Of a stretch of 44,298 bases of DNA, positions 1-44,298 are shown in pieces. Every line of letters starts with the position of its first letter. Position 1 is the stretch's first letter. The stretch is from an uncultured Flavobacteriales bacterium (GTDB taxonomy: Bacteria; Bacteroidota; Bacteroidia; Flavobacteriales_D; Parvicellaceae), in contig CAJWIX010000009.1 in NCBI GenBank assembly GCA_913042175.1, positions 1 to 44,298 of the forward strand. Reading direction: 5' to 3'. The notes beneath the pieces were generated by a model. That model did no database searches, had not been told where the DNA came from, and saw only the letters and a program-made list of their open reading frames with translations. A program made the translations under genes and the position numbers.

Positions 1-5
1 TTAGT

Positions 6-95
6 ATGCCTAGCGGTAAAAAAAGAAAAAGACATAAGATGTCTACCCACAAACGAAAAAAACGTTTGAGAAAGAATAGACACAAAAAGAAGTAA
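6..95 (+). CDS. Small highly basic AURKAIP1/COX24-domain (mS38/bS22-like) ribosomal-type protein
   Basis: ATG..TAA encodes MPSGKKRKRHKMSTHKRKKRLRKNRHKKK (29 aa); resembles the short COX24-domain proteins seen in Bacteroidota. Missing from the ORF track because it is short and at the window edge. Confidence 0.75.
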   Translation: MPSGKKRKRHKMSTHKRKKRLRKNRHKKK

Positions 96-162
96 GATAC
101 TTTTATCTTTCTTGCGCTTCTGTATTTTACAGCTGAGCATCACGATCAGATAGGAGGTTAAG

Positions 163-1707
163 GTGTCTTATGAATTAGTTATCAATTCTACACCAGATGA
201 AGTTGTTACGGCTTTGTTACATGAAAACAAACTGATAGAACTTCACAAAGAAGGTATAGACGACAGATTTAATGTTGGTGATGTTTATTTAGGAAAAGTA
301 AAAAAAATTGTTCCTAGCCTAAACGCAGCTTTTGTTGATGTAGGTTATGAAAAAGATGCTTTTCTTCATTATTTAGATTTAGGACCTCAGTTTAGGTCCA
401 TGAATAAATACGTTCAAGCATCTATCAAAGGAAAACAAACCACGCACAAACTTGGTTATAATAAAATTGAAGCAGACATTGCTAAAGATGGGAAAATTAA
501 GGATCATATCTCATCTAATCAGTTACTTGCCGTCCAAGTAACAAAGGAGCCAATTTCATCAAAAGGACCCAGGTTAAGTGCTGAAGTTACAATTCCTGGA
601 AGGTATCTAGTACTTGTCCCTTTTTCAGATAAAATATCCGTTTCTCAAAAAATTAAAGACGCTAAAGAGAGGGATCGTTTAGTTCGATTAATTAATAGCA
701 TCAAGCCGAGAAAGTTTGGAGTAATAATTAGAACTGTTGCTCAGAACAAAAAAGTAGCTGAGCTTGATCAAGATTTAAGAGATCTTGAGCAAAAATGGGC
801 TAAAATGTACGGTGAAATGAAAAGTGCCTCACCACGCAAGAAATTACTTGGTGAAATGAATAGAGCAACTACTGTTCTTCGTGATGAATTAAATAAAGAG
901 TTCAGTAGTATTCATGTCGATGATGAAAGTTTATTTACCGATTTAAAAGATTATGTCAAGACAATTGCACCCGAAAAAGAAGATATTGTCAAGTTTTATA
1001 ATGGTAAGGTTAGCTTGTTTGAGAATCGTGGTATACACAAGCAAATAAAGGCAACCTTTGGTAGAAAGGTAAATTTAAAATCAGGAGCGTATTTGATTAT
1101 TGATCATACTGAGGCAATGCATGTTATTGATGTAAATAGTGGCAACAGAAAAGCTACTAATACAGATCAAGAATTAAATGCTTTAGATACTAATTTAGAA
1201 GCTGCTGAGGAAATAGCTCGACTACTGAGGTTAAGAGATATGGGTGGTATTATAGCCATAGATTTCATTGACATGTATGATCGTGCCAATAATAAGAAAC
1301 TGGTTGAAAATTTCAAGCAGTTTATGAAAGAAGACAAAGCTAAGCACAACATTCAAGCTCCTAGCAGATTTGGTGTGGTTGAATTAACTAGACAAAGAGT
1401 AAGACCGGAAACTGAAATTAAAACTACAGAAACATGTCCAACGTGTTTTGGAAAAGGGGAAGTTCAAGCTTCCATTTTAATTATAGATGAAATTGAATCA
1501 GTTCTTAATGCTGTATTGATTGAAGGTAAGGCTAAAAGTATCAATCTAAACGTTCATCCATTTGTTGAAGCATTCCTAAAAAAAGGAATTAAAAACATTC
1601 AACGGTCCTGGTTTTTAAAACATAAAAAGTGGGTTAATATAAACCCAATTACTGATTATGGAATTTTAGAGTACCAGTTTTTAGATGAAAATGGAAAAGT
1701 CCTCTAA
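163..1707 (+). CDS. rng: Ribonuclease G / Rne-Rng family endoribonuclease
   Basis: 514 aa; S1-like N-terminus (VGDVYLGKVKKIVPSLNAAFVDVGYEKDAFLH), RNase E/G catalytic core (AMHVIDVNSG, GGIIAIDFIDM) and CPTCFGKG zinc-link. GTG start preceded by AGGAGG. Confidence 0.95.
   Translation: MSYELVINSTPDEVVTALLHENKLIELHKEGIDDRFNVGDVYLGKVKKIVPSLNAAFVDVGYEKDAFLHYLDLGPQFRSMNKYVQASIKGKQTTHKLGYNKIEADIAKDGKIKDHISSNQLLAVQVTKEPISSKGPRLSAEVTIPGRYLVLVPFSDKISVSQKIKDAKERDRLVRLINSIKPRKFGVIIRTVAQNKKVAELDQDLRDLEQKWAKMYGEMKSASPRKKLLGEMNRATTVLRDELNKEFSSIHVDDESLFTDLKDYVKTIAPEKEDIVKFYNGKVSLFENRGIHKQIKATFGRKVNLKSGAYLIIDHTEAMHVIDVNSGNRKATNTDQELNALDTNLEAAEEIARLLRLRDMGGIIAIDFIDMYDRANNKKLVENFKQFMKEDKAKHNIQAPSRFGVVELTRQRVRPETEIKTTETCPTCFGKGEVQASILIIDEIESVLNAVLIEGKAKSINLNVHPFVEAFLKKGIKNIQRSWFLKHKKWVNINPITDYGILEYQFLDENGKVL
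1624..1647 (-). terminator. Putative minus-strand terminator for thiL, inside rng
   Basis: TGGGTT-AATATA-AACCCA inverted repeat; on the minus strand followed by CTTTTTATG. Confidence 0.4.
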
Positions 1708-2735
1708 ATGTGACTCCAACCTTGCGATGTTATAGGTATAGAAGTGTCACCATGACCAATTAGGTTGTAGCCACTTTCCTTTTTTGTAATATGGCCAATA
1801 ATAGTGAGTTTGGCATTTTTTGAAATTTCTTCAAAATCTTTTTGTTTTACCGTGAACAACAATTCATAATCTTCACCTCCATTTAATGCGCAAGTAGATG
1901 GATTTAAATTAAAATCCATAGCAGTTTGATAAGTTTGTTGATCAATAGGGAGTTTTTCTTCGTAAAGTTGGCAACCTACATTGCTTTGTTTGCACAAGTG
2001 AATTATTTCAGATGCTAAACCATCAGAAATGTCTATCATACTTGTCGGTTTAATTTGGCAATCTGCTAAGAATTCAATAATATCTTTTCTAGCTTCAGGT
2101 TTTAATTGTCTTTCTAAAACGTAATTAAAATTATCTAATTCTGGTTGCATATTAGGGTTGCTTTTCCAAACTTCTTTTTCTCTCTGTAAAACAGTTAAAC
2201 CCATGTATGCTCCACCCAAATCACCAGATACTACAATTAAATCATTTTCCTCTGCACCATTCCTTTTCACCATATTATTCTCATTAATTTCTCCCAAAGC
2301 AGAAATTGAAATCACCAATCCACTTACAGATGAAGAGATGTCACCTCCAATAATATCTATTTTGTATTTTTCACATGCAAGTAAAATTCCATCATAAAAC
2401 TCATCAATTGCTTCCAATGTGTATTTACTTGAAAAACCTAAACTAACAGTTATCTGTTTAGGAGTGCCATTCATGGCATAGATGTCACTCAAGTTTACAA
2501 CCACTGCTTTGTATCCGAGGTGTTTTAGTGGAGTAAATGTCATATCAAAATGAATGCCCTCTATAAGTAAATCGGCACTTACTAATGTTTTATTATTATG
2601 ACTTATTAGTGCTGCATCATCTTTTGGACCAAGTATAGTTGATTCGTGATATTGCTTAATTTTTTTGGTGATTCGTTCAATTAACCCAAACTCTCCAAGT
2701 TCTTCAAGGGTTGTAATCTTATTTTTTGCTGACAT
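1704..2735 (-). CDS. thiL: Thiamine-monophosphate kinase
   Basis: 343 aa; LGPKDDAALI, DLLIEGIHFD, GGDISSS, DISDGLASEI and NGGEDYELLFTV motifs of ThiL. Confidence 0.93.
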   Translation of the reverse strand: MSAKNKITTLEELGEFGLIERITKKIKQYHESTILGPKDDAALISHNNKTLVSADLLIEGIHFDMTFTPLKHLGYKAVVVNLSDIYAMNGTPKQITVSLGFSSKYTLEAIDEFYDGILLACEKYKIDIIGGDISSSVSGLVISISALGEINENNMVKRNGAEENDLIVVSGDLGGAYMGLTVLQREKEVWKSNPNMQPELDNFNYVLERQLKPEARKDIIEFLADCQIKPTSMIDISDGLASEIIHLCKQSNVGCQLYEEKLPIDQQTYQTAMDFNLNPSTCALNGGEDYELLFTVKQKDFEEISKNAKLTIIGHITKKESGYNLIGHGDTSIPITSQGWSHI

Positions 2736-2846
2736 GACGGCAAATTTAATCGAATCATAAAACTCTTGCTAATGAAATTTGTTGAACATTTCAAATTAAG
2801 TAATACAGTAATCGTGTTTTCTTTTTTTTCTCTTCATTATTTGAGG

Positions 2847-2854
2847 TATATTTG
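2847..2854 (+). promoter_or_regulatory. Bacteroidota -7 element (TATATTTG) upstream of sufA
   Basis: Exact TAnnTTTG; no clear -33 TTG. Confidence 0.45.
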
Positions 2855-2886
2855 CCTTGTTTATAACAATTCTAAATAAGGGTTTG

Positions 2887-3210
2887 ATGATAAAAGTTAC
2901 AGATAATGCAAAGTCTAAGGCATTACAGCTCATGCAAGAGGATGGCAAAAGTGGCTATTTTATAAGAGTTGGAGTTAAGGGTGGAGGTTGCTCAGGTTTA
3001 ATGTACGAATTGGATTTTGATAATGTGATCAATGATAGTGATAAATCATTTGAAGACAACGGGATACAAGTAGTTGTGGATAAGAAAAGCTTCTTGTATT
3101 TAGTTGGTACAACACTTGATTTTTCAGGAGGGTTAAATGGTAAGGGTTTTGTATTTAGTAATCCCAATGCGGATAGAACCTGTGGTTGTGGTGAAAGCTT
3201 TTCTCTTTAA
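2887..3210 (+). CDS. sufA: HesB/IscA-family iron-sulfur assembly protein
   Basis: GGGCSGLMYELDF and CGCGESF cysteine motifs. The track start at 2857 lies just after a -7 promoter element; ATG at 2887 (MIKVTDNAKSKA) is preferred. Confidence 0.88.
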   Translation: MIKVTDNAKSKALQLMQEDGKSGYFIRVGVKGGGCSGLMYELDFDNVINDSDKSFEDNGIQVVVDKKSFLYLVGTTLDFSGGLNGKGFVFSNPNADRTCGCGESFSL

Positions 3211-3219
3211 TTAATCAAC

Positions 3220-4665
3220 ATGTCTTATACAGAAAAAGAGTTAAAAAAAGAATTAGAAGGCAAGTCCTATGAATTTGGGTTTGTTACTGAAATTGAATCA
3301 GAAAAGGTCCCAGTTGGCCTCAATGAAGACATCATAAAGTTAATTTCCAAAAAGAAGAATGAACCTAGTTGGCTATTAGAATATAGATTAAATGCTTTTG
3401 CTCTTTGGAAAAACATGCCTAAACCTAATTGGGCACATATTGATTATAAAGAACCTAATTATCAAGAGATTTGTTATTATGCTGCGCCAAAGCAAAAAAA
3501 GGAATTAGAAAGTTTAGATCAGGTTGATCCAGCGTTATTAAAAACAATGGAAAAATTAGGTATTTCTTTAGAAGAGCAAAAAAGGTTAACGGGTGTTGCA
3601 GTAGATTTTGTAATGGATTCAGTTTCTGTAGCTACATCTTTTAAAGACAAATTAGCTGAATTAGGAATCATCTTTTGTTCTTTTTCTGAGGCCGTTCAAG
3701 ATCATCCAGAGTTAGTTAAAAAATACATGGGTACAGTAGTCCCTTCGTCTGATAATTTTTATGCTGCATTAAACAGTGCTGTTTTCACTGATGGTTCATT
3801 TTGCTATATACCAAAAGGGGTCAAATGCCCAATGGAATTATCAACATATTTCAGAATTAATGAAGCTGGCACTGGTCAGTTTGAGCGTACTTTAGTTATT
3901 GCTGACGAATCAAGTTATGTAAGTTATTTAGAAGGTTGTACTGCTCCTCAGAGGGATGAAAATCAATTGCATGCAGCTGTTGTAGAACTAATTGCTTTGG
4001 ATCAAGCTGAAATTAAATATTCTACTGTTCAGAATTGGTACCCAGGTGATGAAAATGGCAAAGGGGGAGTATTCAATTTTGTAACTAAGAGAGGCCTTTG
4101 TGGATACAGGTCTAAAATTTCTTGGACACAAGTTGAAACTGGATCTGCGGTAACATGGAAATATCCTTCATGTATTCTTAAAGGGGACTATTCAGTTGGT
4201 GAATTTTACTCTGTCGCTTTAACAAATAATTTACAACAGGCAGATACAGGTACTAAAATGATTCATGTTGGTAGAAATACAAAATCAACAATCATTTCAA
4301 AAGGAATTTCTGCTGGAAAAAGTCAAAACAGTTATAGAGGATTGGTTAAAATTGGAAAGGGGGCAAAAAATGCAAGAAATTTTTCTCAATGTGATTCGCT
4401 GTTAATGACAGATGTATGTGGTGCTCACACTTTTCCATATATAGAGTGTGAAAATCCAACTGCCATGGTAGAACATGAAGCTACTACTTCTAAAATTGGA
4501 GAAGATCAACTTTTTTATTGCATGCAAAGAGGTATCCCAGAAGAAAAAGCCATTAGTTTAATTGTAAATGGTTATGCTAAAGAAGTATTGAATAAACTCC
4601 CTATGGAGTTTGCCGTTGAAGCTCAAAAATTATTGGAAATCAGCCTAGAAGGTTCAGTAGGATAA
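3220..4665 (+). CDS. sufB: Fe-S cluster assembly protein SufB
   Basis: 481 aa; typical SufB C-terminus ([35 protein letters not shown]). Confidence 0.96.
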
Positions 4666-4679
4666 ATTTAAAATCTCAA

Positions 4680-5441
4680 ATGGAAACAATTCTAAAAATA
4701 GAGAATCTACATTGCCAAGTTCAAGATCAGGAGATCTTGAAAGGCCTTAACTTAGAAATAAAAAAAGGAGAAGTTCATGCAATTATGGGGCCTAATGGTT
4801 CTGGAAAAAGTACGTTGTCCTCCGTGTTAGCCGGTAAAGAAGATTATGAAATTACTAAAGGTAAAATTATATATCAAAACGAAGATATTTCAGAGTTAAG
4901 CCCTGAAGAGAGATCATGGAATGGTATGTTTTTGGCATTTCAATATCCAGTGGAAATACCAGGAGTTAGCAATATTAACTTTTTAAGAACAGCACTAAAT
5001 GAAAAAAATAAGGCGCTAGGAAAAGATCAAATATCAGCTAAAGATTTTTTAAAAATGGTTAGTGAAAAATCTGCTTTAGTCGGATTAGACAATAAATTAA
5101 AAAATAGATCTGTTAATGAAGGTTTTTCTGGTGGTGAAAAAAAGAGGAACGAAATTTTTCAGATGGCCATGCTTGATCCTACTTTATCTATTTTGGATGA
5201 AACAGATTCTGGTTTAGATATAGATGCTTTAAAAATTGTTTCAGATGGAGTTAATACATTGAAGTCTAAAGAAAATGCAACTATTGTCATAACCCATTAC
5301 CAACGTCTGCTAGATTACATTGTCCCTGATTTTGTACACGTTTTATATGATGGAAGAATAGTTAAGTCAGGCGACAAAAACCTTGCATTAGAATTAGAAG
5401 AAAGGGGATATGATTGGTTGAAGTTAGAACCTGCCATCTAA
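4680..5441 (+). CDS. sufC: Fe-S cluster assembly ATPase SufC
   Basis: 253 aa ABC ATPase; Walker A GPNGSGKST, signature FSGGEKKRNEI, LDETDSGLD. Confidence 0.96.
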   Translation: METILKIENLHCQVQDQEILKGLNLEIKKGEVHAIMGPNGSGKSTLSSVLAGKEDYEITKGKIIYQNEDISELSPEERSWNGMFLAFQYPVEIPGVSNINFLRTALNEKNKALGKDQISAKDFLKMVSEKSALVGLDNKLKNRSVNEGFSGGEKKRNEIFQMAMLDPTLSILDETDSGLDIDALKIVSDGVNTLKSKENATIVITHYQRLLDYIVPDFVHVLYDGRIVKSGDKNLALELEERGYDWLKLEPAI

Positions 5442-5448
5442 TTATTAT

Positions 5449-6639
5449 ATGATGAGTACTTTAAACTTAAATAAGAATTCTTTTACTGTTGATACTTCAA
5501 TTTGGGAAGCAATTAATGATTGTACTTTGCCTGATAAGAAAGAAGAGGATTGGAGGTATATGAAATGGGGGAAATTAAAAAAACTTGAATTTCATGGTGA
5601 TTTTCCTATTCAAACTGAAAATTTTAGTGAGCTTAATCTTCCTAAATTAACAGGACCAGTAATTGTTATTGAAAATGGGAAATTAAATGAAAAACTATCT
5701 TCAATACCCAATCACAAAGAGCTAACTATCACTTTTGAAAATGATGATATTTCATTTCAAAAATCTTCATACTTTGATAGTTTAAATAATCTATTAGTTA
5801 GTGAATACTTAAACATAAAAGTGGGAGAAAATTATGTATTCAAAGAATGCATTAACATCGTAAATATTTTGTCTTCCTCTAATGGATTTGTGAATTCAAG
5901 AATTGCATTTAAAATAGCTAAAAACGCTAATATTTCAGTTAATCAATTTTTTATAAAATCTAATAACACTTCAAATGGTTTACTGAATCATCAAAACTTG
6001 ATTGAATTGGAAGAGCATAGTGGAATTACTATCAATAAATATCAAGATACAGATAATAACTTTCAATTTTGTAAGGATGTAATTAATCAAAAGGATGAAA
6101 GTAAATACATTTCGAATAATTTCAGTTCGTCAGGAAAAGTTATCAGAAATGATATTCAGGTTAAAGTAGAGGGAGAACATTGTCACACAGAACTTAATGG
6201 TATTTTTTCTCCTTCCAATAACGAATTTATTGATAATCATACCCTAATTGATCACATTTATCCAAATTGTAAATCTTATGAGAATTATAAAGGTTTAATA
6301 AAATCAAATGGTGTTGGCGTATTTAATGGTAAAGTAATTGTTGAACAAGATGCCCAACAAATTGAAGCATATCAGCAAAACAACAATATACTTTTAGATG
6401 AAGATGCCATAATTTATTCTAAACCTGAGTTGGAAATATATGCAGATGATGTTAAGTGTAGTCATGGATCTACCACTGGTCAATTTGACGATGAAGCACT
6501 TTTCTATTTGCGTTCAAGAGGATTAAGCAGGGCATCTGCACTTCAACATTTGACATTAGGTTTTGTTAATGAAATCATGGATACTATCAAGGATGAAAAT
6601 CATAAAGATTTCATCCTAAACAAGATTCTTGCTAATTAG
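5449..6639 (+). CDS. sufD: Fe-S cluster assembly protein SufD
   Basis: 396 aa; CSHGSTTGQFDDEALFYLRSRGLSRASA motif; follows sufBC. Confidence 0.93.
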   Translation: MMSTLNLNKNSFTVDTSIWEAINDCTLPDKKEEDWRYMKWGKLKKLEFHGDFPIQTENFSELNLPKLTGPVIVIENGKLNEKLSSIPNHKELTITFENDDISFQKSSYFDSLNNLLVSEYLNIKVGENYVFKECINIVNILSSSNGFVNSRIAFKIAKNANISVNQFFIKSNNTSNGLLNHQNLIELEEHSGITINKYQDTDNNFQFCKDVINQKDESKYISNNFSSSGKVIRNDIQVKVEGEHCHTELNGIFSPSNNEFIDNHTLIDHIYPNCKSYENYKGLIKSNGVGVFNGKVIVEQDAQQIEAYQQNNNILLDEDAIIYSKPELEIYADDVKCSHGSTTGQFDDEALFYLRSRGLSRASALQHLTLGFVNEIMDTIKDENHKDFILNKILAN

Positions 6640-6679
6640 GCTTTTTCCATTTAGGTATAAAATTTGTACCTTCAAAACA

Positions 6680-8113
6680 ATGATTAATAGGTATGTGATT
6701 TTACTTTTCATGGGTTTTTCTATTATGATTAACTCTGCGCAAGATATTGCATTGTCATTTAGTGATATGGTAAGTTCAAAAGGTCTTTCGCCCGTTAATT
6801 GTGTTGTGTCGTCTGATAAATATTTTTATATACAACAAAGAGAAAAATCTACAAAATGTGATTTAGTAATAAATATTTTCAATAATGAGCTTAAAAAAGA
6901 AGCATCATTTAGCTTAGATAATTCTAAATATGACTTCATTTCAATTAAATATTTATTTGATAAAGTTATTTTGTTTGCTAGTTATAATGAGCAAATGCAT
7001 ACGCATTTAGTCTACTCTATTTTAGATGAAAAATTGGGGTTTGGCCCTTTTAATGAAATCTTTAAAGAGCCTCAAAAATCTGGATACCCTACTAGTTTTA
7101 TTATTTCAGATAAAACATTTGAAGATCAATTACATGTAATAGCAGAACTTCCATTTGTTTCTGGAAAAAATGAAGATATTAAATTGCTGATTTTTGATAA
7201 AGATTTAAAATTAGCAAAAGAAGTCTACAATAAATTAGAAGTCAAATTTGAAACAAAAAGAGATAATAAATTAATAATCTCGCCAAATGGTAAAGTTTTT
7301 TTGATTAAAACCTACTGGGAAAAAGGGAACAATTTCAACATATATAGCCTAGGTCAAGAAGTAATAAAAGAAGAAGTAATAAAGCTAAATCGAAATAAAA
7401 TTTCAGCTTTAGATTACTTTTTTAATGCTAAAAATGAATTGGTTATTGCTGGTTTTTACTCTTCTCAGATTAGATATAATTATGAAGGGTATTTTTTATT
7501 TAAATATGATGATGATTTAACTTTAGTTCATAAGAATCAATACCACTTCAATGAGAAGATTGTCAAAACCTTTAAGTCGCCAAAGGAGATAAAAGAAAAG
7601 GGCTTTGGACTGGATAAATTTTTATTAACCAGTTTTAAGATGGATGCTAAAGGAAATCACTATTTAGTTGCGGAGCATTTAGGCAGGAAAAAGGTCAAAG
7701 AAATAAATAATTGGCACTCTATGGGAATGGTGATTATTAAGTTTAATAAAAATGGAAATTTTGTTTGGGGTTGCCCAATTGAAAGAGAGCAAGTTCATCA
7801 TAAAAGAACATTTATTGGTGGTTTTGCCTTAAGTAACTTTCAAGAGCCTCAATATTTTTACAACGAATTAGCCAACCTTAACCTCAGAAAAGGAATCCCT
7901 GTTGAATATGGAGTTAATAATTATTGTGGCACAAAACATATAACATTTGATGAGGTTGGAATTCCTACAACCAAAGATTTAACCATTTCATTTCCTGGTA
8001 GTGAAATGTTGGCCTTTCACCCAGTAGAACTTAATTCAAGCACCAATGCCAAAACAATTTTTCAGGTCATCAATGAATCTGGAGAAAAATCTTGCTTAGC
8101 TGTTATAGAATAG
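6680..8113 (+). CDS. Secreted hypothetical protein, possible beta-propeller-like
   Basis: ATG at 6680 gives signal peptide MINRYVILLFMGFSIMINSAQ; no recognised family. The track start at 6629 would overlap sufD. Confidence 0.6.
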   Translation: MINRYVILLFMGFSIMINSAQDIALSFSDMVSSKGLSPVNCVVSSDKYFYIQQREKSTKCDLVINIFNNELKKEASFSLDNSKYDFISIKYLFDKVILFASYNEQMHTHLVYSILDEKLGFGPFNEIFKEPQKSGYPTSFIISDKTFEDQLHVIAELPFVSGKNEDIKLLIFDKDLKLAKEVYNKLEVKFETKRDNKLIISPNGKVFLIKTYWEKGNNFNIYSLGQEVIKEEVIKLNRNKISALDYFFNAKNELVIAGFYSSQIRYNYEGYFLFKYDDDLTLVHKNQYHFNEKIVKTFKSPKEIKEKGFGLDKFLLTSFKMDAKGNHYLVAEHLGRKKVKEINNWHSMGMVIIKFNKNGNFVWGCPIEREQVHHKRTFIGGFALSNFQEPQYFYNELANLNLRKGIPVEYGVNNYCGTKHITFDEVGIPTTKDLTISFPGSEMLAFHPVELNSSTNAKTIFQVINESGEKSCLAVIE

Positions 8114-8114
8114 C

Positions 8115-9131
8115 TTAAATAATGTTTACTTCTCTTTCTAACTTAATTTGGAATTTTTTATCAATGTCCTCTAAAATTTTTTGAGATAAATCGAAGATGT
8201 CTTGTCCTTTGGCTCCACCATAATTTACTAACACCAAGGATTGGTTTTTATGAACTCCATAGTTGTTAAAAGTTTTCCCTTTCCATCCTGCTTTTTCAAT
8301 GAGCCATCCAGCTGCAATTTTGACTTGACTATCATCAATTTTATATGAAACGATTTCAGGAAATTCTTTTTTTAGATCAGTTAATTGACTAATGGGAATG
8401 ATAGGATTTTTAAAGAAACTTCCACTATTGCCAATTTTGTTGGGATCTGGCAATTTACTTTGTCTAATTTCAATAACAGCATCACTTACATCCTTAATGG
8501 TGGGGTTGCTAATATGCTTAGATTCTAAGGTTCTGTTTATGTCTCCATAAGATGTATTAATTGCTGGATTTTTATTTAACCTCAACGAGATATTTAAAAT
8601 AACATACTGATTCTTAAATTGATTTTTAAAAACACTTTCTCTGTATCCAAATTGACAATCTTCAGCATTAAAATGAGCTATTTTTCCAGAGTTTATTTCA
8701 AATGCTTCAAGTTTTGTAAATGTATCTTTAATCTCTACTCCATATGCGCCAATATTTTGCATTGGGGCAGTACCACAATTACCAGGAATTAAACTTAAAT
8801 TTTCAACGCCTCCCCATCCTTGATTTACGCAATAAATGACAAACTCGTGCCAATTTACACCTGCTCCAATTTTAACTTCTACAAAGTCAGAGGTTTCTTT
8901 GGTGATTTCAACACCAGTAATATTATTTTTTATGATCAATCCTTGAAAATTAGAAGTAAAAAGAATATTACTTCCTCCACCAAGAATTAATTTATTTTGA
9001 TTTTTGTAAATATCTTGTTTAGATAAATCCATTAAATCATTGACTGATTTAATTTCCACAAAATATTCAGACTGACACGCTATTCCAAAGGTGTTAAAAT
9101 CAACTAATTCTTGATTTCTTACGATTTTCAT
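8115..9131 (-). CDS. murB: UDP-N-acetylmuramate dehydrogenase
   Basis: LILGGGSNILF, NLSLIPGNCGTAPMQNIGAYGVE, YRESVFK, GNSGSFFKNP motifs. ATG at 9131 preferred over the TTG at 9140, which overlaps a -7 element. Confidence 0.95.
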   Translation of the reverse strand: MKIVRNQELVDFNTFGIACQSEYFVEIKSVNDLMDLSKQDIYKNQNKLILGGGSNILFTSNFQGLIIKNNITGVEITKETSDFVEVKIGAGVNWHEFVIYCVNQGWGGVENLSLIPGNCGTAPMQNIGAYGVEIKDTFTKLEAFEINSGKIAHFNAEDCQFGYRESVFKNQFKNQYVILNISLRLNKNPAINTSYGDINRTLESKHISNPTIKDVSDAVIEIRQSKLPDPNKIGNSGSFFKNPIIPISQLTDLKKEFPEIVSYKIDDSQVKIAAGWLIEKAGWKGKTFNNYGVHKNQSLVLVNYGGAKGQDIFDLSQKILEDIDKKFQIKLEREVNII

Positions 9132-9137
9132 GAATGA

Positions 9138-9171
9138 CAAACGTAAATATAATTTACCTTATAATTATCAA
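9138..9171 (-). promoter_or_regulatory. Putative murB promoter (TTG - 23 nt - TACGTTTG)
   Basis: Minus-strand TTG (9169-9171) and exact TAnnTTTG (9138-9145), ending 6 nt before the murB ATG. Confidence 0.45.
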
Positions 9172-9274
9172 TAAATTAGTAAACAATAATTTTTCCATTT
9201 ATTTGTTTTAAAATTAAAAGAATATCAAAACAACAATTCTTACAGTAACAAATGATCTTTCACATGATCAAAGA

Positions 9275-10330
9275 GTGGATAAAGTAGCTAAATCTTTATT
9301 GCATCGCAATTGGAATGTTGTTTTAGTTGGAAGAAAATTAAATTCATCACTACCAATTTCTAGGGAATATCAAACTCGTAGAATTACCTTATTATTTAAT
9401 AGAGGTTTCTTGTTTTATGCAGAATATAATTTTAGGTTGTTTTTTTATCTTTTATTCAAAAAATGTGATGTCTTACATGCAAATGATTTAGATACACTTT
9501 TAGCTGTTTGGCTTGCGGCTAAGTTTAAACGAAAACCGATTATATATGATAGTCATGAGTACTTTTTAGGAGTTCCTGAAATTCAAAACAGAAAGCTAGT
9601 TAAATTTGTTTGGCAAAAAATAGAGGAATTTATTTTTCCTAAACTCCAAAATGTTTTCACCGTTAATTTATCTATAGCTGAGCTTTACAAATCTGAATAT
9701 GAATTATCTGTTAATGTTCTTAGAAACTTGCCAGAAAATAAACAGTTGAATCATACAAAATCCAAAGCAGAATTAAATTTACCAGAGGATAAGCCAATTG
9801 TGATCCTTCAGGGCTCAGGGATCAATGTTGATAGAGGTGCTGAGGAATTATTAGAGGCCATTGCCATACAAGAAGAGCTTTTTCTGTGTGTGGTTGGTAA
9901 AGGAGATGTTTTTCCTCAACTAAAAGTAAGAGCAAAGGCTGATGATTTAAAAAATAAAACCCTTTTTGTGGATGCTATCCCATATGAAGATATGATGCAG
10001 TATACGATGCATGCCCATGTTGGTTTAAGTTTAGATAAGGGGAACAATTTAAATTATAAGTTTAGCTTACCCAATAAGCTATTTGACTACCTAAAGGCTG
10101 GAATTCCTGTTGTTTCAAGTGACTTAATTGAAATTAGGCATATCGTTGAAAAATATAAATGTGGTGTAATTGTAAATTCTCATGAGCCAAAAGCTATATT
10201 AAATGCAATAAAAGAATGTATTCAAGCATCATCTTTATTAAGTAAAGGGGTTCAAAATGCTCAAAAAGAACTTTCATGGGAAAATGAAGTTATGACTCTA
10301 TTGGATTGTTATGAACAAATTGGAAAATAA
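9275..10330 (+). CDS. Glycosyltransferase family 4 protein
   Basis: GT4-like DVLHANDLDTLLA, YDSHEYF, PNKLFDYLKAGIPVVSSDL. Conserved-looking N-terminus extends upstream to about 9224 without a canonical start codon. Confidence 0.82.
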   Translation: MDKVAKSLLHRNWNVVLVGRKLNSSLPISREYQTRRITLLFNRGFLFYAEYNFRLFFYLLFKKCDVLHANDLDTLLAVWLAAKFKRKPIIYDSHEYFLGVPEIQNRKLVKFVWQKIEEFIFPKLQNVFTVNLSIAELYKSEYELSVNVLRNLPENKQLNHTKSKAELNLPEDKPIVILQGSGINVDRGAEELLEAIAIQEELFLCVVGKGDVFPQLKVRAKADDLKNKTLFVDAIPYEDMMQYTMHAHVGLSLDKGNNLNYKFSLPNKLFDYLKAGIPVVSSDLIEIRHIVEKYKCGVIVNSHEPKAILNAIKECIQASSLLSKGVQNAQKELSWENEVMTLLDCYEQIGK

Positions 10331-11426
10331 AAAATTACACTTAATATCTTTTGATGTGCCCTTTCCTGCAAATTATGGTGGAGTAATAGATGTTTTTTAT
10401 AAAATTAATTCGCTACATAAAATTGGAGTTAAAGTTATATTGCATTGTTTTCAATATGGAAGAGAGAAAAGTAATGAGTTAAGTGAGATATGTGATAAAG
10501 TATATTATTATGAAAGAAATAAAAGTCTTATTACACATTTTTCAATCAAACCATATATAGTCAAATCAAGAGCTGTAAAGTCACTTTATGAAAACTTGAA
10601 TAAAGATGATTATCCAATCCTATTTGAAGGAATTCATACTACAGCATTTATTCCTCATTTCCCCAAAAAAAGAGTGTTCATAAGAGCACACAATATAGAG
10701 TGGGAATACTACAAAAACTTACATAAAAGTGAAAAGAAAATTGTAAAAAGGATGTTTTTTTGGATAGAATCAAGAAGATTAAAAATTTATGAGAAAAAAA
10801 TATATAAGGGGCAAAAAGCATTTGCTATTTCAGAGGCTGATGGGGCTAAATTAAATCTACTTGGTGGTAATACAACCTTGTTAAACCCTTTTCATGCCAA
10901 TACATTTTTTAATACAAAAGTTGAATCAAGTGATTTTGCGCTTTACCATGGAAATTTAAATATTAATGACAATGAAAATGCGGCTTTGTTTTTTATTGAT
11001 CTTTTTAAATCAATTCCTAACCAACTAGTTATTGCAGGTCTAAACCCTTCTAATAAGTTAAAAAGTAAAATTGCAAAAATTTCGAATATTCAATTAATTG
11101 AAAGCCCTCATCAAGATGAATTGAAAAAATTAATTGCCAATGCCAAATTGAATTTATTTTTTTCCAATCATTCTTCGGGAGTAAAATTAAAATTGATCAA
11201 TGCTTTATTCAATGCTAATCATTGTTTGATTGGTAAAGAATTTGTTGTAAATGATGATTTTAAACATGTTTGTACTGTTGTTGAGCAAAATGAATGGAAA
11301 GAAAAAATATTAAAACTATTTAAAACTCCTTTTGATAAGAATAGTTTAGAAAAAAGAAATAGAGTTTTAATGAAATATTTAAATGATTCTAATTTGAATA
11401 CTTTGTGTGAAGTTATCTTTAATTGA
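10311..11426 (+). CDS. Glycosyltransferase-like (GT-B) protein
   Basis: 371 aa; SFDVPFPANYGGVIDVFYKI, FIRAHNIEWEYYKN, FAISEAD; overlaps the preceding GT gene by 20 nt. Confidence 0.75.
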   Translation: MNKLENKKLHLISFDVPFPANYGGVIDVFYKINSLHKIGVKVILHCFQYGREKSNELSEICDKVYYYERNKSLITHFSIKPYIVKSRAVKSLYENLNKDDYPILFEGIHTTAFIPHFPKKRVFIRAHNIEWEYYKNLHKSEKKIVKRMFFWIESRRLKIYEKKIYKGQKAFAISEADGAKLNLLGGNTTLLNPFHANTFFNTKVESSDFALYHGNLNINDNENAALFFIDLFKSIPNQLVIAGLNPSNKLKSKIAKISNIQLIESPHQDELKKLIANAKLNLFFSNHSSGVKLKLINALFNANHCLIGKEFVVNDDFKHVCTVVEQNEWKEKILKLFKTPFDKNSLEKRNRVLMKYLNDSNLNTLCEVIFN

Positions 11427-11428
11427 AA

Positions 11429-12118
11429 TTACTCCTCTATTGATTTGTTTTGAAATTGAATAATTCTACCAGGAAATTGTTCAATGATGTCATAATCATG
11501 AGTTGCCATAACAATTGTTTGTTCTTCGGAAGATATACTTTTAATTAAGCTCATGATTTTTTTGCTGGTATCAGGATCTAAATTACCTGTGGGTTCATCT
11601 GCTATTATGATTTTGGGGTCATTTATCAGTGCTCTTGCAATAGCAATTCGCTGTTGCTCACCACCAGAAATTAAGTGAGGATAAGATTTAGCCTTATCAG
11701 ACATTTCAACTTTTTCCAATAGTTCACTAATTTTATTTTGAATCACTTTTTTCCCTTTCCATCCAGTAGCTTTCATTACAAATTTCAAGTTTTCTTCAAT
11801 GGTTCTATCCATGAGTAATTCAAAATCTTGAAAAATGATACCTAACTTCCTTCTAAGTGATAAAATATGTTTCTTTCTGCTTTCATTTAAAGATTGACCA
11901 TCAACAGATATGTCTCCTTGAGCAACTTTAATATCTCCATATATAGATTTTAATAAACTACTTTTTCCACTTCCAGTTTTCCCAACAAAATAGACAAATT
12001 CACCTTGATTTATGGTTAAGTTTATATTGTTTAGAATTTCATTTTGCTGTTGTTTTATATAGACATTATTAAATATTATAAGTGGTTTATTATCCATATA
12101 CTGACTTATTAAGTTCAC
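11429..12118 (-). CDS. ftsE: FtsE-like ABC transporter ATP-binding protein
   Basis: 229 aa; Walker A GKTGSGKSS, LISGGEQQRIAIARAL signature, ADEPTGNLDPDTS. Confidence 0.85.
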   Translation of the reverse strand: MNLISQYMDNKPLIIFNNVYIKQQQNEILNNINLTINQGEFVYFVGKTGSGKSSLLKSIYGDIKVAQGDISVDGQSLNESRKKHILSLRRKLGIIFQDFELLMDRTIEENLKFVMKATGWKGKKVIQNKISELLEKVEMSDKAKSYPHLISGGEQQRIAIARALINDPKIIIADEPTGNLDPDTSKKIMSLIKSISSEEQTIVMATHDYDIIEQFPGRIIQFQNKSIEE

Positions 12119-12265
12119 TCAAAAGTAAAATATTATCAAACACTTCTAATAGAATGTTTCGTTAATGTTAACATAAAATGGTTGAAAATAATAAATAGCA
12201 TTCCATCTAATAGACAATGCCCTAATTATCTTTAATCCATAATATTTCAATTCTAAATTTAGTTA

Positions 12266-15200
12266 ATGTCTAATATGTTGAGGAAGGGGTTTTGTATTCT
12301 TTTTTTGGTTTTGTTTTTTACTGCAGGAATAGCACAAAAAACATTAATATTTACAGACTCTTATAAAAGTTATAAATATGCACAAGAACTATATGATAAG
12401 CAGAAGTATAGTTCAGCACAGGCTTATTTTAAAGAAATTATAAATGAAATTGATAATACTCAAGATGAGCTTCGAATAAATGCTGAGTATTATTTTGCTG
12501 TTTGTGCTCTTCATTTATATCATCAAAATGTAGAAACACTTCTTACAAGATTTGTTTTAGATCATCCTGATCATCCAAAATCTAAAAGTGTTTTCCTTCA
12601 ATTGGCAAGGCATTACTATCGAATGAAAAAGTTTACTAAATCAATTGAATATTTTGAAAAAATTGATCAGTATGACCTTTCCATAGAAGATCAAAATGAA
12701 TATTTATTTAAACTAGGGTATTCAAAGTTTACCAGAAAAAAGAAAGACGAAGCAAAAGTAAATTTCAATGAATTATTGCAACGAGAATCCGATTATAAAA
12801 TTCCAGCTACCTATTATTACAGTCACATAGCATATGAAGAAGGAAAGTATCAAACTGCTCTTGTGGGATTCAAAGAGATTGCAAATAGTAAAATGTTTAA
12901 ATCTATCATCCCATATTACATTACGCAAATACTTTATCAGCAGCATAAATACAATGATTTAATAGCATACGCCCCAAATTATATTGATTCAGTTATTGAA
13001 AAAAGAAAGGGCGAATTTGCAAAACTAATAGGAGATTCCTACTACAAAAGCCAAGATTATAAATCAGCTTTAGACTATTATAAAATTTTCAAAAAGCATG
13101 CTAAAGCCAATAGGGAATCAAACTATCAAGTTGCTTTTTCTTACTATAAATTAAAGCAGTATGAAAAGGCTGTTTCTCTGTTTTCAAGAGTAGTTTACAG
13201 AAAAGATATATTGTCTCAAACTTCATACTATCACATGGCAGATGCCTATTTGAAGTTAGACGAAAAAGATTATGCTAGAAATGCTTTTCATGAAGCAAGT
13301 AAATTAGAGTTCGATCAAGATATTAAACGCAACTCATTATTTAATTATGCTAAGTTAGCTTTTGAGCTTAGCTATAATCCATATGATGAAGCGATTAATG
13401 CATTTCATGAATTTATAGATACCTACCCTAACACTGACGATGCTAAAGAAGCATATGAATTTTTATTAAAAGTTTATTTGACAACTAAAAATTATGACGA
13501 TGCATTGACTTCGCTCGAAAAAATAAAAGATAAGGACCCAAGAATGCAAAGTGCATATCAAATCATTGTATTTAATAGGGCTGTTGAACAATTTCACAAT
13601 CGTGATTACGAAGATGCTGTTGGTAGTTTTGAATTAGTTGGGCGATATCCTATTGATCAAAAGCTAAATGCTCTGAGTGAATTTTGGAGAGCAGAATGTT
13701 ACTACAGATTAGAGAAATATGAAGAAGCCATTGCTTCATATGAAAAATACAGATATACAAATGGTGTATTATTGACAAGTGAGTATGAAGATTTAGATTA
13801 TCATTTAGGCTATGCCTATTTTGAAAAAGCAAAGCCTTATTCAAGTATTAAATCATATAATTTAAAGAAGCAAAAGTTAGATCTGGAGGAGTCAATAAAG
13901 TATTTTAGAAATTACATTCATCAATATAATATACCAGATTCTTCAAAATTTAGGTCAGCTTTAGTTCGAATTGCTGACGCTTACTTTGTTTTAAAGGATG
14001 ATAGCTTAGCCATAGAAAATTACAAAAAGTCATTGGCTATTGAGGGTTTTAATCATAGTTATGCTTTATATCAAATGTCTACATCTCAGGGCTTGATACA
14101 AGATTATGAAGGCAAAATGCAAACTTTACAGCAATTAACAGATGAGTATCCAAACTCAAGGTATCAGGTATTATCTCTATTAAATTTAGCGCAGACCTAC
14201 AAGGATTTGGAGAAAAATACAGAAGCCATTAATACATATTTAAAATTTATTGATGAGTACCCCAATAACAATTACATTTCAACAGCACATGTTGAGGTGG
14301 GGAGTATCTACATAAAGGAAGGAAATATTGACGAAGGAGAGAAATTTTTATTGAAAGTTTTAGATGACTATCCTGATGCAGAATTAGAAAATGAATTATC
14401 CATAGAATTAATGATGGAAGTTTATGCTAAAAGGAATGATTTACCAGGTTATTACAGCTGGTTAGATAGTAGAGGAATAGCTGTTAGTGAACAACAAAAA
14501 GATTCTACTTTTTGGCATCCTGTTCAGTTAGCTAGAGATAACGGAGATTGTAATTTACAAATTGAAAAAGCATCCTATTATTTAGATAATATAACAAACC
14601 CGATTAAAGAGATTTCTGCTCATTATTACATGGCCACCTGTTATTACACTGAGGGTAAAAAGAATGAAGCTTTATTCCATTATGACTTCATTACGACCAA
14701 GCCAAATAATAATTATTATACCGAAGCATTAAAATACGCTGGTGAAATCACTTTTGAGTCAAAAAATTACAAGTTGGCTCTTGGGCATTTTTCTACGCTA
14801 GAAAATGTAGGTGTTACCCAAGAAGATTTGTCATTAGCTAAAAGGGGGCAGATGTATTGTTTCTATAATTTAGACAATTATCAATCTACGCTGATTTATG
14901 CAAAGAAAGTATTGGCATTGAATCAAATTAGTGAAAAAGTTTCCGAGGATGCGAATCTTTATTTAGCCAATTCATATAAAGAACTTAATTTCTTAGATAG
15001 TGCCATGTTACATTACGAAAATGTAATTGCTACAACAAAAAGTGAAGCCGCAGCTGAAGCTAAATATAATATATGTCACATTTATTTTTTAAGAGAAGAT
15101 TATGCAACATGTGAAACGCAAATTATGGAGTTAGTGCAGCAAAAACCCACATATGACTACTGGTTAGCTAAAGGTATTTTGTTGTTGGGAGATAATTTCA

Positions 15201-15469
15201 CTCAGCTGAAAGATTATTTTAATGCTAGGCATAGTTTACAGAGTATAATAGATAATTATGATGGTCCAAAAAATGATGAAATTGTAGCTGAAGCTGTTCA
15301 GAAATTAGATTATGTAAACAACCTAGAACAGATGGAACTTAATGATCAACCTGACCAAGAGGACATTGAAATTGAATTTGACAACATTGATCCTAAGGAT
15401 CAAAAACTTTTTGAAGATTCATCAATACAAGAAACAGATGATAATGAAAACAATGAAGATGAAGAGTAA
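12266..15469 (+). CDS. Exported tetratricopeptide-repeat protein
   Basis: 1067 aa; signal peptide (MLRKGFCILFLVLFFTAGIAQ), many TPR units (e.g. YEKAVSLFSRVVYR, YEEAIASYEKYR), acidic C-terminal tail. Confidence 0.85.
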   Translation: MSNMLRKGFCILFLVLFFTAGIAQKTLIFTDSYKSYKYAQELYDKQKYSSAQAYFKEIINEIDNTQDELRINAEYYFAVCALHLYHQNVETLLTRFVLDHPDHPKSKSVFLQLARHYYRMKKFTKSIEYFEKIDQYDLSIEDQNEYLFKLGYSKFTRKKKDEAKVNFNELLQRESDYKIPATYYYSHIAYEEGKYQTALVGFKEIANSKMFKSIIPYYITQILYQQHKYNDLIAYAPNYIDSVIEKRKGEFAKLIGDSYYKSQDYKSALDYYKIFKKHAKANRESNYQVAFSYYKLKQYEKAVSLFSRVVYRKDILSQTSYYHMADAYLKLDEKDYARNAFHEASKLEFDQDIKRNSLFNYAKLAFELSYNPYDEAINAFHEFIDTYPNTDDAKEAYEFLLKVYLTTKNYDDALTSLEKIKDKDPRMQSAYQIIVFNRAVEQFHNRDYEDAVGSFELVGRYPIDQKLNALSEFWRAECYYRLEKYEEAIASYEKYRYTNGVLLTSEYEDLDYHLGYAYFEKAKPYSSIKSYNLKKQKLDLEESIKYFRNYIHQYNIPDSSKFRSALVRIADAYFVLKDDSLAIENYKKSLAIEGFNHSYALYQMSTSQGLIQDYEGKMQTLQQLTDEYPNSRYQVLSLLNLAQTYKDLEKNTEAINTYLKFIDEYPNNNYISTAHVEVGSIYIKEGNIDEGEKFLLKVLDDYPDAELENELSIELMMEVYAKRNDLPGYYSWLDSRGIAVSEQQKDSTFWHPVQLARDNGDCNLQIEKASYYLDNITNPIKEISAHYYMATCYYTEGKKNEALFHYDFITTKPNNNYYTEALKYAGEITFESKNYKLALGHFSTLENVGVTQEDLSLAKRGQMYCFYNLDNYQSTLIYAKKVLALNQISEKVSEDANLYLANSYKELNFLDSAMLHYENVIATTKSEAAAEAKYNICHIYFLREDYATCETQIMELVQQKPTYDYWLAKGILLLGDNFTQLKDYFNARHSLQSIIDNYDGPKNDEIVAEAVQKLDYVNNLEQMELNDQPDQEDIEIEFDNIDPKDQKLFEDSSIQETDDNENNEDEE

Positions 15470-17264
15470 AGTTAATAACATACAATTTTTATTGACTTTA
15501 TTAGGAGTTATTTGGATAACGCCTTTGTTTAGTCAGAACAATGCAGGTGCGGACGAGACTTTTTTAGGTGTTGGATCTGGATCAAGAACCATTGCTAAGG
15601 CTCAAAAAACAGCCATTAGTCCATCTCAAATAGATTCTACTTTGCAAATGGATGAGGTTAAATATTATTTGGAGCCAAAACAACAAGAGGTAAGTTATGA
15701 AATTGAAAATATAACACCAGCTAAATTAAAAATTGTAGAACCTCTGGATAGGTTATATTCTGGTTATTTAAAGGCAGGAGCTGGAATGTATTTAACTCCT
15801 TTCGTTGATTTAAATTATTCCTCAAAGAGATCTAAGTATGAAAGTTGGGGTGTAAAAGGAAATTACCAAAGTAGTTTTGGAAATATTAAAGAAATGGGAA
15901 ATACGACATACTCAGACGTGCTTTTGGGTGGGTATTTTCAAAAATTCTTTTTAGATCATGATTTATGGGCAGAGTTAGATTATGAAAGAAATAGGTATCA
16001 GTTTTATGGCATTGATACATCTATTTACCAAGGTTTATTTCAAGACACTTCATCTACTTTTAGTCAAAACTATGATTTATTTGATTTTCATATGAAATTT
16101 AATTCAAAGAATACGGGCAGGGACACCAATAAATTAAGATATAAAACTTGGTTAGATTTTCATCATCTAAACAGTAAATATCAGCTTGCTGAAAATCATG
16201 TTTTAATTGGAGGTCATTCCGGATGGGTAATATTAGAAAATGAGTTTTTAGGAACTTTTGAGCTTGATATTAATAATGTAAATCAACCCTCATTAAGTTT
16301 AGATACATCAACATATGATATAAATGTTGGACAGGGTTTAACGGCTCAAACAACCGCTATTTTAAGATTTAACCCCCACATATATACAAGAAAAAATAAT
16401 TTGATTGCTAAAGTGGGATTTTCAATGCAATCTGACATTAATGATAATGCTAAATTTTATCTTTTTCCGGATGTTGAAGCAAGTTATAGTTTATTTAATA
16501 ATGTTTTTATTCCTTACGCTGGTTGGAAAGGAAATGTGGAAAGGAATACATTTAATAAGTTAAGAATAGAAAACCCATTTTTATCTGAGGACATAGATAT
16601 TAAAAACACTGTACAGCGTTCAAATTTATATGCTGGTATAAGAGGTTCTATGAGCAGCAACTTCACATTCAATTTTTCCGCTAATATCGATAGATTAGAT
16701 AACTTTTATTTTCATGTCCCAGATACAATTTCATCTATTGAAAATAAATTTCAGTTGACCTATAACAAAATAACTCGTACTACGATTTTAGGTGAAGTCA
16801 CTTATCAAAACGGGGAGAAATTAAAAGTAGCAGGAAAAGCAGAATACTTTATCTATAAATTAAGATCAGATAACATAGATGAAGATGCAAAAGCATGGCA
16901 ACAGCCAGACTTTAAATTAACAGGATCGGCAATAGTAGATTTGTCTGATAAGTTAATAATTAGAAGTGATCTGTTTTTAATTGGGACACGAAATGTTTAT
17001 TCCTTTAATGTGCCTACACTTTCCAATAATATTGTAGATGATATAAATGACCAAAACACACATTTTAACGAGATATCTGGTGATAGATATGCGTATAAAT
17101 TAAAACCATTTGTAGATTTAAATTTATCCGCTGAATACAGATATAATGAAAAAGTTTCAGCATTTATTAAGTTCAATAACTTCACAGCAAAACGATACCA
17201 GTTTTGGACAAATACACCTGTTCAGTCAATTAACATTTTTGGTGGTGTAACTCTAAGTTTTTAG
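15444..17264 (+). CDS. Outer-membrane beta-barrel protein without recognisable TonB plug
   Basis: Signal peptide (FLLTLLGVIWITPLFSQ), alternating amphipathic beta-strands, C-terminal FGGVTLSF. ATG at 15444 preferred; overlaps the end of the TPR gene. Confidence 0.7.
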   Translation: MKTMKMKSKVNNIQFLLTLLGVIWITPLFSQNNAGADETFLGVGSGSRTIAKAQKTAISPSQIDSTLQMDEVKYYLEPKQQEVSYEIENITPAKLKIVEPLDRLYSGYLKAGAGMYLTPFVDLNYSSKRSKYESWGVKGNYQSSFGNIKEMGNTTYSDVLLGGYFQKFFLDHDLWAELDYERNRYQFYGIDTSIYQGLFQDTSSTFSQNYDLFDFHMKFNSKNTGRDTNKLRYKTWLDFHHLNSKYQLAENHVLIGGHSGWVILENEFLGTFELDINNVNQPSLSLDTSTYDINVGQGLTAQTTAILRFNPHIYTRKNNLIAKVGFSMQSDINDNAKFYLFPDVEASYSLFNNVFIPYAGWKGNVERNTFNKLRIENPFLSEDIDIKNTVQRSNLYAGIRGSMSSNFTFNFSANIDRLDNFYFHVPDTISSIENKFQLTYNKITRTTILGEVTYQNGEKLKVAGKAEYFIYKLRSDNIDEDAKAWQQPDFKLTGSAIVDLSDKLIIRSDLFLIGTRNVYSFNVPTLSNNIVDDINDQNTHFNEISGDRYAYKLKPFVDLNLSAEYRYNEKVSAFIKFNNFTAKRYQFWTNTPVQSINIFGGVTLSF

Positions 17265-17298
17265 TGCTGTTGAAAACTCCCTTTCATATTGGGGCTAA

Positions 17299-19296
<1,998 letters not shown>

Positions 19297-19302
19297 GTAG
19301 AT

Positions 19303-20634
19303 TTAATCTACCAATAGAATAGATCCTTGATATTGGCTAATTGAGCCATCTTCATTTTCTAATTTAACAACCCATAAATAATTACCATTAGTGCACTTTT
19401 GGCCAGTATTTTGATTGAAGCCATTCCATCCACTATTTATATTTTTAGTAGCATATACTACTTTACCACTTTTATTGAAAATTAGTAATTCAAATGAAAG
19501 TCCACTGATTTTAATTCCTTCTGGCATAAAGATGTCATTTACACCATCTCCATTTGGAGTAAATGTGTTAGGAGCAAGAATGTCAAAGTTCGATGTAATT
19601 TCAATTTCTCTATTAGAATAAGATGTACATTCATAAATATCAGTGAAGGAGAGATAAGCCATGAATAAACCATTTACTGTATACTCGTGTCTTGGGTATG
19701 TTGTGGTTTCAAATGTTCCATCTCCAAAATCCCAATTAAATGTTCCGTCCTGAAAAATATCGTATTTCCCATTAGAATAATCATTAACAACAATAGGAGT
19801 TAAATATGTACTGATTGTACCATTGTCTTCTGTTGTTTCATAATTTATTTCAAATTCTGGAGCTCTATTTACAGTTATAGTTGTAGAATCTTTCAATACG
19901 GAATTATATGTGGAATCTTTTAAAGTAATTTCAAAAAGAGAAACAGAAATATCTTCTTTCCCAATAATTTTCAATTCTTTATTGTTTCCATAATCTATAC
20001 CATTTACAACCCACAATATGTTACAACTATCACATCCATCTGTGTATAGCAATATAGAGTCATCATAGCATATTTGATTTTTATTGGAAATAATGGTGAG
20101 ATTATAATTGATGGCAGAATCACCAATTGTCGTATCTGTTGTTGAGCTATCTAAAACAGGTTCGATTGAGGTTACATTTTGAGTTGTATCTTGATTCGGA
20201 ATATTGGAAGTGTCATCTCTATATAGTGGAACTTGTTGGTTTTGGTCACCAGAATTATTTTTTTCATTAACTGTTTTTTCAGTTGCTAAGGTTGGTTCAA
20301 TTAAAATTTCAGCGTTATCAGCATCAGCTACATCTTCCTTTTTGGGTTTTTCAACAGGTGTTTCTTCTGTATTTGTTGTTAATGCATCATTTTTAACTAC
20401 AGTATTTAGTGGCTTATTTTCGTTATAATACCATACAGTAACAAGACTAATTGCACATATTAACGATAAAGCCAAAAATAAATTTGATCGACTTTTCTTG
20501 TTTTTATTGACAGCGTCAATTTTATCAAGCTTATTGGAAATGGCACTCCAATCTTTTCCATGATTGCTTTCAAATTTATCGAGCTTATCTTTAATAAGGT
20601 CTTCAAAAGAGTCATATGTTGGTTTTTTGCTCAA
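19303..20634 (-). CDS. Single-pass membrane protein: N-terminal cytoplasmic anti-sigma-like segment, TM helix, PKD domain, gliding-motility-associated/T9SS type-B C-terminal domain
   Basis: 443 aa; no N-terminal signal peptide, TM at about residues 50-69 (LFLALSLICAISLVTVWYY), PKD motif FNWDFGDGTFETTTYPRHEY, CTD-B motif APNTFTPNGDGVNDIF...GWNG. TTG start overlaps the sigma stop (TTGA). Confidence 0.85.
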   Translation of the reverse strand: MSKKPTYDSFEDLIKDKLDKFESNHGKDWSAISNKLDKIDAVNKNKKSRSNLFLALSLICAISLVTVWYYNENKPLNTVVKNDALTTNTEETPVEKPKKEDVADADNAEILIEPTLATEKTVNEKNNSGDQNQQVPLYRDDTSNIPNQDTTQNVTSIEPVLDSSTTDTTIGDSAINYNLTIISNKNQICYDDSILLYTDGCDSCNILWVVNGIDYGNNKELKIIGKEDISVSLFEITLKDSTYNSVLKDSTTITVNRAPEFEINYETTEDNGTISTYLTPIVVNDYSNGKYDIFQDGTFNWDFGDGTFETTTYPRHEYTVNGLFMAYLSFTDIYECTSYSNREIEITSNFDILAPNTFTPNGDGVNDIFMPEGIKISGLSFELLIFNKSGKVVYATKNINSGWNGFNQNTGQKCTNGNYLWVVKLENEDGSISQYQGSILLVD

Positions 20635-21185
20635 AGACTAAATTTATCAGAAAGAATTACTTTCAATTTTGCTTTTGCTTTAGCATAATTTGATTTAGAA
20701 GTGCCTTCACTTATATTAAGTACTTGCGCTATTTCTTTATGGGTTAAGCCATCAAGTACATAAAGGTTAAAAACGGCTTTGTAAGAGGTGCTTAGTTGCT
20801 GAACTGCATCTAAAATTTGATTCATATTTATGTTTTCATATTTTGAAACATCATCTTCCTCAACATGTGACTTATCATAAAGTGAATCTTCATTCGTAAA
20901 TGAGATTTTTTTATTTTTTCTTAGAATATCTAAAGAGTGATTTACTACAATGCGTTTTAACCATCCTCCAAAGTTGACTCCACCTTCGAACTGATTAATT
21001 TTCGAAAATGCTTTAATGAAGCTTTCTTGCACAACATCACTAGCTGTGTCTTGGTCTCTAAAATACCTTAAAGCAACTCCCATCATTTTGCCATAAAATT
21101 CATTATATATGATATGCTGAGACTTTCTATCATTTTTTTTACAACCTTCTATTAGTCCAATGATATTAAACTCCTCAGATTTCAC
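20631..21185 (-). CDS. ECF-family RNA polymerase sigma-70 factor
   Basis: 184 aa; sigma2 ALRYFRDQDTASDVVQESFIKAFSKINQFEGG and sigma4 LDGLTHKEIAQVLNISEGTSKSNYAKAKAKLK. Confidence 0.93.
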   Translation of the reverse strand: MKSEEFNIIGLIEGCKKNDRKSQHIIYNEFYGKMMGVALRYFRDQDTASDVVQESFIKAFSKINQFEGGVNFGGWLKRIVVNHSLDILRKNKKISFTNEDSLYDKSHVEEDDVSKYENINMNQILDAVQQLSTSYKAVFNLYVLDGLTHKEIAQVLNISEGTSKSNYAKAKAKLKVILSDKFSL

Positions 21186-21325
21186 TTTCTACAAACGATT
21201 TAAATTGCAATGGTTGCCTCAATTAGTAAATAATTTATGTTTTTTTTTACAACTATTTATAAAATAGCTACTTAAAGATATTGAATTTTATAATTTCGCA
21301 GAAATTAAAATTTAATCAAATTAAA

Positions 21326-22255
21326 ATGAAAGTAACAATCATAGGTGCAGGAAATGTAGGTTCAACATGTGCAGATGCAATTGCCTACAAAAGAATTGCT
21401 AGTGAAGTAGTTCTGCTGGATATTAGAGAAAATTTTGCTGAAGGTAAAGCATTAGACATGACTCAAACATCTTCTTTACTAGGGTTTAATACTAAGATTG
21501 TGGGGAGCACTAATGATTACAGCAAAACTGCTGGAAGTGATGTAGTAGTAGTTACTAGTGGAATTCCAAGAAAACCAGGGATGACAAGAGAAGAATTGAT
21601 TGGGGTTAACGCAGGAATTGTTAAGACGGTAACAAATAGTGTTCTTGAGCACTCACCAGATGCTGTTTTAGTTATCGTATCTAACCCAATGGACACCATG
21701 ACATACTTAACATTTAAAGAAAGCGGTCTTAGTAAGCATAGAGTTATTGGAATGGGTGGAGCATTGGATAGTGCTAGATTTAGAACATATTTATCACTTG
21801 CTTTAGGTAGGCCATCTAATGATATCCATGGAATGGTAATAGGAGGGCATGGAGATACAACTATGATACCTCTAACACGTTTAGCAACTTACAGTGGAAT
21901 ACCATTTAGTCAACTTTTAGACGAGTCTGCCTTGTCTAAAGTTGCTGCTGATACGATGGTTGGTGGTAAAACATTAACAGGTATGTTAGGGACTTCTGCT
22001 TGGTATGCTCCAGGTGCTGCTGTGGCTTACTTGGTAGATAGTATTTTAAATGATCAAAAAAGAATTATACCATGTTCAGTTTATCTTGAAGGCGAATATG
22101 GTCAAAATGATATTTGTATTGGTGTCCCAGTTGTAGTTGGAAAGTCAGGTTGGGAATCAATAGTTGATCTTAATCTAAATCAAGAGGAAGAAGAATTATT
22201 TGTTAAAAGTGCTGCAGCTGTCAGAAACATGAACGAGGCACTTAATAGTTTATAA
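21326..22255 (+). CDS. mdh: Malate dehydrogenase
   Basis: MKVTIIGAGNVGSTCAD, VVVTSGIPRKPGMTREEL, VSNPMDTMTYL, VIGGHGDTTMIPL. ATG at 21326 preferred over the track start. Confidence 0.95.
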   Translation: MKVTIIGAGNVGSTCADAIAYKRIASEVVLLDIRENFAEGKALDMTQTSSLLGFNTKIVGSTNDYSKTAGSDVVVVTSGIPRKPGMTREELIGVNAGIVKTVTNSVLEHSPDAVLVIVSNPMDTMTYLTFKESGLSKHRVIGMGGALDSARFRTYLSLALGRPSNDIHGMVIGGHGDTTMIPLTRLATYSGIPFSQLLDESALSKVAADTMVGGKTLTGMLGTSAWYAPGAAVAYLVDSILNDQKRIIPCSVYLEGEYGQNDICIGVPVVVGKSGWESIVDLNLNQEEEELFVKSAAAVRNMNEALNSL

Positions 22256-22657
22256 AATAAACCTTTCTTTTTCTCTTAAGTCTATAATGTGACATTGGTT
22301 TGTCATTAATTTTTTTCTTCTTTTTGAAATGAAAAGATATAGCCCATTTCTTATTGAATTGGGCATTAAGTAACCTGTTAGAAGAGGGTAAAGCATATAA
22401 TTTTTCATTTGTCTAATTAATTGCAAAACTGCATCAGCATATAGATATACGTTTTCATTTTTGAAAAAAACTATAGTTTCATTTATGTTAATTTTTTCAG
22501 AAGTTGATTCAATTAGTTCTATACCAATTTTTGATGTTGCTGTGGTAATGTGAATTTTTTTAGACTTGTCGTTTTTTATTATGAAATTCCCCCAATAATT
22601 ACAAAAGACACAATCACCATCAATGATTACAATTGACTTATTTACTGATTTGGACAC
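22250..22657 (-). CDS. DCC-family (DUF393) thiol-disulfide oxidoreductase-like protein
   Basis: 135 aa; IIDGDCVFCNYWGNFI motif and YLYADAVLQLIRQM typical of DUF393. Confidence 0.82.
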   Translation of the reverse strand: MSKSVNKSIVIIDGDCVFCNYWGNFIIKNDKSKKIHITTATSKIGIELIESTSEKININETIVFFKNENVYLYADAVLQLIRQMKNYMLYPLLTGYLMPNSIRNGLYLFISKRRKKLMTNQCHIIDLREKERFIL

Positions 22658-24909
22658 TTTATAAACTTTAAAACATAATTTTTTTCATAAAGTGTAAATG
22701 AAAGAAAGTAAATACCGTTATCCATTTTTTCTATGTTAATTTCGTTTAGAGTGACTCCTTTTTTGACCATCGCTCCTCCTATATTAAATATTTGATATTC
22801 AATTAATTCAGGAACGTCTATGTGTATTTTAGTATTACTTGGGTTGGGGTAGATGATGTATTCTTTTGTGTTTGAATTTGAAATGGCACTAATGTTAGAG
22901 TCAAGAGAGCCATAATAAAGTGATAGTCCTCCTCTCTTATTACCAATAATATAATCTAAAATAGTATCATTATTTATATCATAAATAGCCGGTATGTTAT
23001 TTGGGCCAGTATAAATATCAAATAAGTTGCTATCTAATAAGTTGAAACTACCATTAAGGTTATTTGATATATTGTTGTATTTGAAAATTTTACCACGTTC
23101 GCTCCCAACAAATAAAATAACTTCTTGATCTACTGTTTTAAAAACTGGTGCGCTTGACCCAATATTTGTCCACCATTCAGATACATCAACTTGACCTAAT
23201 GTTTCAGAAATAAGTTCAAAATCAAATAGGGTTGAATCTCCTTTGTTTTGAATGTAGTTCAAATTACCAATAGCTTCTCCTACAATTAAGTCTAAATCAT
23301 TGTCATTATCAATGTCAAAAAGTGTTGGGTGAGCACAATATCCAACATCAAAAACATTGTTAAATTGATCAGTTATAGGGGAAATAGATAAAGTTAAATT
23401 CATTTGATTTGGGTTTGTAGAAGTGTTTTCAAAATAATGTAAATTCCCATCAAAATCTCCTACTATCACATCAAGATCTCCATCTGCATCAAGATCCCCA
23501 AAAGCAGGAGCAAGATTGAGTTGGTTTAGAGTACTTGAAATATTTTGAAAGTCGTCACTTGTTTTACTAAAAATTGGGTTTGATGCAGTTCCTATATTAA
23601 GGTATGATTTTATACTTGAGCTGTAATGAATAGGCACACTAAGATCAAATTCACCAAAATTTGACACTACCAAATCCATTAATTCATCATTGTTTAGGTC
23701 TACCAAAAACGGCTTAGCACCTCTTCCTAGTTCTATAGTTTCGTCTTGTAGAAAGTTATTTTGCTGAAAATAAAATGAAGGAGCATCATTAGTTCCATAG
23801 TTTTTATAGTACCAAATGCTTTCTTTATCCTCGGTATCATTATCAGAGTTGGGTGATGCTATAAAATCTTTTACACCATCAAAATCTACATCTTCGTAAA
23901 AAGATGCTGGATATATATAAATATCTGCTGGAACACTGTTGCTTGGAAACGTAGTATCCTGGCTAATAAATGAAGTGTTTTGATTTACTCCAGTATTATC
24001 ATTATACAATGCAACAAAATTACCAAATGAAACATCTCCTAATATGATGTCCCTCACATTGTCATTATTTAAGTCTAAAGACAAAATGGTCGAGCCACTA
24101 TGTCTTTTCGGGTCAGTGCTTATATATTGGTTATTTGTACTTGACTCAGGATTAGAAACATTGAAAGAGCAGGTGTCATATAAAATACATGTGTTTGTTA
24201 AACCATCTTCTCTAAAGTGACCCCAACAAGCATTCTTGAGTTCATATATTAAAGAATCTTGACCGTATCCATTTTCCACGGATAGATTTTTATGGTATTC
24301 AAGCCTAGAGCCCAAAACACCGAAGCTAAGTATGTCTAAATCTCCGTCACCATCAATATCGTCAATAGCGGGGATATCTACGACACTTACATACAAGTTT
24401 GTGTTGGTAGCATATTGATAGGAGTAAATAAAAGGGTTTGTAATTAATGTAAAGGACAATTCACTTCCATTAGATGTATTTATCCATACCCCAATTCCGC
24501 CTGAAACGGAACAAAAAATATCTTTCTTGTTATCGTTGTTGAAATCTCTTAGTAATACCCAATCTCTTAGATCAGTTGGGAATTTTAATTCAAAAGATGG
24601 GTCGTAAATAAATGCATCACCACTATTAATATATGTAAGTATTTTGTTTCCAGTCCTGTCAAAGACAAACAGGTCTTCCATTGAATCAAAATTCAAATCT
24701 ATTTTAGAAATTTGAACTGCATTAAGCCCCCCAGTCCAAGGGTTTAGCAATGTGTCATTATTCTCAATTACTACAATGTCATTTGCTGGACTTACGTGTA
24801 ATTGCTGGGTAAAAAATGTACTGGAATAAAGTGCTGAAATAAAAATAAAAAATGAATATTTAATTAACTTAATTTCATCACTAAAGAGAATTTTATGTCT
24901 AATATTCAT
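22642..24909 (-). CDS. FG-GAP/VCBS-repeat secreted protein with T9SS type-A sorting domain
   Basis: 755 aa; repeated DxDxDGDxD units (DIDGDGDLDILS, DLDADGDLDVIVGDFDGN, DIDNDNDLDLIVGE) and C-terminal IYPNPSNTKIHI...NGIYFLSF. Confidence 0.9.
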   Translation of the reverse strand: MNIRHKILFSDEIKLIKYSFFIFISALYSSTFFTQQLHVSPANDIVVIENNDTLLNPWTGGLNAVQISKIDLNFDSMEDLFVFDRTGNKILTYINSGDAFIYDPSFELKFPTDLRDWVLLRDFNNDNKKDIFCSVSGGIGVWINTSNGSELSFTLITNPFIYSYQYATNTNLYVSVVDIPAIDDIDGDGDLDILSFGVLGSRLEYHKNLSVENGYGQDSLIYELKNACWGHFREDGLTNTCILYDTCSFNVSNPESSTNNQYISTDPKRHSGSTILSLDLNNDNVRDIILGDVSFGNFVALYNDNTGVNQNTSFISQDTTFPSNSVPADIYIYPASFYEDVDFDGVKDFIASPNSDNDTEDKESIWYYKNYGTNDAPSFYFQQNNFLQDETIELGRGAKPFLVDLNNDELMDLVVSNFGEFDLSVPIHYSSSIKSYLNIGTASNPIFSKTSDDFQNISSTLNQLNLAPAFGDLDADGDLDVIVGDFDGNLHYFENTSTNPNQMNLTLSISPITDQFNNVFDVGYCAHPTLFDIDNDNDLDLIVGEAIGNLNYIQNKGDSTLFDFELISETLGQVDVSEWWTNIGSSAPVFKTVDQEVILFVGSERGKIFKYNNISNNLNGSFNLLDSNLFDIYTGPNNIPAIYDINNDTILDYIIGNKRGGLSLYYGSLDSNISAISNSNTKEYIIYPNPSNTKIHIDVPELIEYQIFNIGGAMVKKGVTLNEINIEKMDNGIYFLSFTLYEKNYVLKFIKCPNQ

Positions 24910-24982
24910 GTTAATTTTTAAAAATTATTTTTTCTAAAGTTAATTAGTATTTGAATATGATAACGAAGTTGTTTGCTTTAAG

Positions 24983-25013
24983 TTGGTAATAACCATTTGA
25001 AATTTTATATTTG
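24983..25013 (+). promoter_or_regulatory. Putative secDF promoter (TTG - 20 nt - TATATTTG)
   Basis: TTG 24983-24985 and exact TAnnTTTG 25006-25013. Confidence 0.55.
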
Positions 25014-25054
25014 CGCCCTCAATTTTGTGTTATTAATACTATAAAAAATATTTG

Positions 25055-28000
25055 ATGAGAAATAGAAGCGCTATTTGGGTATTCACAATCCTATTATTTT
25101 TAGCTTGTTTATATCAACTTTCTTTTTCATGGGTTACAAGATCTTTTGAATCTAATGTTAATGAAATGGCTAACAGTAAATATGATTCTATTGTAGATAA
25201 TAATTTCATATTTACCGACATTAAAGTTAACGGGAAAGATTCTACTGTTGAAGTTGGTTCAGAAAAGGTCAAGCAATTGGTGATTAATCATTATGAGCAA
25301 AAATTACTTTCTGACAAATCGGACACGCCAGTATATCCGTTAATTGATTTAGATTATCAAAGATGCAAAGATCAAGAACTTGGACTAGGTCTTGACCTTC
25401 AGGGTGGAATGAGTGTAACGCTTGAGGTTTCAATTCAAGACTTGGTAAGAAATTTCGCAAAAGCATCTGCAAAAAAGCCTTCATTTAGAAAACCTTTTAA
25501 TGCTGCAATAGAAGACTACAGAAATGGTGAGTCTTCAGTAGATGCTGCTAGTGATGATTTTATTGGTTTGTTTGCTGCTCACTACAAAGAGCTTTATGGT
25601 GATGAACCTATGACTTTTTTCACAGTAGGTTTAAAGGATTATTTAGACAAAGCCAATACCAAAAATAATGATGAAATAATTGCTAAACTTAGAGAAATAA
25701 GTGAAGAATCTATTGAGCAAACTCACCGAATAATTGAGTCTCGTATTAATAAGTTTGGGGTAAGTCAACCTAACATTAAAAAACTGGCTGTTTCTGGTAG
25801 ATTACAAATTGAATTACCAGGGGCAAAAGATAAAAGCAGGATTCGAAAATTATTACAATCTACAGCAAGTTTAGAATTTTGGGATGGAGCCCACCAAGAC
25901 TGGACAAATAAATTTGTGGATTTAACAAAGTCTTTTTCATCTAAAGCTGATGAAGATTCTACAGAAATTTTTGTTGAGATTTCTGAAGATTCACTAGCGC
26001 TTTTGTCAGATGTGGATTTAGCCATTTATAATGAAGAGAAAGCCGCCTTTGACTCTTTATCAGAGCTAAGAGCTATTGAGAAAAGTATAGAAGATTCTTT
26101 GATGCTAGCTGAGGGTAAAATTTTAAATGGAAGCTTGAAGTTTGCACACGTTCCAGGATCTCCAATAATTGGTTTTGCTAAAACTGCAGATACTTCAAGA
26201 GTAAACAATATTTTAAAAACTGAAAAAGCCAATGAAATCTTTGGTCAATTCAAAAGAGTCAAATTTTTATGGACTAAGGAGTATTACACCAAAGAAAAAG
26301 GCTACAATTATGAAGGTCATCAGTTAATGGCTATTGAAATCCCTAAAAATGGTGAAGCAAAAATAAATGGTGAAGACATTGTGGATGCAATGCAAAGTTT
26401 TGATCAGAACTCCAAACCATCTGTTCTTTTAACTTTTGATTCTAAAATAGCTGATACTTGGTCAAATTGGACTGAGAAAAAAGTAGGTAAAATTATTGCC
26501 ATAGTTTTAGATGATCAGGTATTTTCAGCTCCAAGAATTAATCAAAAAATTTCTGGAGGTAGTACAGAGATTTCTGGTGGTTTTGAAACTATAGAAGAGG
26601 CACAAGACTTAGCTAATATTCTTAAAGCTGGATCATTACCTGTTCCTGCTAAAATTGCTGATGAAGCTATTGTTGGTCCATCACTAGGTGAGGAAAATAT
26701 TGTCTCTGGGACTTGGTCATTAATTGGTGCTGGGTTATTAATTTTACTTTACATGCTCTTTTACTACAAGAGAGCAGGTTTTGTTGCTAACATAGCATTG
26801 GTAGCAAACGTTTTCTTCATTTTTGGAACATTAGCATCCTTAGGTGCAGCGTTAACCTTACCTGGCTTTGCTGGTTTAATTCTTACAATTGGTATGTCTG
26901 TTGATGCCAATGTCCTTATTTACGAAAGAGTAAAGGAAGAATTGAGTAACGGTAAGGGAATTAAATTAGCAATTCAAGATGGGTATAAACATGCCTATAC
27001 AGCTATCATTGATGCCAATGTTACTTCATTGCTTACGGCAGTAGTTTTAGCTTATTTTGGTTCTGGTCCTATACAAGGATTTGCTACAACTTTAATTATT
27101 GGTGTATTTACATCTTTATTTAGTGCAATATTTATAACTAGATTAATTTTCTCTTATTTATTAGATAAAAAATGGGATTTATCTTTTTACAGAAATGCAA
27201 CAAAAAGTTTGTTTACATCTACTTCTATAAGTTTTTTATCTAAAAGAAAAATTTCTTACGCATTATCAGCAATAATCGTAATTGTAGGAATCTATTCTTT
27301 GTTTACTAAAGGTCTTGATGGTAGTGTTGAGTTCACTGGAGGTAGATCATACAGAGTTGAGTTTACTGATGAAATGAATAAAGAAGAAGTCAGGCTTGCC
27401 ATTGCTGATGTTTGTGTTGATGAAGAAGGAAATAAAGTATCACCAGAGATAAAAACGGTTGATAATAATTTTACACTTGAAATTACTACAAAATATTTAG
27501 AAGGTTCAGGGGTGAAAAACAAATTATCCAAAATAGATTCTTCAATGGCAGTTGCTTTTGATAATCTTGGCTATACTGAAGATGCTGGTTTAAATGATGA
27601 AAAAAGTTATAAAATTGTTTACTCTAGAGGAGTGGAAAAACAAATTTCAAATGAATTAATACAAGGTTCATTTTTAGCAGTTTTATTTTCTCTATTTGTT
27701 ATTTTCATTTACATAGCCTTTAGATTTAGAAAATGGCAATATGGCCTTGGTGCTTTAGTCGCTATGTTCCATGATGTTTTAGTCGTACTAGGATTATTTT
27801 CTATATTCTATAACATTTTACCATTTTCAATGGAAATTGATCAAGCTTTCATAGCTGCAATACTAACTGTTATTGGTTATTCAATTAATGATACTGTTGT
27901 AGTATTTGATAGAATTAGAGAATATGCATTATTACACAAAAAATCATCATCAGTGCAGGTAGTTGACAGAGCTCTAAACAGCACATTATCAAGAACAATC

Positions 28001-28174
28001 AATACTTCATTGAGTACATTTTTAGTGTTGTTAACCATTTTCATATTTGGTGGTGAATCAATTAAAGGGTTTTCCTTTGCACTTATGATTGGTGTTTTGG
28101 TTGGAACTTATTCATCATTATTTATTGCTACCCCGCTTGTGGTAGACTTTTCTAAGAAAAATATTAAAAGCTAA
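25055..28174 (+). CDS. secDF: Protein translocase SecDF fusion
   Basis: 1040 aa; GLGLDLQGGMSVTLEV, GMSVDANVLIYERVKEE, SecF half with GYSINDTVVVFDRIRE. Confidence 0.95.
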   Translation: MRNRSAIWVFTILLFLACLYQLSFSWVTRSFESNVNEMANSKYDSIVDNNFIFTDIKVNGKDSTVEVGSEKVKQLVINHYEQKLLSDKSDTPVYPLIDLDYQRCKDQELGLGLDLQGGMSVTLEVSIQDLVRNFAKASAKKPSFRKPFNAAIEDYRNGESSVDAASDDFIGLFAAHYKELYGDEPMTFFTVGLKDYLDKANTKNNDEIIAKLREISEESIEQTHRIIESRINKFGVSQPNIKKLAVSGRLQIELPGAKDKSRIRKLLQSTASLEFWDGAHQDWTNKFVDLTKSFSSKADEDSTEIFVEISEDSLALLSDVDLAIYNEEKAAFDSLSELRAIEKSIEDSLMLAEGKILNGSLKFAHVPGSPIIGFAKTADTSRVNNILKTEKANEIFGQFKRVKFLWTKEYYTKEKGYNYEGHQLMAIEIPKNGEAKINGEDIVDAMQSFDQNSKPSVLLTFDSKIADTWSNWTEKKVGKIIAIVLDDQVFSAPRINQKISGGSTEISGGFETIEEAQDLANILKAGSLPVPAKIADEAIVGPSLGEENIVSGTWSLIGAGLLILLYMLFYYKRAGFVANIALVANVFFIFGTLASLGAALTLPGFAGLILTIGMSVDANVLIYERVKEELSNGKGIKLAIQDGYKHAYTAIIDANVTSLLTAVVLAYFGSGPIQGFATTLIIGVFTSLFSAIFITRLIFSYLLDKKWDLSFYRNATKSLFTSTSISFLSKRKISYALSAIIVIVGIYSLFTKGLDGSVEFTGGRSYRVEFTDEMNKEEVRLAIADVCVDEEGNKVSPEIKTVDNNFTLEITTKYLEGSGVKNKLSKIDSSMAVAFDNLGYTEDAGLNDEKSYKIVYSRGVEKQISNELIQGSFLAVLFSLFVIFIYIAFRFRKWQYGLGALVAMFHDVLVVLGLFSIFYNILPFSMEIDQAFIAAILTVIGYSINDTVVVFDRIREYALLHKKSSSVQVVDRALNSTLSRTINTSLSTFLVLLTIFIFGGESIKGFSFALMIGVLVGTYSSLFIATPLVVDFSKKNIKS

Positions 28175-28410
28175 TGATTGACCATATTCATCTGTTATTA
28201 CTTGATGGTATTAGTACAGGTGAACTGTTTTTTGTCTTTTTAATAATTCTTATTTTTTTTGGTTCTAAAAGCATACCAAAAATGGCCCGAACATTTGGTA
28301 GAGGTTTAAGGCAAATAAGAGACGCTTCTCAAGAAATTCAGGATGATATTAAAAGGGCAGCATTTGATGATCCTCAAAATAATGAATCGCCAAATAATAA
28401 TAACAAGTGA
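28174..28410 (+). CDS. tatA: Sec-independent (Tat) translocase TatA/E-type subunit
   Basis: 78 aa; GELFFVFLIILIFFGSKSIPKMARTFGRGLRQIRDA. Confidence 0.88.
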   Translation: MIDHIHLLLLDGISTGELFFVFLIILIFFGSKSIPKMARTFGRGLRQIRDASQEIQDDIKRAAFDDPQNNESPNNNNK

Positions 28411-29333
28411 TTACGGCTAGTATATTTTTTTTGCTTTTAGGATTAGCCCTGCTAATTTTAGGTGGTGATTTATTAGTCAGAGGTGCAGTTTCATTTGCTA
28501 ATATTTTCCGAGTCCCTTCATTTTTAATTGGCGTAACCGTTGTTTCATTTGGAACCTCTGCTCCTGAACTTATGGTAAGTATTCAAGCTGCTTTTGATAA
28601 TGTGGCAGATATTGCCATTGGAAATGTTATGGGCTCCAATATTGCCAATATTGCTTTGGTACTCGGTATTTCAGTTATAATTAAACCAATCAATGTAAAT
28701 CCAAATACATATAGATTATCATGGTGGATCATGCTCTTTTCATCATTGCTATACGTTGTTTTCATTTTGGATGGTGTTTTGAGTGTAACAGAAGGGTTAA
28801 TGTTTCTATTAGGATTAGTTTCTTTTATATTTCTTTCAATTAGATATATTTCGTACTCGGATGATACTCCAGCAGAAACTCAGAATAATAGTTTTTGGCT
28901 AGCATTTTTGTTTTTTGCTTTGGGCTCAGTTGGGCTGTATTTTGGCTCCGAATTATTTGTAAAACACTCGGTTTTGATTGCCTCTTATTTTGGTGTATCA
29001 GAATTTGTTATTGGAGTTACTGTAGTGGCTTTAGGAACATCTTTGCCAGAATTGGTAACATCTATGGCAGCTTTATTTAGAGGTCAGAATAACATTTCAA
29101 TTGGAAATTTGATGGGATCAAATATTTTTAATGTTTTTGCAGTTCTTGGAATTACTAGCCTTTTTCAAGAGTTGAAATTAAAGCTAACATTACTTTACTT
29201 TGATTTTGGGGTAATGATAGGTGTAGTACTATTGTTTGGTTTATTTATTTTTATCAGAAAAAAAATAAGCCGAATAGGAGGGGTATTACTACTATTCGGC
29301 TATTTAGCTTATATCTTTATTACCGTTACTTAA
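28407..29333 (+). CDS. Calcium/sodium antiporter (CaCA family)
   Basis: 308 aa; two inverted alpha repeats (VVSFGTSAPELMVS...GNVMGSNIANI and VVALGTSLPELVTS...GNLMGSNIFNV). Confidence 0.93.
   Translation: MITASIFFLLLGLALLILGGDLLVRGAVSFANIFRVPSFLIGVTVVSFGTSAPELMVSIQAAFDNVADIAIGNVMGSNIANIALVLGISVIIKPINVNPNTYRLSWWIMLFSSLLYVVFILDGVLSVTEGLMFLLGLVSFIFLSIRYISYSDDTPAETQNNSFWLAFLFFALGSVGLYFGSELFVKHSVLIASYFGVSEFVIGVTVVALGTSLPELVTSMAALFRGQNNISIGNLMGSNIFNVFAVLGITSLFQELKLKLTLLYFDFGVMIGVVLLFGLFIFIRKKISRIGGVLLLFGYLAYIFITVT
29258..29301 (-). terminator. Putative minus-strand terminator for glnII, inside the antiporter coding sequence
   Basis: 10-bp perfect inverted repeat AGCCGAATAG/CTATTCGGCT; on the minus strand followed by TA then TTTTTTTT. 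Confidence 0.65.
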
Positions 29334-30340
29334 ATCTGGGCAGATTTTACTGTTTCAATAATTCTTCCTGCAATTTTATAAGGATCTCCATTTGAAGCTG
29401 GCCTTCTGTCTTCTAGCCAACCTTTCCATCCATTTTCAACTGTGATAATAGGAATTCTTATGGATGCTCCTCTGTCAGAAACTCCATAACTAAAATCATC
29501 TATAGATGCTGTTTCATGAAGTCCAGTTAATCTTTGATCATTGTATGCTCCATAAACATTTATATGATCTTTAGCCACAGGTCTAAATGCTTCACAAACT
29601 TTTTCATAAGTTTCTTTAGAGCCACATGTTCTTAATAATGTATTTGAAAAATTGGCATGCATTCCAGAACCATTCCAGTCTCCTTTAATGGGTTTTGGGT
29701 GGTATTCAATGTAATAACCATAATCTTCAGTAAGTCTATCTAAAATATATCTGGCAATCCACATTTCATCACCAGCTTTTTTTGCTCCTTTCGCAAATAA
29801 TTGGAATTCCCATTGTCCACTGGCTACTTCTTGGTTAATTCCTTCAATGTTTATTCCAGCTTCAATACATATATCTGCATGCTCTTCAACAAGATGTCTT
29901 CCATGTGTATTTCTTCCACCTACTGAGCAATAGTACAAACCTTGTGGTCCTGGATATCCCCCCATTGGGAATCCTAAAGGAAGTTGAGTTTGTACATCCA
30001 TAATAAAGTATTCTTGTTCAAAACCAAACCAAAAATCGTTGTCATCATCATCAATTCTAGCTCTTGCATTGGAATCATGTGGTGTTCCATCAGCATTTAA
30101 AACCTCTGTCATAACTAAAAATCCATTTTCTCTTACTGGGTCTGGGTAACAGGCAACAGGTTTTAGTAAGCAATCGGATGAATTTCCTTCAGCTTGTTTT
30201 GTGGAGCTTCCATCGAAAGACCACAGAGGACAATCTTCTAGTTTACCACTAAAATCATTAACAATTTTAGTTTTGCTTCTCATGTTTTGGGTTGGATGAT
30301 ATCCATCTAACCATATATATTCTAATTTTGATTTGGCCAT
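29330..30340 (-). CDS. glnII: Glutamine synthetase type II (GSII, eukaryote-like)
   Basis: 336 aa; EYIWLDGYHPTQNMRSKT, LPLWSFDGSST-like DCPLWSFDGSSTKQAEGNSSDC, FGFEQEYF, GDWNGSGMHANFS. Confidence 0.93.
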   Translation of the reverse strand: MAKSKLEYIWLDGYHPTQNMRSKTKIVNDFSGKLEDCPLWSFDGSSTKQAEGNSSDCLLKPVACYPDPVRENGFLVMTEVLNADGTPHDSNARARIDDDDNDFWFGFEQEYFIMDVQTQLPLGFPMGGYPGPQGLYYCSVGGRNTHGRHLVEEHADICIEAGINIEGINQEVASGQWEFQLFAKGAKKAGDEMWIARYILDRLTEDYGYYIEYHPKPIKGDWNGSGMHANFSNTLLRTCGSKETYEKVCEAFRPVAKDHINVYGAYNDQRLTGLHETASIDDFSYGVSDRGASIRIPIITVENGWKGWLEDRRPASNGDPYKIAGRIIETVKSAQI

Positions 30341-30376
30341 TAATTTGAATAATTAAGAGTTAATTTAGTTTGTCTG

Positions 30377-30406
30377 CAAATGTAATTTATATTCTTATCT
30401 GAGCAA
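30377..30406 (-). promoter_or_regulatory. Putative glnII promoter (TTG - 19 nt - TACATTTG)
   Basis: Minus-strand TTG (30404-30406) and exact TAnnTTTG (30377-30384). Confidence 0.55.
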
Positions 30407-30544
30407 ATAACTTAATTGGTTTTAGCCTTTTTTTTATCAACAAAAACGACACTTATTGTCAATAAAACACTTACTAATAAAGTTTATGTGAATTAACATT
30501 TGGAATGGTCTTTGTTTAAACTTCTCTGTTAGTATTGTTTAATT

Positions 30545-30578
30545 TTGGATTTTCAAGAAAAATATTTGATTATTTTTG
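30545..30578 (+). promoter_or_regulatory. Putative promoter of the PorE-like gene (TTG - 23 nt - TATTTTTG)
   Basis: TTG 30545-30547 and exact TAnnTTTG 30571-30578. Confidence 0.48.
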
Positions 30579-30630
30579 CAATCCATCTTATCTTTAAAAT
30601 ATGATTAAGTACATCCAAAAAACTGAATTA

Positions 30631-32682
30631 ATGAATTTTAGAAATTTCAATTATTTCCTTTCACTAATCTTTATTATAATTTTCTCAAGTTATAGTGCAC
30701 AGAAAAATTTTATTTCAGATGCAGACATTAAGTTTGATAACGAAGCTTATTTTTCGGCTATAGATTTGTATAAGAAGGGTGAGGTAAAAGAAAAAGATAT
30801 CAACGAAAAAGGAAGAATTAATTTTCAATTAGCAGAATGTTATCGTTATTCTGTTGAACCAGCTCAAGCACAAACTTATTATCAAAGAGCAATTAAGTTG
30901 AAGTATCACGAAAAAGATGCCAATATCTATTTATTATTAGCAGACGTACTTAAGGAGCAAGGTGAGTATCAATCAGCTCTAGAAAACATCAAAAAATATC
31001 TTGAGATTAATGCTGAAGATGCCAAAGCAACTGAAGCTTTAGCATCTTGCGAAAAGGCTATTGAGTGGAAAGAAAACCCTACTAAGCATATGATTCAGAA
31101 TGAAATTTTAATTAACTCAGATCATTATGATTTTTCTCCAACATGGGGAGATAAAAAACACAATGTGCTCATATTTGCTTCTGCACGTGAAGGTTCAACT
31201 GGGGATGGAATAGACGCTAGGACTGGTGAAAGTTTTATGGACTTATGGTCAACAACAAGAGATAATAATGGTAAATGGAGTGAACCACAGTTGTTGCCAA
31301 ACTCTATCAATACTAAAGATAATGAGGGGCCGGCAGTGTTATCATCAAAAGGAGATCAAATTTTCTTTACTAGATGTCCTAGAGAAAAGAAAATTAATTT
31401 AGGATGCGAGATTTTTCATGCGGAGAAGAAAGGGAATTCATGGACACAAGCGGAAAAAGTTCAGTTAAAACCTGAAGGGGCTGATACATTGTCTTGTGGT
31501 CATCCAGCTATTAATTCTACCATGAGATACATGATATTTTCTGCTGATTTTCCTGGTGGATATGGAGGGAAAGATTTATGGATGTCTGAATATGATAAGA
31601 GAGAAGACTCTTGGCTTTCTCCAACCAATTTAGGAGCTGATATTAACACTGACGGAGATGAAATGTTTCCTTATTTATCGGAAGATAATACATTGTATTT
31701 TTCATCCAATGGTTACATAGGTTTAGGTGGCCTAGATGTATTTAAAGCAGAAAGTACTGGTGATAAGACTTGGGGTAATGCAGAAAACTTACAATACCCT
31801 ATAAATTCTCCTGAGCACGATTTTGGAATTATCTTTGAAAGAGGTAGCGATAAAAGAGGATACATTACTTCATCTAGGGTAGATTTAGGAGGCAAAGGAA
31901 AAGATGATTTATATAATTTTAACCTTCCTGAAATACAATTTTCTCTAAGTGTATTTGTTAGTAATAAAGAGACTAATGAGCAAATTCCTGGTGTTACCAT
32001 AAAAGTAACTGGAATCGACACATCAACTGCTGGTGGAATTGTTTCAGAATATGTTCAAACAACTGATGGAGAAGGGAAGGCTATTTTTGAGGAAATTTCA
32101 AAAGGGAAGCGTTACATATTAAAAGATATGGTTTACGAAATTGAGGTAGAAAAAGACAGCTTTTTGGTGGCTAGAAATCAAATAAGTACGATTAATGAAG
32201 AAAATTCTAAAAGATTTTTAGAAGAAGTTTACCTTATTCCAATTGTTGATGAGTCAGGGGAGGCAGCCGTTATTGATTTCCCAGAAGTGCAGTATGCATT
32301 AGATAAAGCCGAATTATTGATCGATGCCAATGTAAATTCTGAGGATTCTTTAGACTTTTTATATGCTACACTTATGGATAACCCTAATATTGTTATTGAA
32401 CTTCAAGCTCATACAGATTGTAGAGGGTCAGATAAATACAATAAAAAACTATCTCAAAGAAGAGCTCAGTCTTGTGTTGATTATCTTATTTCTAAAGGAA
32501 TTCCTAAAGAAAGAATGGTGCCTGTTGGTTATGGTGAGGATAGACCTAGAATGGAAAGTTTAGAATGTGGGGCAATTGACAAGTTGTCTACTAAAGAAGA
32601 ACAAGAAGCTGCACACCAAAAAAATCGTAGAACACAATTTATTGTTTTAAGTACAGACTATTCTCCAGATTCTGAAGAGTAG
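30631..32682 (+). CDS. PorE-like T9SS-associated protein: TPR + PD40/WD40-like propeller + carboxypeptidase-regulatory-like + OmpA C-terminal domain
   Basis: Signal peptide, TPR, propeller motifs (DEMFPYLSEDNTLYFSSNGYIGLGGLDVF), CRD-like segment (NKETNEQIPGVTIKVTG), OmpA motif (IELQAHTDCRGSDKYNKKLSQRRAQSCVDYL). Track start is 30601. Confidence 0.85.
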   Translation: MNFRNFNYFLSLIFIIIFSSYSAQKNFISDADIKFDNEAYFSAIDLYKKGEVKEKDINEKGRINFQLAECYRYSVEPAQAQTYYQRAIKLKYHEKDANIYLLLADVLKEQGEYQSALENIKKYLEINAEDAKATEALASCEKAIEWKENPTKHMIQNEILINSDHYDFSPTWGDKKHNVLIFASAREGSTGDGIDARTGESFMDLWSTTRDNNGKWSEPQLLPNSINTKDNEGPAVLSSKGDQIFFTRCPREKKINLGCEIFHAEKKGNSWTQAEKVQLKPEGADTLSCGHPAINSTMRYMIFSADFPGGYGGKDLWMSEYDKREDSWLSPTNLGADINTDGDEMFPYLSEDNTLYFSSNGYIGLGGLDVFKAESTGDKTWGNAENLQYPINSPEHDFGIIFERGSDKRGYITSSRVDLGGKGKDDLYNFNLPEIQFSLSVFVSNKETNEQIPGVTIKVTGIDTSTAGGIVSEYVQTTDGEGKAIFEEISKGKRYILKDMVYEIEVEKDSFLVARNQISTINEENSKRFLEEVYLIPIVDESGEAAVIDFPEVQYALDKAELLIDANVNSEDSLDFLYATLMDNPNIVIELQAHTDCRGSDKYNKKLSQRRAQSCVDYLISKGIPKERMVPVGYGEDRPRMESLECGAIDKLSTKEEQEAAHQKNRRTQFIVLSTDYSPDSEE

Positions 32683-32695
32683 CATCAATTAAGTT

Positions 32696-32717
32696 AAACC
32701 CCGAAAGGGGTTTTTTT
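32696..32717 (+). terminator. Intrinsic terminator after the OmpA-family gene
   Basis: AAACCCC-GAAA-GGGGTTT followed by a T run. Confidence 0.88.
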
Positions 32718-32728
32718 ATTTCTCCAAT

Positions 32729-33901
32729 ATGATTGATAATTCAAGATATGCTTTAAGAGGCGTAAGTTCAGGGAAAGAAGAAGTACACCAAGCCATAAAA
32801 AATGTGGATAAGGGTTTATTCCCAAGGGCGTTTTGCAAAATAGTTCCCGATTATTTATCTGGTTCTGATGAACATTGTATAGTAATGCATGCTGATGGTG
32901 CAGGTACCAAATCATCTTTGGCTTATGCTTATTGGAAAGAGACTGGAGATTTATCAGTTTGGAAAGGCATTGCTCAAGATGCACTCATCATGAATATTGA
33001 CGATTTATTATGTGTTGGAGCAGTAGAAAACATTTTAGTGTCTTCAACAATAGGTAGAAATAAATCCCTTGTTGACGGAAGTGTAATTTCATCTATTATA
33101 AATGGCACTGAAGAGTTATTGGATGAATTAAGGAAATTTGGTGTTTCTATTCACTCAACTGGTGGGGAAACAGCTGACGTAGGGGATTTAGTTAGAACTA
33201 TAATAGTTGATTCAACTGTGGTGGCTCGTATGAAAAGAGATGAAGTCATAAGTAATCACAATATTCAAGATGGAGATGTAATTATCGGATTATCATCAAC
33301 AGGGCAAACTACCTATGAAAATCAATATAATGGTGGTATGGGTAGTAATGGGTTAACCTCTGCTCGTCATGATGTATTTAATAATAATATTGCTAAAAAA
33401 TATCCAGAAACATTTGATCCTTCTATATCAGCTGAACTTGTTTATTCTGGATCTAGAGATTTGACAGAAAAGTTGGATAATGTTTCGCTTGATGTTGGAA
33501 AGTTAGTTCTTTCTCCAACAAGAACATATGCCCCAGTAATTTCAGAAATTTTAAAGGCTCATAGAAAACAAATCCATGGGATGGTTCATTGCAGTGGTGG
33601 AGGTCAAACCAAGGTCTTACATTTTATAGATAAGCTACATGTGATAAAAAACAACTTATTTGATACACCTCCTTTGTTTGAATTAATTCAATCTGAATCA
33701 TCAACCCCTTGGCAAGAAATGTATAAGGTCTTTAATATGGGACACAGAATGGAAATATACATTGATCCAAAGTACGCAGATGATATAATAGAAATTTGTT
33801 CTTCATTTAATTTAGATGCTAAAATCATAGGGCATGTGGAGTCATCTGCAAAAAAAGAGTTGACAATTTTAAGTGATAAGGGAGAATTTTACTACCAATG
33901 A
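32729..33901 (+). CDS. purM: Phosphoribosylformylglycinamidine cyclo-ligase (AIR synthetase)
   Basis: 390 aa; MHADGAGTKSSLAY, IAQDALIMNIDDLLCVGA, STGGETADVGD, MVHCSGGGQTKV. Confidence 0.88.
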   Translation: MIDNSRYALRGVSSGKEEVHQAIKNVDKGLFPRAFCKIVPDYLSGSDEHCIVMHADGAGTKSSLAYAYWKETGDLSVWKGIAQDALIMNIDDLLCVGAVENILVSSTIGRNKSLVDGSVISSIINGTEELLDELRKFGVSIHSTGGETADVGDLVRTIIVDSTVVARMKRDEVISNHNIQDGDVIIGLSSTGQTTYENQYNGGMGSNGLTSARHDVFNNNIAKKYPETFDPSISAELVYSGSRDLTEKLDNVSLDVGKLVLSPTRTYAPVISEILKAHRKQIHGMVHCSGGGQTKVLHFIDKLHVIKNNLFDTPPLFELIQSESSTPWQEMYKVFNMGHRMEIYIDPKYADDIIEICSSFNLDAKIIGHVESSAKKELTILSDKGEFYYQ

Positions 33902-34992
33902 GTGATGTAGGCATCATAGAAAAATTAGAACAAATTGCCATTCGTTATGATGAAATTGCCAAACAAATGGTGGACCCAGAAGTCATTAATGATATGGGTA
34001 GGTATGTCAAACTAAACAGAGAATATAAAGATTTAGCTGAAATTGTATCTACATACCATAGTTATAAAGAAATAACAGAAAACATCACCAATGCTAGAGA
34101 AATAATCCAGCATGAAGATGATGCAGAATTCAAGGCTTTAGCTAAAGAAGAATTAGAAGAATACCTTGCTAAAAAAGTGGAATTAGAGGAGAAAATTAAA
34201 TGGCTGTTAATTCCAAAAGACCCCAATGACAATAAAAATGTCATCATGGAACTTAGAGCAGGAACCGGAGGAGATGAAGCGTGTATTTTTGTAGAAGATA
34301 TTTTTCGAATGTTTACCATGTATTTTAAAGTAAAATCATGGTCTTATGAGGTAATCAATTCCAACGAAGGAGGTACAAAAGGGTTTAGAGAAGTAACCAT
34401 GAGTATATCTGGAGAGGAAGTATATGGTCAATTAAAGTTTGAATCTGGTGTTCATAGAGTTCAACGTGTTCCAGAAACAGAATCACAAGGTAGGGTCCAT
34501 ACATCAGCAATTACGGTTGCTGTATTGCCTGAAGCAGAAGAAGTAGATTTTGATTTAAACTTAGCTGATGTAAAAAAAGATACTTTTCGATCATCTGGCG
34601 CAGGTGGGCAGCACGTAAATAAAACGGAGTCTGCAGTAAGGTTAACTCATATTCCTACGGGAACAGTAGTTGAGTGTCAAGACGGAAGATCACAGCACAA
34701 GAATTATGAAAAAGCACTACAAGTATTAAGATCAAGATTGTATCAAGTTGAGGAAGAAAGATTAGCTAAAGAAAGAGCAGATCAGCGTAAATCTTTAGTA
34801 TCTACTGGAGATAGATCTGCCAAGATCAGAACATATAATTATCCTCAGGGTAGAATTACGGATCATAGAATTGGAAAAACAATGTATAATCTTGCTCATT
34901 TTATGAATGGAGAAATTCAAGACATGATAGATGCATTAATTATGGCTGAAAATGCAGAGAAATTGAATGAAGGAATTACAGAACAATCATGA
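33898..34992 (+). CDS. prfA: Peptide chain release factor 1
   Basis: 364 aa; [54 protein letters not shown]. Confidence 0.97.
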
Positions 34993-35792
34993 ATAAATCT
35001 AATTTAATTCGCTTAATACATAAAAAAAAGTCGTTCTTGTGTGTTGGTCTTGATCCTGATTTAAGCAAAATTCCTCCATTCATTTTAGAAATGGAAGATC
35101 CCATTTTTGAATTCAATAAAAGAATAATTGATGCAACTCAAGATTTGTGTGTTGCATATAAGCCTAATATTGCTTTTTATGAATGTTTGGGAGCCAAAGG
35201 CTGGGAATCATTAAAGAAAACAGTGGATTATATCTCTGATGATGCTTTTTTAATTGCTGACGCAAAAAGAGGAGATATAGGCAATACTTCTTTGAAATAT
35301 GCTGATACCTTTTTCAATACTTATGATTTTGATGCCATTACTGTAGCTCCATACATGGGGGAGGATTCCGTTACTCCTTTTCTATCTACAGAAAATAAAT
35401 GGGTAATTATATTAGGATTAACCAGCAATAAGGGATCGTCATCTTTTCAGCAGTTAACTTTATCAAATGAAAGAAAAGTATTTGAGGAGGTTTTAATAAG
35501 ATCATCTAATTGGGGCAATACAAATAATTTAATGTATGTTATTGGAGCTACCAATGAACAAGAATTTCGTTCTATCAGAAAAATAATTCCAGACCATTTT
35601 TTATTGGTCCCGGGAATAGGAGCTCAGGGCGGGGATTTAACTCAGGTGATTAAAAATGGAATGAATAAAGATGTTGGACTACTTGTAAATTCTTCAAGAG
35701 GAATAATATATGCTTCGAGTGATGTGTCATTTCAAGAACGCGCTTATGAGGAAGCAAAGAAAATTCAAATTCAAATGGCTGAATTTTTGTAA
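34989..35792 (+). CDS. pyrF: Orotidine 5'-phosphate decarboxylase
   Basis: 267 aa; [40 protein letters not shown]. Confidence 0.95.
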
Positions 35793-35798
35793 ATTCAA

Positions 35799-36050
35799 GT
35801 GATGAATTTTAAAATACCAATAGTAAATAGTATTGTTCATTTTTTTGAAAAAAGAGCATTTGGTGTTAGTGATTGGTGGGGGGATAAACTTAATATCAAC
35901 CCAATTTTAGTAAGGAAGTTTTTTATTTATCTAAGTTTTGCTACACTTGGTAGTCCAATTTTAATTTATTTTATAATGGGTTTTATTCTTGAAAATAAAT
36001 CTGTTTTCAAGTTCAGGCAAAAAAGAAAATCTGTTTGGGATTTAAAGTAG
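35799..36050 (+). CDS. PspC-domain protein
   Basis: 83 aa; GVSDWWGDKLNINPILVRKFFIYLSFATLGSPILIYFIMGFIL. Confidence 0.72.
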   Translation: MMNFKIPIVNSIVHFFEKRAFGVSDWWGDKLNINPILVRKFFIYLSFATLGSPILIYFIMGFILENKSVFKFRQKRKSVWDLK

Positions 36051-36055
36051 GTACT

Positions 36056-37084
36056 ATGAATAGAATGTTACTTAATTTCCGACTTTTTTCTAGAATACTA
36101 TATTCAATTGTAGTATTAGTTATTATTATAGTCGGTGGTACTCTAGGATATGTTTACTTTGAAAATTGGTCTATTCTTGATTCTTTTTATCAAACAATAA
36201 TAACAGTTTCCACTGTAGGTTTTGGGGAAGTTGATGAGCTATCAAATGCTGGAAAATTATTTACTGCATTTCTAATCATCACAAGTTTTGGTACTTTTGC
36301 TTATGCTGTAACATCTATAACGGGTTATGTGCTAAGTGGAGATTATAGAACTTATTTTAGAGAATATAAATACATGAAAAATATAGAAACATTAAACAAT
36401 CATGTTATAATATGTGGGCATGGTAGAGTTGGTTCAAAAGCTTTAGAGACCCTAACAGCACATAATCATACATGTCTAGTAATTGAACAGGATATGGATA
36501 TCATCAATTATTTCAGAACACAGACAGAAATAAATTGTGCTGAAGGTGATGCTACCAATGATGAATTATTGGTGAAATGTGGAATTAAAAATGCCAAAGC
36601 ATTAATTACTACTTTGCCTTCAGACGCTGATAACTTGTTTGTAGTACTTACAGCTAAAGAATTAAATCCAGATCTTAAAATTATTGCAAGAGCATCAAAA
36701 GCAAGTTCAGTTAAAAAGTTAAAAATTGCGGGAGCTGAAAATGTAATTATGCCCGATTCTATTGGTGGGTCTCACATGGCTCAACTTGTTGCAACTCCTG
36801 ATGTTTTAGAATTTATAGATGAAATTTTAATTGAAGGAGAAAATCAAATTAATTTAGAGAGTATAGATTTTAAAGATATTCCTTCTGGTTTTCAGTTTAA
36901 AAAAATAGGTGACCTTAAAAAAGATTTCCCAGTATGTAATATAATTGGTTTTAAAGATCCATCTGGAAATTTTGTTATTAATCCAAAGGATGATACAGAA
37001 ATTATTCCTAATTGTAAATTAATTGTTTTAGGTAGTGCAGAGGAAATACTCAAGTTGAATCAGATTTTTGGTATAGAACACTAA
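36056..37084 (+). CDS. Potassium channel family protein with TrkA-N/TrkA-C (RCK) domains
   Basis: Two TM helices flank filter TVSTVGFGEV; TrkA-N HVIICGHGRVGSKALE. ATG at 36056 preferred. Confidence 0.9.
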   Translation: MNRMLLNFRLFSRILYSIVVLVIIIVGGTLGYVYFENWSILDSFYQTIITVSTVGFGEVDELSNAGKLFTAFLIITSFGTFAYAVTSITGYVLSGDYRTYFREYKYMKNIETLNNHVIICGHGRVGSKALETLTAHNHTCLVIEQDMDIINYFRTQTEINCAEGDATNDELLVKCGIKNAKALITTLPSDADNLFVVLTAKELNPDLKIIARASKASSVKKLKIAGAENVIMPDSIGGSHMAQLVATPDVLEFIDEILIEGENQINLESIDFKDIPSGFQFKKIGDLKKDFPVCNIIGFKDPSGNFVINPKDDTEIIPNCKLIVLGSAEEILKLNQIFGIEH

Positions 37085-37998
37085 TGAAAAAAGTTTTATT
37101 AACAGGTGCAAATGGCCTCCTTGGTCAAAAGTTAGTATATGCCCTAAAAAAAAGACCTGACATCGATCTTTTAGCCACGGCAATTGGAGATAATAGATTG
37201 GTTGACGATATGGGTTATAACTATCAATCGATGGATATTGCTGATAATAAATCTACTAAAGAAACTATCGAATTATTTTCACCAGATGTTATAGTCAATT
37301 GTGCAGCAATGACAAATGTAGATGCATGTGAATTGAATAAAGTTAAATGTTGGGAGATTAATGTAAATGGAGTAGATAATTTAACTAAAGCAGCTGAAAA
37401 TATTGGTGCACATTTTATCCATTTAAGTACAGACTTTGTGTTTGATGGTAAGAATGGACCTTATAGTGAAAGTGATAGCACTAATCCATTACATTACTAT
37501 GCAGAATCAAAGTTAGCATCTGAAAAAATAGTCCAAAAAAATTGTTCTAAATGGAGTATTGCAAGGACAATAATTATTTATGGGATAACAGATAATATGA
37601 GTAGGTCTAATCTTGTTTTATGGGCAAAAGGAGAAATAGAAAGAGGAAATAAAATTAATGTAGTAAATGATCAGTTTAGATCACCTACTTTAGCAGAAGA
37701 CCTAGCAGATGGTTGTATAGCTATAATGGACAAAAAAGCATATGGTTTATACCATTTATCGGGTCCTAAGACGTATAGTATTATTGAAATGGTAAATTTG
37801 GTCGCTGATTATTATGATCTGGATCGTTCGTTGATAAACCCTGTTTCATCAGCGTCTTTAAATCAACCAGCAAAAAGACCATTAAAGACAGGTTTTGATA
37901 TAAGCAAAGCTAGAAATGATTTAGATTATGACCCTGTTGATTTTTTAACAGGAATTAAAATTATGGATAGACAATTAAAACAACAACATGAATATTAA
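37084..37998 (+). CDS. RmlD-like dTDP-4-dehydrorhamnose reductase / SDR family protein
   Basis: 304 aa; VLLTGANGLLGQKL, NCAAMTNVDACE, HLSTDFVFDGKNGPYSE, YAESKLASE. Confidence 0.88.
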   Translation: MKKVLLTGANGLLGQKLVYALKKRPDIDLLATAIGDNRLVDDMGYNYQSMDIADNKSTKETIELFSPDVIVNCAAMTNVDACELNKVKCWEINVNGVDNLTKAAENIGAHFIHLSTDFVFDGKNGPYSESDSTNPLHYYAESKLASEKIVQKNCSKWSIARTIIIYGITDNMSRSNLVLWAKGEIERGNKINVVNDQFRSPTLAEDLADGCIAIMDKKAYGLYHLSGPKTYSIIEMVNLVADYYDLDRSLINPVSSASLNQPAKRPLKTGFDISKARNDLDYDPVDFLTGIKIMDRQLKQQHEY

Positions 37999-39868
37999 GT
38001 ACATTTTATTTTTATTATGCTACATCCCATCCTTGGCTTTTGCCAATCCTTCTGAAACTGGTGAATTGGGTTTAGATCAAAAAATTGATAAGGCATTTCA
38101 GCCATTTTCAGACTTTGTTTCCAGTATTGTCTTTTTTGAAGTCTTTGAAGGAGCGCCATTTGTAATAATATTACTTGTAATAAGTGCCTTCTTTTTTACA
38201 ATATATTTTGGTTTTCCAAACATTAGGTTTTTTCCTAAAGCAATCAATGTGGTAAGGGGTAAATACGATGACCTTGAAAAATCAAAAACAGCTAATAATG
38301 ATCTTGCAATTGATGGAGATATTAAAGATACCATAAAGGACGAAAGTAAAGATGGTGAAGTAACCCATTTTCAAGCTCTAGCCACAGCAGTTTCTGGAAC
38401 GGTTGGTAATGGAAATATTGCAGGTGTTGCTTTAGCTATTGCCTTAGGAGGACCAGGTGCAACATTTTGGATGATTGTTTGTGGGTTGATTGGCATGTCT
38501 ACCAAATTCGTTGAATGCACTCTTGGTGTTCATTACAGAGACATTGATAAAGATGGAACAGTATATGGTGGTCCAATGTATTATTTAAGTAAGGGACTTA
38601 AGGAAAAAGGTTTTGGTATTCTTGGTAAAATTACGGCAGTTTTATTTGCCGTTTTTTGTATTGGAGGCTCTTTCGGAGGGGGTAATGCTGCACAATCTAA
38701 TCAGGCAACTATTGTTCTAAAAGAGTTATTTGGTTTTGATAGTACAAGTGCTGGCACCATTATAGGCTTAATCCTGGCTTTTCTTGTTGGAATTATAATT
38801 ATTGGAGGTATTAAAAGAATAGCTTCAGTCACAGAAAAAATAGTCCCTTTTATGGCGGTACTTTATTTGTTAGCTTGTTTATATATTATTGGCACTAATC
38901 TATCTCTAGTAGACAATGCATTTGCATTAATTATTAAAGAAGCTTTTAACCCTACTGCAATTGGTGTAGGGAGCATAATTGGTGTTCTTTTGGTTGGTTT
39001 TAAACGAGCGGCATTCTCAAATGAAGCTGGAGCAGGTTCAGCATCAATTGCACACTCAGCAGTCAAAACAAAATATGCTGCATCTGAAGGTTTAGTAGCA
39101 CTCCTTGAGCCATTTATTGATACAGTGGTCATTTGCACCATGACAGCTTTAGTTATTATCATCTTTAACTTTAATGGTGTTGTAGATAATAATAATAAAT
39201 TCACTTATGGCCAGATTCAAGAATTGAAATATATTACATATATGGGTGAAGAAATAAACTCCAATAATGGCACTTTTGAAGTTGATGGTAATCTCTATAA
39301 TGTAAATGAACAAAATGAAATTATAATAAATAAAGACACTTTGAAAGTAGGGTCATATGCAAAAATTGACAACAAAAAATATTATAAATCTATATCAGGC
39401 TATAATATACCATACCTCGAAAAAGATAGTGTTGGAAAACAAATTTTGATAGATAAAAATTATGAAAAAGTAGCAGGAAAAGTGATGATAGATGGAAAGC
39501 TTTATGAGGGTGCAGGAATAACAGCAAAAGCTTTTGCAAAATACATACCATTTTCTAATGTGTTTTTGACCATTGCGGTTGTGCTTTTTGCTGTATCTAC
39601 TATGATATCTTGGTCTTACTATGGGCTACAGTCTTGGAAATATTTATTTGGGAGAGGGAAAAAAGCTGACATGATGTATAAAATTTTATTTCTCCTTTTT
39701 GTCGTAATAGGTGCTTCTGCGAGCATGAGTTCAGTATGGGGATTTTCAGATGCAATGATTTTTGCTATGGTGTTTCCAAATATGGTTGGTCTGTATCTAT
39801 TATTCCCTGTGGTTAAAAAGCAGTTAAATGAATATTTAGACGCTATTAAAAATAGAGTTTCTAGCTAA
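37988..39868 (+). CDS. Sodium:alanine symporter (AGCS) family protein with a soluble insertion
   Basis: 626 aa; VSGTVGNGNIAGVALAIALGGPGATFWM, FKRAAFSNEAGAGSASIAHSAVKT, STMISWSYYG. Confidence 0.9.
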   Translation: MNIKYILFLLCYIPSLAFANPSETGELGLDQKIDKAFQPFSDFVSSIVFFEVFEGAPFVIILLVISAFFFTIYFGFPNIRFFPKAINVVRGKYDDLEKSKTANNDLAIDGDIKDTIKDESKDGEVTHFQALATAVSGTVGNGNIAGVALAIALGGPGATFWMIVCGLIGMSTKFVECTLGVHYRDIDKDGTVYGGPMYYLSKGLKEKGFGILGKITAVLFAVFCIGGSFGGGNAAQSNQATIVLKELFGFDSTSAGTIIGLILAFLVGIIIIGGIKRIASVTEKIVPFMAVLYLLACLYIIGTNLSLVDNAFALIIKEAFNPTAIGVGSIIGVLLVGFKRAAFSNEAGAGSASIAHSAVKTKYAASEGLVALLEPFIDTVVICTMTALVIIIFNFNGVVDNNNKFTYGQIQELKYITYMGEEINSNNGTFEVDGNLYNVNEQNEIIINKDTLKVGSYAKIDNKKYYKSISGYNIPYLEKDSVGKQILIDKNYEKVAGKVMIDGKLYEGAGITAKAFAKYIPFSNVFLTIAVVLFAVSTMISWSYYGLQSWKYLFGRGKKADMMYKILFLLFVVIGASASMSSVWGFSDAMIFAMVFPNMVGLYLLFPVVKKQLNEYLDAIKNRVSS

Positions 39869-39886
39869 ATAAAATTATTTCCTGTT

Positions 39887-40948
39887 GTGAGTTATTTCTA
39901 TACCTCTGCACAACGTAGAGGAGTTTTCCTTTTGTTGTTATTGTTATCATTATTAGTAATTTACAGATTTGCTAAAGATGCTATTGTTGGAAGTAATTCT
40001 ATTTCAGCCATTGAGATTCAACATTTAGAAGCTCCAATACTAAATGATGATTTTCAACAAGTTAAAAAGCCAAAACACATATTCAATGATAGAGATCCTA
40101 ATAAATGGGATAGTATTGATTGGGAGTCAATAGGGTTGTCAAAAAATCAAGTTCAAGCCCTATTGAATTATAAAGATGCAATAGGAGGGTTCAAGACAAA
40201 AAAAGATTTATACAAATGCTATGTATTAAATGAATTTCACAAAAATAAGCTAGATGAATTAGTTCTGTTTAAATCAGTACACAAGAAAAATAAAAATCAA
40301 AAAAAATATTTTTTTAAAATTCATCAATCCAAATCCCCCAATTATACATTGAATGGTCAGTATGACACTTTATATTATTTAAAAGATAGTGTCATTACTT
40401 ATTATCTATCATTTAATCAATCTAATATTAATCAGTTCAAACAAAGTAGCATATATAATGAGCAAAAAATCAAAAAAATAGCCCTGTCAAAAAATGAAAT
40501 GAAATTCATTATAAAACGAAATGGGAATAAAATCCTTAAGAAGCCATTAGGTAAAATTAAAATGAATGTTGCAGACACCACAACTTGGATGACGATAAGT
40601 GGAATAGGCCCAAAAAAAGCTAAAACAATAGTTAATTACAGAAAACAATTAGGAGGTTTTGTCAGGAAAAGTCAACTGCTTGAAGTTTTTGGAATATCAC
40701 AGGAACTATTTGATAAAATCAACCCATTATTAGTGATTGACTCTAACAATATTGCTAAAATCAATATTAACAATGACAGCAAAGACACCATTAAAAAACA
40801 TCCCTATTTTAATTGGAATTTAGCAAATGCTGTAGTGAACTATAGAGACCAGCATGGAGTTTATAAATCTTTAAGTAAAATCAAAGAAATACATTTGGTT
40901 AATGATGATTTATACCGTAAAATTGCACCATATATTTCGATAAATTAA
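39887..40948 (+). CDS. ComEA-like helix-hairpin-helix protein, membrane-anchored
   Basis: 353 aa; N-terminal TM, three HhH-like units including ISGIGPKKAKTIVNYRKQLGGF. GTG start. Confidence 0.82.
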   Translation: MSYFYTSAQRRGVFLLLLLLSLLVIYRFAKDAIVGSNSISAIEIQHLEAPILNDDFQQVKKPKHIFNDRDPNKWDSIDWESIGLSKNQVQALLNYKDAIGGFKTKKDLYKCYVLNEFHKNKLDELVLFKSVHKKNKNQKKYFFKIHQSKSPNYTLNGQYDTLYYLKDSVITYYLSFNQSNINQFKQSSIYNEQKIKKIALSKNEMKFIIKRNGNKILKKPLGKIKMNVADTTTWMTISGIGPKKAKTIVNYRKQLGGFVRKSQLLEVFGISQELFDKINPLLVIDSNNIAKININNDSKDTIKKHPYFNWNLANAVVNYRDQHGVYKSLSKIKEIHLVNDDLYRKIAPYISIN

Positions 40949-40967
40949 AGGTCATATATTTACTACA

Positions 40968-41495
40968 TTGGATTTAATAGAAAAAATAAATAATTCCATA
41001 AGAGATGTGGAGGATTTCCCAAAAAAAGGAATTGTATTTAAAGATATTACTCCCATACTAAAAGATCCTAAACTATCTGCTGAAATTGTATCCCAGTTTT
41101 GTGAAACAATTCCTGAAAACACAACCCATATTGCTGGTATAGAAAGCAGAGGGTTTTTATTTGGTTTTCCTGCAGCAATGAAGAAAGATATTTCTTTTGT
41201 TCTCATAAGAAAAAAAGGAAAATTACCATATAAAACAGTGTCTATAAATTATGCATTAGAGTATGGTACTGCTGAAATTGAAATGCACGTTGACGCTGTA
41301 AAACCTGGAGATAAAGTAATTATACACGATGATTTATTAGCAACAGGTGGTACAGCAGTTGCAGCAGCTAGATTAATTAAGGCTCAAGGTGCGGAAATAA
41401 TTGGCTTTTCTTTTGTTGTAGAATTGGCTTTTTTAAACGGAAGAAAGTTGTTAGAAGAGTTCACTTCTGATATAAAAAGTATAGTAAAATATTAA
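40968..41495 (+). CDS. apt: Adenine phosphoribosyltransferase
   Basis: 175 aa; VEDFPKKGIVFKDITPIL, GIESRGFLFG, VIIHDDLLATGGTAVAA. Confidence 0.95.
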   Translation: MDLIEKINNSIRDVEDFPKKGIVFKDITPILKDPKLSAEIVSQFCETIPENTTHIAGIESRGFLFGFPAAMKKDISFVLIRKKGKLPYKTVSINYALEYGTAEIEMHVDAVKPGDKVIIHDDLLATGGTAVAAARLIKAQGAEIIGFSFVVELAFLNGRKLLEEFTSDIKSIVKY

Positions 41496-41507
41496 TTAAG
41501 ATTAAAT

Positions 41508-42650
41508 ATGAATTTTGATTTAACTGAAGATCAAAAAATGATAGCCCAAATGGTAAAGGATTTTGCCGAAAAGGAAATTAGGCCTAATGTAAATTTATGG
41601 GACGAATCTCAAATCTTTCCAAAAGATCTTTTTACAAAAGCAGGAGAATTAGGTCTAATGGGGGTTCTTGTTCCAGAAGAATATGGTGGTGCAGGCTTAG
41701 GATACATGGAATATATTTCAGTTATAGAAGAGATTTCTAAAGTTTGTGGCTCTATAGGCTTATCAGTCGCTGCCCATAATTCTTTGTGTACTAACCATAT
41801 TTTAAAATTTGGTAATGAAGAACAGAAGAAGAAATGGCTTCCAAAATTAGCAACTGGACAATGGATTGGCGCTTGGGGATTGACAGAACCAAATACAGGT
41901 TCTGATGCTATGAGGATGAAATGTACAGCTGTTCAAGATGGAGACCATTGGGTTATTAACGGTACTAAAAACTTTATAACACACGGTAAAACGGGAGATA
42001 TAATTGTTGCTATTGTAAGAACAGGTGAATTGTTAGATTCTCATGGTATGACAGCATTTGCAATTGAAAGAGGAACAGCAGGATTTAGTGGAGGTAAGAA
42101 AGAAGATAAACTAGGCATGAGAGCATCTGAAACAGCTGAGGTGATATTTGATAATTGCAGAGTACATAAGGACAATATCTTAGGTGAGATTGGAGAAGGT
42201 TTTATTCAATCTATGAAAATTTTAGATGGTGGGAGAATTTCTATAGGCGCTCTTGCTCTGGGTATGGCTGAAGGTGCAATGAACGCTTCAATTTCTTATT
42301 CAAAAGAAAGAGAACAATTTGGAAAGCCAATTGCTAAATTTCAGGGAGTATCTTTTAAACTTGCAGATATGGCAACTGAAATTGAGGCATCTAAATTATT
42401 GCTCTACAAAGCAGCCTACGAATTAATGAATGGGGGAGATGCAAATAAGTTTTCTGCTATGGCCAAATACAAGTCTTCTGAAGTTGCTGTTGCAGTTGCT
42501 AATGAAGCTGTACAAGTATTTGGAGGTTATGGTTATATTAAAGAATACCCAGTGGAGAAATTTTATAGAGATTCAAAATTGGCAACAATAGGTGAAGGAA
42601 CTTCAGAAATTCAAAAGTTAGTAATTTCTAGAGCTATACTTTCTAATTAA
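41508..42650 (+). CDS. Acyl-CoA dehydrogenase
   Basis: 380 aa; GAWGLTEPNTGSDA, QVFGGYGYIKEYPVEKFYRDSKLATIGEGTSEIQ. Confidence 0.95.
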   Translation: MNFDLTEDQKMIAQMVKDFAEKEIRPNVNLWDESQIFPKDLFTKAGELGLMGVLVPEEYGGAGLGYMEYISVIEEISKVCGSIGLSVAAHNSLCTNHILKFGNEEQKKKWLPKLATGQWIGAWGLTEPNTGSDAMRMKCTAVQDGDHWVINGTKNFITHGKTGDIIVAIVRTGELLDSHGMTAFAIERGTAGFSGGKKEDKLGMRASETAEVIFDNCRVHKDNILGEIGEGFIQSMKILDGGRISIGALALGMAEGAMNASISYSKEREQFGKPIAKFQGVSFKLADMATEIEASKLLLYKAAYELMNGGDANKFSAMAKYKSSEVAVAVANEAVQVFGGYGYIKEYPVEKFYRDSKLATIGEGTSEIQKLVISRAILSN

Positions 42651-42661
42651 GATTAATTATT

Positions 42662-42691
42662 TTGTGAATATTAATTTTATAATTAAATTTG
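42662..42691 (+). promoter_or_regulatory. Putative rpsU promoter (TTG - 19 nt - TAAATTTG)
   Basis: TTG 42662-42664 and exact TAnnTTTG 42684-42691, 19 nt before the ATG. Confidence 0.58.
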
Positions 42692-42710
42692 CAATCCAAA
42701 ATTTAAATTA

Positions 42711-42899
42711 ATGCTACAAATACCAGTAAAAGAAGGCGAGTCAATTGAAAAAGCGCTAAAGAAGTACAAAAAGAAATTTGAACGTACAGGAGTTCTAAAA
42801 GAATTAAGAACTCGTAAAGAGTACATCAAAAAATCTGTTGTTAGAAGGCAAGAGGTAATTAAAGCCCAATATGTGGAAAAATTAAAAGCTTCAGAATAA
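42711..42899 (+). CDS. rpsU: 30S ribosomal protein S21 (bS21)
   Basis: 62 aa; MLQIPVKEGESIEKALKKYKKKFERTGVLKELRTRKEYIKKS. Confidence 0.95.
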   Translation: MLQIPVKEGESIEKALKKYKKKFERTGVLKELRTRKEYIKKSVVRRQEVIKAQYVEKLKASE

Positions 42900-42923
42900 C
42901 ATTTTTTTAAATTAATCGTATTT

Positions 42924-42955
42924 AAAGGGGAACATGACTGTTCCCCTTTTTTTTT
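42924..42955 (+). terminator. Intrinsic terminator between rpsU and xerC
   Basis: AAAGGGGAACA-TGAC-TGTTCCCCTTT (11-bp perfect stem) plus T run. Confidence 0.88.
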
Positions 42956-42956
42956 A

Positions 42957-43841
42957 ATGAGTGAATCCCTAACAAATATCAACAACTATTTATCCTATTT
43001 AGAGTTAGAGAAGAGGTATTCAAAACACACCATTACATCTTATAAAAGAGATTTACAAGATTTTAAAGAATTTATAGATGAGTTTTATCAACTCCCTGTG
43101 AATCAAATAGAATTAACTCATGTTAGATCTTACATGGTTTCTCTTTTAGAAAAAGAATTAGCTAAAACATCTGTATCAAGAAAGATCAGTTCAGTTAAAT
43201 CATTTTTTAAGTACTTATTAAAGGAAAATATTATCGATTCATCTCCAGTACATTTGATAGAAACACCCAAACTAGAAAAAAGACTTCCGGTATTTATTAA
43301 AGAAGATGAATTAACAAAATTATTCGAAGAAATTCAATATGAAGAAGGGTTTAGTGGAGCAAGAGATAAGTTAATTCTTACGTTATTTTATCAAACTGGA
43401 ATGAGATTGTCTGAATTAATTAATTTAAAAGTTTCAGATGTGTATGAAGGTGAAATCAAGGTATTGGGGAAAAGAAATAAAGAACGCATTATTCCTTTGA
43501 CTAAAGGCACAATAAGTTTAATTCATTTATATCTAGAAGAGAGGGGTGATAAATTCTCGTCAAACTCTTATCTAATAGTAACAGACAAAGGCAATAAATT
43601 GTATGAAAAATTTGTTTATAGAAAAGTTAATCATTACCTTTCATTAGTTTCAAGTAAACAAAAAAAGAGTCCGCATATTTTGAGGCACACCTTTGCAACA
43701 CATATGCTTAATAATGGAGCAGATTTAAATGCTATCAAGGAATTGTTAGGTCATGAGAACCTAGCAGCAACTCAAGTATATACGCACAATACTTTTCAAA
43801 AATTAAAATCAATTCACGAACAGTCACACCCTCGTGGCTAA
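42957..43841 (+). CDS. xerC: Tyrosine recombinase XerC/XerD
   Basis: 294 aa; SAM-like N-terminus, YQTGMRLSELINL, HILRHTFATHMLNNGADLNAIKELLGHENLAATQVYTH. Confidence 0.92.
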   Translation: MSESLTNINNYLSYLELEKRYSKHTITSYKRDLQDFKEFIDEFYQLPVNQIELTHVRSYMVSLLEKELAKTSVSRKISSVKSFFKYLLKENIIDSSPVHLIETPKLEKRLPVFIKEDELTKLFEEIQYEEGFSGARDKLILTLFYQTGMRLSELINLKVSDVYEGEIKVLGKRNKERIIPLTKGTISLIHLYLEERGDKFSSNSYLIVTDKGNKLYEKFVYRKVNHYLSLVSSKQKKSPHILRHTFATHMLNNGADLNAIKELLGHENLAATQVYTHNTFQKLKSIHEQSHPRG

Positions 43842-43857
43842 AAATAAATCAATAATT

Positions 43858-44160
43858 ATGGATGTACAAGTTCAATCAATACGTTTCGTTGCAGATCAAA
43901 AATTAATTTCTTTTGTAAAACAAAGGTTAAATAAGCTTAATTTATTTTTCGATCATATAGTAGACTCTGAAGTTTATTTAAAAATTGATAGAGCAAACAC
44001 GAATGACAATAAAATTGTAGAGATTAAACTTAATATTCCTGGAAAAGAACTTTTTGCTAAAAAACAATGTAAATCTTTTGAGGAAGCTACTGATGAATCT
44101 ATCGAGGCTTTAAGAAGACAATTAAAGAGACACAAAGGTAAGCTTTACATGAAAAGCTAA
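43858..44160 (+). CDS. hpf: Ribosome hibernation-promoting factor (HPF/YfiA family)
   Basis: About 100 aa; MDVQVQSIRFVADQKLISFVKQRLNKLNLFFDHIVDSEVYLK; ATG at 43858 preferred over GTG at 43834. Confidence 0.87.
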   Translation: MDVQVQSIRFVADQKLISFVKQRLNKLNLFFDHIVDSEVYLKIDRANTNDNKIVEIKLNIPGKELFAKKQCKSFEEATDESIEALRRQLKRHKGKLYMKS

Positions 44161-44174
44161 ATTTTTCACTCACT

Positions 44175-44207
44175 TTGTAATATATACTATTTCTTTTTAT
44201 AAATTTG
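44175..44207 (+). promoter_or_regulatory. Putative tRNA-Thr promoter (TTG - 22 nt - TAAATTTG)
   Basis: TTG 44175-44177 and exact TAnnTTTG 44200-44207. Confidence 0.5.
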
Positions 44208-44238
44208 CAGACCTTTTCCGCGGGAGAGGTATTTTTTT

Positions 44239-44298
44239 GCCGGTGTAGCTCAGCTGGCTAGAGCAGCTGATTTGTAATCAGCAGGTCGTGGGTTCGAG
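44239..44298 (+). tRNA. tRNA-Thr (anticodon TGT), truncated by the window end
   Basis: GCCGGTG acceptor, TAGCTCAGCTGGCTAGAGC D-arm, GCTGA-TTTGTAA-TCAGC anticodon arm, start of GGTTCGAG T-arm. Confidence 0.93.

Follow-up and report, generated by a model that had tools for sequence, protein, structure and literature searches.

A candidate ECF sigma/anti-sigma pair with a tethered T9SS sorting domain and a predicted regulon of secreted cargo in Flavobacteriales

Genes and features of the locus

The window analyzed here, the whole 44,298-nt stretch of a contig from an uncultured marine Flavobacteriales bacterium, carries a two-gene operon composed of an ECF sigma factor and a predicted membrane anti-sigma factor (the partner) that ends in a T9SS sorting domain. 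The features of the operon, the domains of the partner, and two neighboring genes are as follows.

21195-21218, minus strand: ECF-type promoter of the sigma operon (conserved motif), with −35 GGCAAC (21213-21218), a 15-nt spacer, and −10 CGT (21195-21197)
20631-21185, minus strand: ECF sigma factor gene, 184 aa (Pfam Sigma70_r2 and Sigma70_r4_2; NCBIfam sigma70-ECF superfamily)
19303-20634, minus strand: predicted membrane anti-sigma factor with a T9SS type-B C-terminal sorting domain (CTD), 443 aa, TTG start (domain matches, model, conserved pairing)
20509-20613, minus strand: cytoplasmic N-terminal two-helix module (NTD), residues 8-42, predicted to bind sigma, with invariant Trp29 (alignments, AlphaFold2 model)
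20419-20487, minus strand: single transmembrane (TM) helix, residues ~50-72 (hydropathy; AlphaFold helix 52-72)
20134-20415, minus strand: disordered periplasmic tether, residues 74-167 (pLDDT < 50)
19588-20103, minus strand: two PKD/Ig-like domains, residues 178-349 (PKD_4 match, model; PKD in 23 of 23 family members)
19306-19587, minus strand: T9SS type-B CTD, residues 350-443, with canonical LAPNTFTPNGDGVNDIF motif (CHU_C, TIGR04131)
22642-24909, minus strand: protein with FG-GAP repeats and a type-A T9SS sorting domain (Por_Secre_tail at 36 bits against a cut-off of 27)
30601-32682, plus strand: PorE-family protein (481 bits, below the 600 cut-off of NF052230), without the promoter motif of the sigma 5′ of it

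The first-pass annotation had described the sigma and partner genes as overlapping, and both open reading frames were found where it had placed them, the sigma stop codon TGA (20633-20631) and the partner start codon TTG (20634-20632) sharing bases as TTGA. By its Pfam and NCBIfam matches, the sigma is an ECF factor of ~180 aa with regions 2 and 4 only. The NTD-partner type that it has in common with the sigmas of Dma systems (see below) suggests that it may belong to their group, ECF21. The sigma start as listed is GTG, just ~9 nt past the CGT box, so that the transcript may have almost no leader, or the true start may lie further in. A search of viral contigs with the sigma yielded no relatives. 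The PorE-like gene and the type-A CTD cargo gene noted in the first pass are indeed both present; since the promoter motif occurs only once in the window (0.03 matches expected by chance), in front of the sigma gene itself, we do not place these neighbors in the system.

As had been claimed, ~50 cytoplasmic residues of the partner precede one TM helix, supported by both hydropathy and the structural model. The reported PKD domain is also present, but the model contains two PKD/Ig domains rather than one. The assignment of a type-B CTD was borne out by matches over curated cut-offs to both CHU_C (PF13585; residues 354-440, 4e-18, 65.7 bits, cut-off 27) and TIGR04131, “T9SS type B sorting domain” (42.5 bits, cut-off 35). 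Hydropathy and inspection likewise agreed with the first pass that the partner has no cleavable Sec signal peptide: ~50 residues precede its hydrophobic segment, unlike in the other CHU_C proteins examined in the same genome; of these 20, one is cut by a contig end and the remaining 19 have a hydrophobic core close to the N-terminus after a short n-region. In the AlphaFold2 model, built on a 50-sequence alignment, a helical hairpin (residues 9-21 and 25-42) is followed by the TM helix, a disordered stretch (74-167), a pair of Ig-like domains (~180-346), and a CTD modeled with confidence (354-441). The best Foldseek matches in the PDB, which have low TM-scores and indicate likeness at the fold level only, are Ig chains of the grappling-hook protein GhpA and a T9SS protein, latent PorU. 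A PDB search with the NTD profile produced no significant match, and one with the full-length partner recovered PKD domains only.

Conservation of the pair in Bacteroidota

The first-pass annotation had proposed that the downstream protein may be an anti-sigma factor and that its N-terminal module should be sought next to other ECF sigmas. A 72-residue profile covering the NTD and TM helix matched in 256 of 299 genomes of the order; in a phylum-wide sample of 297 genomes, it matched in 105. At the loci examined, the partner is almost always located immediately 3′ of an ECF sigma gene. All 23 complete partners of the family combine NTD, TM helix, PKD, and CTD with the sigma pairing. Among 170 classified sigma/partner pairs, which, as in the motif counts below, are not phylogenetically independent, the C-terminus of the partner is a canonical CTD in 53, a degenerate CTD in 51, barrel-like in 37, and short in 29; in 118 pairs the two genes overlap, and in 167 the partner gene begins within 30 nt of the sigma gene. 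Conserved pairing, the absence of which would have spoken against the proposal, is thus widespread, and its recurrence in every family locus and in the larger set indicates, at the level of sequence, that neither the architecture nor the pairing is a matter of chance.

Within the family, identity to the window protein averages 38.5% over the NTD and 47.5% over the CTD, the best-conserved region, and is 10% over the tether, which suggests that both ends are constrained, whereas the middle is constrained only in approximate length; the tether shows no sequence conservation and spans 71-127 residues in relatives. The PNGDGxND motif of type-B sorting domains is degenerate in 51 of 104 CTD-type partners, in which the fold and position of the CTD are nevertheless retained; a canonical CTD scoring above the cut-off is kept in the clade of the window and in many other families. 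On the sigma tree, the presence of any CTD requires four changes, at least two of which are forced by well-supported branches, and the NTD module with an adjoining sigma is found phylum-wide, in some cases without any CTD. Covariation between sigma and NTD, computed without phylogeny correction, yields strong pairs over all sequences that mostly vanish within the CTD clade; confounded by phylogeny, it is at most weakly suggestive of contact.

The closest experimentally established counterparts are the Dma anti-sigma factors, represented by Dma1-3 with the Das sigmas of Bacteroides thetaiotaomicron (PMC13088901). Their genes, restricted to Bacteroidota, lie beside those of ECF21 sigmas, and the proteins consist of an N-terminal anti-sigma domain, a TM helix, a long disordered tether, and a C-terminal barrel, reaching the outer membrane (PMC13088901). 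The window protein shares with them the adjoining ECF sigma and the succession of NTD, TM helix, and long disordered tether, with sigma binding predicted; the likeness rests on the published plan and on the NTD common to barrel-type relatives. One of these, L217 from Flavobacteriaceae, gave a model in which ~200 disordered residues separate the same hairpin and TM helix from an OmpA-like barrel. Because relatives of the L217 type match the Dma plan, we read the window protein as an anti-sigma factor in which a T9SS domain takes the place of the barrel. Dma proteins differ in their C-terminal β-barrel, where the window protein has two PKD/Ig domains and a type-B CTD, and in their regulon of vesiculation or PUL genes, as opposed to the T9SS cargo predicted here. 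Lacking the barrel, the window protein is a variant of Dma rather than a Dma factor in the strict sense. The nearest Bacteroidales relative seen is a barrel-type pair of Dysgonomonas (L182) with a weak NTD score. Taken together, the phylum-wide occurrence of the NTD beside ECF sigmas and the Dma-type plan strongly support the first-pass proposal, and the partner is very probably the anti-sigma factor of the adjoining sigma.

Several observations were made in passing. The NTD module is tandemly duplicated in some lineages (L029, L030, L032, L083, L086, L087, and L090). At locus L031 (G033:C51), an ECF sigma continues within one 364-aa open reading frame into a C-terminal part that contains two hydrophobic segments; its use as a natural sigma/anti-sigma fusion was set aside, given that the membrane segments follow the sigma but have no NTD match, and the product may possibly be a self-contained membrane-bound sigma. 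Some public records appear to be mislabeled, including L150 (CP034120.1, “Glaciecola amylolytica”), which is G132 of the order of the window, L147 (“Candidatus Kuenenia”), and L145, L155, L161, and L163 (“Chryseobacterium gleum” MAGs); their sigma/partner loci group among Crocinitomicaceae-type Flavobacteriales.

The promoter motif and the genes behind it

The promoter of the sigma operon is of the autoregulatory type, with an AAC-type −35 element and a CGT −10 box in conserved sequence. GGCAAC-N15/16-CGT[CT] is found 5′ of the sigma gene at every family locus, including those with a different upstream gene. More broadly, GGCAAC-N15-17-CGT[CT] lies within 120 nt of the sigma gene at 93 of 105 CTD-type loci, as against 3 of 38 barrel-type and 5 of 29 short-type loci and none for the reversed pattern; it persists at loci in which the PNGDGxND motif of the partner is degenerate. 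With such a distribution, the sigma very probably uses a GGCAAC-N15-17-CGT promoter. Seven of the 12 CTD-type loci without the motif belong to one paralogous group with TGCAACC instead. Members of this group (L026, L027, L080, and L104-L106) have a canonical CTD, a single PKD domain, and TGCAACC with a downstream GTC-type element; because the latter combination replaces GGCAAC-N-CGT, the group probably has a regulon of its own.

In the genome of the window, the exact pattern has six matches: one at the sigma gene, two near genes for type-B CTD proteins, and three (C12, C78, and C123) that were dismissed as noise because they fall inside coding sequence. One match is located 36 nt 5′ of the gene for a 1370-aa type-B CTD protein; the other lies immediately 5′ of the frame encoding a type-B CTD protein of 705 aa, the start codon of which is unclear and which is probably a target as well. 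A scan of this genome found no core T9SS machinery genes under the motif. Across 15 family genomes together with the own-genome cargo match, 40 non-self matches were read, 25 of which are intergenic, compared with 1 of 30 for a reversed-pattern control. Nineteen of the 40 lie directly 5′ of a gene of at least 80 aa with a signal-peptide-like N-terminus, compared with 0 of 30 reversed matches (Fisher 4e-6; here and below, such values are guides only, because orthologs are not independent observations).

The genes behind the motif encode eight full-length type-B CTD proteins, and three truncated proteins are orthologous to these. The motif also stands before genes for a type-A CTD protein carrying SprB repeats and for a DUF4886/PKD protein with a weak type-A tail, before an operon in which PorP/SprF accompanies a type-B cargo gene, before a PorG-like gene (75 bits against a cut-off of 130), and before genes for several small exported proteins. 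Small proteins of this kind, of 110-150 aa (L299 and L356, which look related, as well as L276 and L284), may be new factors of the periplasm or linked to the T9SS. Cargo targets also occur in outgroup families, lineages with a degenerate CTD among them: L351 is of type B, L365 is a relative of the DUF4886/PKD protein, and L383 has a type-A-like tail.

One case is a type-B CTD cargo family of the SHVPGGNI type, the gene of which is preceded by the motif in 14 of 18 genomes holding a CTD-type pair. In genus g6, the cargo gene is kept but the motif is found in 0 of 6 genomes (Fisher 0.0016, again as a guide among related orthologs), none of which has a CTD-type pair, only weak or barrel-type sigmas being present; the genus is thus, judging from gene content, a natural negative control for the association of motif and pair. 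Three more genomes (G009, G025, and G034; 57-86% complete) have the motif at this gene, and the pair was not found in them. Separately, two copies of GGCAACC-N-CGT ~80 nt apart occur in family f9 at L374 (G055), L375 (G074), and L376 (G046), with no clear downstream gene by the criteria applied.

Because the motif precedes cargo genes and tracks the pair among orthologs, the sigma very likely controls T9SS cargo. The enrichment of the motif before cargo genes is established by sequence, and from it we infer use of these promoters by the sigma, the regulon of which in all likelihood centers on T9SS cargo. The link to T9SS drawn in the first-pass annotation has thereby gained a basis in a conserved promoter that stands before T9SS cargo genes. 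Both the motif and its distribution over cargo genes are new here.

ECF sigmas have been connected to T9SS genes before. In Porphyromonas gingivalis, the ECF sigma SigP controls T9SS genes under the PorY/PorX two-component system (PMC4800418), and PorA, a CTD protein with a signal peptide, acts upstream of SigP (PMC7712824). The resemblance to the present system lies in an ECF sigma acting on T9SS genes and a CTD protein in an upstream role. However, SigP is under two-component control, with no anti-sigma factor described, the published SigP motif is unrelated to GGCAAC-N-CGT, and PorA has a signal peptide and a surface location and is devoid of a sigma-binding domain. We therefore rejected SigP-type control as the same system, no two-component partner having been seen and the motif being unrelated. 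In Flavobacterium psychrophilum, the SM6 promoters, an ECF class whose −10 box is CGT, cover GldN, PorU, and a homolog of PorG (PMC9723704) as well as the ECF/anti-sigma pair THC0290_1774/1773, the acting sigma being left unresolved in that paper (PMC9723704); ECF control of T9SS genes through these promoters is suggested. SM6 has in common with the window system ECF promoters with a CGT −10 box on T9SS genes and an ECF/anti-sigma pair, but covers core machinery rather than cargo, and its anti-sigma factor is not described as having a CTD.

A possible role for the tethered sorting domain

Considered as a whole, the pair is probably an autoregulated ECF sigma/membrane anti-sigma switch acting on T9SS cargo, chiefly type-B CTD surface proteins, with cargo-mimic sensing as the most likely mode. 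NTD-sigma binding, negative control, promoter use, and CTD sensing are all steps that we infer. In this scheme, the two-helix domain of the 443-aa protein would bind and silence the sigma at the inner membrane, as suggested by the conserved pairing and the Dma plan, and the TM helix, tether, and PKD/Ig domains would hold a genuine-looking type-B CTD in the periplasm, with sufficient reach for the outer membrane. The tethered CTD might mimic type-B cargo and engage the T9SS or a partner of the PorP/SprF type, and its engagement, or its displacement by real cargo, would decide whether the anti-sigma factor is inactivated. The freed sigma would then transcribe its own operon and the T9SS cargo genes from GGCAAC-N15-17-CGT promoters, so that cargo synthesis would be matched to secretion capacity. 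That the CTD senses the T9SS, as the first-pass annotation had suggested, or its occupancy by cargo is plausible and has, in our estimate, just under an even chance. The specific version, in which the mimic competes with real cargo for the T9SS or PorP/SprF and translocon occupancy sets transcription of type-B cargo genes, is offered more tentatively still. Type-B CTD proteins are known to associate with PorP-like barrels, for example in PG1035-PorP-PorE (PMC9143113); the window protein likewise has a type-B CTD, and one motif-target operon pairs a type-B cargo gene with PorP/SprF, but PG1035-type proteins are secreted with a signal peptide, whereas the window protein keeps a cytoplasmic N-terminus.

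The main competing explanation is that the CTD is a repurposed Ig-like sensor, its fold taken from a T9SS protein, that responds to another envelope signal such as outer-membrane integrity, PorP-like barrels, or a ligand, with the sigma still controlling cargo. The sensor end does seem exchangeable, because the same NTD carries a β-barrel or a short tail in relatives. Moreover, about half of the CTD-type partners have lost the canonical sorting motif while retaining fold and position, and the persistence of the promoter in this half implies that an intact sorting motif is dispensable there and speaks against a simple export signal. However, in the clade of the window and in many other families, the CTD is canonical, scores above the cut-off, and is more conserved than any other part of the protein, and the regulon is largely made up of proteins bearing the same type-B domain; on balance, we consider a repurposed sensor unlikely, though it is the most credible of the alternatives.

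In flagellar export, the FlgM/sigma-28 system exemplifies an anti-sigma factor tied to a secretion machine that governs expression of late substrates. By analogy, the ectodomain of the window protein could be cut after the TM helix and exported through the T9SS, finished secretion removing the inhibitor. For FlgM, it is established that the anti-sigma factor is removed through secretion, and the canonical CTD sits at the C-terminus, as such a route would have it. Nevertheless, the protein has no signal peptide, inspection of the partner and family sequences revealed no conserved cleavage motif C-terminal of the TM helix, an uncut tethered substrate would jam the pore, and the CTD is degenerate in half of the family, which makes this route improbable. 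FlgM itself is small, soluble, and exported whole, with no homology to the membrane-tethered window protein and its T9SS domain, so that the likeness is one of logic only. Finally, ordinary T9SS cargo with an odd N-terminus could have come to lie beside a sigma gene by chance, its CTD and PKD domains being typical of cargo; yet the NTD module and sigma adjacency are conserved phylum-wide, also without any CTD, and the ~50 cytoplasmic residues before the TM helix set the protein apart from other CTD proteins of the genome. With odds this slim, we rejected ordinary secreted cargo on the strength of the N-terminus and the conserved pairing.

Returning to cargo-mimic sensing by a tethered CTD, no description of an anti-sigma factor with a T9SS sorting domain was found in the open-licence literature. 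The conserved sigma/partner pairs suggest that Dma-type anti-sigma factors are a modular class in which the C-terminal domain, be it a barrel, a T9SS CTD, or a short tail, can be exchanged. Apart from the PorXY-SigP system of P. gingivalis, the literature found leaves open how production of T9SS cargo is adjusted to secretion capacity in Bacteroidota. The present locus joins both ends of the problem, an anti-sigma factor with the sorting domain of cargo and a sigma promoter that stands before cargo genes, and the idea is directly testable because a concrete promoter sequence, a list of targets, and a mutable domain are at hand. If the translocon-occupancy reading is true, the pair would represent a secretion-coupled regulator for the T9SS, a counterpart of the FlgM logic that arose by the joining of a sorting domain to a Dma-type anti-sigma module.
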